Assembly: GCA_017525225.1 (NCBI GenBank)
Contig: JAFXTB010000152.1
Coordinates: forward strand, 1 to 59,400
DNA: 59,400 nucleotides
Reading direction: 5' to 3'
From: Kiritimatiellia bacterium
GTDB taxonomy: Bacteria > Verrucomicrobiota > Kiritimatiellia > RFP12 > UBA1067
The stretch's first letter is position 1. Every line of letters starts with the position of its first letter. Position numbers and translations under genes: made by a program. A model generated the notes under the pieces. The model had not been told where the DNA came from and made no database searches. It saw only the letters and a list, made by a program, of their open reading frames with translations. Of the stretch, positions 1-59,400 are shown one piece after another.

Positions 1-3000
1 CGTGACGGGCGTCACGGTGGCGGCGATCGTCACGTCGGCGGACGCGGTGAAGCTGTAGGTGCCGGCAACAGGCTCGAGGGGGACGCCGTTGACGGTGACG
101 GTGCCGATCGCATAGCCTGGCGTGGCGGCGCTCAGCGTGACGATGTCGCCGGCGATCGCGTAGGCGGTCGTGCCGTCCTGCCTGACGACGCCGCCCGCGA
201 CGACGCCTTCGGGCAGCGTGATGCTGTATGCCGGCCGCAGCGTCTTGCCCTTGAGGGTGGTGGGGTGGGTGCCGAGGTAGTCTGTGTAGATGGCGCTGCC
301 GTCGGTGAGCCGCTGGTCGGTCTTGACGCGGACGCTGCCGTCGCCGGCATAGTAGCTGCTGGCGGTGATGCTGTCGGTGGGGTTCGTCCAGCCGAGCGTG
401 ATGTCGTCGTGGGCGAAGATGCCGTAGCCGCCGGTACTGCAGGTTGCGGTGACGGTGCCGCCGTTGATCGTGACGGAGCCGTGGGCGTAGATGCCGTTGC
501 CGTAGCCGTTGGCGGTGACGGTGCCGCCGTTGATCGTGACGTAGTAGCTGGCGAAGATGCCGCAGCCGTCCTTGCCGTTGGCGGTGACGGTGCCCGTGCC
601 GTTCGTCTGGCCGTAGATGGTGAGGTTGCCGGCTTCGATGGCGCGGCCGTTCGCGTTCGTGACGGCAAGGGTCGCGCCGTCGCAGAGAATCAGGTGGGCG
701 GCGTAGTCGTTGAAGCGGAGCTGCCCGCTGATCGTGACGGCGTTGGTGACGACGTACCAGGCCGTCGCGCCGTTCGCGCCGTACGCGACACCGCCCGCGG
801 CGTTGGTGAGGATGGTGTAGTCGGCGCAGATACGCTCGATGCCGTCCGCGTCGATGTACGGGACGGGGATGCCCCACTTGGCGACGAGCGACACGACGGC
901 GTCCTGGGCGTTGGTGAGGTTCAGGACGGTCGCGCCGTCCGGGTATGTGGTGCCTGCCACGCTCCAGCCGATGAAGGCGTAGCCCGTTCGCGTGAAGGCG
1001 TTGGACGAGAGCGCCTGCGGCGTGTCGTAGGTGAAGGACTGGTCGGGCATCGAGCCTTCGCCGCCACCGGGGTCGAAGTGGACGGTGTAGCTGTGCGCAG
1101 TCCACTGCGCATAGAGCATGACGGAGCCGTAATTCACGGCGGTGAGGTTTGAGACGGAAGCGCCGTCCGCATAAACGACGGCTCCGTTCGCGTTGGTGCT
1201 CCATCCCGCAAAATCGTAGCCGATGCGCGTGAAGGCGTTGGAGACAAGATTGTCGGGAACATCGTATGTCATGCCCATTTCATCTGTGCAGCCGACCGCA
1301 TCTGCGGCGTTTCCGTCGAAGCGAACGATGTAGGAATGTCCGACCCATTGTGCATAGAGATCGACGGTACCGTCCGCCTCGGCGGTGAGGTTCGAGACGA
1401 CCTGTCCGCCAAAGTAGAAATCGCCCGAGCCGTCCGCGTTTCCAGTCCAGCCCGCGAAGTCGTAGCCGGTGCGTGCAATTGCGGGATCGAGACTCTGTGG
1501 CTCGTCGTAGATGAATTCCTGGTCGCGGGTCGCGCCGCTGCCGTCGTTGTCGTTGAAGCGGACGCGGTAGGCGTTGGCCTCCCAGGTCGCGACGTAGCTG
1601 CGGTCGCCCGTGGAGCCTGCCGCGACCGTCACTTCGTTGGTCGGTCCGCCCAAGTCGGTTCCCGTCCAGCCCGCGAAGGCGTAGCCCGTGCGCGTGGGCT
1701 GGACGAGCGACACCGCCGCGTCGTAAGTGTAGCTCGTCGGGGCGTTCGCCGGGAGCGTTCCGCCGCCGAGGTCGTAGGTGATCGGGTAGGCGTGGCTCGC
1801 GGAGACCGTCTTGCCGTTGAAGGTCTTGTTGAGCGACCCCTGGAAGTAGTTGTCAAAGAAATCGCGGAAGTTGCAGGTCCCGCCGGTGATCGAGAGCACG
1901 GTGCCGGCGTCGGCGGTGATGGTGCCCTTGAAGGTGATGACGTTGGAGCCATCGCCGGAACAGTAGTCTGCGCTGCCCCACGTGGTGCTGATCGTCTTGA
2001 CCCCCGAAGAAAAGACGATTTCGTTGAACGGCACGCTGATGTAGAATGCGTTGCCCTTGCTGTACGGGCCCGGACTCACGCTGATGGCGGCGGTCGAGTT
2101 GTTGTAGAGGGTGGGCTGCCCGTTGTCGACGAGCGCCATGCGGACGAAGAAGTCCTTGTAGCCCCAGGTGTCGTCGTTGTCGCCGCCGGCGTCGAAGCGG
2201 GTCGTGATGTAGGACGTGCTGACGGGGAGGACGACCGAGCCGCTACTGCCGGCCGCATATCCGTCCTTGTACTTCTGCTGCCAGAGCTTGCCGGTGGAGA
2301 GGCTGAACTCGGTGGTGTCGGTGCCGCGGTGGGGGAAGAAAGCCTTGCCCTCGGCATTGCTGCCGTCGGCGAACTCGAAGCAGACCTTGTAGACGGAATT
2401 CGCCGGATCGTTGACCTGGCCGTTGGGATCGGCGCCGTCGTAGGAGGCGGAGCTGGTGCCGGCGACGATCTGGAGGTACTGGTAGCCGTCGTCCCGCTCC
2501 TTCTCGGTGAAGCAGACGGTGGCGTAGATCTTGTAGTCGAGCGCGGCGAGGTAGTCGGCCTGGGCGCCGGTGGAGTTGATGAGACCGGCGGTGGAGACCA
2601 TGGCGGGCTTCTGCGCGTAGTCGTAGCTGTCGTCGATGAGCACATAGCCGGCGAGCGTGCCGCTCGTCTCCACCTGGCTGGAGGGCGGCGTGTAGGAGAC
2701 GTCGAGATACTTGCCGCTGGGCATGCCGCTGGAGAAGTTGCCGCCGCTAAACGTGACGAGGTCGGTCACGCTCTTGCTCACCTTGTCGGCCTTGAACTGC
2801 CTAAGGCCGGTGGAGACGTCGCGCGTCGCGTTGGTGATCGGGAAGCCGCCTTCATCCAGAATCTCGAAGCGGTAGGTGCGCACGACATTCGTCTGGTACA
2901 TGTAGGCGCCGTCGGACAAGGTTGCCGCGGAGACGGTGATGTTCGTCGAGGGCTGGCCGGGGGCGAACACGAGCGTGCCGCTCTTCTCCGTGTAGTGCTG

Positions 3001-3198
3001 CCCGGGGAAGGCCGAGAGCGGAACGGTGCGGTAGCGCACCGTCTCGGCGGCCGCCACGCCCGCGCCGGAGCGCGAGACGGTGAAGGTGTTGCCGCTGCCG
3101 CCGACGGTGAACGTGGAGGCGCGCGCGGGGAGGCAGAAGGCGAAACCCGCGACGGCGATCATCGCGGCAACGGTTGCGCGGAAGTATGGCATTTTCAT
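1..3198 (-). CDS. Secreted surface protein with InlB-type repeats (partial, C-terminus beyond left edge)
   Basis: An open frame runs from ATG 3198 to base 1 without a stop, 1066 codons, and continues out of the window. The start has a signal peptide (MKMPYFRATVAAMIAVAGFA, cleavage near LPARA) and AGGAG about 7 bases upstream. Residues about 25-470 resemble a beta-sandwich adhesin region. Residues about 470-765 hold four tandem repeats of about 70 residues, each with the GYxFAGW core and ending in an AxW-type motif, as in the Listeria/Bacteroides InlB B-repeat family. Residues after about 765 contain glycine-rich TVTANG/TINGG repeats typical of a beta-solenoid stalk. The predicted role is adhesion or glycan binding at the cell surface. 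No catalytic domain is visible. A promoter lies just upstream. Confidence 0.8.
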   Translation of the reverse strand, partial: MKMPYFRATVAAMIAVAGFAFCLPARASTFTVGGSGNTFTVSRSGAGVAAAETVRYRTVPLSAFPGQHYTEKSGTLVFAPGQPSTNITVSAATLSDGAYMYQTNVVRTYRFEILDEGGFPITNATRDVSTGLRQFKADKVSKSVTDLVTFSGGNFSSGMPSGKYLDVSYTPPSSQVETSGTLAGYVLIDDSYDYAQKPAMVSTAGLINSTGAQADYLAALDYKIYATVCFTEKERDDGYQYLQIVAGTSSASYDGADPNGQVNDPANSVYKVCFEFADGSNAEGKAFFPHRGTDTTEFSLSTGKLWQQKYKDGYAAGSSGSVVLPVSTSYITTRFDAGGDNDDTWGYKDFFVRMALVDNGQPTLYNNSTAAISVSPGPYSKGNAFYISVPFNEIVFSSGVKTISTTWGSADYCSGDGSNVITFKGTITADAGTVLSITGGTCNFRDFFDNYFQGSLNKTFNGKTVSASHAYPITYDLGGGTLPANAPTSYTYDAAVSLVQPTRTGYAFAGWTGTDLGGPTNEVTVAAGSTGDRSYVATWEANAYRVRFNDNDGSGATRDQEFIYDEPQSLDPAIARTGYDFAGWTGNADGSGDFYFGGQVVSNLTAEADGTVDLYAQWVGHSYIVRFDGNAADAVGCTDEMGMTYDVPDNLVSNAFTRIGYDFAGWSTNANGAVVYADGASVSNLTAVNYGSVMLYAQWTAHSYTVHFDPGGGEGSMPDQSFTYDTPQALSSNAFTRTGYAFIGWSVAGTTYPDGATVLNLTNAQDAVVSLVAKWGIPVPYIDADGIERICADYTILTNAAGGVAYGANGATAWYVVTNAVTISGQLRFNDYAAHLILCDGATLAVTNANGRAIEAGNLTIYGQTNGTGTVTANGKDGCGIFASYYVTINGGTVTANGYGNGIYAHGSVTINGGTVTATCSTGGYGIFAHDDITLGWTNPTDSITASSYYAGDGSVRVKTDQRLTDGSAIYTDYLGTHPTTLKGKTLRPAYSITLPEGVVAGGVVRQDGTTAYAIAGDIVTLSAATPGYAIGTVTVNGVPLEPVAGTYSFTASADVTIAATVTPVT

Positions 3199-3201
3199 GC
3201 T

Positions 3202-3219
3202 ATTGCTCCTTGGAGCAAT
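3202..3219. repeat. 8-bp inverted repeat over start-site region and Shine-Dalgarno
   Basis: The bases ATTGCTCC, TT, GGAGCAAT form perfect 8-base arms around a 2-base centre. The minus-strand arm contains the AGGAG of the surface-protein gene starting at 3198, and the expected transcription start (about 3213) falls inside it. It could be an operator or a structure that hides the ribosome site. Confidence 0.5.
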
Positions 3220-3228
3220 GTTATAGCA
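3220..3228 (-). promoter_or_regulatory. Extended -10 promoter for the InlB-repeat protein
   Basis: The minus strand reads TGCTATAAC, an extended -10 (TGn plus TATAAC), 21 bases upstream of ATG 3198. A TTGGCA lies 15 bases further up, which is short for a -35. Two copies of TTGCCAA sit side by side at 3239-3252. Confidence 0.45.
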
Positions 3229-3254
3229 TATTTGAAGTGTTGCCAATTGCCAAT

Positions 3255-4793
3255 TTATCGACCCTTGGCATCGCCACGCGTGCCGATGAAATAGCATTTG
3301 TTCCCCTTCCCGAATCCGTCAACGAACGCCTGCGTGCCGGGACCGTACACAAGCGACTCGCCAGACGTATCCGAGATCGCGCCGAAAAGATCGCCGACGC
3401 GGCCCACGAAGATGTTGCCCTCTAGCTTCGGAAGCGAGGATGAACCGTCGGGATTCTTCAAGCCGCTGCAGGCCTGTATGAGCACGTCCATGCCGTAGCA
3501 CATCGCGTTGTTGCGGATCACGTAGTTCGTCGCACGGTTGCGCGCAAGGCTGAACCACGCCTTGATGTGCGAGGCGCATCCACGGTCCGGACGCTGCTCG
3601 CAGAAGCCGTAGCCGGCATCGAACATCAGGTTGTCATCGAAAAGGATGTTCTCCATTCTGCTTGGATTGCCGTTGCGAACCGATAGGAAGTATTCGATGG
3701 AGTAGTTGCATTTCTCGAAGACGTTGCGGGAGTAGCGCACGTTCTTTTGGTCCAGCCGCTGCATGCCGAGCTTCTCGGGGATGCTCACCTGGTGCGTCAC
3801 GCCGGCGTCGTACACCTGCCAGATGTAGCAGTCCTCTACGACATATCCATCGCATCCGCCGTACACCTCCACCGCGTTGCCGAAACGCGTCGGGTAGTCG
3901 CGTCCGAAGATTCCTTCGGCCTGGATGGACCCGCCGATCCAGCCGAATTCGCAGTTCCGGATGGCCAGGTTGCGGCAGGTTCCCGCCGATACGCCGTGGA
4001 TGCCCACGTACTTTACGGTGAAGTTGTCGATCGTCACGTCCGGCGCGCCGCCCACGCGGAAGCCGCACGTCTTCACGTTGAACTCGATGGATTTGAATCT
4101 CTCGCCTGGGTTCTTCGCGCTGTATAGATACAGCTTGCCGGTGCCGTCCTTGTAGTAGTCGTGCCAGAAGTGCAGGTCGCCGTCGAGGTCGCGGTAGGAG
4201 TTGAATGGCCTGCCGGTGAACTTGTTGAACTTCTCGCCGGTCTTCTTGTCGGTGCGGATGACTATCTTGATCGCATGCGCCGCGCCGCCGTCGAAGACGA
4301 GCGTGCCCACGTCGTTATGGCCGATCGTATACGCCCACACGCGCGGATTGTCCGTGTGCTCCCATTTCGAAGGATCCGCGCCATCGGCGGGAGAGCCGAA
4401 TATCATGGGCTTCGGACCCTTCCCGTACGCGGCGTAGGTGACGCCGGCCCTGGCCATCACGCAGCCGCGGTAGAGTCCACCGCGCTCGAAAAGCGCGTAC
4501 GAGCCGGGCTCGAGCTTCTCCCTGTTCAGTCGTGAAATCGTCTTCCAGGCCGTCTGCGGCGTCTTGCCGTCCGCCGCGTCGCTGCCCCCCTTCTCCGAGA
4601 CGTACCGCCTCGGCGCGCCATCAGGAACGGCGGCGTCGGGCGCGGCGCGTATCTCGGCGATCCGCCGGTCGGCCTTGGCGCGCAATGCCGCGAACACCTC
4701 CTCGGCGCTCTCCGCGCGCGCATTGATTCCCCCGGACAATGCCAGAATACAGACCGTCGCGCACCACACCCAAAAAGATTCCATCCTCTTCAT
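3255..4793 (-). CDS. Secreted right-handed parallel beta-helix protein
   Basis: The protein has 512 residues, a signal peptide (hydrophobic segment about residues 8-22, cleavage near NARAES), and a GGGGGG ribosome site 6 bases before the ATG. The stretch YVSEKGGSDAADGKTPQTAW near residue 64 is the usual entry to DUF1565-like pectate-lyase-fold proteins. Residues about 230-480 carry repeated short strands (TIDNFTVKYV, AIRNCEFGW, YVVEDCYIW, YVIRNNAMCYG), consistent with beta-helix coils. The likely role is binding or cleaving an acidic polysaccharide, but I see no assignable catalytic residues. It lies 48 bases downstream of the small zinc-finger-like gene and is probably co-transcribed with it. 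Confidence 0.75.
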   Translation of the reverse strand: MKRMESFWVWCATVCILALSGGINARAESAEEVFAALRAKADRRIAEIRAAPDAAVPDGAPRRYVSEKGGSDAADGKTPQTAWKTISRLNREKLEPGSYALFERGGLYRGCVMARAGVTYAAYGKGPKPMIFGSPADGADPSKWEHTDNPRVWAYTIGHNDVGTLVFDGGAAHAIKIVIRTDKKTGEKFNKFTGRPFNSYRDLDGDLHFWHDYYKDGTGKLYLYSAKNPGERFKSIEFNVKTCGFRVGGAPDVTIDNFTVKYVGIHGVSAGTCRNLAIRNCEFGWIGGSIQAEGIFGRDYPTRFGNAVEVYGGCDGYVVEDCYIWQVYDAGVTHQVSIPEKLGMQRLDQKNVRYSRNVFEKCNYSIEYFLSVRNGNPSRMENILFDDNLMFDAGYGFCEQRPDRGCASHIKAWFSLARNRATNYVIRNNAMCYGMDVLIQACSGLKNPDGSSSLPKLEGNIFVGRVGDLFGAISDTSGESLVYGPGTQAFVDGFGKGNKCYFIGTRGDAKGR

Positions 4794-4841
4794 GCTTCAC
4801 CCCCCTTTTCGACGCCACGCCCAGTAAACCGCGTCCCGCCA

Positions 4842-5099
4842 TCACTTCTCGTGACGGCGCGTCGGGGAATAGGGACAGCCCGAGCCGTTGGCGGTAGAGC
4901 CGCACCAGATGCACTTGTTGCCGCCGGGGCCATGCCGGTGAAGCCGGTCTGGACCGTACACGCACCCATGCCCGTAGCTCGACGAACCGCACCATTCGCA
5001 GTGTTTCTCGTCGTCGCGATGCTCGTGAAGCCGGTCTGGGCCGTATACGCATCCGTGCCCGTAGCTCGTCGAACCGCAATGTCTGCATTTTGTCGCCAT
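4842..5099 (-). CDS. Small triple CCCH zinc-finger-like repeat protein
   Basis: The protein has 85 residues and consists almost only of three 29-residue repeats. Each has the spacing Cys-x2-Cys-Gly-x7-Cys-x7-His: C5/C8/C17/H25, C34/C37/C46/H54 and C63/C66/C75/H83, with cores CGSTSYGHGC, CGSSSYGHGC and CGSTANGSGC. The evenly placed ligands suggest three structural zinc sites. There is no signal peptide or membrane segment. AAAGGA precedes the ATG by 9 bases and a good sigma70 promoter lies at 5141-5169. I do not recognise a named family. A nucleic-acid or protein binding role is possible but inferred only. Other frames here also stay open because the DNA repeat is shared; this frame has the conserved cysteines. 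Confidence 0.75.
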   Translation of the reverse strand: MATKCRHCGSTSYGHGCVYGPDRLHEHRDDEKHCEWCGSSSYGHGCVYGPDRLHRHGPGGNKCIWCGSTANGSGCPYSPTRRHEK

Positions 5100-5140
5100 G
5101 TCAGTATTCCTTTCACCTTTCTTCCGTCGCCATACCGCGA

Positions 5141-5169
5141 ATTATACCAGACCACGCCCACCCGGTCAA
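5141..5169 (-). promoter_or_regulatory. Sigma70-like promoter for the zinc-finger/beta-helix pair
   Basis: On the minus strand TTGACC (5164-5169) is separated by 17 bases from TATAAT (5141-5146), with an extended TGG before the -10. The start codon at 5099 lies about 40 bases downstream. Confidence 0.65.
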
Positions 5170-5200
5170 ACCACCTTCCCGAGGGACCGATGGGGGGGGC

Positions 5201-6304
5201 TCAGACCTTGAAGAAGAGCTTGTTCCGGTAAAGGAAGTAGAGGAAAAGCCAGGCGAAGAGGCATCTTCCGAACTCCTCGACAAAGGGCGTCCAGCCCGGA
5301 ACGGCAAATGCCTGCGGCAGGGCACCGAGGAAGAAATTCCCCATCTGCTTGAACGAGACGAAGCGCTGGACGAAATAGATGGTGATGGCGTTCATTCCGA
5401 TGACGCGGAAATAGAAGCTCCACGCCTTGTAGCCCTTCACGTCAATCACCCAGTGGAACACGGCCAGCAGGACGAGCGAGATACCGCCCGCGAGGATGGC
5501 GTACGAGCTTGACCAGATGCCCTTTTGGACCGGCATGCCGAACGGCATGCGCGCCCAGCCCCAGGCAATGAGCATCATCAGCACGCCAGTGCCGATCATC
5601 TGCAAAACCTTCCTGTCGGCGGACAGGCCCTCGCGGCGGAACTTGAGCCACATGCCGGCCCAGATGCCGAAGAACGCGGTCGGCACCATGGCGATGGTTG
5701 CGAGTCCGCCTTCGTGCCGATGCGCCGTGGTCAGGTAGTGCGTGTCGAACCATATCGCGAAGCAGTTCTCCCTGACGGCCATGGTGTCCGGACCGACCGC
5801 ATCCGGCGATGGTACGAGGCGCAGTAAGAGCCACCAGCCGATCAGCAGGGCCGCCGTGATCGCCACGCACGTGCGGAACCTGCAGTGAAGCGTGAGCATG
5901 GCGGCCGCACCCCAGGCGATGCCGATACGCCCTACCACGCTCCACACGCGGAAATGCGGCCAGTCGAATCTCTGCACCTGCGCGCAGAACAACCCGATCA
6001 CGATGAGAATCAACGTGCGCCGGAGGATGTTTAATGTGACGACGCGCTTGCCGTCGCCGCGCGCAAGGCGTTTTTCCGTGGAGAAAGGGAACGTGACGCC
6101 CGCGATGAACAGGAAAAGAGGGAAGATGAAGTCGTAGATGCGCAACGGCTCAGTCCAGGTGGCGTGCGTCATCTGGACTGCGATCCAGCTGTGGGCGTCA
6201 CCAGTGATCAGAAATCCAAGCGCCGCCAGCAGCGTCGAACCGCCGGTTATGAAAAACATGTCGAAGCCACGCAGGGCGTCCAGTGAATCCAGCCTCTTGT
6301 CCAT
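5201..6304 (-). CDS. DUF5009/HGSNAT-like membrane acyltransferase
   Basis: The product is a 367-residue polytopic membrane protein opening with RLDSLDALRGFDMFFI, the signature of DUF5009/acyltransferase-3-like proteins related to heparan-alpha-glucosaminide N-acetyltransferase. About ten hydrophobic segments follow. The start is set at ATG 6304 because AGGAG lies 7 bases upstream and the conserved motif begins at once; an earlier ATG (6352) would lie upstream of the promoter -10. By family knowledge it would move an acyl group across the inner membrane to a sugar. The substrate is unknown. It has its own promoter and sits downstream of the GH127 gene, so a link to glycan processing is plausible. 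Confidence 0.75.
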   Translation of the reverse strand: MDKRLDSLDALRGFDMFFITGGSTLLAALGFLITGDAHSWIAVQMTHATWTEPLRIYDFIFPLFLFIAGVTFPFSTEKRLARGDGKRVVTLNILRRTLILIVIGLFCAQVQRFDWPHFRVWSVVGRIGIAWGAAAMLTLHCRFRTCVAITAALLIGWWLLLRLVPSPDAVGPDTMAVRENCFAIWFDTHYLTTAHRHEGGLATIAMVPTAFFGIWAGMWLKFRREGLSADRKVLQMIGTGVLMMLIAWGWARMPFGMPVQKGIWSSSYAILAGGISLVLLAVFHWVIDVKGYKAWSFYFRVIGMNAITIYFVQRFVSFKQMGNFFLGALPQAFAVPGWTPFVEEFGRCLFAWLFLYFLYRNKLFFKV

Positions 6305-6337
6305 GTCACTCGCTCCTATCTGTTGGAATTGCGTAAG

Positions 6338-6346
6338 ATTGTACCA
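6338..6346 (-). promoter_or_regulatory. Extended -10 promoter for the acyltransferase gene
   Basis: The minus strand reads TGGTACAAT, with the -10 TACAAT at 6338-6343. No recognisable -35 lies 16-18 bases upstream. The ATG is about 34 bases downstream with a normal Shine-Dalgarno. Confidence 0.45.
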
Positions 6347-6367
6347 AAACATTCTCCCATACGCCTG

Positions 6368-8254
6368 TCACCGGCGGCGAACGCCCTTGCATTCAATAGG
6401 CAGCCACACGCGGTATGCACTTGATGCGTTCCACGTGTTTCCGGCGGAGGCATAGTCGCAGAACTTCACCTCGCTCGGCATTGGCTCCTCCGCGGTCGCC
6501 GTCCGATGCTGATGGTGTCCCAACTTCAAACGCGCAGAACAGACTATCCTCATGCCCTGGTTGGGTGAACGGACACAGGCGAAGTCGACATTGGCTGTTG
6601 AAAAAGGCGCGCTCAGCACTTCGCAGATGTCCCCGTCGCGAAACCGGCAGTCGCGTGCAAGCACTATAGGACCACGCGTAAATGCCGCATGTCCATTCAG
6701 TTCGTGCGCCTTCACCTTCATGTCAAAGACCATCTCCACCATGTCGCCAGGCTTCCACTTGCGCGATACCGGGAAGTATTCGCCCACCTTGACGACACCG
6801 AGGTCGGTTTTCTTGAGTCCCCTGCCTTCGGGTATGGAAAGCTCGAGCTTGGTGTTGTCTGCCCATGACGGAATACGCAGCTTCAGCGTGAAGTCATGTT
6901 CCGTTTCACCATCGTAGCGGATTCGGACGCGATTTGACTGCGGGTAGTGCGTGTATATCTCAAAACGGGCGAGCTTTTCCGGCGCATCGCCGAACGGCAC
7001 GATTGCCGTAGCGGCGGCGTACTGGTTGACGGAAATCGCCGACTGCTCCGACATCAGCATGGATCCCATGAAGGCGAGGAATCCACGCGGACCGTTGGCG
7101 TTGCAGCAGTTCGCCGTCGTCCAGCACTGGTCGCGTCCCTCCTCGCGCATGCCCGCAAGCGGCGTGTAGATCGCGAAAACGCGGCCATCCGCCGAGAGAG
7201 CTGCAAGGTAGGCGTTGTAGAACGTGCGCTCGATGAAGTCCGCCCATTTCGGGTCGCCGGTAAGCGCGAGCAGCTTCTGGCAAAGACGCATCCATGTGGT
7301 CGACACGCATGTTTCCTGGATGCTGGGGCATGGCTCCGTCTGCCGCGATGCACCCCCATACCACAGCTCCTCGGACGCCATGCCGCCGCAGATGTTCATC
7401 TCCGTAGCAGCGATATTCTCCGCCGTCATGCGCGCTGCATCAAGGCATCGCCTGTCACCCGTCGTCTCGTAGTATTCCAGCAGGCCCTGATAGCAGCTCA
7501 TCATCTCGTATGCCTTCAAGCCACCCTTGTACCATAGTGGATCGCCGGTCGGGCGTTTGGCGGCAGGGACGCCGGCCAGGGCCGAGGAGATCAGTTTCGG
7601 ACTATCCGCGGGCTCTTCAAGTTCGCTCACGATGTAGCGGGCGAAATCGAGGTATTTGGCCTCGCCCGTACGCCTGTGTAGCCAGATGATCGGCTCAAGG
7701 ACGCTTCCACTCGCAAGCCCACGGTAGCCGCCGGTCGCGTGCAGGGGCCTTTTCGCGGGGAACTGCGCCATCAGCCAGTCCGCAAGGCGTCTCGCGCCAT
7801 CGAGGATGCGCTTTTCGCGCGTACGATCGTACTGCATCATGAGCCCAAGGAGAGTGTACTTGCAGCCCCATACGTCCCAGCCGAGGTTGCCGCGGAGGTC
7901 TTCCCGGAAGTTGCCGATGTAACCATCCGGCAACTGTTGCGAAAGAACGGCATCGACACCCGATGCGATGCGGCGGGAGAAACGCTCGTCTCCAGTGTAT
8001 TGCGCAAACGGCACGGCGGAATGCATGAACTTGCCCCAGAACTCGGTGTCCCAGTGCCAGAACTCAGACTTGCGTCTGAACGTGTCCGTAATGTACTTCA
8101 CGTCGACAGCCATGAGGTTGTTCTTCAGGCAGTCGTCCAGCCTCCGCCCGACTTGTCCGCGGAGGCGGACTGTTGCGTCTGCGCCATGCGCTGTCGCAAC
8201 AAGTGCACAGACAGCCGTCGCAAACATGAATAAACCGCTGGATTTCTTCGCCAT
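6368..8254 (-). CDS. GH127 (DUF1680) beta-L-arabinofuranosidase-like enzyme
   Basis: The protein has 628 residues with a signal peptide (cleavage near TAHGAD). An (alpha/alpha)6-barrel catalytic region is followed by a beta-rich C-terminal part. The zinc/nucleophile set of GH127 is present: Glu314-Thr-Cys316 (family ETC motif) and the adjacent Cys383-Cys384 in TTANCCNANGPRG. In Bifidobacterium HypBA1 the matching Glu and three Cys hold zinc, and one Cys is the nucleophile. It would release beta-L-arabinofuranose or a related sugar outside the cytoplasm. AAAGG lies 9 bases before the ATG. It is the last gene of the six-gene operon, 6 bases after the preceding stop. Confidence 0.88.
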   Translation of the reverse strand: MAKKSSGLFMFATAVCALVATAHGADATVRLRGQVGRRLDDCLKNNLMAVDVKYITDTFRRKSEFWHWDTEFWGKFMHSAVPFAQYTGDERFSRRIASGVDAVLSQQLPDGYIGNFREDLRGNLGWDVWGCKYTLLGLMMQYDRTREKRILDGARRLADWLMAQFPAKRPLHATGGYRGLASGSVLEPIIWLHRRTGEAKYLDFARYIVSELEEPADSPKLISSALAGVPAAKRPTGDPLWYKGGLKAYEMMSCYQGLLEYYETTGDRRCLDAARMTAENIAATEMNICGGMASEELWYGGASRQTEPCPSIQETCVSTTWMRLCQKLLALTGDPKWADFIERTFYNAYLAALSADGRVFAIYTPLAGMREEGRDQCWTTANCCNANGPRGFLAFMGSMLMSEQSAISVNQYAAATAIVPFGDAPEKLARFEIYTHYPQSNRVRIRYDGETEHDFTLKLRIPSWADNTKLELSIPEGRGLKKTDLGVVKVGEYFPVSRKWKPGDMVEMVFDMKVKAHELNGHAAFTRGPIVLARDCRFRDGDICEVLSAPFSTANVDFACVRSPNQGMRIVCSARLKLGHHQHRTATAEEPMPSEVKFCDYASAGNTWNASSAYRVWLPIECKGVRRR

Positions 8255-8260
8255 GCAATG

Positions 8261-10999
8261 CTACCTTTCGATTCCACGTACAATGTCCACCATGTCGCCG
8301 GCAGAACCCTCGAAGTAGGGATTGAGCGAGACGGCGTTTACGCCAAGTTCCTCGCCGACCTTTGCGGCGGCGTTGTCGAAGACTACCTCCGTCTCTGCCG
8401 CACGGGCGGTGAACACGATGTGGTGCAGGTTGACGCGTGCCACGTTGTTGTTGAAGTCGTAGCGTCCGTTGCTGCGATTGTCCACATGCACCCACGAAAG
8501 ATCCTTGCGGACCTCGACGCCCGCATCCAGCCGCACGTCGATTCCAAACCTGCGTGGCGCAATGCGACGCGCCTTCACGTCCTTGACATCGAACGTGACG
8601 AACTGCAGGCAGTACGTGCGACCGGGCACAAGACCTTTCGCCGTCTGCGCAAGCCTGGTCGGCGCGCCATCCTCGCGCACCAGCACGGCGAACGTGTCGC
8701 CCACGCCGCCATTGCCACCCCAGCGGCATTGGCTGCGGCGGGCAAACCCCTCATGGGAATCCGTACGCACTTTGCCAGATGCACGCCACGGCGCTGGTAG
8801 GGTCACGCGTCCCGCATGACCACTGCCGTCTGGTAGGGCGGTCGCCCCGCGACCGCCACTGAAATCCCCGTCCTGCAGGTGACCGGGACGATATCTGTAG
8901 CCATATACGGACGACAGCATGTTGGTATGGCCCTCAACCACATAATGCCGCATCAAGGCGAAGCTCCAGCGCTTCATCTCGTCATCCGCATAGTTGCAGC
9001 CCCAGTAGCCCACAGAACCGAGGCCACGGCACGAGGGGTCGTTTGCGGCAAGATTCACCTGCATGTCGAGATAGTACTTGTAGTCGACTTCGGGATGGTG
9101 CACAAGCGAGATGATCGGCATCTGGTTGAAGTTGCCGAACGCCACGCATGCGGAGGGAATCGAAAGCGGATACCATGCGCGGTGCCTGTCGAGCGTATCC
9201 GCCACATACCGTTTCAGATACTGACGCGCATCCTCTTCGGACGTTCCAGGCGTACGGCAGTACATTTCAAGCAGCAGCTTGCCGCGTCCGCGCGAAGCGT
9301 TGATGCTCGTCGCAATGAAAGCATGGTCAAGCGACGGCGTGGCAGGCTTTCCGACGATCCAGGTATAGATGACACGCTCCGGAGAATGCTCGAGATCGTA
9401 GGCTTTCAGCCCCCTCGTATACGAATCGATGGCTCGGGGAGTGGCGTAGGTCTGCTCGTCGCACGTCACGCCGGAGTAATGTGGCGCCGTCATCCCCTTG
9501 CTTTGGGAAAGCGCCTTCTGGAGCGCTTCTGCCGAAAGTCCTACAGTGCCGAGATTGGCGAGCCAGCGGTAGCCCCGCGAATGGAACGAGGCGATGGTGT
9601 CAGCCGGGATGGTGCCACCGTTTTCAGTGGTGATCGCCGGAAGAACGTGACGCTCCTCGTACTGCCAGTCGTAGCGAGGTCCTTCCCGCACCGAACACTT
9701 CGCGCACGGTGGATAGCTGAAGATATCCGCTATGGAACGTACGATCAGCCGCCCTTCTCCGTCCCCTTTCACCACGATCTCATGGGGCCCCACCGAAACC
9801 TCGCGGAACGTCTCGCAGCGCGGCGTGTCGGCGGCAATTACCTCGCGCCCGTCCAGCAGGGCGCTCATGGCTGGTAGAGGCCGCTCCTTCCCCTGGTAGG
9901 GCGGGCAGCCCCCTGCCCGCCGCACCGCAATGTACAGCCACCCGCTGCGCGGCGCAGTGAATGTGAATTTGGCAGTTGCTTTCGCTTCTGGGAGTCTTGG
10001 AGTCTTGGAGCGACCTACACCCAATGGTTCATTGAGCAGCTCCGTCGATAGGTTGTTGAGCCTCCGCCCAATTCTACATTCTCCATTCTCCATTCTACAT
10101 TTGTCATCCACCGTTCGGAACGAAAACTTCTCGCTGCAGATCTCGCGTCCGCTCGCGCGTTCCACGCCACGTATTGTCATCACACCCTGCTCGACACCCT
10201 TCGGCAAAGAGACGATGCTCGAAGGTTTGAGGGGTTGAGAGGTTTGAGGGTGGTTCCCCCCTTCAATTTTACATTTTCCATTTTCAATTCTACATTCCAG
10301 ATCGTAGTCCTCCAGCCTGCCAGACGGCACCTTGCCGAAGAAGCGGAATTCAACTTCACGCTTCGATCTGGGTATCTCCCACAGAAGCGGTGCGAACGGC
10401 ACCAGGCGTGGAGTGTTCATGGCAGAGGAGATCGTCGAGAGCTCCGTATTTGCAAGCGCGACTTCATTCTCGGCCGTCAACCTTGCATCAGCCACGTCGA
10501 ATGTCCCGGTGAAGCCGATCGCATAGAAGATCACCTGATGGACGCCTTTATCGTCGAACGGCTTGAACTGGAAGGTCATCTCCTTCCACTGCCCATCCGT
10601 GTCTTTCGGAATGGTTCCAGCGGATTTCGTCTTCTCCCATCCGGTATTTATGACAACCACGCCTGCGGCCTTGAACCTGAAATCCTTCGTGCGCACTTTC
10701 GCGGAAAGCCTGTATAGGCCGTTGGAAACAAGCTGGATGCCTGTCTGCCGTATTATGGCTTCATGCGGCTCCGGTGAGGTCGATTCAAACCGAAAGTACG
10801 GCAGTGCGCCAGGTCCGCCGGACGGCATCCATTTCACGAATCTCCTGCTGTCCGAAGAGATGTACCAGCCGATCGGATAATCCGTCTGATCCGCTTCGAG
10901 AAGGCCGTTCGCAAGAATGTTCTCGCCAGGACCGACGCTGGCGAGAAGAGGCAAGGCTGCCGCCATTGCCGACAACATGCAGAAGACTGCCGTTCGCAT
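8261..10999 (-). CDS. Secreted CBM-like protein with in-frame inserted DNA repeats
   Basis: The protein has 912 residues from ATG 10999, one base after the stop of the preceding gene, so translation is probably coupled. It has a signal peptide (MRTAVFCMLSAMAAALPLLA) and an N-terminal jelly-roll region like CBM4/9 (ENILANGLLEADQTDYPIGW). A possible TIM-barrel-like region covers about residues 470-740 (HVLPAITTENGGTIPADTIA, TWIVGKPATPSLDHAF), followed by a C-terminal beta-sandwich. I cannot name the hydrolase family or its catalytic residues. It is odd: several stretches are translated simple or hairpin repeats (residues about 230-270, 310-380 and 715-740), including CRMENGECRIG, KTPRLPEAK, RRAGGCPPYQG and GGRGATALPDG. 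They look inserted at DNA level yet keep the frame open. Confidence 0.7.
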   Translation of the reverse strand: MRTAVFCMLSAMAAALPLLASVGPGENILANGLLEADQTDYPIGWYISSDSRRFVKWMPSGGPGALPYFRFESTSPEPHEAIIRQTGIQLVSNGLYRLSAKVRTKDFRFKAAGVVVINTGWEKTKSAGTIPKDTDGQWKEMTFQFKPFDDKGVHQVIFYAIGFTGTFDVADARLTAENEVALANTELSTISSAMNTPRLVPFAPLLWEIPRSKREVEFRFFGKVPSGRLEDYDLECRIENGKCKIEGGNHPQTSQPLKPSSIVSLPKGVEQGVMTIRGVERASGREICSEKFSFRTVDDKCRMENGECRIGRRLNNLSTELLNEPLGVGRSKTPRLPEAKATAKFTFTAPRSGWLYIAVRRAGGCPPYQGKERPLPAMSALLDGREVIAADTPRCETFREVSVGPHEIVVKGDGEGRLIVRSIADIFSYPPCAKCSVREGPRYDWQYEERHVLPAITTENGGTIPADTIASFHSRGYRWLANLGTVGLSAEALQKALSQSKGMTAPHYSGVTCDEQTYATPRAIDSYTRGLKAYDLEHSPERVIYTWIVGKPATPSLDHAFIATSINASRGRGKLLLEMYCRTPGTSEEDARQYLKRYVADTLDRHRAWYPLSIPSACVAFGNFNQMPIISLVHHPEVDYKYYLDMQVNLAANDPSCRGLGSVGYWGCNYADDEMKRWSFALMRHYVVEGHTNMLSSVYGYRYRPGHLQDGDFSGGRGATALPDGSGHAGRVTLPAPWRASGKVRTDSHEGFARRSQCRWGGNGGVGDTFAVLVREDGAPTRLAQTAKGLVPGRTYCLQFVTFDVKDVKARRIAPRRFGIDVRLDAGVEVRKDLSWVHVDNRSNGRYDFNNNVARVNLHHIVFTARAAETEVVFDNAAAKVGEELGVNAVSLNPYFEGSAGDMVDIVRGIER
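8794..8821. repeat. Hairpin repeat element copy A (CTGGTAGGG family)
   Basis: The element begins CTGGTAGGG and folds back with arms GGTCA-C-GCG and CGC-A-TGACC around TCC. It lies inside the CDS 8261-10999 and is read on the minus strand as GHAGRVTLPA. Confidence 0.7.
8830..8857. repeat. Hairpin repeat element copy B (CTGGTAGGG family)
   Basis: It begins CTGGTAGGG and has a perfect 9-bp stem (GGCGGTCGC / GCGACCGCC) with a CCC loop. It lies 8 bases from copy A, in the same reading frame, and is read as GGRGATALPD. Confidence 0.75.
9893..9921. repeat. Hairpin repeat element copy C (CTGGTAGGG family)
   Basis: It begins CTGGTAGGG and has a perfect 9-bp stem (GGCGGGCAG / CTGCCCGCC) with a CCCC loop. 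It is read in a different frame from copies A and B (RRAGGCPPYQG), so the similarity is at DNA level. A degenerate copy starting CTGGTAGAGG precedes it near 9871. Confidence 0.75.
9991..10010. repeat. Tandem 8-mer GGAGTCTT, 2.5 copies
   Basis: Two and a half head-to-tail copies of GGAGTCTT lie inside the CDS 8261-10999, encoding SKTPRLP on the minus strand. They belong to a cluster of simple repeats in this gene. Confidence 0.65.
10070..10110. repeat. AT-rich CATT(C/T)-type simple repeat, copy 1
   Basis: The stretch is built from ATTCTACATT and CTCCATT units and translates on the minus strand as DKCRMENGECRIG. It closely matches the stretch at 10257-10301. Confidence 0.65.
10223..10250. repeat. 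GGTTTGAGG-type tandem repeat
   Basis: Alternating GGTTTGAGG and GGTTGAGA units lie inside the CDS 8261-10999, read on the minus strand as PQTSQPLKP. Confidence 0.6.
10257..10301. repeat. AT-rich CATT(C/T)-type simple repeat, copy 2
   Basis: The stretch is built from CAATTTTACATTTTCCATT-like units and translates as ECRIENGKCKIEGG in the same frame as copy 1. Its base composition is far more AT-rich than the surrounding gene. Confidence 0.65.
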
Positions 11000-11000
11000 G

Positions 11001-12941
11001 CTACCTGACCGGCCAGGAATCGAAGCGCACATCTATCGGCTCCAGTTCGTATTTCACGCTCCGTCCACCTACCTTCAGCACGCCCGACACCTTGCTGCGC
11101 ACGGTGTTGGCCAGTAGAAGATGCACGCGATCCCCGGCTAGCCAGGCGCGCGCTGCAATCTCGGCCGGTGCATCCTCTATCTCGGGCGGAACGCCGTCGG
11201 AAAGAAGTACCGGCTCGAACGCCTTGACCTCCTTAGCCACCGCGCAAACGTTCGGCCATGCGTCGGCAATGCGCTCCTTCGGCCACTTGTCGCGCTTGAG
11301 CGCGTCGAAGAACGAGTAGAACACAAGCCCGTTCGCGCCCGCGGCTATCGCCTGCCAGGTCATGGAGCGCAGTTCGGGATACGTAGGCAGGTGCACGGAC
11401 GGACGGTTCGTCTCGTCCGGACGGTAGTAGCCCCAGTCGAAGGCCTGCGGCACCTGCCACATCGGCTTGAATCCGTATGTCGACTTCTTCGCCTCGCGCG
11501 CCCACCCCGCGGCAATGCCGATCTCGGTACGGTCGGGTCCACCATGGTTGCCGACGGGGTAGGGGTCCATGCCTATCACGTCGAACCCGCGTACGAGCGG
11601 CCGCACGTCCCTCGGCTTGTCGAGCACTATCCACGTTGGATGGTCGGGATCCATCTCATGCACGGCCGCGCGGCGGGCGGCAAGAATCGGCTCGAAGTGC
11701 TCAGGCACCTCGTCCGCCAGATACCAGGCCATGATGGAGGGATGCATCCGGAAGCGCCTCACGTTGGCGCGGATGTATCTGGCATCCAGCTCCGCCGCCT
11801 TCTGCGGCGTCCTGGCGGAACCGATGTCCTGGAAGAATCCGCTCAGCGGGTATATGACGTGCAACCCCGCCGCTTGGCAGATATCGAGCCGGGCCTGGTC
11901 AGGACGCTTGTACGGCATCAGGCAGTTGAAGGGGGCGCCGTTGGTGTACACGGCGATGTCCTCCGCCGTCACCTCGCCCCAGTACATGCCGAGCGGGAAG
12001 AACGGACGGCCATCCAATATCGTGCGGTGGCGGGCGTCGAAGGTCACCTTGCGCGGCATGGGGCAGTACTCGCGCGTGAAGAGGCAGCAGGAACGCCCAA
12101 GAGTGGCAGTGCCGTCCTTGCGGCGTACGGACAGCGCCACCTCGTTCCTTCCATACGCCAGCGCCTCGACCGGGAGCGTGGCCGTAGCGACAGCGTTGGA
12201 CAACGTGCCGCGCACCGTGGCCGGCCCGTTGGTGGAAACATATTCAAGCACGCACTCGAGCGCCTCCACCGGGTTCTTGAGCGGATTGACGCAAAAGGCC
12301 GCACTGAAGGCGACGTCCCCTTCCCAAGCCTCGTTGCGGTAGGCGGACGTGCAGAGATGGTCGACAGGATTGGCCGCCACCGGGCGAAGGACGATCTTGT
12401 CGATCAGGACACGCCCGCTCGCGTCGCCGGAGTAGAGGAAGAAACGTCCCGCAACCGCCTTCTCGGGCAGGACGCGCGTCACACCCTCGACGCGATGCCA
12501 ACCATCCTTCCTCACGGAGTTATCGATGACACGCCGGGCGGCACCTCCGCCATAGCCGAGGTGGTGGCCATTGGCATCGTCGGCGCCGAACGACAGCGAC
12601 AGATCGCCCTTCTTGGACTTCAGGCCAGATGAGTTCATCCACGCCTCGAAACGGTATGCAAGGCCGGCCTCCACAGGTATCGAATCGGAGCAGGGCCAGC
12701 TAATCTTGTCGCCGGGCTTGGCCTCGAACACCAGCCCCGCAGAGCCATCCAGCCCGCAACCCTTCTTCACGCGCCAGAAACGAGCTGGCAGATACCTCCA
12801 GCCGTTCGTCCCGGCCTCGAAGTCTCCATTGACGAAAAGATTCGTCTCGGCATGGAGCGTGGCGGCCACCATCGCCACCAATGTAAATAGACACTTGCGG
12901 CTCGTGAACAACCGTACCATTCTTGATCTGTTGACATTCAT
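11001..12941 (-). CDS. Secreted CBM plus TIM-barrel glycoside hydrolase (GH2/GH42-clan-like)
   Basis: The protein has 646 residues. ATG 12941 lies 9 bases after AGGAGG; the ATG at 12950 touches the AGGAGG and is disfavoured. A signal peptide is followed by a CBM4/9-like jelly roll (NLFVNGDFEAGTNGW, about residues 34-190), a beta-sandwich, and a TIM barrel beginning RTILDGRPFFPLGMYWG near residue 300. The motif WYLADEVPEH carries the likely acid/base Glu. GMDPYPVGN and QAFDWGYY recur in the two paralogues at 12957 and 44914. It would cleave a glycan outside the cytoplasm; no family number can be assigned. It starts 6 bases after the preceding gene. Confidence 0.75.
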   Translation of the reverse strand: MNVNRSRMVRLFTSRKCLFTLVAMVAATLHAETNLFVNGDFEAGTNGWRYLPARFWRVKKGCGLDGSAGLVFEAKPGDKISWPCSDSIPVEAGLAYRFEAWMNSSGLKSKKGDLSLSFGADDANGHHLGYGGGAARRVIDNSVRKDGWHRVEGVTRVLPEKAVAGRFFLYSGDASGRVLIDKIVLRPVAANPVDHLCTSAYRNEAWEGDVAFSAAFCVNPLKNPVEALECVLEYVSTNGPATVRGTLSNAVATATLPVEALAYGRNEVALSVRRKDGTATLGRSCCLFTREYCPMPRKVTFDARHRTILDGRPFFPLGMYWGEVTAEDIAVYTNGAPFNCLMPYKRPDQARLDICQAAGLHVIYPLSGFFQDIGSARTPQKAAELDARYIRANVRRFRMHPSIMAWYLADEVPEHFEPILAARRAAVHEMDPDHPTWIVLDKPRDVRPLVRGFDVIGMDPYPVGNHGGPDRTEIGIAAGWAREAKKSTYGFKPMWQVPQAFDWGYYRPDETNRPSVHLPTYPELRSMTWQAIAAGANGLVFYSFFDALKRDKWPKERIADAWPNVCAVAKEVKAFEPVLLSDGVPPEIEDAPAEIAARAWLAGDRVHLLLANTVRSKVSGVLKVGGRSVKYELEPIDVRFDSWPVR

Positions 12942-12956
12942 TCTGATCATCCTCCT

Positions 12957-15900
12957 TTACATTCCCTTGCAGGCGCGGACCGCCGGCACGACCACTTTGC
13001 CGCCGAGCGGCGCCTTGAGACTGCGCCCCTCGACTGTGACCTCCACGCCATTCGCCATTGTCGCTACCACATCGAACACGCGGCCAGCCAGCTTCACACC
13101 TTGCAGCGACATGCGGTCCGCGCCTTCGGGTAGATGCGGCGCGACTTCGATGGAGAAGTCTTCGCGCACCTTGATGCCGAACATGCCGAAGATGATCGTC
13201 TGAGAGATGCCGCCGCCCTCGATGTTGAGCTGGAGCGGTGTGCTGTGCCGGTAGTCGGGACGATCCGCATAATGCGAATCACCCCAATATGGCAGCCGGT
13301 CGCCAAGCCACTTCAAACGCGAGAGGATGGTCTCTGCCTCCTTCACGCGACCATCGGCATAGAGGCGGTCCACGACGGCCGGCGCGAACGAGACACATGC
13401 GCCAGGGCCGCCGTTGTCCACATCCCAATCGTCGTACGCGGGGTCGATCTTGGCGAGCGAATGCACGCCGTATGCGCCCAGGAACTCCTTTGGATCCATG
13501 AGGTGCCGCACGAGCGCCGCCTCGGCATCGCCATCCATGACCCAGTCGCCCCAACCGAGCGCCTTGAACATCTGAATGGTCCAGCGGCATGTGGGTTTGC
13601 CATCGGAGCACTTGCCCACGAACCAGCCGCGCTTGGCGTCCCACTGCTTCTCGCGGCAGAGTCTCTTGAGGGCGTCGGCGCGCCGGACCAGATCGATCTT
13701 CGGATCATGCCCTGCGAGGCGGCAGAGGGAGTCCGCGAGATGCAGCAGCACGATGCGGCGCAGGTTCATATCGGGCATTTCACCGTTGTAGAGGTTGCCG
13801 AAGCGAAGCTCCAGGTGGTCGTTGCGCGGACCATAGTCAGCCAGCACCGCGTCCTTCGTCAGATCGTCGTGCGTAAGCGCCATGTCCAGCACACGCTGCA
13901 CGACGGTACGGCCGTCCACGCTTTCCTTCAGGAACGCCACATCCCCCGTCTCCATCACATAGGCGTGGATGAGGAATATCATCTTCTCCTGGTTGATGGG
14001 GTAGTACGGTCCCACTGGTCCGCCGTCGCAGGGGTTGAAGGCGTAGCATCTTGTGAGGTCGAGCTTCATGTACACGCGCAGGTGCTCCTTGATCGCCTCG
14101 GGCGCGACAAGCGGCCACATGCGGTATGGTCCACCTATGTTCCAGAGATAGCTGCACATGCAACAGCCGAACATCCCGCCCGTGGAATAGTAAGGCTTAA
14201 CCACGAACTCGTCGACGTTCCACTCGCAGAGAAGGAAGTGGAGAAGCGAGCGCGTATAGAGCCGCCGGTAGCCGTCGTCATCGGTCTCGAAACGCGGCAC
14301 CCTCCCGGCGAGAGACCGGACGCGCCCCCGCCATGCCTCGATGCTCGCGGCGATGGTCGCGGCGGGTTTGGCCAGGGCGCGGCGCACCGTGTCGCCGACA
14401 GGATCATCAAGCAATCTCTGGGCGGGCTGTCCTTCCTTCCAGTACGCCTTCGTAGATTCCGGGTCGATGCGGCCGCTGGGGCCTATCGCAAGCGCGAAGT
14501 GGCACTTACGGCTTTCGCCGGGGGGGACATCCTTCATCGTGACGGCACCGAACTGCCATGTCGAGGCTCCGTAGGCGACCTTCGCCGGGTTCATCCCGCT
14601 TTCGTGCGAAATCACACCGCCGCGCCAGGCCGGAAGATGCGCGTGCGGCGACGAGAAGGACCACTTGGCCAGATAGTGCGGGGTGCCTTCCATCGAGTGG
14701 CCGATCCTCATCGTCCTTGCGGCAGCGCCTTCGTTCTTCGCCTCCACCTCCAGGATGAGCGCCCTTTCGCCCGCGATCGGATAGAGGCGGCTCGAGATGC
14801 GCCAACCGTCGGCCACCCCTTCCCGCACAAGCACTTCCGGACGCCACCGGTGCCGTTTCGCCGCCACCTTTGCGCCGTTGAACGTGAACGACAGCTTCAG
14901 GTCGTCGCAGAAGTAAGGCGGCGCATACAGGCGGCGGATCTCCGCCACGTCCTCAAGCCAGCCGTTTACGGAAAGATGCCCGTTAACAAGCCCGCAGTCA
15001 CGCGGCTTCATTATCGACCGGTCGCCATCGATGCCGAAGGAACGGTCAAGTTCCTCGGCCCACGTTTCGCCAGGAGTCAGCGCCACGAACGCATAGCCAA
15101 GCGGCGGCAGATCCAGCACGAGCGAGGCTCCTTCCAACGAAGCGCCGCCGCCCAAGGCGGTCTCGATGGCACGGAACGCGCGTGGCAGCGCAAGGCGCGC
15201 CTTTGCCGGAGACTTGGTGCGGTTGACGGCAAGTACCCAGTCGCGTCCACCATGGTTCCAGGCACGGACGGCCAGCCTGTCCATCGGCACGTCCGAAAGC
15301 GCCATCGGCTCGCCGTCCGAGAGCAGCACGCCCTCCATCCGCTTCACCTCCCGCGCCACGTCGCAGACATCTGCCCATGAGGCGTCGAACTCGGCACTCT
15401 TCATCTTCCTGCGCATGGAGCTGTAGGAATAGAGGCACAGTCCGTTCGCGCCCGCCGCCACGCCCTGCCAGCACATGTTCGCCATCTCCTGGCGGGTAGG
15501 CATGTGGACATCCGGCGGGATGTCCCTCGGATCCTTGCGGTACCAGGTCCAGTTGAACGCCTGCGGCACCTGCCACATGGGCCGCATGTCGAACATCCCC
15601 TCGCGCGTCCGCCAGGCCCAGTCGGAGCATATCCCGATGTCGGCACGATCCTCCTTGTTGCCGATGGGGTATGGATCCATCCCTATCACGTCGTAGCACG
15701 GCAGAAGCGCGCGCGCGTGGTGCGGTTTGTCGGTGACGGTCCAGGTAGGATGGTCGGGGTCAATCTCCTCCAGCAGATCGTTCACGCTTGCGACGTTAGG
15801 CACATAGGCGAGCGGCACCTCGTCCACCAGGAACCAGGCCAGCAGCGCAGGATGACTGCCTACGTCCGCCACATGCTTTCTGAACCACGCATGGCTCTCC

Positions 15901-17012
15901 GCCTCGGTCTTGAACGGGCTGTTCACGGAATATCTGAGGCCGTGTACCTTCTGCATCACGCACGGCGCGACCATCAGTCCGGCGGCGGCGTAGCGGTCCA
16001 TGTCGTCCTTCTCCACCACGCCGTACGGCATGAAGAAGTTGAATGGCCCCTTCCTGTAGATGGCGAGGTCCTCGGCATCCATCCTCCCGGAGAAGCACCC
16101 GAGCGGGAAGAAGGGTTTCCCGTCGACAAGCGTACGCCCCAGCCTGTCGAATGCGACATGGCGGCGGATGGGCGTCTCGGAATGGATGATCCGGCGCGAT
16201 CTGCTGGCAAGCACCTTGCCGGACGAGCGCTCCCGTATACACAATGTCACCTGCTGCGTGCCGCAGGCGAACTGCGCGGCGTCGCACGTCATCTCCGCCA
16301 GATCGGCGGCAAAACGGTCGGCCGGACGGGAGACCATCCTGCCGTCCTCACCCTTGAACGTGAATTCCGCCGACAGGCCATTCAGCGGATGGCGCACGAC
16401 ATTGAGGCTCAGGGGGGTCACGAAGCGTATCGGACCATCCGCCCGGATGAATGCGTTGCGGTATGCGGAGGTGACCAGGTAGGAGATCATCTCCGAGCCT
16501 TCCTCGGCAAGTAGGAAGTCGTCGAAGAGCACCCTCCCCGTGTCGCCACGTCTCATGTGCGCATGCAGGATGCCCCTGGCGGCGTTGGCCGGCAGCGGCG
16601 GGGTGTGCCCCTCGTAGCGGGTCCAGCCGTCTGTATGCGCGTCGTTGTCGACGGCCGGGGTAGCGTAAGTGCAGGCTATCCACTTGTTCGTGGCGTCGCA
16701 CCAGCCCAGGCACACCTGCGGCGAGGGCTTGCCGCGTTCGGTCTTCACCCACGCGCCGAAGGCATAGCGCACGCCCGGTTCGAGCGTGACGCGCTGGGAT
16801 GGGTAGGAGAAGCGCTTCGGATCGTCGCAGTCCCACGCTAGAGCGCGAGAGCCCTTGCGTCCCGCCCCGTCGAGGACGCTCCAGTTCGCAGGCACATACC
16901 AGCCCTCCACCGGCTTCTCGGCTTCGAAGCCCGTGTTCTGGGCGATGGGGGCGGCGGCGCTGGCCGACGCCACGGAAACACACGCACAAAGGCACCAGCC
17001 AAGGTATTTCAT
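12957..17012 (-). CDS. Giant secreted fusion: CBM/TIM-barrel hydrolase plus (alpha/alpha)6-barrel hydrolase
   Basis: The protein has 1351 residues from ATG 17012 (AGGGG 9 bases upstream) with a signal peptide. Residues 20-650 match the domain order of the neighbour at 11001: jelly roll, beta-sandwich, TIM barrel with DGKPFFPLGCFSG, WFLVDEVPL, GMDPYPIGN and QAFNWTWYR. Residues about 680-1340 add a beta-sandwich and a helical barrel (YYSTGGMFGCCMCSYLWNIG, YGPRNDHLELRFGNLYNGEM, WDVDNGGPGACVSF) resembling MGH1-like/GH63-GH37-type glucosidases. Two different glycosidase folds in one chain imply two-step cutting of one glycan. Catalytic acids in the second half are not certain. It starts just after the stop of the beta-helix gene. 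Confidence 0.75.
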   Translation of the reverse strand: MKYLGWCLCACVSVASASAAAPIAQNTGFEAEKPVEGWYVPANWSVLDGAGRKGSRALAWDCDDPKRFSYPSQRVTLEPGVRYAFGAWVKTERGKPSPQVCLGWCDATNKWIACTYATPAVDNDAHTDGWTRYEGHTPPLPANAARGILHAHMRRGDTGRVLFDDFLLAEEGSEMISYLVTSAYRNAFIRADGPIRFVTPLSLNVVRHPLNGLSAEFTFKGEDGRMVSRPADRFAADLAEMTCDAAQFACGTQQVTLCIRERSSGKVLASRSRRIIHSETPIRRHVAFDRLGRTLVDGKPFFPLGCFSGRMDAEDLAIYRKGPFNFFMPYGVVEKDDMDRYAAAGLMVAPCVMQKVHGLRYSVNSPFKTEAESHAWFRKHVADVGSHPALLAWFLVDEVPLAYVPNVASVNDLLEEIDPDHPTWTVTDKPHHARALLPCYDVIGMDPYPIGNKEDRADIGICSDWAWRTREGMFDMRPMWQVPQAFNWTWYRKDPRDIPPDVHMPTRQEMANMCWQGVAAGANGLCLYSYSSMRRKMKSAEFDASWADVCDVAREVKRMEGVLLSDGEPMALSDVPMDRLAVRAWNHGGRDWVLAVNRTKSPAKARLALPRAFRAIETALGGGASLEGASLVLDLPPLGYAFVALTPGETWAEELDRSFGIDGDRSIMKPRDCGLVNGHLSVNGWLEDVAEIRRLYAPPYFCDDLKLSFTFNGAKVAAKRHRWRPEVLVREGVADGWRISSRLYPIAGERALILEVEAKNEGAAARTMRIGHSMEGTPHYLAKWSFSSPHAHLPAWRGGVISHESGMNPAKVAYGASTWQFGAVTMKDVPPGESRKCHFALAIGPSGRIDPESTKAYWKEGQPAQRLLDDPVGDTVRRALAKPAATIAASIEAWRGRVRSLAGRVPRFETDDDGYRRLYTRSLLHFLLCEWNVDEFVVKPYYSTGGMFGCCMCSYLWNIGGPYRMWPLVAPEAIKEHLRVYMKLDLTRCYAFNPCDGGPVGPYYPINQEKMIFLIHAYVMETGDVAFLKESVDGRTVVQRVLDMALTHDDLTKDAVLADYGPRNDHLELRFGNLYNGEMPDMNLRRIVLLHLADSLCRLAGHDPKIDLVRRADALKRLCREKQWDAKRGWFVGKCSDGKPTCRWTIQMFKALGWGDWVMDGDAEAALVRHLMDPKEFLGAYGVHSLAKIDPAYDDWDVDNGGPGACVSFAPAVVDRLYADGRVKEAETILSRLKWLGDRLPYWGDSHYADRPDYRHSTPLQLNIEGGGISQTIIFGMFGIKVREDFSIEVAPHLPEGADRMSLQGVKLAGRVFDVVATMANGVEVTVEGRSLKAPLGGKVVVPAVRACKGM

Positions 17013-17024
17013 CTGTACCATCCC

Positions 17025-20000
17025 CTACCGGAACGTCAACGACATTCCCTTTACCAGGCACATTGCATCTAGGATCGCCCCGCCTGAATCACCTTCGCCG
17101 GGGACGTATTCAAACTTGATACCGAACGACGTCGACGGGATGTTGATGCATACAACCCTCTTCTCTTCCGAATATGCATACGAACCATAGAGGCTGCCAT
17201 CGATGAAGATGTTGAAGCTGCCCGTTCCTTCAACGAGGAACGTCGCATTGAGACGGCTGGCCGATCTGTTAGAAACGGTGACCGTGCCTTCGACGCAGCC
17301 GGACGGCAGGCATATCTGCCGCGATGCGTTCGCGTAGACCTCCGACGAGGCGTTTGTCACCGTGAGACGCCTGCCTCCAAGCAGATATTCGGAATAGGTC
17401 GGCTTCCAATCGGCCTCCATCGCGCCGATGTCCATCGCGCCGTTGGTGATGCGCGGTCCGCCGCTGAGATCCAGTCCATCATTGATCTCGGCATGCAGAA
17501 GCGAAGGATCGCCCCGGTCTATGCCGGCGTTTGAACCGACGATCGGCCTGTAGTTCGTATCCAACGCGATCATCTCGCTGTTCGTGACGATGCAGTTGTA
17601 GAGACGCTCGGTCGGCAGCGTGCTGGCCGCGTTCAACACGCAGTTGCTGAACATGTAGGGATGGGAGGACGATATACCGGACAGTCCCTTTATGAGCGTG
17701 TTTACGACGAGGGCCTTGCCGCCGCTGATCCCGCCGTAGTTGATCACCTCCGCGGGATTGCCGGACAGATCGGTGTTGCCGTCCCCGAACGTGCAGGAAT
17801 CCACCCTGTAGAAGTACTGGATCGCCTGCTGCCCGCCCTTGTTGCCGTCGATCAGGCAGCGGTAGAAATAGCTTTCGCGGCCAACGGATGCGCATGTTGT
17901 GGCGTGGTTGTCCTTTATGATGCAGTCGAACGCCCTCGTGCGGAAAACCGCCCCGTTGCGCGAAGAGAAGTTGTTTGTGATTATGCAGCCCAACACCCTT
18001 GCCGTGCGGGACATCACCGCACCGCCGTCGTTGTCGTCGCGCGATGCGGATCCGGTGGAGGTATGCCCACCGGTGAGGGTGAAGCCCTGAAGCCGCGCAT
18101 CCGATCCGTTCAGCATTACGCACCTTACGGCATCGGGCCCATTGCCGTACGCATCCGTGTCATGCGTGGCTGCGCGTCCGACAATGATCGTGGACTCGGG
18201 CCCATGCGTGGAACGCACCGTCACGCCATTCGGCACAAAGACGCGCGAACCCACGTCAATCGGGCTCGTCTTGTCGTCGTCGAGGGCGGGGGCCGGGTGG
18301 AACTGCACCCCTTCCAGCTCGCCGTACGTACCCGGCGCAACCAGCACCACGTCGTCCCAGACGCAATTCGTGGTGGCGGAACGGATCGTCTGTCTCGGCG
18401 TTTCGTCGGTGCCGCCGCCGTTCGAGTCGTTACCTGTAAGGGCATTGATGTACCATGTCTTGCCATAGATCGCACGAACCGCATGCGAGACGGTATCGGC
18501 GGGCGAGACGTTGAACGTGTACGACGTCTGCGTCGGCGGAAGCATCTGTCCATCGACCTCCAGACCGACAAACGGGCGCTTGGCGGACGACGCCTCGACC
18601 GTTATTTCGGCATCCGCCGTCACGAAATGCGTCCCGGCCTGACCTCCGCTCACCGAAACCGACCCGCCGCCGGTTGCAGAAGCCCCGTACATCGGAAGCA
18701 GCGTCTCGTGCACCGCGCCAGAGGTAACGCGGCCATTGTCGATCTGGAGCGTGTTCCCGCTCACGTCCGACACAAACCAGAAATTCGCCCCTCTGTCGTA
18801 GAATTGCTCTATCGGATGCTTGCGTACGGCGGGAGAGAGTCCGCCAAGCCTGTAGTCGCGCGATTCGCGGTCGACGAAATACGGTGTGGGAGTGACGGCG
18901 TTGTAACCCGTACCGATATACGACTGCGCGGTATCGGCCGCCACAAGATTGCCGTAGAACGTCGGCGAGTTGCCGGTGGTCAACACGAAATCCGAACCGA
19001 GCATGTCAACCGTGCAACCGCGCATGACGGTCTGGTTGCCGATCAGCCCGTAGTTGGAAGGCACCGTGTTTCCCGCGAACAGGCACGAGGAGAACACTGC
19101 ATTCTTGGTAAACTCCCCGCCCGTGGTTTCATTGTCGAAGAACTTCGACCGCCACGAAAAACCGTAAGATACTATAGCCTCGTAGGAGTGGCAATTGGTG
19201 ACGATGCAGTCTGCCAGGGATCCGGCACCGGACGCATTGCCGGAGTCGACGGCACCTCCGCGCCCTGAACGGCTAAAAACATTGTGCGTGTATCCTTCCG
19301 TGAGAATGAACCCCTGAAGATACGACCTGTTCCTTGGGAAGAAACATCGCATGGCGTTAGGCCCAAGTCCGCCCGTATCGGGATCCGGGGCGCCCTTGAT
19401 CGTCGCAGTGCCTGGACCCTCGGCGGCTATGAAGCCAATGTTGAACTGGCGCCCAACGATCACCCTGTTGGAAATGGTCAGGCCACCTTCCTCATATATG
19501 CCGCCACCCTCGTCGTAAACCCCCGGCGCCACGTATACGAGTGTATAACCACCATCGAGGGCGGCATTCGCAGCGGCCTGAAGCGTGCGCTTGGGTCCCC
19601 TTGTCTCGGACTCCACCACCGGGCTCTTCCCGTCATAGTCATTGCTGCCGGATGCCTTGTTCACGTAAAGCGACAGGGTCGCGGTATAGGTGCTCACGGT
19701 GATCGACGAATTCGCTGCAAGCGGAAGGAACACGCTCGTCCATCCATCGTACTGCGGTACCATGTGAACCGTCGCTCCGTCCGCAGCCTTCCAGCATACC
19801 ATGAAGGGCGTCCCATTCGTCGGCGCTGAACGTATGCGCAATGCGTGCGCGCCATTCGTTGAATAATGATACGACCCCTTCGGAGCCCTGACATTCACCC
19901 CTTCCATGCAGAACGGGTCGGCGAAATTGATTCTGCCCGCAACCGGCGTGAAGGCCGGCGCCTGCACGGCTCCGCAGTCCAACGAGCCTGAAGTGTCCAC

Positions 20001-21119
20001 CGGATTGCCGTAGTAGTCGGCGAGCGAATATCCAGGTGGGAGCTTTACGGACTTGGTCCTGTCCGTGATATAGCTTCCCTTCCCCTTACCGATCGCAGGG
20101 CTGTCGGAGAGAAGCCGCCAGTCGTGGAACGCAGTGGAGACGCACTGCAGGGACGATGCGTCCGTTATCATATCCGTGGCCGTTCCCGGAATCCGGGTGG
20201 GAGCGGCACACACGCTATCATGCATGTTGAAGGCGTCGTTGCTTTTCGGACTGCATCCGTTGTCCGTTCCGTTGCCGAATGAAAGGCAGTTGTAGCAGTT
20301 CATGGCATAGCCGCCAAGGAACGCGTACTGTTCGTTACATGCGAACGTGCAGTTGAGGGCGGAGAACATGTTGTGAGTGGTTGCCGGCCCGCGGTTTCCG
20401 GTGACCACGCAGAACAGCATGCGGCCAAACGCCATCGCGGAGCCGCTTGTGCCTGCGTAGTTGTCCACGAAGAGCGTGCGGTACGCGTACTGCCGGTATA
20501 TTCCGCCGCCGGTCGCTTCGGCCGCGCAGTTGGATACCACGCAATCTATCAGCAGAGACGCACCACCTGCATCGGGTGTAACGCAGTATACGCCTCCACC
20601 TGCCATTCCCGCAGCCGTTGCACCGTTGCAGATCGTAACGCCTTCGATCACGATGTTTGTTGCAGATTCCGGCAGAGAGACGCTCCCCAGGTCTTTCTGG
20701 ATGTAGATGCACCGCACAGCCGCAGGGCCGATGCCATTATAATTCGATGGATCATGATTGCCTACGATGAAGGTGTTGTTCTTGTTCCCGGAAGAGCGTA
20801 TCTTGAGCTTGGAGGCGGTGATGACGACGCGGTTCGTCATGTCGCCCGCGACGTACTCGCCCTTGGCGTAGCGGCCGGGGGCGAGCGTGACGATGGAGTT
20901 TACGCCGTCGTTGTTCGCGAGCTCCACCGCCGCGCCGATGGTCTCCTTCGGACCGACCAAAGTTCCTTCGACATGCGTCGCCGAAAGGCCATCCCATGCG
21001 TCGTTGCCGCCGTTGGCGTTGGCGAAATACTCGATGTCGGCCAAGGCCGCGCCTGCAAGCGCGAATCCGAACACAGATGCCAGAACACCCGGCATCGCCT
21101 TTGATGGTCTACCTCTCAT
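17025..21119 (-). CDS. Giant secreted triple beta-helix surface protein (paralogue 2)
   Basis: The protein has 1364 residues with a signal peptide (LASVFGFALAGAALAD) and AAAGG 9 bases before the ATG. Three tandem pectin-lyase-fold modules each open with a strand like EYFANANGGNDAWDG, LYVNKASGSNDYDG or WYINALTGNDSNGG, followed by a KTIGAA/TLQAA/TIRSA segment and an APGxY motif. Repeats such as GGGVYC and GGAVMS, with many Cys and Asn turns, recall chlamydial polymorphic membrane proteins and other secreted beta-helices. No catalytic site is assignable. The C-terminus ends in a small beta domain and SLTFR. It is a tandem duplicate of the next gene upstream (32 bases apart), strongest over the first 300 residues and the C-terminus. 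Confidence 0.78.
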   Translation of the reverse strand: MRGRPSKAMPGVLASVFGFALAGAALADIEYFANANGGNDAWDGLSATHVEGTLVGPKETIGAAVELANNDGVNSIVTLAPGRYAKGEYVAGDMTNRVVITASKLKIRSSGNKNNTFIVGNHDPSNYNGIGPAAVRCIYIQKDLGSVSLPESATNIVIEGVTICNGATAAGMAGGGVYCVTPDAGGASLLIDCVVSNCAAEATGGGIYRQYAYRTLFVDNYAGTSGSAMAFGRMLFCVVTGNRGPATTHNMFSALNCTFACNEQYAFLGGYAMNCYNCLSFGNGTDNGCSPKSNDAFNMHDSVCAAPTRIPGTATDMITDASSLQCVSTAFHDWRLLSDSPAIGKGKGSYITDRTKSVKLPPGYSLADYYGNPVDTSGSLDCGAVQAPAFTPVAGRINFADPFCMEGVNVRAPKGSYHYSTNGAHALRIRSAPTNGTPFMVCWKAADGATVHMVPQYDGWTSVFLPLAANSSITVSTYTATLSLYVNKASGSNDYDGKSPVVESETRGPKRTLQAAANAALDGGYTLVYVAPGVYDEGGGIYEEGGLTISNRVIVGRQFNIGFIAAEGPGTATIKGAPDPDTGGLGPNAMRCFFPRNRSYLQGFILTEGYTHNVFSRSGRGGAVDSGNASGAGSLADCIVTNCHSYEAIVSYGFSWRSKFFDNETTGGEFTKNAVFSSCLFAGNTVPSNYGLIGNQTVMRGCTVDMLGSDFVLTTGNSPTFYGNLVAADTAQSYIGTGYNAVTPTPYFVDRESRDYRLGGLSPAVRKHPIEQFYDRGANFWFVSDVSGNTLQIDNGRVTSGAVHETLLPMYGASATGGGSVSVSGGQAGTHFVTADAEITVEASSAKRPFVGLEVDGQMLPPTQTSYTFNVSPADTVSHAVRAIYGKTWYINALTGNDSNGGGTDETPRQTIRSATTNCVWDDVVLVAPGTYGELEGVQFHPAPALDDDKTSPIDVGSRVFVPNGVTVRSTHGPESTIIVGRAATHDTDAYGNGPDAVRCVMLNGSDARLQGFTLTGGHTSTGSASRDDNDGGAVMSRTARVLGCIITNNFSSRNGAVFRTRAFDCIIKDNHATTCASVGRESYFYRCLIDGNKGGQQAIQYFYRVDSCTFGDGNTDLSGNPAEVINYGGISGGKALVVNTLIKGLSGISSSHPYMFSNCVLNAASTLPTERLYNCIVTNSEMIALDTNYRPIVGSNAGIDRGDPSLLHAEINDGLDLSGGPRITNGAMDIGAMEADWKPTYSEYLLGGRRLTVTNASSEVYANASRQICLPSGCVEGTVTVSNRSASRLNATFLVEGTGSFNIFIDGSLYGSYAYSEEKRVVCINIPSTSFGIKFEYVPGEGDSGGAILDAMCLVKGMSLTFR

Positions 21120-21151
21120 TTATGACTGCCTTTCTTCTATCGTCCTGTTCG

Positions 21152-24100
21152 CTAGCGTAGATGTATGCACGTTCCAGCCGCAAGGCGCGCCTCACTCACG
21201 ATCGCCATGCCGGTATCGCCGGCCCCCGGCACGTATTCGAGCCTCATGCCGAAGCTGTCGGTGGACCGCATGAATGTCGCGTTCTGCGTGTCTTCCGAGA
21301 ATACGTAGGAGCCTGCAAGGGTCCCGTCAAGATAGATGTTGAACGTCCCCGTACCCGTGACGCGGAACACGACGGTGAACTTGTGGCTACGCAGGCTGGA
21401 TCCGCTCACCACGCCGCCGATCTCACCTGAAGGCAGGCACACCTCCTTCGATGCGTTCGCGTAGACCTCCGGCGAGACATTCGTCACGGAAAGGCTCTTG
21501 CCGCCGATGTACCGCGCATAGACGGGCCGCCAGTCGGCCTCCATCGCGCCAATGTCCATCTCGCCGTTCATGACACGCTGAAGGCCGGAGATGTCCAGAC
21601 CATCGTTGATCTGCGATGCGATGAGCGTGGAGTTGCCCGTGTCTATCGCGGCATTGGAACCGATGACTGGCCGATAGTGTTCGTCCAGGGCCAGCATCTC
21701 GGCGTTGGTGATGACACAGTCGGTGAGCGTGATGCTCGCGGTGGACGGCGCACGATTCGTCATGAACGCGCAATTGATCGCCGCGAACGGGTAGTTGTTC
21801 TGCGCGAGCACGGAACCCATCACGATGCTGTTGATGATCGTGGAGGTGCCGCCGTTGGCATAGGCGATGACATGCTGCGGTTTGTCGTTCAGGTCCGTGT
21901 TGCCCGGACCGAACGTGCAGGAGTTTATGTACGAGAAGTACTGTATCGCCTGCTCAGGGCCCTTGTTGTTGTCGAATATGCAGCGATGGAAGGTGGATTC
22001 ACGTCCGATCGAAGCCCTGACCGACACCTTGTTGTCGAACACGCGGGAGTCGAGAAGCACAGTGCGGAACACCGCCCCGCAGCGCGACGCGGCGTTGTTC
22101 GAGATGATGCAGCCGGACGCGACACCGCCATTCCCGGAAAGTACGCCTGCGGCGGCATAGTCGTCATGGGCGCCTGAACCGATCGCCGTACGTCCGCCGG
22201 TGAGCGTAAATCCTTCAAGCCTGGATCCCACACCCAGAAGCGTGACGCAGCGGACAGCGCCTTCTCCACAGCCCCATTCATTCGCGCCGGATGTCGCCGT
22301 TCCACCCAGGATCACCGTGCTTTCTGGCCCTTCAATGGACCGCACGACCACGTTCCTGGGGACAAGCACGCGCGCACCTACCGTCACCGGGGTGTTGGTG
22401 TCGTCCTTGTTGATGTGCGATGGATGCAGCTGCGAACCCTCGTCCACACCGTACGTGCCCGGCGCCACGAGAACCAGGTCCCCGGCGACAGCGTTCGTCG
22501 TGGCGGCACGGATGGTCGCCTTCGCCGTGGCCAGCGTGCCGCCTGAATTGGAGTCCGACCCGCCAAGGCAATCCACATACCATGTCGTGCCGTATCTGGC
22601 GCAGACGCTGGGCAAATGATCCATGTCGGGCGAGACCTGGAACGAGTAGCTCGTCTGCGACGCGGGCAGCATGGCGCCATCGACCTCGAGTCCAAGGAAT
22701 GGACGATTTGCCACGTCTGTCGCGACGACCGTGATAGTTGTCGCCTCTTCCACGATGTTTGTACCTGCCGAGCCTCCCGACACGGACACGCCGCCGCCAT
22801 CGCCCGTGACGATGTACATCGCGATCGGCCTGTTCTGCAGCGCACCTGCGCTTGTCGCGCCATCCTTCCAGATGTAGTCGTTGCCGTCGATGTCGGCCGG
22901 AACGCGGAAGTTGGCACCGGTGGCATAGAAGTCGCTACGACGAAATGCGCCTATGGCCGGGGACATCGAGCCCAGACGGAAATCGCGCGCGGCGCGATCC
23001 ACGAAAAACGGTTCGGCGGCGAGGCAGTTGCCTCTTGCGGCAGGCACCGGGGAGCTGAGCCGCGTCGCCAACAGGTTGCCACAGATCTCGCTGCCAGGCG
23101 AGCTCTCATAGTGCAGGTTCATGTCGTCGTCGAGCTTGTCGATCGTGCATCCCCACAGCGTGCATTGGGATCTGAACATGGCGCTGCCGTCTGCCGTGGT
23201 GTTGCCGGCAAAAATGCAGGAGAAGAAATTGTCGAACCGGAAAAGCTCGCCGGAATATACATGGTTGTCGAAGAACTTCGTCCGCCAGGAGATTCCATAG
23301 AACACCACGCCGAGGTGCGAATGGCAGTTCGTGACCACGCAGTCGGCAAGGCACGCCGCGGTGTACGTGGAATTGCCGAAGTATGCCGCACCTCCGCGAC
23401 CGGCCCATCTGTCGCTGTTCTGCGTATAGCCGTCGCTCAGGATGAATCCCTGGAGGTACGATCGCCCCATTGGGAAGAAGCAGCGGATCGCGCCCGGCCC
23501 CAGGCCGCCGGTATCTGGATCCGGCGCTCCCTTGATGGTCGCGGTACCCGGCCCCTGGGCGGCGATGAACCCGACCGACGAGTATGGCTTCAGGCGGTTG
23601 GTACAGACGAGACCCTCCTCCGTATGGGTACGGAACCCCTCGTCATACACGCCAGGTGCCACATACACGATCGAATATTCGAAGTCCTTCACGGCCTCCG
23701 CAGCCGCCTGCAAGGTCTTCAGTGGACCTGATGTGGGAGATTTCACCGTGGCGCTAAGGCCATCGTAGGAGTTGTTGCCGTTCTCCTTGTCCACGTACAG
23801 GACGTGCGTAGCGGTGTATGTGCTGACCGTGATCGCCGAATCCGCGCCTGTGGGCGGCAGGATGCGCGTCCACCCATCGTACTGCGGAACCATGTTGATC
23901 TGGGATCCGCCAGGCGCGTCCCAGTAGACCATGTACGGCACGCCCGATGCGGGCGTGGAGCGGATGCGGCTGGCCGCCATCGAGTTCGTGGGATAATGGT
24001 ATGTCTTGTTGGCGGAGACGGCGTCGTAGCCATCCATGCGGAATGGCGAGGTGAACACGATCCTGCCCGAATCGGGCGTGAACGCCGTGGACTGCACCGC

Positions 24101-25243
24101 ACCGCAATCCAGCGTCCCCGATGTATCGATGGGATTGCCAAGATAGTCCTGCAAGGTGTAGCCGGGCGGCAGAACCACCTTTCCCGTAAACCACTTCCCC
24201 TGGCCCTTGCCTATCGCGGGACTGTCGGAGAGAATCCGCCAGTCGAAAAACGCGGTTGAAACGCACTGCACGGACGTTGCGTTGGTTATCGAATCCGTGA
24301 CCGTTCCTGGAATCCGGGTGGGGGCGGCGCTGACGCAGTCATGCAGATTCACATATACATTGCCGTTCGGATGGGCACCATTGTTCGTTCCGTTGCCGAA
24401 GGAGAGGCAGTTGTAGCATTCCATCGTGTAGCCGCCAAAGATCACATACTGCTCGTTACAGGCGAACGTGCAGTTCACGGCCGTGCGCATGTTGTATGTG
24501 GTTGCAGGTCCGCGGTTCCTTGCTATGACGCAGCATACCATGGCACCAAACGCCATCGCGGATCCGCCATTCTTGGCGTAGTTGCCAGTGAAGAGCGTGC
24601 GATAGGCGTTCTGACGGTAGAGCGCGCCACCGTAGTCGTCAGCCGAGCAATTGGAGACGACGCAGTCGATGAGGATCGACGCGCCACCTGCATCGGGGGT
24701 ACGGCAGTACACACCGCCGCCACGTCCGCCGCTCACAGTCGCACCGTTACAGATCGTAACACCTTCGATCACGACGTTTGTCGCCTGATAGTCGGCACCG
24801 ACTCCCGTCACAAGGTTGGATACGATGTATATGCCACGCACGGCCGCAGGACCGATGCCGTTGGCATTGGATGGATCATGGTTACCTACGATGAAGGTGT
24901 CGTTCTTGCTCCCGCTGGAGCGGATCTTGAGATGCGGCTTGGTTATGACGACGCGGTTCGTCATGCCGTCCTCGAAGTACTCGCCCTTGTCGTAGCGGCC
25001 GGGGGCGAGCGTGACGATGGAGTCTACGCCATCGTTGTTCGCGAGCTCCACCGCCGCGCCAATGGTCTTCTTCGGACCGACCGACGTTCCATCGACATGC
25101 GTCGCCGAAAGGCCGTCCCATGCGTCGCTGCCGCCGTCGGCGTCGACGAAATACTCGATGTCGGCCATGGTCGCGCCCGCAAGCGCGAACAAGGCCACCG
25201 ATGCCAGGACACGCGACATCGCCTGTGTGAATCCAGCTCTCAT
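21152..25243 (-). CDS. Giant secreted triple beta-helix surface protein (paralogue 1), first gene of the operon
   Basis: The protein has 1363 residues. The start is set at 25243 because AAAGG is 9 bases upstream and the N-terminus (MRAGFTQAM) then lines up with that of its paralogue (MRGRPSKAM). The signal peptide ends near AGATMAD. It has the same three-module plan: EYFVDADGGSDAWDG, LYVDKENGNNSYDG and WYVDCLGGSDSNSG each begin a beta-helix, with APGRY, APGVY and APGTY following. A beta-sandwich tail ends in LAAGTCIHLR. It is predicted to be exported; anchoring is unknown. It is the first gene after the divergent promoter region facing the LacI/AraC regulator, which probably controls it. Confidence 0.78.
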   Translation of the reverse strand: MRAGFTQAMSRVLASVALFALAGATMADIEYFVDADGGSDAWDGLSATHVDGTSVGPKKTIGAAVELANNDGVDSIVTLAPGRYDKGEYFEDGMTNRVVITKPHLKIRSSGSKNDTFIVGNHDPSNANGIGPAAVRGIYIVSNLVTGVGADYQATNVVIEGVTICNGATVSGGRGGGVYCRTPDAGGASILIDCVVSNCSADDYGGALYRQNAYRTLFTGNYAKNGGSAMAFGAMVCCVIARNRGPATTYNMRTAVNCTFACNEQYVIFGGYTMECYNCLSFGNGTNNGAHPNGNVYVNLHDCVSAAPTRIPGTVTDSITNATSVQCVSTAFFDWRILSDSPAIGKGQGKWFTGKVVLPPGYTLQDYLGNPIDTSGTLDCGAVQSTAFTPDSGRIVFTSPFRMDGYDAVSANKTYHYPTNSMAASRIRSTPASGVPYMVYWDAPGGSQINMVPQYDGWTRILPPTGADSAITVSTYTATHVLYVDKENGNNSYDGLSATVKSPTSGPLKTLQAAAEAVKDFEYSIVYVAPGVYDEGFRTHTEEGLVCTNRLKPYSSVGFIAAQGPGTATIKGAPDPDTGGLGPGAIRCFFPMGRSYLQGFILSDGYTQNSDRWAGRGGAAYFGNSTYTAACLADCVVTNCHSHLGVVFYGISWRTKFFDNHVYSGELFRFDNFFSCIFAGNTTADGSAMFRSQCTLWGCTIDKLDDDMNLHYESSPGSEICGNLLATRLSSPVPAARGNCLAAEPFFVDRAARDFRLGSMSPAIGAFRRSDFYATGANFRVPADIDGNDYIWKDGATSAGALQNRPIAMYIVTGDGGGVSVSGGSAGTNIVEEATTITVVATDVANRPFLGLEVDGAMLPASQTSYSFQVSPDMDHLPSVCARYGTTWYVDCLGGSDSNSGGTLATAKATIRAATTNAVAGDLVLVAPGTYGVDEGSQLHPSHINKDDTNTPVTVGARVLVPRNVVVRSIEGPESTVILGGTATSGANEWGCGEGAVRCVTLLGVGSRLEGFTLTGGRTAIGSGAHDDYAAAGVLSGNGGVASGCIISNNAASRCGAVFRTVLLDSRVFDNKVSVRASIGRESTFHRCIFDNNKGPEQAIQYFSYINSCTFGPGNTDLNDKPQHVIAYANGGTSTIINSIVMGSVLAQNNYPFAAINCAFMTNRAPSTASITLTDCVITNAEMLALDEHYRPVIGSNAAIDTGNSTLIASQINDGLDISGLQRVMNGEMDIGAMEADWRPVYARYIGGKSLSVTNVSPEVYANASKEVCLPSGEIGGVVSGSSLRSHKFTVVFRVTGTGTFNIYLDGTLAGSYVFSEDTQNATFMRSTDSFGMRLEYVPGAGDTGMAIVSEARLAAGTCIHLR

Positions 25244-25335
25244 GTCCATCTACCTTTATCCTGCGGCGCGCCTCGCGCGCACCATGTACGGTCTGCCACT
25301 CCCACCACCTCCGACTTCTCAAAGATGGCAGAACA

Positions 25336-25344
25336 AGTATAGCA
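25336..25344 (-). promoter_or_regulatory. Extended -10 promoter for the six-gene beta-helix/hydrolase operon
   Basis: The minus strand reads TGCTATACT (-10 TATACT at 25336-25341). No good -35 is seen 16-18 bases upstream. That position overlaps the first direct repeat at 25359, so activator dependence is possible. Confidence 0.45.
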
Positions 25345-25358
25345 TATCTTCGAGGGTG

Positions 25359-25396
25359 AAATCTATTGGTTTGCGCAAGAAAAATCTATTGCTTTG
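25359..25396. promoter_or_regulatory. Direct repeat in the divergent intergenic region (candidate operator)
   Basis: AAATCTATTGGTTTG (25359-25373) and AAATCTATTGCTTTG (25382-25396) match at 14 of 15 bases with a 23-base offset. They sit between the operon promoter and the regulator start, and the second overlaps the regulator's -35. Tandem direct half-sites are usual for AraC-type DNA-binding domains. Confidence 0.5.
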
Positions 25397-25417
25397 AACA
25401 GGCCAAAATGCTATCAT
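25389..25417 (+). promoter_or_regulatory. Sigma70-like promoter of the regulator (leaderless)
   Basis: TTGCTT (25389-25394), 17 bases, TATCAT (25412-25417), then TCTCAC and ATG 25424. The expected start of the transcript is the A of the ATG. No Shine-Dalgarno is present. Confidence 0.5.
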
Positions 25418-25423
25418 TCTCAC

Positions 25424-26629
25424 ATGCAATCGCCAAAGAAAGTGCTTATCGTGCTTGAGATGAAGGAAATGTCGGGTCGCAGCCAGCTTTCCGGCATTCT
25501 CCGCTTTCTCGGTTCCTCCGGACGCTGGAACATGCATCTGATCCAGCGGGCGGCGGAAATCACGCCTGAGATACTGCATACGCCGTCCAAGGCGTACTTC
25601 GACGGAATGATCGCCGGCATCAATGCAAGCAACTCCGACTACGACGAAATCCAGAACTCCCTGTTCTCGAGCCGTCTGCCGACGGTGTTTCTGGACGCGG
25701 AGCCGGAGCTTTCGCGGAAGAACGCCAATAATGCGTTCATTCGGCTGGACGATACCCAAATCGGAAAGACCGCGGCGCACCATCTCACCTCGCTCGGACA
25801 TTTCAGCAGTTTCGGATTCGTTCCGGCGAGAATGCAGACGCAATGGTCCAGGATCCGCGAACATGCGTTCTGCTCCGCCATCGCCGGCATGGGCGGCAGA
25901 TGCTCTGTGTTCCGGGCGAATCCGGCGGACGACAAGGCGTACCATGATGGCCTGGCGGCCTGGCTGCGGGCACTATCCAAGCCCACCGCCATCTTCTGCG
26001 CCTACGACACCTGCGCTGTGGATGTCGTCACGGCCTGCCACGAATGCCATGTCGGCATACCCGACCAGGCCGCGCTGCTGGGCGTGGACGACGATGACTT
26101 CAACTGCAATCTCGTGTCGCCAGCGCTTTCGAGCATCCGTCCGGATTTCGAGGGCGAGGGTTTTCTGGCGGCAAAGACCCTTGACGCCCTGATGGATCAT
26201 AGAACCGTGAAGAGGCGTCTCATGACCCATAAGATATGCGGCATAACGGAACGTGGATCGACCAGGCCGATATCCCCTTCCGGCTTCCTTGTGCAGAGGG
26301 CTCTGGAGTATATCGGCGGCAATGCATGCAACGGCATAGGGGTGGCGGATGTCGCCGCCTATCTAGGCATATCCCGCAGCCTTCTCGACCTGCGCTTTAG
26401 GCAGATACAGCGGCAGAGCGTGCTGGCGACGATACGCCGCAGGCAGCTGGAAGAGGTGGCAAGGCTTCTGCGCACGACCCGCCATTCGATCGCGCACATA
26501 ACCGCCCTGTGCGGATTCAAGAGCGAGAACCACCCGAAGAAGTTGTTTCGCGATGCCTTCGGGGCCTCGATGCACGAATACCGGCGCGTTGGGGTGGCAA
26601 AAGATCAACCCTATCGTCCCGCCCGCTAG
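25424..26629 (+). CDS. XylR-type LacI/AraC hybrid transcription regulator
   Basis: The protein has 401 residues. Residues about 1-275 form a LacI/periplasmic-binding-like sensor (KKVLIVLEMKEMSGRSQL, FDGMIAGI, LPTVFLDAE, ALLGVDDDDFNCNLVSPALS). The C-terminal 100 residues are an AraC-type double helix-turn-helix (IGVADVAAYLGISRSLLDLR, HSIAHITALCGFKSENHPKK). This order is that of XylR-family sugar-responsive regulators. ATG 25424 is preferred: the promoter spacing makes it leaderless, and an upstream TTG (25394) would lie inside the -35/spacer. It is divergent from the beta-helix operon and is the only plus-strand gene I support. It would sense a released sugar and activate or repress that operon and itself. 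Confidence 0.85.
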   Translation: MQSPKKVLIVLEMKEMSGRSQLSGILRFLGSSGRWNMHLIQRAAEITPEILHTPSKAYFDGMIAGINASNSDYDEIQNSLFSSRLPTVFLDAEPELSRKNANNAFIRLDDTQIGKTAAHHLTSLGHFSSFGFVPARMQTQWSRIREHAFCSAIAGMGGRCSVFRANPADDKAYHDGLAAWLRALSKPTAIFCAYDTCAVDVVTACHECHVGIPDQAALLGVDDDDFNCNLVSPALSSIRPDFEGEGFLAAKTLDALMDHRTVKRRLMTHKICGITERGSTRPISPSGFLVQRALEYIGGNACNGIGVADVAAYLGISRSLLDLRFRQIQRQSVLATIRRRQLEEVARLLRTTRHSIAHITALCGFKSENHPKKLFRDAFGASMHEYRRVGVAKDQPYRPAR

Positions 26630-26812
26630 CGAAGATGAATGCGCGTTCCAGCCGCAAGGCGTGTCTGGTTCACGATCGCCATGCCGGAATCGTCGTCTCC
26701 GGCACGCATTCGAGCCTCATGCCGCAGCTTTCGGACGGCAGCATGTACATCGCGCCTTGCGTGTCTTCTGAGAATCCGTAGCAGTCTGCAAAGTCACCAG
26801 ATAGACGATTGT
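26626..26812 (-). pseudogene. Remnant 3' end of a third beta-helix paralogue
   Basis: The minus strand matches the last about 60 codons of the gene at 21152-25243. One frame gives GFSEDTQGAMYMLPSESCGM and then RLECVPE against FSEDTQNATFMRSTDSFGM and RLEYVPG. A one-base deletion near 26695 then shifts the frame, and the next frame gives DSGMAIVNQTRLAAGTRIHL and R-stop, against DTGMAIVSEARLAAGTCIHL and R-stop. Similarity ends near 26812. The stop overlaps the regulator's stop in a shared GCTAGC. It has no start codon, so it is a decayed fragment. Confidence 0.8.
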
Positions 26813-26888
26813 CCCAAGGGGACCCATGCTACTCGGTGAATGGGGATTGCCGACGCAAGAATACGTTTCACCTCAGAAAGGAAGGGAA

Positions 26889-26904
26889 ACGCATTTTGGT
26901 GCGT
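26889..26904 (-). terminator. Possible weak hairpin after the dehydrogenase gene
   Basis: A stem ACGCA/TGCGT with a 6-base loop lies 12 bases past the stop of the dehydrogenase, followed on the minus strand by a pyrimidine run (TTCCCTTCCTTTC). The stem is short and the tail is not pure T. Confidence 0.25.
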
Positions 26905-26916
26905 CGGCCCTACACG

Positions 26917-27834
26917 CTACACGGATTCGATCTCGCCAACGATCTGGGCGAGACGCGACACTGAGGCCGCGAAGAAGTTCCTCTCGAAATCGCAGGAAAA
27001 AGCGGCGATGTGCGGCGTCACGATGCATCTGGGATGCTGCAGGAGACGGCTGTGGACGTCTGGCGGCTCTTCGCACATGACATCTATCGCCGCACCGCCG
27101 ATCGCCCCCGCGTCAAGAGCGTCGGCAAGCGCCTCCTCGTCGACCACGGCGCCGCGGGAGGTGTTGACGATTACGGCGCCACGCTTCATGAGCCCGAGCC
27201 GCCGCGCATCGATGAGCCCCTTCGTCTCCGGCGTGAGCGGACAGTGGATCGAGACATAGTCCGACTCCGAAAGGAGGGTGTCCAGATCCGTCGAATCGGG
27301 CACGAACGGGTCGTAGTGGATTGTCCGCATGTCGAACCCGCCCATCATCCTCTCGACATGGCGGGCGATGTGGCCGTAGCCAATGAGCCCGAGCGTCCTG
27401 TGCGAGACGTGCCAGTCCATCCCCTCGACCCTGCCCCACTCATAGCCGGCCTTGGCACACGCGCAGTATCGCGGAATCTGGCGAACGAACGACAGGAGAA
27501 GTGCCACCGCATGCTCCGCCACGCATTCGGCGATCGATTCCGGCGTGTTGTACACCCTGACCCCGTGCGCCTTGGCCCAGGCGCAAGGCAGCGCATCAAG
27601 TCCGGACCCCGAACGGAGGAGCGCCTTGACGTTCGGCATCTTCTCCAGCACCTCCGGCACAAGGCAGAGGTTCGGGCCGAACATCCACAGCACCTCAGCG
27701 TCAGGAAACGTGGCAAGGAGGCTTTCAGGCGTCTCGCAGCGCGCTGCACGGAAGTCCGCGAATCCGCGGATTGCCGCCGCCGTTCCTTCAGGCAGACGAT
27801 CCTCGCCAGCGGAAACCAGCGCAACCTTTACCAT
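26917..27834 (-). CDS. D-isomer-specific 2-hydroxyacid dehydrogenase
   Basis: The protein has 305 residues and no signal peptide, so it is cytoplasmic. The NAD-binding motif is GYGHIAR (152-158), with Asp175 (HYDPF) after the second strand. The catalytic triad of the family is visible: Arg227 in NTSRG, Glu256 before Pro in CEEPP, and His275 in TPHIA. It would reduce a 2-keto acid or oxidise a D-2-hydroxy acid with NAD(H); the exact substrate cannot be read from sequence. AGGAGG lies 5 bases before the ATG. It is the last gene of the unit starting at 30209, 31 bases after the peptidase-like gene. Confidence 0.88.
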   Translation of the reverse strand: MVKVALVSAGEDRLPEGTAAAIRGFADFRAARCETPESLLATFPDAEVLWMFGPNLCLVPEVLEKMPNVKALLRSGSGLDALPCAWAKAHGVRVYNTPESIAECVAEHAVALLLSFVRQIPRYCACAKAGYEWGRVEGMDWHVSHRTLGLIGYGHIARHVERMMGGFDMRTIHYDPFVPDSTDLDTLLSESDYVSIHCPLTPETKGLIDARRLGLMKRGAVIVNTSRGAVVDEEALADALDAGAIGGAAIDVMCEEPPDVHSRLLQHPRCIVTPHIAAFSCDFERNFFAASVSRLAQIVGEIESV

Positions 27835-27865
27835 CGATCCCTCCTGCCGCCACCGTGCTGCGGAG

Positions 27866-29293
27866 CTACTTGAGCGGTTTCATCGCCATGAGGAAGCGCG
27901 ATATCGTCCAGGCCCAGTCGGCAGGCATGCGCTTGAGCACATGCCCCTTGCCCCATGTATCGGTGTAGAGTATCTCGTGCTTCTTGTCGTTGTAGCCGAT
28001 GATGAGGCGCATGTGACCGCCACGCGTCTGCGGAAGGTCCGTCTCGGGATACGTGCCGAGCATCACGCCCCAGAAAAGCGGCATGCCGGAGTTGACGTAC
28101 TGGTGCACGTCGGCCATGAACTTCTTGTACTTCGACTTCAGCCCGCCGTTCACCTTCATGTCCTTGAGTACCTCGGCGTCCATCGCCTCGTCGGCCGCGC
28201 GAGGGTCGTACATCACCATGTTGCCCTGACGCTTTATGTACACGGACTCGGCGATCTCGGGCTTCTTGAGCTTCTTGGCCGCCTTGTTGTAGCTGGCGAT
28301 CTCCTTCTCGATTCCCTGTATACGCTCGCCGACAGGCTTCTCGAAGTCACCGTAGAGCGTAATCGTAGCCAGCCGGAAGCGCCGACCGATGGCGTCCACG
28401 GCGTCCTTCATGTCCTTGGACGAAGTACCTTCCTCTGCCGATGTACCGGCGGCCTGGCCGATCTCGTGCTCGTCCACCTCCACGCCATAGTACCGCAGCA
28501 CGCGCTCGGCGGCCGCGGCGGCGCAATAGCCCTTCTGGCCCTGGTCGACCATCGGGACGTTGTCCACATACACATCGCCACGCGAATCACGGAATACGTT
28601 GTCGACGATCGACTTGCGCCCCTTTGCCGCAGGCTTCGCCACCTTGCCGCCCCTGGCGTGTCCGCCGGCCAGCCGCGCAGGGCCATCCACGGCCACGCGC
28701 ACGAATCCAGGCTTGAAGGTTCCGGCCTTGCTACCATCCTGGAAATAGTTCCAGGTGAGGGATGTGGACGAAGGCAGTGCGGTCTGCGGCCAGGTCTGCA
28801 CCTTCTGGACCTGTCCCCTTCCCTTCATGCGTACCGGCACTGGCACCGGGTTCTTCGATCCAGCGGGCGTGAGCTTACCGCGCACTTCCGTAAGAATCTT
28901 GAGGAATCCATCGCGGGTTATGGACTTCTCCTTACGCACGAGCCTTCGCATAGTGCCCCCGGAAACCTCCGTACGCTCTATGGACTCCGTGCCGGCCATG
29001 CTGAAAAGCGTCAGCTCCACGCGCTCGATGCCGTCGCCGGACTCGGTGAATTCAATGCGCGTCTCGAATACAGGTATGCCGAAATAGGTCACGCCGCCAT
29101 CAAGACGCGAATCGGCCCCTTCGCGGCTTTCCGACGTGAACTTGAACCCCTGCTCGCGATGGTTGCGGACAAAAAGCACGGGGTCGGACTTCCAGAACAC
29201 CTCGGCGCCAAGCTCCTCGCCGATCTCATAAGCATCCATTCCGGATGCCATCAAGGCGGCCATTGCCATAACAGCCAGGATCTCGGTCTTCAT
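27866..29293 (-). CDS. Secreted C39/papain-like cysteine peptidase
   Basis: The protein has 475 residues from ATG 29293 (AAGGAG 8 bases upstream); a longer in-frame start would overlap the previous gene. It has a signal peptide (residues 1-20). The N-terminal 230 residues are beta-rich and unassigned. The C-terminal part has a C39-like catalytic set: Gln251/Gln253 and Cys257 in VDQGQKGYCAAAAAERVLRY, His427 in GGHMRLIIGY, and Asp445 in YTDTWG. It would cleave a peptide or act as an amidase in the periplasm or outside. The target is unknown; no double-glycine substrate or ABC exporter lies nearby. It is 25 bases after the lipoprotein hydrolase gene. Confidence 0.72.
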   Translation of the reverse strand: MKTEILAVMAMAALMASGMDAYEIGEELGAEVFWKSDPVLFVRNHREQGFKFTSESREGADSRLDGGVTYFGIPVFETRIEFTESGDGIERVELTLFSMAGTESIERTEVSGGTMRRLVRKEKSITRDGFLKILTEVRGKLTPAGSKNPVPVPVRMKGRGQVQKVQTWPQTALPSSTSLTWNYFQDGSKAGTFKPGFVRVAVDGPARLAGGHARGGKVAKPAAKGRKSIVDNVFRDSRGDVYVDNVPMVDQGQKGYCAAAAAERVLRYYGVEVDEHEIGQAAGTSAEEGTSSKDMKDAVDAIGRRFRLATITLYGDFEKPVGERIQGIEKEIASYNKAAKKLKKPEIAESVYIKRQGNMVMYDPRAADEAMDAEVLKDMKVNGGLKSKYKKFMADVHQYVNSGMPLFWGVMLGTYPETDLPQTRGGHMRLIIGYNDKKHEILYTDTWGKGHVLKRMPADWAWTISRFLMAMKPLK

Positions 29294-29318
29294 CGCTTTT
29301 CTCCTTGCCCAATCTAGT

Positions 29319-30209
29319 TCACTTAGCTTTGACAGGCGTATACCCGCGATCGAAGAAGTTGACGAGTCTCTGAACCTCGTTCGGCTCGACGCCATGCGGA
29401 TGGTGGCCGTACTTGCCGCGCCGCTCGATCATCAGGTCGCCGCCGGCCTTCTCGAAGGCGGCCGCGAAGCGCATGCAGTTCTTCTCGGGCGGCACCACTT
29501 CGTCCACTCCACCGTATAGTATCAGCACCGGTATGCCCGCCTTTGCGATGGGTTCGAAACGGTTGACGCTCTGGAATGGATCGTCCGCGCCCACATACGA
29601 ATCCGTGATGAACGGATAGTACTTCGCAAGCTTCTGCCGGCTGTAGTTGCCGGTCGCGTTGAAGCCCTTGAGCGTGGAGAAGTCGAGCAGGGGCGCGTCG
29701 AGATATATCGCGCACACGCAATCGGGATGCGTGGAGGCGTACCTGACGGAATAGTATCCGCCCCAGCTCATGCCTATGAGCCCGCACTTCGGCGCAAAGC
29801 CTAGCCCCTCCACGAGAAACTTCTGAAACGCGCGGCGCTTGGCGATCATCTCGTCGTTCTGGTTGCCGGCGTAGACGGTCTTGGACGCTGGATTGAACGT
29901 CACCCACCTGTAGCCTGCGGAAAGGAGCGCCTTCACGCCTGTGCGGTCCTGGAAGGCGGTAGGCCACTCCATGCACCATACCCAGCGTCCGTCGGACGCC
30001 GGCTTGTCGGGCTCAACGACCCATGCCACACAGCCGTCCATTTCGAACACCGTGCGCGTGAACCCCTGCATCTTGTCCTGCTTCTCCACCTTGTAGCGGG
30101 CTGCTATGCGAGGGCCATCCACACCGATGACGTCGCCGCCAGATGCTCCGCATGAGGCTACCAGGACGGGGATTATGACTAATGCTGCCAGATGAATTTT
30201 GCTTTTCAT
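29319..30209 (-). CDS. Alpha/beta-hydrolase lipoprotein
   Basis: The protein has 296 residues. The N-terminus has a lipoprotein signal with lipobox VASC (Cys20). The hydrolase core has the nucleophile elbow GMSWGG (Ser148), Asp236 in YGGVDEVVPP, and His residues at 269-272 near the C-terminus, in the order of a prolyl-oligopeptidase/dienelactone-type esterase. It would hydrolyse an ester or peptide at the inner face of the outer membrane or in the periplasm. The frame remains open up to 30782, but the ATG at 30209 is right: it begins the signal peptide and lies 6 bases after a -10 box. The extra upstream part is antisense-frame noise over the next gene. Confidence 0.8.
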   Translation of the reverse strand: MKSKIHLAALVIIPVLVASCGASGGDVIGVDGPRIAARYKVEKQDKMQGFTRTVFEMDGCVAWVVEPDKPASDGRWVWCMEWPTAFQDRTGVKALLSAGYRWVTFNPASKTVYAGNQNDEMIAKRRAFQKFLVEGLGFAPKCGLIGMSWGGYYSVRYASTHPDCVCAIYLDAPLLDFSTLKGFNATGNYSRQKLAKYYPFITDSYVGADDPFQSVNRFEPIAKAGIPVLILYGGVDEVVPPEKNCMRFAAAFEKAGGDLMIERRGKYGHHPHGVEPNEVQRLVNFFDRGYTPVKAK

Positions 30210-30215
30210 GCGGCT

Positions 30216-30245
30216 AGTATACCATATTCCCCGTGCAGATTGCAA
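30216..30245 (-). promoter_or_regulatory. Sigma70-like leaderless promoter of the lipoprotein hydrolase
   Basis: The minus strand reads TTGCAA (30240-30245), 18 bases, TATACT (30216-30221), then AGCCGC and ATG 30209. An extended TGG precedes the -10. There is no Shine-Dalgarno. Confidence 0.55.
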
Positions 30246-30262
30246 GATGGTCAAACGACCGA

Positions 30263-32143
30263 CTACCGAAGGGTTGTGATGCGTTCGATACGCACGTTCT
30301 CGGCTCCGGCCGTGTTGAACGAACCGGCTGCGGGCGTGGCGTTCCTGATGCCGCGCAGGTCCACGGTGCAGTCGCGCATCGTGACGTTGCGTCCCGTGGG
30401 GAAGTCGAGCACGGGTCCCGCCGGACGCACGAACGTGCACTTTTCGATCAGCACGTCGCCCCCCACGAATCCCTTGTCGGGCGGCGGGATGTCCCAGCCC
30501 TCCGGCACCACGCAGCGCGTGGATATCTGCCCTTCTTTCGGCACGAGCTGTCCGGAATCCTCGAACGTACAGTTGCGGATAACCACGTTCGTCGTGCCCA
30601 TACCCTCGCACCAGAGATGCGCCCGCCAGTCGGCAATGAGCCTGATCGGCATGCCGGGCGTGCGGCGGAACGTACAGTCCTCGATGGTGAGATTGGATGG
30701 GGAGAAAAGGTTGCGCCAACCGCTGTCCTCGCACGTACACCCCTTGAAGAGCACCCAGTCGGTCCCGTACGTACGGTCCCACACGAGGAAGCAGGGTCCC
30801 TTCTGATCGGGAATGTCACGGTCGAGCTCCAGCAGCTCCCCCTTCACCCGCACGAGCTTCGCCGTGCAGCCCGCCGGCGAGAAATCGGGGTGACGCAACT
30901 CGATCGGCGCGCCCGGCACGGCGCGGAAGTAGGCAACCCCGCGGCGGTTGATCACGTAGAGCCGGCGCGGCGCCACCTTGACCGCGATCGTGAAGCGGTC
31001 GTGGAAGTTGTTGGCGTCGTCGTTGTTGCGCGTCCAGTAGCAGTCTATGTACTTGCAGTGCCCCTTCGAGCGCGCCACGTGCTGGCCGTCGGAGGTGGAG
31101 GAGACGGGACGCTCGAAGAATCGCTTCCCGGGATAGGCGGCGGCGAATTCCCGCGCCGTGGGCGGAGCCACCCGAAAACGCTCCACCTGCCAATACTCCT
31201 GTACTCCGTCCGTCACCATCCCCATGCCGAAACACGCCCACACGCGCACGTCGCGGACGGTGAGGTGGCGGTTAGAGTCGAGGTTGATACCGTTCTTGCC
31301 GTAGTAGCAGTGCTGGAGACGGTATAGCCCGCCATCCTCGAACCGGCGCACGGCCCGCAGGTTGGCATCGGGATTGGTCACGAAGTGCGTGGCAGGGTTC
31401 TGGTTGCGTCCCGGCATGGCGATGCCCGGCCACACGCGCAGGACGTTCGGCGCGACCCATTCGTTCTTCGCGCCGAAGTGCCCTTCCGTCTGGCCGCAGT
31501 AAAGTCCAGGCCCCTTGCGGAAGCGCGTGCGGCATTCGTCCATCGCCATCAACTTCTGCACGGGCACGGGCTCGGGATACTTCGGGTGGCGCTCGTAGTC
31601 GACGAACGTCAGCTCCATCCAGGCGTTCTCGGGATGCGCCGTGTCGATGTTGCACTTCGTCACACGCACGAAGGAGGCGAGCGGGTCGCCCTCCCAGTCC
31701 CAGTCCATCGTTAGGTCGCGCACTTCCGTGCGGAGGCAGCGCTGGACGAGCAGGTTGCCCTTGTCGAGGATCAGTTCGCTCTGCGGCTGGCAGCGGTACT
31801 CGGGCGCTCTGCGGAACACAAGCACAGCACCCTTGCCGTCGAGAGTGAAGTCGGTGAATCCTCGAACCACGACCCCGGGCTCGTCGAAGCAGCGGTACGT
31901 GCCCGGGGCGAGCTCCAAGCGGCTCGCCTTCACGCGGCAGCATTCGTCGAGCGCGCGATTGATCGCGGCTGCGTTTTTGTCGTTCGCGGACGACAATCCG
32001 AAATCCGCCGCGCGCACGACGGGTCCGCCCGTCGCGCGGGGCGCGTCGATGGTGAAATCACCCGCGCCTGTGGGCTCGGCGGACGAGGCGCCGGCGAGGA
32101 ACAGGCAGACCGCCATGGCGGTGCATAGATGCATGTCGGACAT
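30263..32143 (-). CDS. GH110-like secreted beta-helix hydrolase
   Basis: The protein has 626 residues with GGAGG 7 bases before ATG 32143 and a signal peptide (AVCLFLAGASSAEP). Residues about 35-80 are the beta-helix cap (VRAADFGLSSANDKNAAAIN). Coils follow, with YIDCYWTRNNDDANNFHDRF near residue 370 resembling the DDAxNxH region of GH110 alpha-1,3-galactosidases. Further coils include VLFKGCTCEDSGWRNLF and VVIRNCTFEDSG. Assignment to GH110 proper is by pattern only; a related beta-helix glycosidase or lyase is possible. It is the last gene of the lactonase operon, 41 bases after the four-domain enzyme. Confidence 0.68.
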   Translation of the reverse strand: MSDMHLCTAMAVCLFLAGASSAEPTGAGDFTIDAPRATGGPVVRAADFGLSSANDKNAAAINRALDECCRVKASRLELAPGTYRCFDEPGVVVRGFTDFTLDGKGAVLVFRRAPEYRCQPQSELILDKGNLLVQRCLRTEVRDLTMDWDWEGDPLASFVRVTKCNIDTAHPENAWMELTFVDYERHPKYPEPVPVQKLMAMDECRTRFRKGPGLYCGQTEGHFGAKNEWVAPNVLRVWPGIAMPGRNQNPATHFVTNPDANLRAVRRFEDGGLYRLQHCYYGKNGINLDSNRHLTVRDVRVWACFGMGMVTDGVQEYWQVERFRVAPPTAREFAAAYPGKRFFERPVSSTSDGQHVARSKGHCKYIDCYWTRNNDDANNFHDRFTIAVKVAPRRLYVINRRGVAYFRAVPGAPIELRHPDFSPAGCTAKLVRVKGELLELDRDIPDQKGPCFLVWDRTYGTDWVLFKGCTCEDSGWRNLFSPSNLTIEDCTFRRTPGMPIRLIADWRAHLWCEGMGTTNVVIRNCTFEDSGQLVPKEGQISTRCVVPEGWDIPPPDKGFVGGDVLIEKCTFVRPAGPVLDFPTGRNVTMRDCTVDLRGIRNATPAAGSFNTAGAENVRIERITTLR

Positions 32144-32184
32144 GTAGTTTCCTCCGAACAGGAACAAGTCGGGCAATTGCGAAG

Positions 32185-35100
32185 CTAGCGCTGGACGCGG
32201 CGGATCTTCACGGTCGGCGGGACATTGTTGAACACGATGTCCTTGAACACATTGTTCGCCACAGGCTCCACCACGCTGATGACGGTATTAGTTTCGTCGC
32301 CATACACGCGCACGCCGTCGAACGACACGTTTTCGATGCGGCACATCGCCTCCTGAGGGATCGGCACCGGCGAGGACGTGCCGGAGATATAAGCCACCAC
32401 GCCGGACGGTTTAGGCTCGAACACGAACTTCTCGCCGGGGATCCGCTGCAGCCGCCCTCTCCAGCGCGGCGATGGGAAGTCCACCTCTATGTTGCGGTAG
32501 CGGATGTCGCGGAACGTGATGCCGCGCCTGCCGCACGCGACGATGTTGCAGGCGACGTTGTCCACCGCGATGCATGCGATGTCTCGGAACTCCACGTCCT
32601 CAATCGTGCACGGCCGTCCGTCCGCGATGATCTCGAGGTTCTTGCCCCAGTCGCACCATAGCACGCAGTTCTCCACGCGGATCCCGCGCACCGGCCCGAT
32701 CTCGGCAGACCCCATCGTGCCACGCGCCACGATGCAGTCGTCGAACGAGCGGAAGAAGCTGTTGCGCACCGCGACATCCTGCGACGAGCAGATGTCCAGG
32801 CCGTCCGTGGTATAGCGCCACTGGCCGATCACCTTCACGTTGTCGAGCGTGATGCCCCGGCTGTTCCCGCGCACCACTGTGCTCCAGCGGGATGAATCCC
32901 GGAACACCAGCCCTTCCACCGTCACGTTCGTACAGGCGTTGACGGTAAGGCAGCAGTTGGCGCGCGCCTGGAAGTCGGCATTCAGCCCAAGCGACTCGAC
33001 GTAGCGCTGCGGCGCAGATTCGCGGTCTCCGCGGTGGAGCTTCGACACGTCTATTATCCCGCGCCCCGTCACCCGTACGTCCTTGGCTTTGTATGCGTAG
33101 ATTGTACCATAGACTATGGCGCCTTCGTCTATACACACCGTCTGCCCGTTCGTCGGCGCGATGACACCCACGTCATGCTCCCCGGGACCGAAGTAGATCT
33201 CGCCCGGCACATGCCTGTAGACGAATGGCGGGTTGGCGAAGACCGATACCACCGGGCCATCCGCGCCAAGCTCCACGACGAACTGCTCCGGACCGCGCAC
33301 CGGCACCACGAGCCTGCCGCCTTCGGTCCGGACAGCCCTGGCGATCCCGAGCGGACGTATCCGCAGACCTTTCGGCACGCCGCCCGGCAGATCGAAGGCG
33401 ATCTCGCATGGCCCTGGCGTGTCGAAGGAGACGAAGTAGTCGATCTTGGTCTGGTCCAGCGGACGCTGGTAGCCGGGCCATTCCTGATTGAGCGGGAACG
33501 CCGACACACGCGCGGCATGCACCTTGACCTCGCGTCCGCCGACATACGCCTTGAACGGCGCGATGACGTGCGTGACCGTGGCGTCGATCCCGCCGCGCAT
33601 CTGCCTGGCGTACCGTTCGCCGAACTCGCGCAGCGCAGGCGTGCTGAAATGCAGCATGTCGCCGCCGTCCTCAAGCCCGTCGGCCGGCACGTAGAAGCAG
33701 TTCGGCAGTTCCTTCGCGGAGGCCCGCAGCTGGGCGTCGACCTCGCGCCAATGCGCGCCGCCCTTACCGGCGGCGACACGCCGGTCGAGGAACTGGCCCA
33801 GCCCGCCCACGATGACGCGCACATCGCCCTGGCCTAGATCCTCGCGCAACCGGGTGATCATCTGCCGGAAGCGTTCGCCGTATGTCGCGGCAGCCTCCGC
33901 GCTGTTTGCATCAGTCTCGCCCTGGTGCCAGAGGATGCCCGTGAGCCTGCCGGACTTCATCGCCTCCTTCGCGCGCTCCACGGCCTTGACATACAGCGGC
34001 GCGCCAGGCATCCACTGCGAAAGAGGCGTGCCGCCGACTGCGCACGGCACCAGCCCCACGGAATGTATCGGACCCGAGTCCACCATCGTCCTGCCGAAGC
34101 TCATGCCAAGCCCGGCTCCGGCCACGGACTTGTCGGCGTGCAGGGGTTCCGCCGCCATGCGCCACTGCCCCTTCTCGTCGAACATCAGAAGTCGCGGCGT
34201 GGAAGCAAGGATGTTCGAAGGCTTGAGCGCGCCGCGTCCGGCCATGTTGGACTGTCCCATCAGCAGATAGAGGTGCAGCCGCCCCTTGCGCGGCATGGCG
34301 GCCTCCTGGATAACGGGGGTTTCGGGACGGATGTAGCGAGACGTCAACCCCTTGAAGATGAGATCGGCGATACGCCTCATCCCCAGATCGCCAGGATGCC
34401 CCGCGACGCCGGAATGCGCGAACAGCCCGAGCGCCTTGTTCTCCGGGGCGTCTAGCACGGATGCATCGACATACCGGGAACCGGTGCGCGTGGCGGCGTC
34501 AAGCGTGATGGCTGCCTTGAGTGGATTCTTCCAGAACGGTGCACGGAAAAGGATGATCGGCCGGCGGCCATCCTTCTTGAACGCCTGCGCGAGCTCCACG
34601 AGCTTGTCGCGATATATGTCCTGGCTGGCCTTGTCGTCCAGACGACCCACATTCTCGCCGATCGCTATGACGACATAGTCGGGCTTGAACGCGATGTCTT
34701 CTGCAAGCTCGCGTTCCACGTCAAAGTTGCGGTGGTCCTTCTCGAACCAGTACAGGCCACGCATCACATAGTCGGCCCTGGCACCGCGGCTGCGCTCGAG
34801 ATCCTTGATGAGCAGATGGGCGAAATCCTTCTCCCTAGAGCTTGCCGCCATGCCCCAGTCGTTCGTCCATCCGATCGAAGGTGCAGGACGGTGCTTCAGC
34901 ACCGAGTTGCCGTAGATGAGCACGCGGAAGGCACCGCCATCCACGCGCCGCTCGATGGCGGCCTTGGCCATGCGGTTCATCTGCGTGGCGTTCATGCGCT
35001 CGGCATCGGTAGGCGGAGGATCGAGACGGAATATCTTCACATCCCCCTTCTCGAAATTCACCTTGACCTTGGGGCCGAACCCGTACCGCTTGCCGGAGAT

Positions 35101-37608
35101 GGCGTCAACCACGGTCGTCTCGCGGCCGAAGTCCAGCGGAATGTCGCCCGCCTCGGAGGCCTGCACCATGACGAAGTTTTCCGCCGCCCACACGGCTGCG
35201 CGACCCGGCGGCGCATAGATCTGCACGCCCGCAAGCCGCGCCAGCGCGCCGACCATCTCCGGCCCCTGCAGACGGATCGGACTGACGAATACGTCCGACC
35301 CTCCCTCGGCGTACCGACGCACCACCACGGCCGGCGAACCGTCTGGGAACGTCGCCCATACCTCGTCCGTAGCGTTTGTGCGTACGATGAGCACTGGATC
35401 CACCACCATGTCGTCCTTGAGCGGCCAGGATGCCTTTGTGAACCCTGCGGCAAGACCTTTGGCGGAGGGGGATATCTTCACGTTGATCAGCGAACGGCGA
35501 TCGAACTGGAATCCGGTGACCTCCTCCACGTGGCGGACGTCGCACCCTTCCGGCGACACGAAACCAGGCGCCCACACCCACACGCGCGTGCGCTCGGGAT
35601 GCGCTTTGCGGTCAGCCGCGAGCGCAGAGCGCTCCGCGGCGGTGAGCGACATCTCCATCGCATACACCCGCATCTTCGCCGACAGCGGACGCTCGAGCGC
35701 ATCCTGCAGCAGATACTGCCCGTAGGGTGCGCCGCAGCCCGAGAACGGGGGACGCATCGTCGGCGGAAGCGCAAGATGCCTGGAACCTGCGGCAAGGCTT
35801 GCCAAGCTCTTCTCGTCCACGATCACGGCGATGTCCGGCGAGAACGGCGCACGGCGGAAGAGCATCGCCTCGTCGATGGGGCGCAGCGCCTTCATCACCT
35901 TCCAGAGGTCCTCGTCGTCGAACCAGCCTCGCCCGAAAAGATCCATCCACCAGCAACCGAATCCGCGCATGATGTCTTGCGCGAGGTTGCGTTTGAGCGT
36001 ACGGATCGTCTGCGGCTTGTCTATGGGCGGGCCGCCGCAGCAGGTGATGAAGTCCCAGATAGGCTCCTTGCACGTACGCGTGTCGTCCTCGTTGAACCAC
36101 ATCACGCCTGCACGCGCAAGCGTCTCTGCCGGCCCCATCGCGTCCGCTGTGCCCGGCCACTTCTGGCGTCCGGGATACGAAATCGGTCCGCTCAATATGT
36201 CCACGTTCTCGCGGCCGTTCTTCAGCAGCCAGTCCAGCGCGAGATGCCCCGACTCCGCCCCGTTGCCCGCCAGCTCCCAGTGGTATCCGTAGAAGAACAC
36301 GGCAAGCGACTTGCCGTCGGTACCGCGGCGGATGGCCGCGCCAAGCTCGGAGAGGAAGCTCGCGATCTCCTCCTGGTAGAACCTGTTGAAGGCCACGACG
36401 CGCGCCTCGCGCACAGGGTCGTGGAACACTCCCGCCGTCCCCTTCCTGCGATCCTCCACGGGCGGCACCTCTGCGGTTGCGGCGTCCTTGTCGCCATGCG
36501 CCGCAAGCCATTCGCGGAAGGCGTCGCGGGTATATGGATCGTATCCCAGCAGATCCATCCCGTAGCCGTGGTAGTAGAACCACTCGCCGGTGTTCTGCCC
36601 GCACACGTGCAACCCCGCGAAATTGCGCGGGAAGGTCGTTGCGAGATGGCGCGCCAGCTTCTCCACGTACTCGCATGCGGCCTTGCGGTAGAAACGGCAC
36701 GAAGGCGACGATTTGGCGAGCAGCTCGCCGGACGCCCGGCGCAGCCTCATCTCCGGGTGGGCGGCAAGCATCCAGCCCGGCGCATCAACCCCGATGCGCG
36801 GCACGATGAGCGCCTTCGGGTTCAAGTCGATGAGCCGGCGCATGAATGCGTCTACCTGCTTCCAGTTCTGCGGACGATCGGGCGGCAGCCAGGCGCTGGG
36901 CGCCTGGGGCGTTATGAAGTCCACCCCGGCGTCGGCGGCAAGTTTCACCGTGCGGTCGTACACCCCGCCATCGCCCGGCGACACCTGCACGAACCCCGCG
37001 CCAATCTTTGCAAGTACGCGCGGATATACGGGCTGACGGCCCGTCGATCGCGATTCGTACGACAGGCGGTAGCGGCCGGGACGCGGCGCGGCAAGATTGG
37101 CCCGCAGGTGGAAATCCCCCCGATTGTGCGGATCGGGCGCCTGGTACAGCGACACCGCGAGTCCACCGTCACCGAAGCCCACCTCGCCGGTTGATTTCTC
37201 GGCCATGCGCTTCCAGAGCCTGTCGAACGCCTCGGCGGACGCAAGCGACCCCGAAAGCCCGATCTCGCGGCCGGTGGCCAGCTCCACGAGCTCCAGGTTG
37301 CGCACCCACACCGTGGCGCGCTCCTTGCCGCGCAGGTACGGGTTGAAGCGCAGCTGCACCTGCACCGGAACGTTCGAGCCGGTGACCGCAAACTCGAGAG
37401 AGTTCGTCCCCCACGGTTCGTACGCCATCTGCAGGAACGCCGCACCCGCCGGGTACACCCAGCGCGGCACGCGCATCTCGCCGTCCACGAACAGCTGCGG
37501 ACCGCCAGGCGTCTGGCGGACACGTACCTCCACCTGTGCCGCCGACAACGGCCGAAACACGGCGCACGCGCACAGCGCGATCGCCGCCACGCAGACAGGC
37601 GCTCTCAT
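32185..37608 (-). CDS. Four-domain secreted carbohydrate enzyme (GH42-like, SGNH, sialate O-acetylesterase-like, GH28-like)
   Basis: The protein has 1807 residues with a signal peptide (APVCVAAIALCACAVFRPLS). ATG 37608 overlaps the lactonase stop as ATGA. Residues about 190-830 form a TIM barrel with NTGEWFYYHGYGMD (likely acid/base Glu near 341) and a following GH42-like region. Residues about 890-1090 are an SGNH-like domain (LIYGNSV; IGENVG) whose final block reads VAGHPGD rather than DxxH. Residues about 1105-1330 are a sialate O-acetylesterase-type SGNH domain (LLMGQSNMAGRG, ILWHQGETDA, DMLHFS). After a beta-sandwich, residues about 1490-1807 are a GH28-like beta-helix (VTGRGIIDVS, DGLDICSS, SFDDCIVARG). 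It would remove acetyl groups and cut a pectin-like or galactose-rich glycan. Confidence 0.75.
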   Translation of the reverse strand: MRAPVCVAAIALCACAVFRPLSAAQVEVRVRQTPGGPQLFVDGEMRVPRWVYPAGAAFLQMAYEPWGTNSLEFAVTGSNVPVQVQLRFNPYLRGKERATVWVRNLELVELATGREIGLSGSLASAEAFDRLWKRMAEKSTGEVGFGDGGLAVSLYQAPDPHNRGDFHLRANLAAPRPGRYRLSYESRSTGRQPVYPRVLAKIGAGFVQVSPGDGGVYDRTVKLAADAGVDFITPQAPSAWLPPDRPQNWKQVDAFMRRLIDLNPKALIVPRIGVDAPGWMLAAHPEMRLRRASGELLAKSSPSCRFYRKAACEYVEKLARHLATTFPRNFAGLHVCGQNTGEWFYYHGYGMDLLGYDPYTRDAFREWLAAHGDKDAATAEVPPVEDRRKGTAGVFHDPVREARVVAFNRFYQEEIASFLSELGAAIRRGTDGKSLAVFFYGYHWELAGNGAESGHLALDWLLKNGRENVDILSGPISYPGRQKWPGTADAMGPAETLARAGVMWFNEDDTRTCKEPIWDFITCCGGPPIDKPQTIRTLKRNLAQDIMRGFGCWWMDLFGRGWFDDEDLWKVMKALRPIDEAMLFRRAPFSPDIAVIVDEKSLASLAAGSRHLALPPTMRPPFSGCGAPYGQYLLQDALERPLSAKMRVYAMEMSLTAAERSALAADRKAHPERTRVWVWAPGFVSPEGCDVRHVEEVTGFQFDRRSLINVKISPSAKGLAAGFTKASWPLKDDMVVDPVLIVRTNATDEVWATFPDGSPAVVVRRYAEGGSDVFVSPIRLQGPEMVGALARLAGVQIYAPPGRAAVWAAENFVMVQASEAGDIPLDFGRETTVVDAISGKRYGFGPKVKVNFEKGDVKIFRLDPPPTDAERMNATQMNRMAKAAIERRVDGGAFRVLIYGNSVLKHRPAPSIGWTNDWGMAASSREKDFAHLLIKDLERSRGARADYVMRGLYWFEKDHRNFDVERELAEDIAFKPDYVVIAIGENVGRLDDKASQDIYRDKLVELAQAFKKDGRRPIILFRAPFWKNPLKAAITLDAATRTGSRYVDASVLDAPENKALGLFAHSGVAGHPGDLGMRRIADLIFKGLTSRYIRPETPVIQEAAMPRKGRLHLYLLMGQSNMAGRGALKPSNILASTPRLLMFDEKGQWRMAAEPLHADKSVAGAGLGMSFGRTMVDSGPIHSVGLVPCAVGGTPLSQWMPGAPLYVKAVERAKEAMKSGRLTGILWHQGETDANSAEAAATYGERFRQMITRLREDLGQGDVRVIVGGLGQFLDRRVAAGKGGAHWREVDAQLRASAKELPNCFYVPADGLEDGGDMLHFSTPALREFGERYARQMRGGIDATVTHVIAPFKAYVGGREVKVHAARVSAFPLNQEWPGYQRPLDQTKIDYFVSFDTPGPCEIAFDLPGGVPKGLRIRPLGIARAVRTEGGRLVVPVRGPEQFVVELGADGPVVSVFANPPFVYRHVPGEIYFGPGEHDVGVIAPTNGQTVCIDEGAIVYGTIYAYKAKDVRVTGRGIIDVSKLHRGDRESAPQRYVESLGLNADFQARANCCLTVNACTNVTVEGLVFRDSSRWSTVVRGNSRGITLDNVKVIGQWRYTTDGLDICSSQDVAVRNSFFRSFDDCIVARGTMGSAEIGPVRGIRVENCVLWCDWGKNLEIIADGRPCTIEDVEFRDIACIAVDNVACNIVACGRRGITFRDIRYRNIEVDFPSPRWRGRLQRIPGEKFVFEPKPSGVVAYISGTSSPVPIPQEAMCRIENVSFDGVRVYGDETNTVISVVEPVANNVFKDIVFNNVPPTVKIRRVQR

Positions 37609-38705
37609 GCCTTGGCCCCCTGCGTCTTGAACCGGAAGTAGAGCGTGCGGTGGAAACCATCCATCTTCTTGACGAGGTCGAACCTTCCGGTTGCACGGTC
37701 GTACGCGAAGCTGGCGATCTGGTCGTTGCGCTTCAGTCCCACGAGGAGGAACTTGCCGCCTGGCATGAACTCGAAGTCGCGCGGGAAGCTGCCACCCACC
37801 GGCGTCTCGGCGAGAAATTCCATGCGGCCCGTGTCGGGATCGGTGTTGAACACCGTGATCGTGTCGCGCGCGCGCATCGAGCAGTCCCTGTTCGAGCAGA
37901 AGAGCTGCGTACCATCCTCGGAAAGCTTCACGGCCGATGCCTTGCAGTCGCGGTTCAACGCAGGGTCCGCTATGAGCGCACGGGTCTCCACGTACTCGAA
38001 GCTTTCGCCCGTGTAGCGGTAGCCGGCCACTAGGTTGTACAGCTCGAAGATGACGTACATGATGCGCCCGTTCTTCTGGAACACCACGTGCCGCGGACCG
38101 GCGCCTGGAGGGAAGGTGTTGATCGTCACCTTCGGGCATTCCTTCATGCCGTCCGACCGGTTGACGAAGTCGTACGCCTTGATCTGGTCGATGCCGAGAT
38201 CCACCACGAGCTGGTAGCGGGAATCGGGCGTCACCTCCGAACAGTGCGCGTGCGCCTTGTCCTGGCGGGGCTTGTTGGGACCGTCCCCTACGTGCTGCAC
38301 CATCTGCCGCCGCGCGGAGATAGATCCATCCTCGGCAAGGTCAGCGAAGCCGGCCGTTGCGTGCGAATACTCCGCCCATACGAGCGTGCGCTCGTCAGGC
38401 GACAGCGCTAGGTAGCATGGCACCGTGTGGCCGGTGGGCACGCAGTTGATGGGCGTCAGGTTGTCGCCATCCACCCGGTATGCTGCAAGTCCGCCGTTGT
38501 GTCCCTTGCCTCCGAAGCCCGGACGCCCGGTGACCGTGTAGAGTCGTGTACAGTCGCGCGTCAGGGCCATGTACGAAGGATTGGCGCCGGCGTCAACCGT
38601 ACGCACAAGGCGGAAGTCGCCGGTATCGGCGTCCGATTCAAGGATGTAGATGCCCGCAGGATGCTCGGCATCGGTCAGGCTGCCAACGAAGGTTGTGTAT
38701 TTCAT
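37605..38705 (-). CDS. Lactonase-family seven-bladed beta-propeller (6-phosphogluconolactonase-like)
   Basis: The protein has 366 residues from ATG 38705, which lies 7 bases after a TATAAT. It matches the PF10282 lactonase family: MKYTTFVGSLTDAEHPAGIY, then NPSYMALTRDCTRLYTV, GHTVPCYLALSPDERTLVWA, GAGPRHVVFQKNGRIMYVIF and FPRDFEFMPGGKFLLVGL, one per propeller blade. There is no clear signal peptide, so it is probably cytoplasmic. It would open a sugar lactone. As first gene of the operon with the four-domain enzyme, it suggests an oxidative route for the released sugar. An in-frame upstream ATG (38792) is rejected because the promoter lies between. Confidence 0.85.
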   Translation of the reverse strand: MKYTTFVGSLTDAEHPAGIYILESDADTGDFRLVRTVDAGANPSYMALTRDCTRLYTVTGRPGFGGKGHNGGLAAYRVDGDNLTPINCVPTGHTVPCYLALSPDERTLVWAEYSHATAGFADLAEDGSISARRQMVQHVGDGPNKPRQDKAHAHCSEVTPDSRYQLVVDLGIDQIKAYDFVNRSDGMKECPKVTINTFPPGAGPRHVVFQKNGRIMYVIFELYNLVAGYRYTGESFEYVETRALIADPALNRDCKASAVKLSEDGTQLFCSNRDCSMRARDTITVFNTDPDTGRMEFLAETPVGGSFPRDFEFMPGGKFLLVGLKRNDQIASFAYDRATGRFDLVKKMDGFHRTLYFRFKTQGAKA

Positions 38706-38712
38706 GCGGGCT

Positions 38713-38742
38713 ATTATACCAAAACACGTCCGCCCGCCGCAA
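38713..38742 (-). promoter_or_regulatory. Sigma70-like leaderless promoter of the lactonase operon
   Basis: The minus strand reads TTGCGG (38737-38742), 18 bases, TATAAT (38713-38718) with extended TGG, then AGCCCGC and ATG 38705. No Shine-Dalgarno is present. Confidence 0.55.
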
Positions 38743-38760
38743 CAACCGTGTTCGAAATGC

Positions 38761-40011
38761 TCACGCCGTACGGGAGCGCGTTGTCCTGACAAGCGACAGC
38801 GCGTTCAGGAAGTTGAGAGAATAGAGCACGACAAGCATCGTCACCACGCCGGCATAGCCAAAGCCAAGCCTGTCGCTCACGAAGATCGCCGCCTGGTTCC
38901 CGGCGAGGCCGGCGACACCCCAGGCGGAAAGCACCGCGCCGTGTATCTTGGAGATGTTCGTCATGCCGTAGTGGTCGGCCAGGATGCCTGGGATCACCGA
39001 GAAGCCCGCTCCATAGCAGGCGTTGATCACGAGGAGCGCGAGGCCGATGAGCGGCGGCCACCAGCTAGCCGTCATCACGCCGGCGGAGATGCCGAGGATG
39101 ATCAGCAGTATGTTGACGCGGCGCGCGAGGCGGTCGCTCCACCAGGCGAAGAGGAAACGCCCACCGCCGTTCATGAGTCCGCACAGGGCGATGATCCACG
39201 TCATCAGCTTCTCCGAATAGCCTACAGTGTCGGTGGCCATCATCTGCTTCGCCAGCGGGATGAGGCACAGCCCGCTCGAGATGTTCAGGAACATGAACAG
39301 CCACGCCCGCAGGAAGTACGCATCCTTCACAAGGCCCATGTAGGTGAATTCGCACTGCGGCAGCCCGTGCGCGAACGACATCTGCTCAATCCTTGGCTTC
39401 TTGAGCAGGAATGCGGATATGAGCATCGGAGGCAGATAGAACGCCGCGAAGGCGGTGAAGGCGCTGGTGATGCCGTATGTCTCGAAGCCGCGCAGCCTGA
39501 ACATCGCGAAGCTGGCCTCGCTGCCCCAGGATATCCCCTTGTAGAGTATCGTTGACAGCGTGGAGCCGAGGCCGAACGAGATGATCGGCACGGCCGCCGC
39601 GATCGCCTTGGCGTTCGGGAACCACAGCATCATCGTCTTCACCGGAGAGATGTAGATTATGCCGGTACCCGTGCCCACCAGGAAGCCGTAGCCGAGATAG
39701 ATGAGCGGAAGCGACTTCACGTTGATGCCGAGGGACGTCACGAGCAGGCCCGAGATGAACAGCGCCGTGCCGATCATCGTGGAAAGGCGGATGTTGCGCT
39801 CGACTATCTTGCCGAAGAACGCCGCCCCCATGCCAAGAAAGAAGATTCCGAGCGAGAACGCGAACTGCACCGCGCTCTTCGTCTCGCCGATATGGTCGGC
39901 GATCTGCGTTGAAAAGTTGGTGAACGCATATATCTGGCCGACCGAGACCGCCAGCAGGAACGCAGGCAGGATCGCCCTCCATATACGCCTTGTCGAAACA
40001 GCACTCTTCAT
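38761..40011 (-). CDS. OFA-family MFS transporter
   Basis: The protein has 416 residues with about twelve hydrophobic segments. It begins RRIWRAILPAFLLAVSVGQI and YAF, followed by SAVQFAFSLGIFFLGMGAAF, the pattern of oxalate/formate-antiporter-type MFS proteins. GYGFLVGTGTGIIYISPVKT and MLWFPNAKAIAAAVPIISFG are also typical. ATG 40011 is chosen because AAGGAG lies 9 bases upstream; ATG 40020 touches it. It would exchange or import a small carboxylate or sugar acid. Its position before the lactonase operon fits uptake or export of an oxidised sugar product, but that is inference. It has its own promoter about 130 bases upstream. Confidence 0.8.
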   Translation of the reverse strand: MKSAVSTRRIWRAILPAFLLAVSVGQIYAFTNFSTQIADHIGETKSAVQFAFSLGIFFLGMGAAFFGKIVERNIRLSTMIGTALFISGLLVTSLGINVKSLPLIYLGYGFLVGTGTGIIYISPVKTMMLWFPNAKAIAAAVPIISFGLGSTLSTILYKGISWGSEASFAMFRLRGFETYGITSAFTAFAAFYLPPMLISAFLLKKPRIEQMSFAHGLPQCEFTYMGLVKDAYFLRAWLFMFLNISSGLCLIPLAKQMMATDTVGYSEKLMTWIIALCGLMNGGGRFLFAWWSDRLARRVNILLIILGISAGVMTASWWPPLIGLALLVINACYGAGFSVIPGILADHYGMTNISKIHGAVLSAWGVAGLAGNQAAIFVSDRLGFGYAGVVTMLVVLYSLNFLNALSLVRTTRSRTA

Positions 40012-40134
40012 CTGAAGCATCTCCTTCATGAAAAACAATGCCCAGACGAACGACTCGACGGCCAAGGCCGCATCCGCAGTTCATGTGGTAGACTCCACAG
40101 GGGACACCCGCCCCCCTTCGCCAGTTCCGCGGAC
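40012..40134 (-). other. About 120-base 5' leader of the MFS gene
   Basis: This is the stretch between the predicted transcript start and ATG 40011. It is longer than the other leaders in the window. I see short G/C-rich self-complementary pieces (GCGTCCGCGG, GGCCTTGGCC) but no riboswitch class I can name. Confidence 0.35.
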
Positions 40135-40140
40135 GCGCAT

Positions 40141-40169
40141 AAGATACCATATTTTGTGGTGTTATGCAA
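40141..40169 (-). promoter_or_regulatory. Sigma70-like promoter of the MFS gene
   Basis: The minus strand reads TTGCAT (40164-40169), 17 bases, TATCTT (40141-40146) with TGG before the -10. Confidence 0.5.
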
Positions 40170-40193
40170 CCCCCTGCCACGAAATATTGGGGA

Positions 40194-42392
40194 CTATGCA
40201 CCACGGAGGCGTTCGGCAAGGGTCGTGCGGCGCTCCCTCACGTCGTTCGTCTCGATTGCCTTGTTCACGGCCCACGGTGCGCCGATGACCATCACAAGCT
40301 TTCGTCCGCGCGTGATGGCCGTGTAGAGCAGGTTGCGCTGAAGCATCATGTAGTGCTGCGTATGAAGAAGCACGATCACCGCCGGATACTCGCTGCCCTG
40401 GGACTTGTGTATGGTCGTCGCATACGCAAGCGACAGTTCGTCTAGGTCGCCCGAGCCGTATTCGACAGGACGCCCATCGAACAGCACGACAATCGTCCTA
40501 TCCTGCGGCGTCACGGACTTCACGAAGCCGATGTCGCCGTTGTATACGTCCTTGTCGTAGTTGTTCCTGAGCTGCATCACGCGGTCGCCGACGCGAAACA
40601 GCGTCGCGCCGCGCTGCACGGCGGGACCCGTGCCGTTGAGGCTCTTCTGCAACGCCGTGTTCAGGTTCTCGGCCCCCAGCATGTTCTTGCGCATGGGCGT
40701 GAGAATCTGCACGTCGCGCATGGGATCCATCTTGAAGTGCCGGGGGATACGCAGGGTCATGAGTTCAAGGGCAAGTTCCAGCACATCCTCCGGACGGTTC
40801 TTCGCGACAAAGTAGAAATCGCTCTCGCCGGCACGCATCTCGAACGGCAGTCCTTCGTTCACGCGGTGCGCGTTGCGCACGATGAGCCCGGAATTGTCCT
40901 GCCGGAATATCTCAGTCAGGCGCGTTGCCGGGATGGTTCCCGAAGCGATCAGGTCGTGCAGCACGCTGCCAGGGCCCACGGACGGCAACTGGTCGGTGTC
41001 GCCCACCACGATCAGCGTCGCCGTCGAGGGTAGCGCCGCCGTCAGGTCGGCCATGAGGCGAATGTCGATCATGGACGTCTCGTCAAAGATGAACACATCG
41101 CCGGCCAGCGGATTCTCCTCGTTGTACGTGAAATCGTTCGTCTGCGGATTGTACTTGAGGAGGCGGTGCAGCGTCTGCGCGGGAGCGCCCGTCGATTCCG
41201 TCATGCGCTTCGCCGCCCGGCCCGTGGGCGCGGCCAGATGTACCGTCAGCTTCCGTGCCTGGTAGATGCCCACGAGCGCGCGAATGATCGTGGTCTTGCC
41301 AACACCTGGACCGCCCGTGATGATCGACACCTTCGCCGCAAGCGACGTGCGCACGGCCCTGAGTTGCGCGGGGGCGAGACGGAACCCCGCATGGCCCTCC
41401 CACCAGTCGATCGCCTTGTCCGGCGGAATAGGCGCGAATGACGTCCCGACCGCCAGCAGGCGCCGGATCTTTGCAGCCGTGCGGCGTTCGGCGGAGTAGA
41501 GGTCGCGCAAATAGACGCGGCGCGGATCTTCGCCGCAGCTTTCGATCACCACACGCCCCTCCGCCTCTTCCTCGCGCAAGGCCATGGCCAAGATCTCGAC
41601 GGAGATTTCCACCAGTTCCTGCGCATGCAGCAGCAGGTCCGGTTCGGAAGTCCAGCAATGCCCCTCGTCCTCCGCCTCGGTGCGCAGCGTGTGTATGATG
41701 GCCGCCCGGGCTCGCCTCATGTCGTCCTTGCCGATGCCGATGGACATGGCGATCTTGTCGGCGGTGGCGAAGCCTATCCCCCAGATGTCGCGGGACAGGC
41801 GATACGGGTCGGTCTTGATGAGGGCGATCGAGTCCGCGCCGTAGCGGCGGTAGATCTTCGTGGTCTTGGCGATGGAGATGCCGTAACCCTGCGTGAAGAT
41901 CATCAGCTCGCGCGTGCCTCGGCCTTCCTTCCAGCCCTTGCGGATGGACGCGAGCTTCTTTTCGCCGACCTTGTCGATTTCCTTCAGGCGTTCGGAATGG
42001 TGGTCGAGAACATCGATGGTCTCGTCGCCGAAATGGTCGACGATGCGGTTGGCGAGCACCGGCCCGATGCCGTGGATGAGGCCGCTCGCGAGATATCTGC
42101 GTATGCCATCGGCGGACTTCGGCGGGATGCATTGAATGAACTTGGCCTTGAATTGCCGCCCGTGTACGGGATCTTCCACCCAGACGCCCTCCGCGTGCAG
42201 CTCCTCGCCTTCCCAGACGGCCACGCAGGTGCCCAGCACGGAAATCTCGTCCTCGGCACCATATCCGCGCGCGGGCGCGGGACGGCTCACCTTGAGGATG
42301 CTGTAGCCGTTCTCGTCGTTGCGGAAGACAATGGATTTGACGGTGCCATCCACCGTCCCTTCCTGCTCAAGCGTGAATTTTCCGCGTGCCAT
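40194..42392 (-). CDS. recD2: RecD2-type ATP-dependent DNA helicase
   Basis: The protein has 732 residues and is cytoplasmic. An N-terminal OB-like region is followed by helix-hairpin-helix segments (residues about 85-230: LIHGIGPVLANRIVDHFGDE, IWGIGFATADKIA). The SF1B motor has Walker A GGPGVGKTT (360-368), Walker B FIFDETSM (about 434-441), PTGRAAKRM, GDTDQLPSVG and the C-terminal TTIHKSQGSEYPAVIV motif. The layout matches RecD2, a 5'-3' helicase found without RecBC. ATG 42392 is chosen because the -10 box ends only 10 bases before it; ATG 42431 would lie in the -35. It has no functional link to its neighbours. Confidence 0.93.
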   Translation of the reverse strand: MARGKFTLEQEGTVDGTVKSIVFRNDENGYSILKVSRPAPARGYGAEDEISVLGTCVAVWEGEELHAEGVWVEDPVHGRQFKAKFIQCIPPKSADGIRRYLASGLIHGIGPVLANRIVDHFGDETIDVLDHHSERLKEIDKVGEKKLASIRKGWKEGRGTRELMIFTQGYGISIAKTTKIYRRYGADSIALIKTDPYRLSRDIWGIGFATADKIAMSIGIGKDDMRRARAAIIHTLRTEAEDEGHCWTSEPDLLLHAQELVEISVEILAMALREEEAEGRVVIESCGEDPRRVYLRDLYSAERRTAAKIRRLLAVGTSFAPIPPDKAIDWWEGHAGFRLAPAQLRAVRTSLAAKVSIITGGPGVGKTTIIRALVGIYQARKLTVHLAAPTGRAAKRMTESTGAPAQTLHRLLKYNPQTNDFTYNEENPLAGDVFIFDETSMIDIRLMADLTAALPSTATLIVVGDTDQLPSVGPGSVLHDLIASGTIPATRLTEIFRQDNSGLIVRNAHRVNEGLPFEMRAGESDFYFVAKNRPEDVLELALELMTLRIPRHFKMDPMRDVQILTPMRKNMLGAENLNTALQKSLNGTGPAVQRGATLFRVGDRVMQLRNNYDKDVYNGDIGFVKSVTPQDRTIVVLFDGRPVEYGSGDLDELSLAYATTIHKSQGSEYPAVIVLLHTQHYMMLQRNLLYTAITRGRKLVMVIGAPWAVNKAIETNDVRERRTTLAERLRGA

Positions 42393-42402
42393 ATCGCCGC
42401 AT

Positions 42403-42431
42403 ATTGTAACATATCTGCGCAAACGTAGCAA
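42403..42431 (-). promoter_or_regulatory. Sigma70-like promoter of recD2
   Basis: The minus strand reads TTGCTA (42426-42431), 17 bases, TACAAT (42403-42408). The ATG follows after 10 bases, so the leader would be only about 3-4 bases and no Shine-Dalgarno is seen. Confidence 0.5.
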
Positions 42432-42479
42432 CCGAACACATCAGGTACGAATTTCGGGAAAGCGATGCCGGCACCTTGC

Positions 42480-42794
42480 TCACTTCTGCTCATTCTGCTG
42501 CTGGCGGCGATGCCAGCGATTCCAGCTGAAGATGCCATCGCCAATGCCATAGTTCTTGTACACCTTGTCATAGACCGCGAGGACCGGCTCAAGGCACTCG
42601 TATGAAGATGCTGTCCTTGAGGTGGCGATATAGAGCCAGGCCTGCTTCTTCGCATCGGAAACGCCGTCAAGTACCAACTGTTCGTAAAGCTTCTCCGCCG
42701 TCTCACGAAAAGCCGTTTCGCGTTCACGTATGGCGAACCATGCAATCCCGAACACCCCTACGACTACCGCCACAATCGCAAGAAATATCTTCAT
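42480..42794 (-). CDS. Small membrane-anchored hypothetical protein
   Basis: The protein has 104 residues. Residues 1-22 form one hydrophobic N-terminal segment (MKIFLAIVAVVVGVFGIAWF); the rest is a charged, mostly helical domain ending in Gln/Asn/Lys-rich WHRRQQQNEQK. I do not recognise a family. It follows the esterase/beta-lactamase-fold gene by 55 bases on the same strand and may be co-transcribed. The open frame, start and membrane anchor support a real gene, but no function can be given. Confidence 0.55.
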   Translation of the reverse strand: MKIFLAIVAVVVGVFGIAWFAIRERETAFRETAEKLYEQLVLDGVSDAKKQAWLYIATSRTASSYECLEPVLAVYDKVYKNYGIGDGIFSWNRWHRRQQQNEQK

Positions 42795-42849
42795 CGCATT
42801 CCGAGCTGCCTTGCGAAGTCGATCTTCGCAATCGCCGTAAACAAAACTG

Positions 42850-44799
42850 TCAGTTGCCGGGGTTGAACGGGCCCGATCGCTGCACCTCGTCGCAAGCCGC
42901 GTTCCAGGCCTTCTTCAGCTCGAAGAACGCCGAGCCGGCCCGGTTCTCGGTCTGGATGAAGAACACGCGGCAGTGGCCGGTCTTCAGGTTGGCGCGCTGG
43001 TCGGTGCGCATGGCACCCTCATGCCCAAACCAGTCGCCGTAGAGCCACGACCCGACGCAGTACGGCTGCGAAACCCCGGCGGGAGTCTGCTTCACGGAGA
43101 ATATCGAGTCGAACGTCTTGCGGGAGATGATCTGCCGCCCCTTCCACTCGCCGTGGTGCGCGAGCATCTGAGAGAAGCGCACCATGTCCTGCGGCGTGGA
43201 GAAGAGTCCACCCGCCGCGCAAGGCTGCACCTTGGCCTTCCACGGGAAGACTATCTGCCGCGCGCAGTTGTCGGCGGCCTTCCTGAGGGGCTTGTCGTCG
43301 GTGGTATACGCCTTCACCATGCGCGCGATCTGCCCCGCGTTCGGCGTGAAGGTCGTATCGCGCATGCCGAGGGGATCGGTGATCCTCTCGAACACCCACT
43401 TGTCGAACGGCTTGCCGACGGCCACCTCCAGCGCGGCGGCGGCGGTGTCAAGCCATCCGTTGCCGTAAGCGAACGTCTCCCCAGGCTGGAACTTGAGGGG
43501 CGTCTTGGCCATCTGGCGCGCCACCTCCCTGAGCGGCACGTCGCGCTTCACGATCGCAGGCGGCTGGAACCTGGAGCCGCTCGTGTGCGTGACGAGATCC
43601 CGGATGACAAGCGGACGTTTCGGCGGGACGAGCCGCATCGCGCCGTCTTCACCCTTCACCTCCACCTTGATGTCCGCGAACTCCGGCAGATATTTGGACA
43701 CCTCGTCGTCGAGCGACATCTTGCCGTCGTCGATCGCCGCCATGATCGCCGCGCCGGTGAAGGTCTTCGTCATGGAGAATATGGCGAAAACCGTATCGGG
43801 GCGCATTGGAACCTTGTTCTCGATGTCGGCCCAGCCGGCGCAGTCGAACTTGGTGACATAACGGTCGTCGGAGATGACCGACACCACGCCCGCGACACGC
43901 CCCTTTGAGACGTAGTCCTCCAGCACATTGAGGACCTTGTTGGAGGTGGGCGTCCAGATGCCGTCGATCTGCTGCACATGGCGGCGCACGAACTCCAGCT
44001 CCACTGGTCCGGCATCCTTGCTCATGGTGCCGTGGCGGCGGCCGGGGAACGCATGGTATTCAACGTCGCGGTGGCCAAGGGCCTTGAGGCTCGCGTACAG
44101 CAGGCGGTTCTCCTCGGCGCGGCCGAGCCAGTCGATCTCCGGTTCGCCCACGAGAAGGCAGATGGGCGGCAGGTTCGACGCCGCATGGGCGAGCGGCGCC
44201 CACTCGTCGATCTTCGGCAGAAACTGCGGATCGGTGTCGCCCGTGTACTTGCGCACGTTGAAATGCTTCGTCATCTGGCCCGTCTCCGGCATCAGTCCGG
44301 CAAGGTCCGTCGGCTTGTAGCCGTACGGGGCGAGCCACTTCGGATCCATGCCCACCATCGCGGTAAGGTATCCGCCGCCGGAAGACCCGCTCACGAACAC
44401 CTTCTTCGGGTCGCCGCCGTATTCGGAAATGTGCTTCAGCGTCCAGGCTAGGGCTGCGGCGGCGTCGCCCACGGTATCCGTCGGCGTGCCTTCGCTCAGG
44501 AAGCGGTAGCCCACGGAAACGCCGCCGATGCCGTTCTCCGCCTTGCGGCTTATCTGGCAAAAGCCGCCGCGTCCGCCGGCGACGAGCCCACCGCCATGGT
44601 ACCACACCACGACCGGCCAGTTCGTGACGCCGTCGGGGATCATGACGTCCAGCATGCACTTCTTCCTCATGGCGTCGCTGCCCTTGGCCATCACATCGTC
44701 AGGATGGTAGGGTATGTTGCGCACGAAGCGCGCACCGTCGGCCTCAAGCGCCGTAAGAGCCGCCGCACAGGCCATCATGGCCGAAAACGATCTGATCAT
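42850..44799 (-). CDS. Fusion of alpha/beta-hydrolase esterase and beta-lactamase-fold serine hydrolase
   Basis: The protein has 649 residues from ATG 44799 (AAGGAG 10 bases upstream) with a signal peptide (RSFSAMMACAAALTALEA). Residues about 25-275 are an HSL/BD-FAE-type esterase: oxyanion motif HGGG (68-71), nucleophile Ser140 in GSSGGG, His256. Residues about 285-649 are a class-C beta-lactamase/DD-peptidase-fold hydrolase: Ser342-x-x-Lys345 in FSMTKT, Tyr-x-Asn in AYGNGW, and HEG near the end. It is predicted to be secreted or periplasmic and to hydrolyse esters, possibly of acylated glycans. An earlier ATG (44832) is upstream of the ribosome site and less likely. Confidence 0.82.
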   Translation of the reverse strand: MIRSFSAMMACAAALTALEADGARFVRNIPYHPDDVMAKGSDAMRKKCMLDVMIPDGVTNWPVVVWYHGGGLVAGGRGGFCQISRKAENGIGGVSVGYRFLSEGTPTDTVGDAAAALAWTLKHISEYGGDPKKVFVSGSSGGGYLTAMVGMDPKWLAPYGYKPTDLAGLMPETGQMTKHFNVRKYTGDTDPQFLPKIDEWAPLAHAASNLPPICLLVGEPEIDWLGRAEENRLLYASLKALGHRDVEYHAFPGRRHGTMSKDAGPVELEFVRRHVQQIDGIWTPTSNKVLNVLEDYVSKGRVAGVVSVISDDRYVTKFDCAGWADIENKVPMRPDTVFAIFSMTKTFTGAAIMAAIDDGKMSLDDEVSKYLPEFADIKVEVKGEDGAMRLVPPKRPLVIRDLVTHTSGSRFQPPAIVKRDVPLREVARQMAKTPLKFQPGETFAYGNGWLDTAAAALEVAVGKPFDKWVFERITDPLGMRDTTFTPNAGQIARMVKAYTTDDKPLRKAADNCARQIVFPWKAKVQPCAAGGLFSTPQDMVRFSQMLAHHGEWKGRQIISRKTFDSIFSVKQTPAGVSQPYCVGSWLYGDWFGHEGAMRTDQRANLKTGHCRVFFIQTENRAGSAFFELKKAWNAACDEVQRSGPFNPGN

Positions 44800-44862
44800 G
44801 GTGGAAACACTCCTTACTTTCAAGTTGGCCATCGCATAGGCAATGGCCGTCGGTCAACACAA

Positions 44863-44892
44863 AGTATAGCACCTATGGCCGCCCCGCGTCAA
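44863..44892 (-). promoter_or_regulatory. Sigma70-like promoter of the esterase fusion gene
   Basis: The minus strand reads TTGACG (44887-44892), 18 bases, TATACT (44863-44868) with extended TGC. The ATG is about 64 bases downstream of the -10. Confidence 0.6.
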
Positions 44893-44913
44893 GCCGCACG
44901 CCTCGCTACGCAG

Positions 44914-46908
44914 CTATTTGCCCAAGGCCAGACTTACGATCGCATAGCCAAGCGGCGGAAACTTGCAGGCGAGGGCATCGCCTTCGCGGTCAAGCGACAC
45001 GCCGGAACCAATCTCCTGCTTGAACGATTCTGCCTTTGCGCCAAGGGGCAGACGGCCTTCCGCAGCCTCACACCTGCGGTTGACCACTACATACCAGCAG
45101 CGTCCCTCATGGAGCCAGGCGCGCGCGACGATGGCGGAGGGAAGCCCCTTTGCGACAGGGACGTCCTGCGAAAGCAATACGGCCTCCATGCCGCGTATCT
45201 CGCGCGCCACGGAACATACGTCCGCCCACGACGCGGCGAATTCATCCTTGGACATGTACTTGCGCATCGTCGAGAACGAATATGCCAGAATGCCGTTCGC
45301 GCCGCCGGCTATGCCCTGCCAGCACATGTTGCCGAACTCGGCACGGCTCGGCATGCGCAGGACGGAGTCAGGTATGCTGTATCTCTTGATGACCTCGTCC
45401 GAGTGGCACCAGCGCCAGTTGAACGCCTGCGGGATGAACCAGTGCGGACGCATCGAACGCATTGCCGCCTCGACCTCTGTCTGGCGTTCGTAGCACTTTT
45501 CGAAACCGGGAACCGCCCTGTAGCCGATCGGATACGTATCGACCGCCATGAAGTCGAAGCTTGACAGGAACATGTTGGCCGTCTTCGGGCGGCAGAGGCA
45601 TGTCAGCGTTGCGCGTTCAGGGTCGATCTCATGCAGGAACGCATGGACCTCGGCAATGTTTGGCGCATGCGACACCGGTGCTTCGTCGTTCAGGTACCAC
45701 ATGACAAGTGCGGGACTATCGCCTATCTCGGCGTATTTCGCGCGCAACGCTTCCTGCGATTCGGCGAGCGTCTTGTACCTGCTCTTGGCCGAGTAGTCGT
45801 ATCCGTAGATTAAGGAACGGACATCCGTGGCCACAAGTACGCCGATCTTCTCCCATCTGTCGAGCTCCTTCCTTGTCACACTTCCATACTGCATGACGAA
45901 GTTGAAGGGGCTGTCGGCATATATCTTGAAATCTTCATCGCTGATCCGTCCCGTGTACATGCCAAGCGGATAGAACGGCTTGCCGTCCAGCCGCATCCTG
46001 TGGGCGGAATCATACGTGACGCGGCGGCGGAGGGGACGATCCAGACGGGTCAGACGCAGCGACGCCTCACCCAGAGACTTCTCGAGCCCATCCCGGCGCA
46101 ATTCAAACCGGACGATCTGCGAGCCCATTGCCAACCTGCCCACATCGATAGTGAATGACGCTTCCTCTCCGGTCAGCGAATCGGCCGGCATGGTGGTCGT
46201 CTTCCCATCCGCCGTCCGGTATGTCAACCGGGCCATGTAGTTGGAAATGGCGAATCTGGAGACATCAAGATGGAGCGCAACGAGAATGCGGACCTTCCCG
46301 GACGAAACAGTGTCGCGGTAGGCATCCGTGGTCAGGAACTCTACACGCCGGACTTTGCGACCCTCAAGCGTCGCATCGTCGAACTTGACGCGCCCTACGC
46401 AGCCATCCTTCGTAGCCATCAGGAACCCGGCCCTGGCCACATCCGAAGGCATCGGCGCCGTCACGCCCTCGTAGCGCACCCATCCGTCCTTCACTATCCC
46501 GTTGTCGTCGACAGGCTTTCCATAGCATCCGCCCCCCCATACGCCAGAGCGAAGATACCATTCAAGGCCGACCAGGACATCGTTGCCCTTCCCGCTGAAG
46601 CCGTCAGTCTTCACAAGCGCGGTGAAATGGTATGTGCGCCCTGGTTCCAGTTTGACCGACTGGGCCGGGAAGCGATGCCTCTTCGGATCGTCGTTCTCCC
46701 ACACCAGCGCCTTGCCGCCCTGGTAGCCCGTTCCTTCCTCGATCCGTATGTCGGACCCGGAGATGTGACGCCAGAAGTTTGTGCCTTCCTCGAATCCCGG
46801 ATTCTTCAGCATGTTCTCCGCCGCAAGGGCGCATCCCGCCGCAAGGGCGAAGCATGCGAACGGCAGCAGTCCGGGACGACGGCAGAAGTTGCTTTTATCA
46901 CTTGTCAT
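44914..46908 (-). CDS. Secreted CBM plus TIM-barrel glycoside hydrolase (third paralogue)
   Basis: The protein has 664 residues. ATG 46908 has AAGGA 7 bases upstream and starts a signal peptide ending near GCALAAEN; the frame stays open further upstream without coding character. A CBM4/9-like jelly roll (NMLKNPGFEEGTNFW) is followed by a beta-sandwich and a TIM barrel with RLDGKPFYPLGMYTG, WYLNDEAPVS (likely acid/base Glu), VDTYPIGY and QAFNWRWCH. These align motif by motif with the proteins at 11001 and 12957. It is probably co-transcribed with the upstream TIM-barrel gene (26 bases apart). The substrate is unknown. Confidence 0.75.
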   Translation of the reverse strand: MTSDKSNFCRRPGLLPFACFALAAGCALAAENMLKNPGFEEGTNFWRHISGSDIRIEEGTGYQGGKALVWENDDPKRHRFPAQSVKLEPGRTYHFTALVKTDGFSGKGNDVLVGLEWYLRSGVWGGGCYGKPVDDNGIVKDGWVRYEGVTAPMPSDVARAGFLMATKDGCVGRVKFDDATLEGRKVRRVEFLTTDAYRDTVSSGKVRILVALHLDVSRFAISNYMARLTYRTADGKTTTMPADSLTGEEASFTIDVGRLAMGSQIVRFELRRDGLEKSLGEASLRLTRLDRPLRRRVTYDSAHRMRLDGKPFYPLGMYTGRISDEDFKIYADSPFNFVMQYGSVTRKELDRWEKIGVLVATDVRSLIYGYDYSAKSRYKTLAESQEALRAKYAEIGDSPALVMWYLNDEAPVSHAPNIAEVHAFLHEIDPERATLTCLCRPKTANMFLSSFDFMAVDTYPIGYRAVPGFEKCYERQTEVEAAMRSMRPHWFIPQAFNWRWCHSDEVIKRYSIPDSVLRMPSRAEFGNMCWQGIAGGANGILAYSFSTMRKYMSKDEFAASWADVCSVAREIRGMEAVLLSQDVPVAKGLPSAIVARAWLHEGRCWYVVVNRRCEAAEGRLPLGAKAESFKQEIGSGVSLDREGDALACKFPPLGYAIVSLALGK

Positions 46909-46934
46909 GGCTGTTTCCTTTTCTAGAATCGGTC

Positions 46935-48467
46935 TCACCTCTTCACCGTAACCCTGCCGAGCGGATAGCGGCGGTTCCGGCCGTTGGGGAGCGGCAGGGC
47001 TATCTCGGGCGTCCCCTGCGGCGACCCAACCGACACGCAGAGCGTATAGACGCCCGGCGCGAGCATGTCGAACGCCGTCTCCTTCACACGGCCCTGGCTG
47101 CGCAGGACCTGCAGCACCTGGTCGTTCCACGGCGGAATCGGCGCGTGATGCCCCCAGCGGCAGGATGTGCGCGCCGTGACCGGCCGTTCGCCATCCTCGA
47201 GCGTTGGCGCAAGCGCGGCGAAGTCGAACGACGGATCCGTCACGGACCACGCCACCGCGTCGTCGTCAGTCGTCAGCGACCACGAGAGCGATGCCCGCAC
47301 GTTGAAAGGCAGCGGAGCAACGCCTGCGTTCACCCACGTCGATGCGATCTCGAAGCGGGAACCTGCCTTCACCTCGTCCGGGAATGTCACCTCCTTCAGC
47401 ACGAAGCGGTAGCCAAGGCGAAGGTTCATCTCGTGTATCTCCTTGGCGTGCTCCTTCATTACGACGTCCGGGAAGCCATGGATCGTGAAGTAGCTCGCCT
47501 GGTGCGCCACCACCGACTCCAGCAGACGGTCCTTGCGCCAGTTGCCTCGTCCAGAGCACATCTCGAAATGGCCGGTCTCCAGCACCACCGGCAGGCGGTG
47601 CACGGCGGCGTTGCGTCCCCAGTGCGAATGGTACCACCCGTACTGGGAGCACATGAGCGAATCGTCGCGGAAGCCGATGCCGCGCTCGTGCGCCCACTCC
47701 ATCAGGGGCGACTTGGCCACCTTGCTACCGCTTCCCGCAACGTCGTCGGAGATCACGAGGTATGTGCGCGGCAGGCATGCGCGGTGCAGGTCCATGTGCA
47801 GCTTCGCAATGCGTTCCGTCTCCTTTGGCGACAGCTTGCAGGTGCGGCCGGTGTGCCCTTCGCCGTACATACCGAAACTGCCCACGTCGACAAACGCCAC
47901 GGATGGGTCGCCGTCGTAGCGGGCCGCGAAAGCCTTGAGGAACCGCGTAAGCTTGTCTAGAAAGATGGGATCGTCGTAGGTCGGCTCCCAGCGCTTCGCG
48001 GGCGTGGAGATGCCCTCCTTGCCGCCGACGTAGTCGAACCAGATGCCCTTCGCGCCCGCCTCGCGCACCCAGTCGGGGGTGGCGTTCTCCGTCTGGTTAC
48101 AGCAGATGATGCGGAAGGCGATCTTCTTGCCGGCGGCGATCCAGTTCTGGGCGAGCGAGTCGAAGATGTCCCAGTTGAATCTGCCCTCCTGCGGTTCGAC
48201 ATCGTTCCAGAGGACGCGCAGGTAGGCCGTGCTTGTGCCCGGGAACCAGTCGAGCACATCGCCCGGCTTCGTGTACATCCCGTAGGCCCATAGGCGGTTG
48301 GAATAGTGGTAGTACACCATTCCCATGCCGGGGTTCACGAGCGCATCCTCGGTGGCCGGCGGACGCACCGTCGCGGCATTGGCGAAGGCCGCCGCCATCG
48401 CCGCCATTGCAAGCTGCCACCCGCGGCATGTGGACAGCCGCGCCAAAGGTGATCTGTGGACATTCAT
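46935..48467 (-). CDS. Secreted DUF4832-like TIM-barrel protein
   Basis: The protein has 510 residues from ATG 48467 (GGAG 9 bases upstream) with a signal peptide (QLAMAAMAAAFANAATV). The N-terminal barrel begins DALVNPGMGMVYYHYSNRLW, with YLRVLWNDVEPQEGRFNWDI, which resembles GH42/GH5-like barrels. VDVGSFGMYGEGHTG carries a candidate catalytic Glu. The C-terminal 150 residues form a beta-sandwich of DUF4832 type (IHEMNLRLGYRFVLKEVTFP, STWVNAGVAPLPF). I infer a glycoside-hydrolase-related role. Its first residues (MNVHRS) resemble the start of the gene at 11001. Confidence 0.68.
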   Translation of the reverse strand: MNVHRSPLARLSTCRGWQLAMAAMAAAFANAATVRPPATEDALVNPGMGMVYYHYSNRLWAYGMYTKPGDVLDWFPGTSTAYLRVLWNDVEPQEGRFNWDIFDSLAQNWIAAGKKIAFRIICCNQTENATPDWVREAGAKGIWFDYVGGKEGISTPAKRWEPTYDDPIFLDKLTRFLKAFAARYDGDPSVAFVDVGSFGMYGEGHTGRTCKLSPKETERIAKLHMDLHRACLPRTYLVISDDVAGSGSKVAKSPLMEWAHERGIGFRDDSLMCSQYGWYHSHWGRNAAVHRLPVVLETGHFEMCSGRGNWRKDRLLESVVAHQASYFTIHGFPDVVMKEHAKEIHEMNLRLGYRFVLKEVTFPDEVKAGSRFEIASTWVNAGVAPLPFNVRASLSWSLTTDDDAVAWSVTDPSFDFAALAPTLEDGERPVTARTSCRWGHHAPIPPWNDQVLQVLRSQGRVKETAFDMLAPGVYTLCVSVGSPQGTPEIALPLPNGRNRRYPLGRVTVKR

Positions 48468-48535
48468 CCTGGTTTTCTCCGTTGATTCTGCATCAAGCCG
48501 CAAAAGACGCCCGGATGGGAACGGGAAGCCTCCCT

Positions 48536-49206
<671 letters not shown>

Positions 49207-49210
<4 letters not shown>

Positions 49211-50436
49211 TTGTTCAGCGCCTCCACGGGATTCTTTGACGCCGCCAGGAACGCTGGCACGAGCGAAGCCAGAAGACCGAACACGAACACTATCACGACG
49301 ACCCACGCGATGTCCGCCGCCACGATGCGATACGGGATCGAATCGAGACCGTAGACCGCCTTCGGGAACACCTCGATGCCGAAGCGCGCAAGCTGCTCCA
49401 CGAGGTTCTGCAGGTTCTTCAGCACGGCGTACGCCGCCCCGAGTCCGAGCAGCGTGCCGGTGGTGCACTGGATGAGGCCATGCACCACGAAGGCCATCAT
49501 TATCTTGCCCTTCGGGAAGCCCAGCGCCTTCATGAGACCGATCTCGGAGGTCTTCTGGACCGTCAGGACGAGAAGCGTGTTCATCACGCAGAATATGGCG
49601 ACGACTGTGATGAGCATCAGCAGCAGCGCCGTCATGTTCTTCTCCACCGCGAGGGCGTTGAATATCTCGCGGTCGGCCTCCTGCCAGGTCACGAGCCGGC
49701 ATGCTGGCGCGATCGCACGCACCTGGCTGCAGAGCGCGGAGAACTTCTCGCGGTCGGCAGGATCAGAGGTCTTCAGGTGTATCGCGTATACGCCCTTCTC
49801 CACGCCCATCAGCTCGCGCAGGTTGGCGAGCGAGGCGACAGCGTAGCCGGAATCGTAGTCGCGCTGTCCTGAAGAGTAGATGCCGGTGACGGTCCACTTG
49901 CAAGGAAGGTATATCTCGTCGCGGGCGACAAGCGTCTTCGGCGAATATACCGTGACCTTGTCGCCTGTCCAGACGCCGAGGCGCCTGGCCAGATCCACTC
50001 CAAGCACTATGGAGTCGCCCTCGAGGTCGTAGGAGCCGGCACGCGGTGCGCCGATCCTGTAGGCGGTGGAGAATCGGTCCGGATCGACGCCGAGTATGAC
50101 CGGCGCGGCGACACGGCCACGGAACTCCAGGAGCGCACGCGTGTCGATCTCAGGTGTCACGGCGATGACGCCATCGATGGCGGCAAGCTTCTCCGCAAGG
50201 GCGTCCTCGTCCTTTACAAGGTTGCCGCCGCCATAGCCCGCGGTCAGCGAGATGTGGGGCTTGAAGTCGAGTATCTTCTCCTGCCACAGATCGCCAAAGC
50301 CCGTCATCACCGCGCGCACGATGATGACGACCGCCACACCCAGCAGAACCCCGAGCACCGACACGCAGGTTATGACCGAGGTCACCGAGCGTTTCGGCTT
50401 GAGATACTTCAGCGCGAGAAAAAGCGAGAAAGGCAT
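49207..50436 (-). CDS. lolC: LolC/LolE-family lipoprotein-releasing permease
   Basis: The protein has 409 residues. One N-terminal membrane segment (SVITCVSVLGVLLGVAVVII) is followed by a large periplasmic domain (about residues 45-260) and three C-terminal segments in an FtsX fold (LMLITVVAIFCVMNTLLVLT, GTLLGLGAAYAVL, IAWVVVIVFVFGLLASLVPA). It ends SKNPVEALNK, typical of LolC/E. Only one permease gene is here, so a homodimer or a LolF-like arrangement is possible. It starts 6 bases after the ExbD stop with no clear Shine-Dalgarno, so coupling is likely. Confidence 0.85.
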
Positions 50437-50442
50437 TAAGGG

Positions 50443-50835
50443 CTATAGGCTGAAGATGGACAGATTGTGCATGCCATACTGGTTGCAGGCATCCAGGACG
50501 TCCACCAGGCGGCCATGCGGCGAATCCATCGTGCACCTTATCAGCACCGTTGCGTTCTTTGAAGTGGCGGAAAGCTGCTTGAGGTTGCTCCTGAGCTCGT
50601 TCATGCGCACTCCGCGCCCGTTGAAGATCAGGCCCGAATAGCCGATGTCGATCTTTATCTGGGTGTCGTTCGACTCGGACGAGGACGACTGGTTCGGCGC
50701 CGGACGGTTCGCGTTCAGCTTCGAATAGATGTCCTCCTGCTTGATCGTGACGACGAAGAAGATCATCAGCTGGAAGACGACGTCGATCATCGGCGTCATC
50801 TCGGCCTTGGGATTTTCCTGTGGTTTGCGTGCCAT
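50443..50835 (-). CDS. exbD: ExbD/TolR-family biopolymer transport protein (second copy)
   Basis: The protein has 130 residues from ATG 50835 (GAGGG 7 bases upstream; a TTG six bases earlier is less likely). A short cytosolic tail precedes MTPMIDVVFQLMIFFVV, the single membrane segment with the conserved proton-carrying Asp of ExbD/TolR. A periplasmic domain of about 100 residues follows. It works with ExbB to use the proton gradient for outer-membrane or cell-wall tasks. It is 11 bases after the first exbD. Confidence 0.88.
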   Translation of the reverse strand: MARKPQENPKAEMTPMIDVVFQLMIFFVVTIKQEDIYSKLNANRPAPNQSSSSESNDTQIKIDIGYSGLIFNGRGVRMNELRSNLKQLSATSKNATVLIRCTMDSPHGRLVDVLDACNQYGMHNLSIFSL

Positions 50836-50846
50836 TTCCAATCCCT

Positions 50847-51278
50847 CTACTTCTGCGGTTTCTTATGCTCGGCGATGGCCACGAACGAGAGCTTCCACAC
50901 TCCCTGCGCGGCGCAGATGTTCATCACGCGGGCCACATGCCTGTGCGGCGCCTTCTGGTCGGCGCGGATCATGCACGGGAAGTCCGGCCCGAACTTCGCC
51001 TTGCGTTCGCGAATCTTCGCCGCGAGCATCTGGTCTGTAAGCGTGATGTTCGAGAGCGACACTCGCCCCGTCTTGGCGACGTCGATCGTCAGCTGGGAGG
51101 GCGGCAGCTCGTCCTGCGTGAGCACGATGCCGTGGCTGCCATCCTCCAGCTTGATGGTCGTATCCTTGTCGTCGGTCATCTTAAGGGTGACGACGAAGAA
51201 GATGATCAGCTGGAACACGACGTCGATCATCGGCGTCATGTCCAGCGAGGCATCTTCGTTGTTCGGCTTTTTGGCCAT
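50847..51278 (-). CDS. exbD: ExbD/TolR-family biopolymer transport protein (first copy)
   Basis: The protein has 143 residues with MTPMIDVVFQLIIFFVV as membrane segment, almost identical there to the second copy, and a different periplasmic domain (QLTIDVAKTGRVSLSNITLT, ICAAQGVWKLSFVAIAEHKK). Two unlike ExbD in a row suggest a hetero-oligomeric stator. It lies 15 bases after exbB. Confidence 0.88.
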   Translation of the reverse strand: MAKKPNNEDASLDMTPMIDVVFQLIIFFVVTLKMTDDKDTTIKLEDGSHGIVLTQDELPPSQLTIDVAKTGRVSLSNITLTDQMLAAKIRERKAKFGPDFPCMIRADQKAPHRHVARVMNICAAQGVWKLSFVAIAEHKKPQK

Positions 51279-51293
51279 TGGCTGGTTCCGTTA

Positions 51294-52142
51294 TCAGGCC
51301 TGAGCCGTGTCGCCGCCCTCGACCTCGACGTTGCGGAGGTCCTTGATGAGCTCCATCGTAAGGGCCGTCATGCGCAGGATGAGGCGGTTGGCGTTGTTGC
51401 GGATCGAGTAGAAGAGCGTCAGCGCGGGGATGGACACCACAAGGCCGCCGGCCGTCGTCCACAGTGCCTGGGAGATGTTGCCGGCCAGGGCGCCGATATC
51501 GGGCACGCCCGAAGCGAGGGTTGCGAAGCACATGATCATGCCTTGCACCGTACCGAGCAGTCCGAGCGACGGGGCGAGGTTGGAGCACACGGAGATCCAT
51601 GTGAGGCGCTGCATGATGCGCTCGGTCTCGAGGTCGGCAGCGGAGTTGACGGCCTCCTGGATGATGTCGTAGCCCTCCTCCACGTGCTGGAAGGCCGCCG
51701 CAAGGATGTTGGCCATCGGGCTGGGCTCCGATTCGCAGGCCTTCAAGGCCTTCATCACGTCGCCCTCGGCCATGGCGCCCTGGACGTTGTTGATGAGCGA
51801 CTGCGGCATGAGCTTCTGCGGACGGATGAGCACCCAGCAGTCAACCACGAAGTAGAGCGCCGCCGCGCCGTCGCCGAAGAGCGCGAACCAGAGGATCACG
51901 CCGAGCGCGCCCGAGCCGAACACGATGTCGAGGAATCCGCCGCCGCCGCCGGACTTCTGCTGGGTGTCGGTCACTTCCTTGCCGGAGGCATCCACAAGCC
52001 CTGTTCCGCCCGAGGCCTGCTGCGCCGCCGGGGCCGCGGCGGGCGCCGCGTCCTGGGCCATCGTGATCGTCGCCGTCAACGGGGCTCCCACGAGCCCGAT
52101 GAGGAGAATCGCCGCCATTACAGTCTTCTGCATCTTCTTCAT
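51294..52142 (-). CDS. exbB: ExbB/TolQ/MotA-family proton channel with N-terminal signal peptide
   Basis: The protein has 282 residues with AAGGA 7 bases before the ATG. Residues 1-29 are a signal peptide (AAILLIGLVGAPLTATITMA), then an Ala/Gln/Gly-rich linker to about residue 72. Three membrane segments follow (about 75-105, 185-210 and 220-245), with the conserved APSLGLLGTVQGMI and TTAGGLVVSIPALTLFY. The extra exported N-terminal part is a variation on classical ExbB and is common in Planctomycetes/Verrucomicrobia-type operons. It forms the channel driven by the two ExbD proteins. Confidence 0.88.
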   Translation of the reverse strand: MKKMQKTVMAAILLIGLVGAPLTATITMAQDAAPAAAPAAQQASGGTGLVDASGKEVTDTQQKSGGGGGFLDIVFGSGALGVILWFALFGDGAAALYFVVDCWVLIRPQKLMPQSLINNVQGAMAEGDVMKALKACESEPSPMANILAAAFQHVEEGYDIIQEAVNSAADLETERIMQRLTWISVCSNLAPSLGLLGTVQGMIMCFATLASGVPDIGALAGNISQALWTTAGGLVVSIPALTLFYSIRNNANRLILRMTALTMELIKDLRNVEVEGGDTAQA

Positions 52143-52208
52143 TTTTGTTTCCTTGGTTTGGGTTGAGATTGTTTCTTCTTACCTTAAAGGCTCCGTCTGC
52201 TCATGCGC

Positions 52209-53015
52209 CTACTTCATGGCCCACTGCGAATTGGGATAGAGCTTCTTCAGCTCGCCGCGCATGGACTCCGCCCTGCCGCTCTGGCCGAGCTTCTCGAAGC
52301 AGCCCGCCGCCTTGTAGAGGGCCTCGGGCCTCAGCTGCGCCGCCACTGGCGCATCCGTGTACATCAGTACGACGCGCAGGTATCCGTCCGCCAGCGCCTT
52401 CCTTGCCGCGTCGGCCGTCTCGCCGCCTTCATGCATGATGATGTCGCCGCGCAGGGTGAACGCGGCACCGCTGGAGAAGCGGTCACCCGATGCCGCGGCC
52501 TTCGCGAGCGCAGCCTCGAGCTTCTGCTTCTGGTTGAGCTTCAGCAGCGCCTGCCAGTACGCCGGGGCGAGCTCGCCCACGAACGCGGCGCCGGGATCGG
52601 CTGCGATGATGGCCTGGGCGGACTTGAGCGCGTCCTCGCCGCGGTTGGCCGCGAGATACGCGTCCACGAGGTAGCGGCCGGCCACCTTGTCCCACTGCAG
52701 ATGGGAATATTCCTTCACGATGCCCTGCAGCACGCCGATAGCGGCAGTGCCCTGCCCCTTCTGCACCTGCGCTATGGCGGCGTCGATGTTGGCTGGCTTG
52801 GCGATGTCCAGCCCGATGACGTCGGAGGCCGGAACCTCCACGTCTATGACCGCATTGCCCTGCTTCTGCGAGATCGTGTACGACTTGGACCTGTGGTTCC
52901 ACTTCACGATGCCAGTCTTCTGGTCCCCTTCCGTGGACACCGTACCCTGTATCACGGCCGGAAACGCCGTGGCGGCCGCCAGGGCCGAAACCGCAATCAA
53001 CAGAATTTTTCGCAT
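52209..53015 (-). CDS. Exported TPR-like protein of the ExbBD operon
   Basis: The protein has 268 residues with AAAGG 8 bases before the ATG and a signal peptide (ILLIAVSALAAATAFPAV). A short beta region (residues about 20-75) is followed by helical TPR-like repeats (AAIGVLQGIVKEY, DALKSAQAIIAADPGAAF, RPEALYKAAGCFEKLGQSGR). The likely role is a periplasmic adaptor for the ExbBD complex. It is 66 bases upstream of exbB and 26 bases after the large TPR gene. Confidence 0.75.
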   Translation of the reverse strand: MRKILLIAVSALAAATAFPAVIQGTVSTEGDQKTGIVKWNHRSKSYTISQKQGNAVIDVEVPASDVIGLDIAKPANIDAAIAQVQKGQGTAAIGVLQGIVKEYSHLQWDKVAGRYLVDAYLAANRGEDALKSAQAIIAADPGAAFVGELAPAYWQALLKLNQKQKLEAALAKAAASGDRFSSGAAFTLRGDIIMHEGGETADAARKALADGYLRVVLMYTDAPVAAQLRPEALYKAAGCFEKLGQSGRAESMRGELKKLYPNSQWAMK

Positions 53016-53041
53016 TGCTTTAACCTTTCATGTTGTAAATG

Positions 53042-56000
53042 TCACTCGGCCCGGGCCTGGTTCAGCGCGTTCTGCACCGCCGTGCGGCTCTTGCCCTCCG
53101 GGAACAGCTTGAGATAGGTCTCGCCGTACTTTATGACCTGCTCGGCCTGGGACTTGCCGAGCTTGGCCATGAGCGGCAGCGCCTTGCCGTAGCAGCGCTC
53201 GAGGTTGTTCTGCTGGGCCGGGGTCATCTTGTCGAACGGATGCTCCGGCGTAGGCTCGTGGGCCATGAGGAAGGCCACGAACGTCACGACCGCGCGACCG
53301 CACGTCTCCTTCGCCTGCTCCGCCTTCTCGGCGCCCATGGCCTCCTCGGCCTCCATCTTGCGGACAAGCACGTCGCCGGACATGAGATCAAGCTCGTCCT
53401 GCTGCGCCTGCTCCTTGCGGTAGTTGCGGACCTTCTTTATCGCGCCGACCGCGGCGTTGAAGTACTTCATGCGCATCGCGTCGTCCTTCTCGCGGCGGCC
53501 CTCCTCGGAAGCCACCTCGATCAGCATGAAGTTCGCATCCACCACGAGCGGCGAGCGCGAGAACATCTCGTTGCCGATGAACTTGTCGAGCGCCTCGTGC
53601 GCCTCGGCGAAGCGGCCCTCCTTGAAGTACGTGTTGGCCTGGCCGATGAGGGCCCTGGCGATCACGTTCGTCTGCACGGGCTCCGCGGCCTTCGCCAGCT
53701 CCATGGCCTTGTCGTACGCCTGGCGCGCTGTATCGAAGCTCTTGGCGGAAAGAAGCGCCTCGCCGGCCTCGAGGAACTGCGGCGCCTTGTAGTTGCCGCT
53801 CGTGCGCATCATCTCCGCATACTGCTCCACACCCTCGGACTTGAGCCCCATCTCTATGAGAGTCTTCGCCAGGCGGGGCGTGGAGTTCTTGGCCTCGTCG
53901 GAATCCGGGAACTGCTCCTTCAGGCGGGCGAACGCCTTCTTGGACTCTTCCATGTTCTTCTCCGCAGTCCAGATCGTGCCGATCTTCACGAGCACCTGCG
54001 GCGCCCACTTGCCCTTCGGATATAGGGAAAGGTACTTCTCGTACGTCTTTACCGCCATCTTGCGGAAGGTGGAGATCTTGTTCTCCGGCCACGCCAGACG
54101 GGAGAGGCTCTCGCCCGCGAGCATGAGCGCCGTCTCGCGGTACGCCTCGAACTTGGGCTTATCCTTCGGGGCGGTAAACTTGCTATCGATGCACTTCGTG
54201 GCGAGCGCCTCGGCCTGGTTGAAGTCGCGTACGGCCATGAGCACGTTGCGTGCGGCGCCGTTCTTGATCTCCACGGTCTGCTCGGTGTTCGTCTCGCCGG
54301 CTTCAAACGTCGCGAAGCCGCGATCCTTCTGCTTCTGGGCGAGCCTCAGCTGGGTGGCGATCTTGTCGAGCGGACGCTTCGCCTCGGCAGAATACGCGCG
54401 CAGCCACGCAATCTCCTGCTCCTCGTCGCCGAGCTTGCCGTAGCAGATGGCCAGCATCTGCAGAGACGTGGCATGGTATGTGGAATTAGAGTAGCAGTTC
54501 GCCACGCGCAGGTAGTTCTGGGCGGCCTTCTCGTAGTTCTCGGCCTTGAAGGCCTGGCCGGCGAGGTTGAGGGCCATCTGAGCCGCATTGTAGTGGGTGG
54601 GATACGCCTTGAAATAGAGGTCGTACAGCTCCTGCGAGCGCTCGGCGTCGCCAAGCTCCTTCTCGCGCGAGGCGAGCCGCAGCACGAGGTCGCCCGCCTG
54701 CTTGGCGTACGCGCCCTTCTTCGCGCCGGAGAACCTTTCCGCGAGATACCCCTCCACGGCGCTCGCGTCCAGGCGGGCTGCATCTTTGTCCGGACCTTTG
54801 CGCGCACGCTGCCAGATGTTGAGATATGCCTCCGCAAGGCTGGCCACCGCCGCCACGGAGTCAGGCACCTCGGGCAGCTGGGCCAGGACGTCGCGGTACG
54901 CCTTGACCGCGTTCTCGTAGTCGCCTTCGCGCAGGATGTCGCCGGCGTTGCGGAACTGCATCTGCTGGACGTTGCGCATCTGCGCGGGGGAGATCTGGAA
55001 CTTGCTCTTGATGTCGGCACCCAGCTTCGCCTTCACGACGGCCGCGATCTCGTCCACGAGCGCGCCGGCCTGCATGGCCCAGGAGGACATCGGGTAGTTG
55101 ATGTACACCGTAACTGAATGGTTGATCGCCCCGAGCCCGCTGCGCTTCTTCGTCTTGGGGTCGCGCGTGCCGAGCAGGAGGTCGTTGACGTGGGCACGGT
55201 CGAACTTGGGCTTGGCGAGCTCCTCCTTCGCCTTGTCCCACAGCATCTTGGCGAGCAGATAGCGGCACTGCGGCACGGGCGACATGCGTAGATAGCCCTT
55301 GGTGCCCTTGGGGTCCTGCTCCTTGAGCGTGGCATCGATCTCCAGCAGCTGGGGCATGTAGTCGTTGACCAGGAACTGTGCCTTCTCGATCTGGCCGCGG
55401 AGCATCTCGATGTGCGCCTTCAGCGCCACGGCGCGGCCAAAGATCGCGCCCATGTCGCTCTTCCACAGCAGCTTGTCCACGTACGTCTCGGCCTGCTTGA
55501 GGAACGCCTCCTTGCGCTTCGGGTCCTTTTCCTCCTGCTGGGCGAGCTTCAGCAGCAGCTCGCAGCAGTCGGTCGCGATAGTGGCCCAGGCGTCCTCCCC
55601 GATGTCCTGCTTCAGGATGACCCCGTAGATGCGCGTGGCCTCGGCGGGCTTCTTCTCCTGCAGCAGCATCTGCGCCCACTTGTAGCCGCTCTCCACGTAG
55701 AACGTCTTCAGCTCGGGACCCGGCTCCTTGATGGACTTGAAGAACTCGTCGTAGAGCGCGCGGCACTCCTTTATCTTGTCGCGGGCGTAGTACGCATCGG
55801 CCATGGCGAGCTTGAGCGCCCAGTATTCGGGGCCCTTCTTCGCCTTCAGCGCGTCGATCTCCTTCTGCACCTTTTCGAAGCGGCCCATCCTGAGCTCGCC
55901 CTGCATCTCGCTCACCTTCAGACGCGGCCCGAGCGCGGGCCACTTCTTCTTCGCCGCCTCGATGACCGACGTGGCGATGTCCGGCAGGTTGGCGTTCACC

Positions 56001-56143
56001 AGCGCGTTGATGTAGGCAAGTTCATCGTTCATCGCCGCCTCATCGACCTTGGCGGCGGCCGCGTCTGCCGCCCGAAGAGGCGCCAGCGGCACGAGGATAC
56101 CGACGGCCAGCGCCGCCAGTGCATGGTTGTGGCAAAATCTCAT
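53042..56143 (-). CDS. Large exported TPR-repeat protein, first gene of the ExbBD-Lol operon
   Basis: The protein has 1033 residues from ATG 56143 with a signal peptide (HALAALAVGILVPLAPLRAA). The whole chain is made of helical repeats of TPR type (ALKLAMADAYYARDKIKECR, AQMALNLAGQAFKAENYEKA, KTYEKYLSLYPKGKWAPQVL, GQANTYFKEGRFAEAHEALD). It is similar in plan to the long TPR proteins next to ExbB/ExbD in Planctomycetes and Verrucomicrobia. It is probably a periplasmic scaffold. The longer frame from 56191 is rejected because the -10 box of a strong promoter lies 7 bases before 56143. Confidence 0.82.
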   Translation of the reverse strand: MRFCHNHALAALAVGILVPLAPLRAADAAAAKVDEAAMNDELAYINALVNANLPDIATSVIEAAKKKWPALGPRLKVSEMQGELRMGRFEKVQKEIDALKAKKGPEYWALKLAMADAYYARDKIKECRALYDEFFKSIKEPGPELKTFYVESGYKWAQMLLQEKKPAEATRIYGVILKQDIGEDAWATIATDCCELLLKLAQQEEKDPKRKEAFLKQAETYVDKLLWKSDMGAIFGRAVALKAHIEMLRGQIEKAQFLVNDYMPQLLEIDATLKEQDPKGTKGYLRMSPVPQCRYLLAKMLWDKAKEELAKPKFDRAHVNDLLLGTRDPKTKKRSGLGAINHSVTVYINYPMSSWAMQAGALVDEIAAVVKAKLGADIKSKFQISPAQMRNVQQMQFRNAGDILREGDYENAVKAYRDVLAQLPEVPDSVAAVASLAEAYLNIWQRARKGPDKDAARLDASAVEGYLAERFSGAKKGAYAKQAGDLVLRLASREKELGDAERSQELYDLYFKAYPTHYNAAQMALNLAGQAFKAENYEKAAQNYLRVANCYSNSTYHATSLQMLAICYGKLGDEEQEIAWLRAYSAEAKRPLDKIATQLRLAQKQKDRGFATFEAGETNTEQTVEIKNGAARNVLMAVRDFNQAEALATKCIDSKFTAPKDKPKFEAYRETALMLAGESLSRLAWPENKISTFRKMAVKTYEKYLSLYPKGKWAPQVLVKIGTIWTAEKNMEESKKAFARLKEQFPDSDEAKNSTPRLAKTLIEMGLKSEGVEQYAEMMRTSGNYKAPQFLEAGEALLSAKSFDTARQAYDKAMELAKAAEPVQTNVIARALIGQANTYFKEGRFAEAHEALDKFIGNEMFSRSPLVVDANFMLIEVASEEGRREKDDAMRMKYFNAAVGAIKKVRNYRKEQAQQDELDLMSGDVLVRKMEAEEAMGAEKAEQAKETCGRAVVTFVAFLMAHEPTPEHPFDKMTPAQQNNLERCYGKALPLMAKLGKSQAEQVIKYGETYLKLFPEGKSRTAVQNALNQARAE

Positions 56144-56150
56144 GTGTGAA

Positions 56151-56179
56151 AGTATAATGGAAAAACCCCCGACAGTCAA
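56151..56179 (-). promoter_or_regulatory. Sigma70 consensus-like leaderless promoter of the ExbBD-Lol operon
   Basis: The minus strand reads TTGACT (56174-56179), exactly 17 bases, TATACT (56151-56156), then TTCACAC and ATG 56143. This is the best promoter match in the window and leaves no room for a Shine-Dalgarno in the transcript. Confidence 0.65.
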
Positions 56180-56197
56180 GATGCCACGCAAAGAAAA

Positions 56198-58147
56198 TTA
56201 CTTGGCGAGGTCAGCCCAGTCGTATGCGCGCAAGGCACCATGGACGGTATCGGCGAAGGCATACGGCACATTTGGATCCTCCAGGACCTTGCGCCAGGAC
56301 GCCGGCGCCTTCCTGGCTTCGAAGGACGCGAAGAGAGCGCGCTCCAGGAAGAAGGCGTGGGCCGCAGGGATGGCGGTCGCGCCGGACGCCACCACAGCCA
56401 CCTGCTCCACCCCCGCAAGCGACGCGAAGCCGCGGGCCGCGATGGCGGCATCCTCCGCACGGCGAGCCACGAGGTTCTCGCCGATCGCAAAGGATAGCAT
56501 CGCCATCTCCTCGTCGGCGCGGGACGATCCATAGAAACTCTTCCTGCCCTTCGCCGTCTCGCCGAACCCGCGCATCTCAGCCACGGCGACGGCACGGCCT
56601 TCGGCCAGCAGACGGCCCACGTCCGCCTCGAGCGACTTCCGATCGCCATCGGTGAAGAGGATGACCGGCGTGCCCTTGGCCGCCGCCGGGAGGAAGGCAA
56701 CGAGCGGAACAGGCACGAGGTCGTCGTCGCGCGAAAGGAGCATGCGCACGACACGGCCATCGGCCGCGGCGGTCTCCTTCCGGGCAACGGGCGTGCAGCC
56801 CAGGGAGTCAAGCGGACGCACCCCGGCGATGGAGCGCACCCTCTCCGGCGTCAGCGCCTCGCGGCCGGCGTCGAGGCGGGCGAGCTCGTCGCGCATGATG
56901 TCGTAGACGCTGCGCGCACCCGGTATGTCGAGCGTGAAGCCGCTGTCCGTCACGTTGTACACGGCGGGTTCCTCGAACGCAAGCCCTGAATTGTCGGCGG
57001 TGTAGGCGTCGAACTCCAGATCCATCCGTCGCAGCGCGGTCAGGTCGCGCGGCCATGCGGACCTGTCGCCTGCCGCCCAGCGGCGTATCCACCAGAAGGC
57101 GGCGTGGCGCGTGGATTCATACCAGTGGTGCGGGCCGGCCGTCTCCATCAGCTCCACGCGCTCCGGCACGCCGAGCATCGAATATATCTGCCGCGCGCTC
57201 TCGAAGGTGTCCACGCTGCCCATGAACGGGAAGAAGTCGGCATGGGAAGTGACGATCATCACGGGCGACGGCGCGCGGAGCGCCACAATCCCGAGATGGT
57301 TGAAGCCGAACCGCAGCTGCCCGAAGATCACCTGCTCCGCATCCTGCGGACCGCAGTTGTCGAACACGTCGCGCGCCGTGGAGAGGAACCCGGCGGGCGC
57401 GCCCGCCAAGTAGCGGGAATCGAGCGCGTTGAGGTAGGAAGATAGCGTGCCGCCGCCTGAGAGGCCCGTCACGCCGAGACGCTCCGCGTCCACCTCCGGG
57501 CGCGACGACAGGTAGTCGCACGCACGGATGCCGTCCCAGATGCGGAACTGGGCCGCGTCCCAGCCGAGCAGCGTGGCCCTGTACCCTGCGCGGTTGTGCT
57601 CGGCCGTGGTGCTCCACCGCGTCCTGCCGTCGCGCAGCTGGTGGCGCTCGCCCTGCTCTATGGGGTCGTACACGAGCGTGGCCACGCCGAGTTTCGCGCC
57701 CGTAACGCCCACGCGCTGGTACCAGGGGGCGTTCTTGCCCGCCAGGGAGTGTCCGCATGGCGACACGGCGCCCGGATACGGCGGCTTGAACATGGGGTCG
57801 TCGGGCAGGAATAGGTGGGCCGTCACGTAGTGCCCGGGACGGCTCTCGAAGAGGACCTTCTCGATGACGTAGCCTTCCTTCTGCACGCGGCCGGTGGTCC
57901 TGGCGTTCAGGGGCGTCTTCTCCGGGAAACCGCCCAGCGCCTCGATAGTGCGGCGGCGGACCTCGGTCTGGCGGGCGGCCAGCGCCGAGCGCGTCGTGCA
58001 CTCCGTCCATGCCGCATCGGCGGCGCGGTCCAGCCGCATGGCCTCGTTGAATAGCTGGTCCCGCACGAGCGTGCCCAGGCTTCCGCCGGCGCACTGCACC
58101 TGCGGAGTGCCGAGCATGAGGGATACAAGCAGTGTCAGGTTTGTCAT
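56198..58147 (-). CDS. Two-domain alpha/beta-hydrolase, acetyl-xylan-esterase-like
   Basis: The protein has 649 residues with GGGAG 7 bases before the ATG and a weak signal-like N-terminus (TNLTLLVSLMLGTPQVQCA). Residues about 85-370 form an esterase domain: CGHSLAGKNAPWYQ, nucleophile Ser230 in GLSGGG, and the His region GPHHWYES. It resembles CE7/CE15-like deacetylases. Residues about 470-649 look like a second, degenerate hydrolase (VILFTDGDRKSLEADVGRLL, MRGFGETAKGRKSFYGSSRA, VVASGATAIP), where the elbow lacks a clean GxSxG. The likely role is removal of ester groups from a polysaccharide. It lies 23 bases after the ABC-F gene. Confidence 0.72.
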   Translation of the reverse strand: MTNLTLLVSLMLGTPQVQCAGGSLGTLVRDQLFNEAMRLDRAADAAWTECTTRSALAARQTEVRRRTIEALGGFPEKTPLNARTTGRVQKEGYVIEKVLFESRPGHYVTAHLFLPDDPMFKPPYPGAVSPCGHSLAGKNAPWYQRVGVTGAKLGVATLVYDPIEQGERHQLRDGRTRWSTTAEHNRAGYRATLLGWDAAQFRIWDGIRACDYLSSRPEVDAERLGVTGLSGGGTLSSYLNALDSRYLAGAPAGFLSTARDVFDNCGPQDAEQVIFGQLRFGFNHLGIVALRAPSPVMIVTSHADFFPFMGSVDTFESARQIYSMLGVPERVELMETAGPHHWYESTRHAAFWWIRRWAAGDRSAWPRDLTALRRMDLEFDAYTADNSGLAFEEPAVYNVTDSGFTLDIPGARSVYDIMRDELARLDAGREALTPERVRSIAGVRPLDSLGCTPVARKETAAADGRVVRMLLSRDDDLVPVPLVAFLPAAAKGTPVILFTDGDRKSLEADVGRLLAEGRAVAVAEMRGFGETAKGRKSFYGSSRADEEMAMLSFAIGENLVARRAEDAAIAARGFASLAGVEQVAVVASGATAIPAAHAFFLERALFASFEARKAPASWRKVLEDPNVPYAFADTVHGALRAYDWADLAK

Positions 58148-58170
58148 TTCGTATGCTCCCTTTCCTTTAT

Positions 58171-59400
58171 CTAGCGGGTCTTGCCAAGCCGCTCGTGGTA
58201 TTCGCTGAAGGAACCCTCGAACCAGGTGGTCCGGCCGCCAGGCTCGAACGCGAGGATGTGCGTGGCGATGCGGTCAAGGAACCAGCGATCGTGACTCACC
58301 ACCATCACGCATCCGCCGAAGTCCTGCAACCCCTCCTCGAGCGAACGCAGGGTGGCGACGTCGAGATCGTTCGTGGGCTCGTCGAGGAGGATCAGGTTGC
58401 CTCCGGACGTGAGCAGCTTCGCGAGATGCACGCGGTTGCGCTCGCCGCCGGAGAGTACGCCCACCTTCTTCTGCTGCTCCGGGCCGCGGAAGTTGAACCG
58501 GCTGCAGTATGCGCGGCCGTTCATCATCGCCGTGCCGGCGAGGCGCACGAACTCGCCGCCGCCGGTGATGGCCTCGTAGACGGTCTGGTCGGGCTGCAGC
58601 TCGCTGCGCGTCTGGTCCACGTAGCTCATCTTCACCGTCTCGCCGATCCTGAGTTCGCCCGCCAGCGGCTTGAGCTGGCCAGTCATCAGCTTGAAGAGCG
58701 TGGTCTTGCCGGCGCCGTTCGCGCCGATCACGCCCACGATGCCGCCGCGCGGCAGGTTGAAGCTGAGGTCGTTGTAGAGCATGCGCCCGTCGAAGCCCAT
58801 CGCCACGTGCTCCGCGCGCACCACGAGGTCGCCGAGGCGCGGACCCGCCGGGATGCGGATCACGAGGTCGTCCTCGCGCGTGGACACCTCCTGCTTCTGC
58901 AGCTCCTCGTAGCGCTTCACGCGGGCCTGCGCCTTCGCATGGCGGCCGGACGGATTCGTCTGGATCCACTTCAGCTCGTTCTCGATCAGTTTCTGGCGGC
59001 TCTTCTCCGCCTTGGCGTCGCGCGCCATCTGCTCCTGCTTCTGCTTGAGCCACTCCTCGTAGTTGCCCTTGTAGGGATAGCAGATGCCGTGGTCCAGCTC
59101 GAGGATCCACTCCGTCACGTCGCTCAGGAAGTAGCGGTCGTGCGTCACGACGATGAGCGTGCCCTTGAAGTCCTTGAGGTACTCCTCCAGCCACTGTACC
59201 GTCTCGGCATCAAGGTGGTTGGTCGGCTCGTCGAGGAGCAGCACGTCGGGGTCGGAGAGCAGCAGACGGCAGATTGCCACGCGGCGGCGCTCGCCGCCGG
59301 AGAGGACGGACACCCTCGCGTCCTTGTCCGGACAGTGCATCGACGCCATCGCGCGCTCCATCTGGTTCTCCACGTTCCAGAGGTCCTTCGCGTCGATCTC
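58171..59400 (-). CDS. ettA: ABC-F ATPase, EttA-type (partial, N-terminus beyond right edge)
   Basis: The visible 409 codons lack the first part, including the first Walker A; the frame is open at base 59400. Seen in order: first signature VLSGGERRRVAI, Walker B DVLLLDEPTNHLD, a charged P-site-tRNA-type linker (MARDAKAEKSRQKLIENEL, NPSGRHAKAQARVKRYEEL), second Walker A GANGAGKTT, signature LSGGERNRVHLAKLL, and DEPTNDLDVATLRSLEEGL. The linker and the NDLDV motif fit EttA, a ribosome-bound translation factor that gates elongation by ADP/ATP ratio. It has no membrane domain. The ATG at 59373 is only an internal Met. Confidence 0.9.
   Translation of the reverse strand, partial: EIDAKDLWNVENQMERAMASMHCPDKDARVSVLSGGERRRVAICRLLLSDPDVLLLDEPTNHLDAETVQWLEEYLKDFKGTLIVVTHDRYFLSDVTEWILELDHGICYPYKGNYEEWLKQKQEQMARDAKAEKSRQKLIENELKWIQTNPSGRHAKAQARVKRYEELQKQEVSTREDDLVIRIPAGPRLGDLVVRAEHVAMGFDGRMLYNDLSFNLPRGGIVGVIGANGAGKTTLFKLMTGQLKPLAGELRIGETVKMSYVDQTRSELQPDQTVYEAITGGGEFVRLAGTAMMNGRAYCSRFNFRGPEQQKKVGVLSGGERNRVHLAKLLTSGGNLILLDEPTNDLDVATLRSLEEGLQDFGGCVMVVSHDRWFLDRIATHILAFEPGGRTTWFEGSFSEYHERLGKTR

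Follow-up and report, generated by a model that had tools for sequence, protein, structure and literature searches.

How three short palindromes came to lie inside one protein-coding gene, and what kind of element they represent, is the question raised by this locus of a Kiritimatiellia bacterium. The window, meaning the whole stretch of 59,400 nucleotides that was analysed, carries the three elements (copies A, B and C, Table 1) within a single minus-strand open reading frame, and they are very probably GTAG-type REPs (repetitive extragenic palindromes) residing in a gene, which a RAYT would have spread and which would persist where the reading frame was kept. The identification as GTAG-type REPs follows from a signature of GTAG plus hairpin, the many copies in the genome, the REPIN-like pairs and a twin of copy C next to a RAYT-like gene.

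Table 1. Host gene and REP copies, in window coordinates
Feature	Position	Strand	Description
Host gene	8261-11032	minus	923-aa ORF carrying REP copies A, B and C; a GH127 gene adjoins
REP copy A	8794-8821	+	CTG; GTAG 8797-8800; stem 8801-8809/8813-8821; loop 8810-8812
REP copy B	8830-8857	+	GTAG 8833-8836; stem 8837-8845/8849-8857; loop 8846-8848
REP copy C	9893-9921	+	GTAG 9896-9899; stem 9900-9908/9913-9921; 4-nt loop

The positions and hairpins described in an earlier note on this DNA hold for all three elements, which have a 9-bp stem and a loop of 3-4 nt. Copy A consists of CTG GTAG GGTCACGCG TCC CGCATGACC, with a single C.A mismatch in the stem, copy B of GGCGGTCGC CCC GCGACCGCC and copy C of GGCGGGCAG CCCC CTGCCCGCC, copies A and B being arranged head-to-tail with a period of 36. 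A covariance model, which is weak on B-type copies, scored them within the window at 33.3 bits (E 0.00024), 18.1 bits and 27.1 bits (E 0.0033), respectively, and their folding as single-stranded DNA gave -6.4, -12.6 and -12.9 kcal/mol (z -1.6, -3.9 and -2.9). Moreover, perfect cases of GTAG followed by a 9-bp stem and a loop of 3-4 nt number two in the window, and 200 Markov shuffles gave a mean of 0.04. The 9-base head CTGGTAGGG that the earlier note regarded as shared does occur three times in the window (0.18 expected), but its GGG runs into the stem, so that only GTAG is left unpaired, and the subsequent GG with its CC partner forms the stem base. The bare 9-mer showed no genome-wide enrichment (53 matches versus 85 for the reversed control) and was rejected as a family marker, whereas GTAGGG-N7-KCC-N7-CCGC, in which the hairpin is included, gave 92 matches versus 5 for its reversed control. 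The family signature is GTAG plus hairpin. Copies A and B are translated in one frame as GHAGRVTLP and GGRGATALP and copy C in another as RRAGGCPPYQ, the two coding frames having been recognised from the outset.

Searches and fetched stretches of the genome, which set lower bounds on the counts, revealed at least 126 elements in 98 insertion units on dozens of contigs, so that the family extends far beyond the three copies of the window. No mismatch was found in 117 of the 126 when G.T is counted as paired, and 35 stem/loop types were distinguished, the commonest being GGCCCGCTC-GCC (35 elements), GGCCGCCTC-GCC (23) and GGTCACGCG-TCC (15). Copy A belongs to the last of these but carries its mismatch, and its exact stem pair is found in two elements genome-wide, one besides the window, versus the 15 of the mismatch-free version; the 25-mer of copy B occurs six times in the genome counting the window (five elsewhere), and identically in several relatives. 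The covariance model returned at least 134 matches at E<=1 among the best 150 of 5602 candidates scored. The covarying stems already noticed in the three copies extend to the family, as 99.4% of the stem cells are paired in 18 representatives and 7 of 9 pairs show compensatory changes; since these representatives were picked for having hairpins, the covariation score (0.81 versus 0.21 in shuffles) and the slid controls outweigh the pairing percentage. GTAG is invariant in two alignments of elements whose members were themselves gathered by GTAG, and CT precedes it in 30 of 126 elements, a candidate TnpA-REP cleavage dinucleotide only. Elements also come in pairs, of which 22 are head-to-head, 2 tail-to-tail and 4 head-to-tail, with the head-to-head ones mostly 52-55 or 89-91 bp long, a near-constant, REPIN-like length.

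Among relatives the family is patchy, with 97 matches in its own genome, 78 in relative G026, 24 in G013 and none to the same pattern in the single same-genus genome searched; a copy-B-type pattern gave about 100 matches in G026. Among the matches listed for one subfamily pattern there are also named Kiritimatiellae, Lentisphaerae, Verrucomicrobia and Opitutales records, together with some from Anaerolineae and Luteitalea.

GTAG REPs were defined by Di Nocera et al. in 2013 and reported in the PVC superphylum, and intragenic copies were already listed there, with a maximum in the verrucomicrobium Opitutus terrae (PMC3733652). The published description matches the present family in the unpaired GTAG at one end, the stem of 6-13 bp and the short loop, as well as in the complementary stem variants forming subfamilies, the predominance of head-to-head dimers and the copies inside ORFs (PMC3733652); the likeness is to that description rather than to a consensus, the family here having GG-N7 stems and GCC, TCC or CCC loops. 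It departs from it in the large share of units that lie in frame inside genes. With REPINs/BIMEs (Bertels and Rainey 2011, PMC3116915) the family shares the 22 inverted head-to-head pairs of near-constant length, although many units are singletons and the window itself contains a head-to-tail pair and a singleton. The novelty lies in the occurrence of such a family in this lineage and in the extent to which its insertions preserve the frame.

RAYT-like (HUH/Y1) proteins are encoded at five places in the genome, and those on contigs C3, C26 and C134 have as best family NF047646 (REP-associated tyrosine transposase), at 31.7-53 bits and under the curated cut-off of 80. The earlier note had proposed to look for a REP-type transposase, and the C134 protein, with the motifs MPDHIHLM and FRRYIRENP, has CTGGTAGGGCGGGCAGCCCCCTGCCCGCCGC, identical to copy C, 58 bp downstream of its stop codon (G000:C134). 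This arrangement is comparable to the RAYT/REPtron of Nunvar et al. (2010, PMC2817692), but only in part, since no RAYT-like gene was found flanked by two inverted REPs and C134 has one, downstream only. No REPs were found near the other RAYT-like genes of this genome, and the C3 RAYT was rejected as a local REP source, having no REP within about 12 kb; as the draft consists of 180 contigs, REPtrons may have gone missing where contigs end. Two side observations concern such proteins. A 403-aa Y1/HUH protein (L037 1252-2463, G000:C3) contains in-frame direct repeats of 61-65 nt (ARQPSTMARHPDLVMNAEACQ) at both termini and in the centre, and a full GTAG...CTAC palindrome (GTAGAAGCGGAGACAGCTCCGCTTCTAC), perhaps of another REP type, lies about 45 bp past a RAYT homologue at L325 3490-3517 (G052:C79).

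TnpA-REP enzymes cut adjacent to GTAG hairpins at CT or CA dinucleotides (PMC8266576), and recognition of such hairpins in single-stranded form has been shown for those of E. coli and Stenotrophomonas. By analogy, a RAYT, as the single-tyrosine HUH transposases of the TnpA-REP kind are called, would recognise GTAG plus hairpin in single-stranded DNA and disseminate single REPs or head-to-head pairs, and it may well be the RAYTs of this genome that moved these REPs. Insertions that break a gene would then be lost, and those that leave the frame intact within a surface loop or a linker would persist and be translated as 9-31 extra residues.

Occupied and empty sites can be compared within the genome. 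One paralogue family, located elsewhere in the genome, has a common site that is empty in L029, occupied by a single REP in L015 and by a REP pair in L004, L007 and L008. At this site the difference between L004 and L029 amounts to exactly 93 nt. Moreover, two Ser/Thr kinase paralogues (L087, 1985-2010; L240, 1504-1529) carry REPs with differing stems at the same place, between the HRDIKPGNILW and DLGL motifs. Such same-site differences, in both the kinases and the L004/L015/L029 set, could be read as stem replacement. Among relatives, the occurrence of REPs goes only loosely with that of Y1 transposases, since many have a Y1 transposase and none of these REPs, and in some REP-bearing ones no Y1 transposase was detected. 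Both observations would fit a REP-like family that had no transposase of its own and spread by template switching in replication or repair or by gene conversion between hairpins already present, the RAYTs being incidental. This explanation is nevertheless unlikely, because GTAG plus hairpin is the substrate of TnpA-REP (PMC8266576), a copy-C element adjoins a RAYT-like gene and REPIN lengths are regular. A further idea, that genic REP sites are persistent slots in which stems are exchanged with the frame kept, REPs thus being a source of recurrent in-frame loop variation in the lineage, is quite improbable.

Returning to dissemination by RAYTs, the fate of the inserted copies was followed with a classifier that had learned codon usage from the window and that assessed 91 insertion units. 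In regard to the predominantly extragenic character of GTAG REPs, 28 of the 91 lie in frame within coding sequence, 35 in non-coding DNA and 26 at gene edges or in ambiguous positions. Where coding sequence on the same strand is found on both sides, the frame is open in 28 of 30 units and broken in 2; leaving out one paralogue family, 15 of 17 remain open and in frame (P ~4e-6 against 1/3). The simplest reading of this excess is purifying selection against frame-breaking copies. Inside coding sequence lie 31% of the units, versus 51% for random positions, so REPs are depleted in genes, yet far from absent. One in-frame copy is found in the glutaminase domain of a CTP synthase gene (L287 1055-1080, G000:C158), whose product contains, between LY and ERHRHRYE, about 19 extra residues (9 encoded by the REP) and apart from these is full length (E 4e-181). 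The insertion sites are presumably loops or linkers, and the lengthened proteins probably work.

The Rickettsia palindromic elements, to which the earlier note compared these copies, are likewise palindromes in frame in diverse protein genes; the comparison was right as an analogy, GTAG REPs being the nearer family (PMC3733652). That the elements are themselves of this type, selfish and specialised for protein genes, would agree with the in-frame insertion and with extra residues tolerated even in conserved enzymes. It is very unlikely, given that most units are not in frame in genes (28 of 91 are), that the genic share is below random and that R. conorii RPE-4 and RPE-6 bear a CGTC-type tag (PMC3733652), unlike the GTAG found here in another lineage, and the family is not a member of that group.

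Altogether, the analysis adds a copy-rich GTAG REP family, in a draft genome whose shared proteins suggest a Kiritimatiellae-like affiliation, and quantifies its in-frame persistence in genes, an essential enzyme included. The load of in-frame copies and the differing stems at shared sites deserve specialist attention, and translated REP inserts have to be reckoned with in gene calling and in protein families. To our knowledge REP transposition has never been directly observed and how REPs insert is a standing question, for the study of which the occupied and empty sites among paralogues of one genome are usable.

As for the host gene of the window, Pfam and NCBIfam scans of its 923-aa protein gave no family match. 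A family scan of a read-through translation likewise yielded nothing. The alignment of relatives suggested by the earlier note was made with nine homologues at 38-47% identity, one of them a paralogue in the same genome and the other eight from relatives, and all nine are without the 18-aa A+B segment and without the copy-C residues, the exact boundary of the C segment being uncertain in a variable region of the alignment. The elements of the window are thus, judging by these protein alignments, inserted and not ancestral, and together with the many copies and the covariation this bears out the mobile-type repeat family tolerant of insertion into genes that had been proposed. The alternatives that these are conserved segments of the protein, or hairpins formed by chance in coding DNA rich in GC, are refuted by the insert-free homologues, the differing frames and the genome-wide copies with covarying stems, and hardly deserve any credence, although high GC does raise chance hairpins to a mean of 1.0 loose match per window.

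The host gene contains other repeats as well. A/T-rich ones (CATTCTCCATTCTACATT) at window positions 10068-10101 and 10255-10300 are read as KCRMENGECRI and IENGKCKIE, in segments that are shorter in homologues, and an 18-mer of this repeat occurs three times in the genome versus none in the control. A GGAGTCTTGGAGTC tandem at 9988-10012, found nowhere else in the genome, coincides with about 10 residues that are extra relative to homologues.
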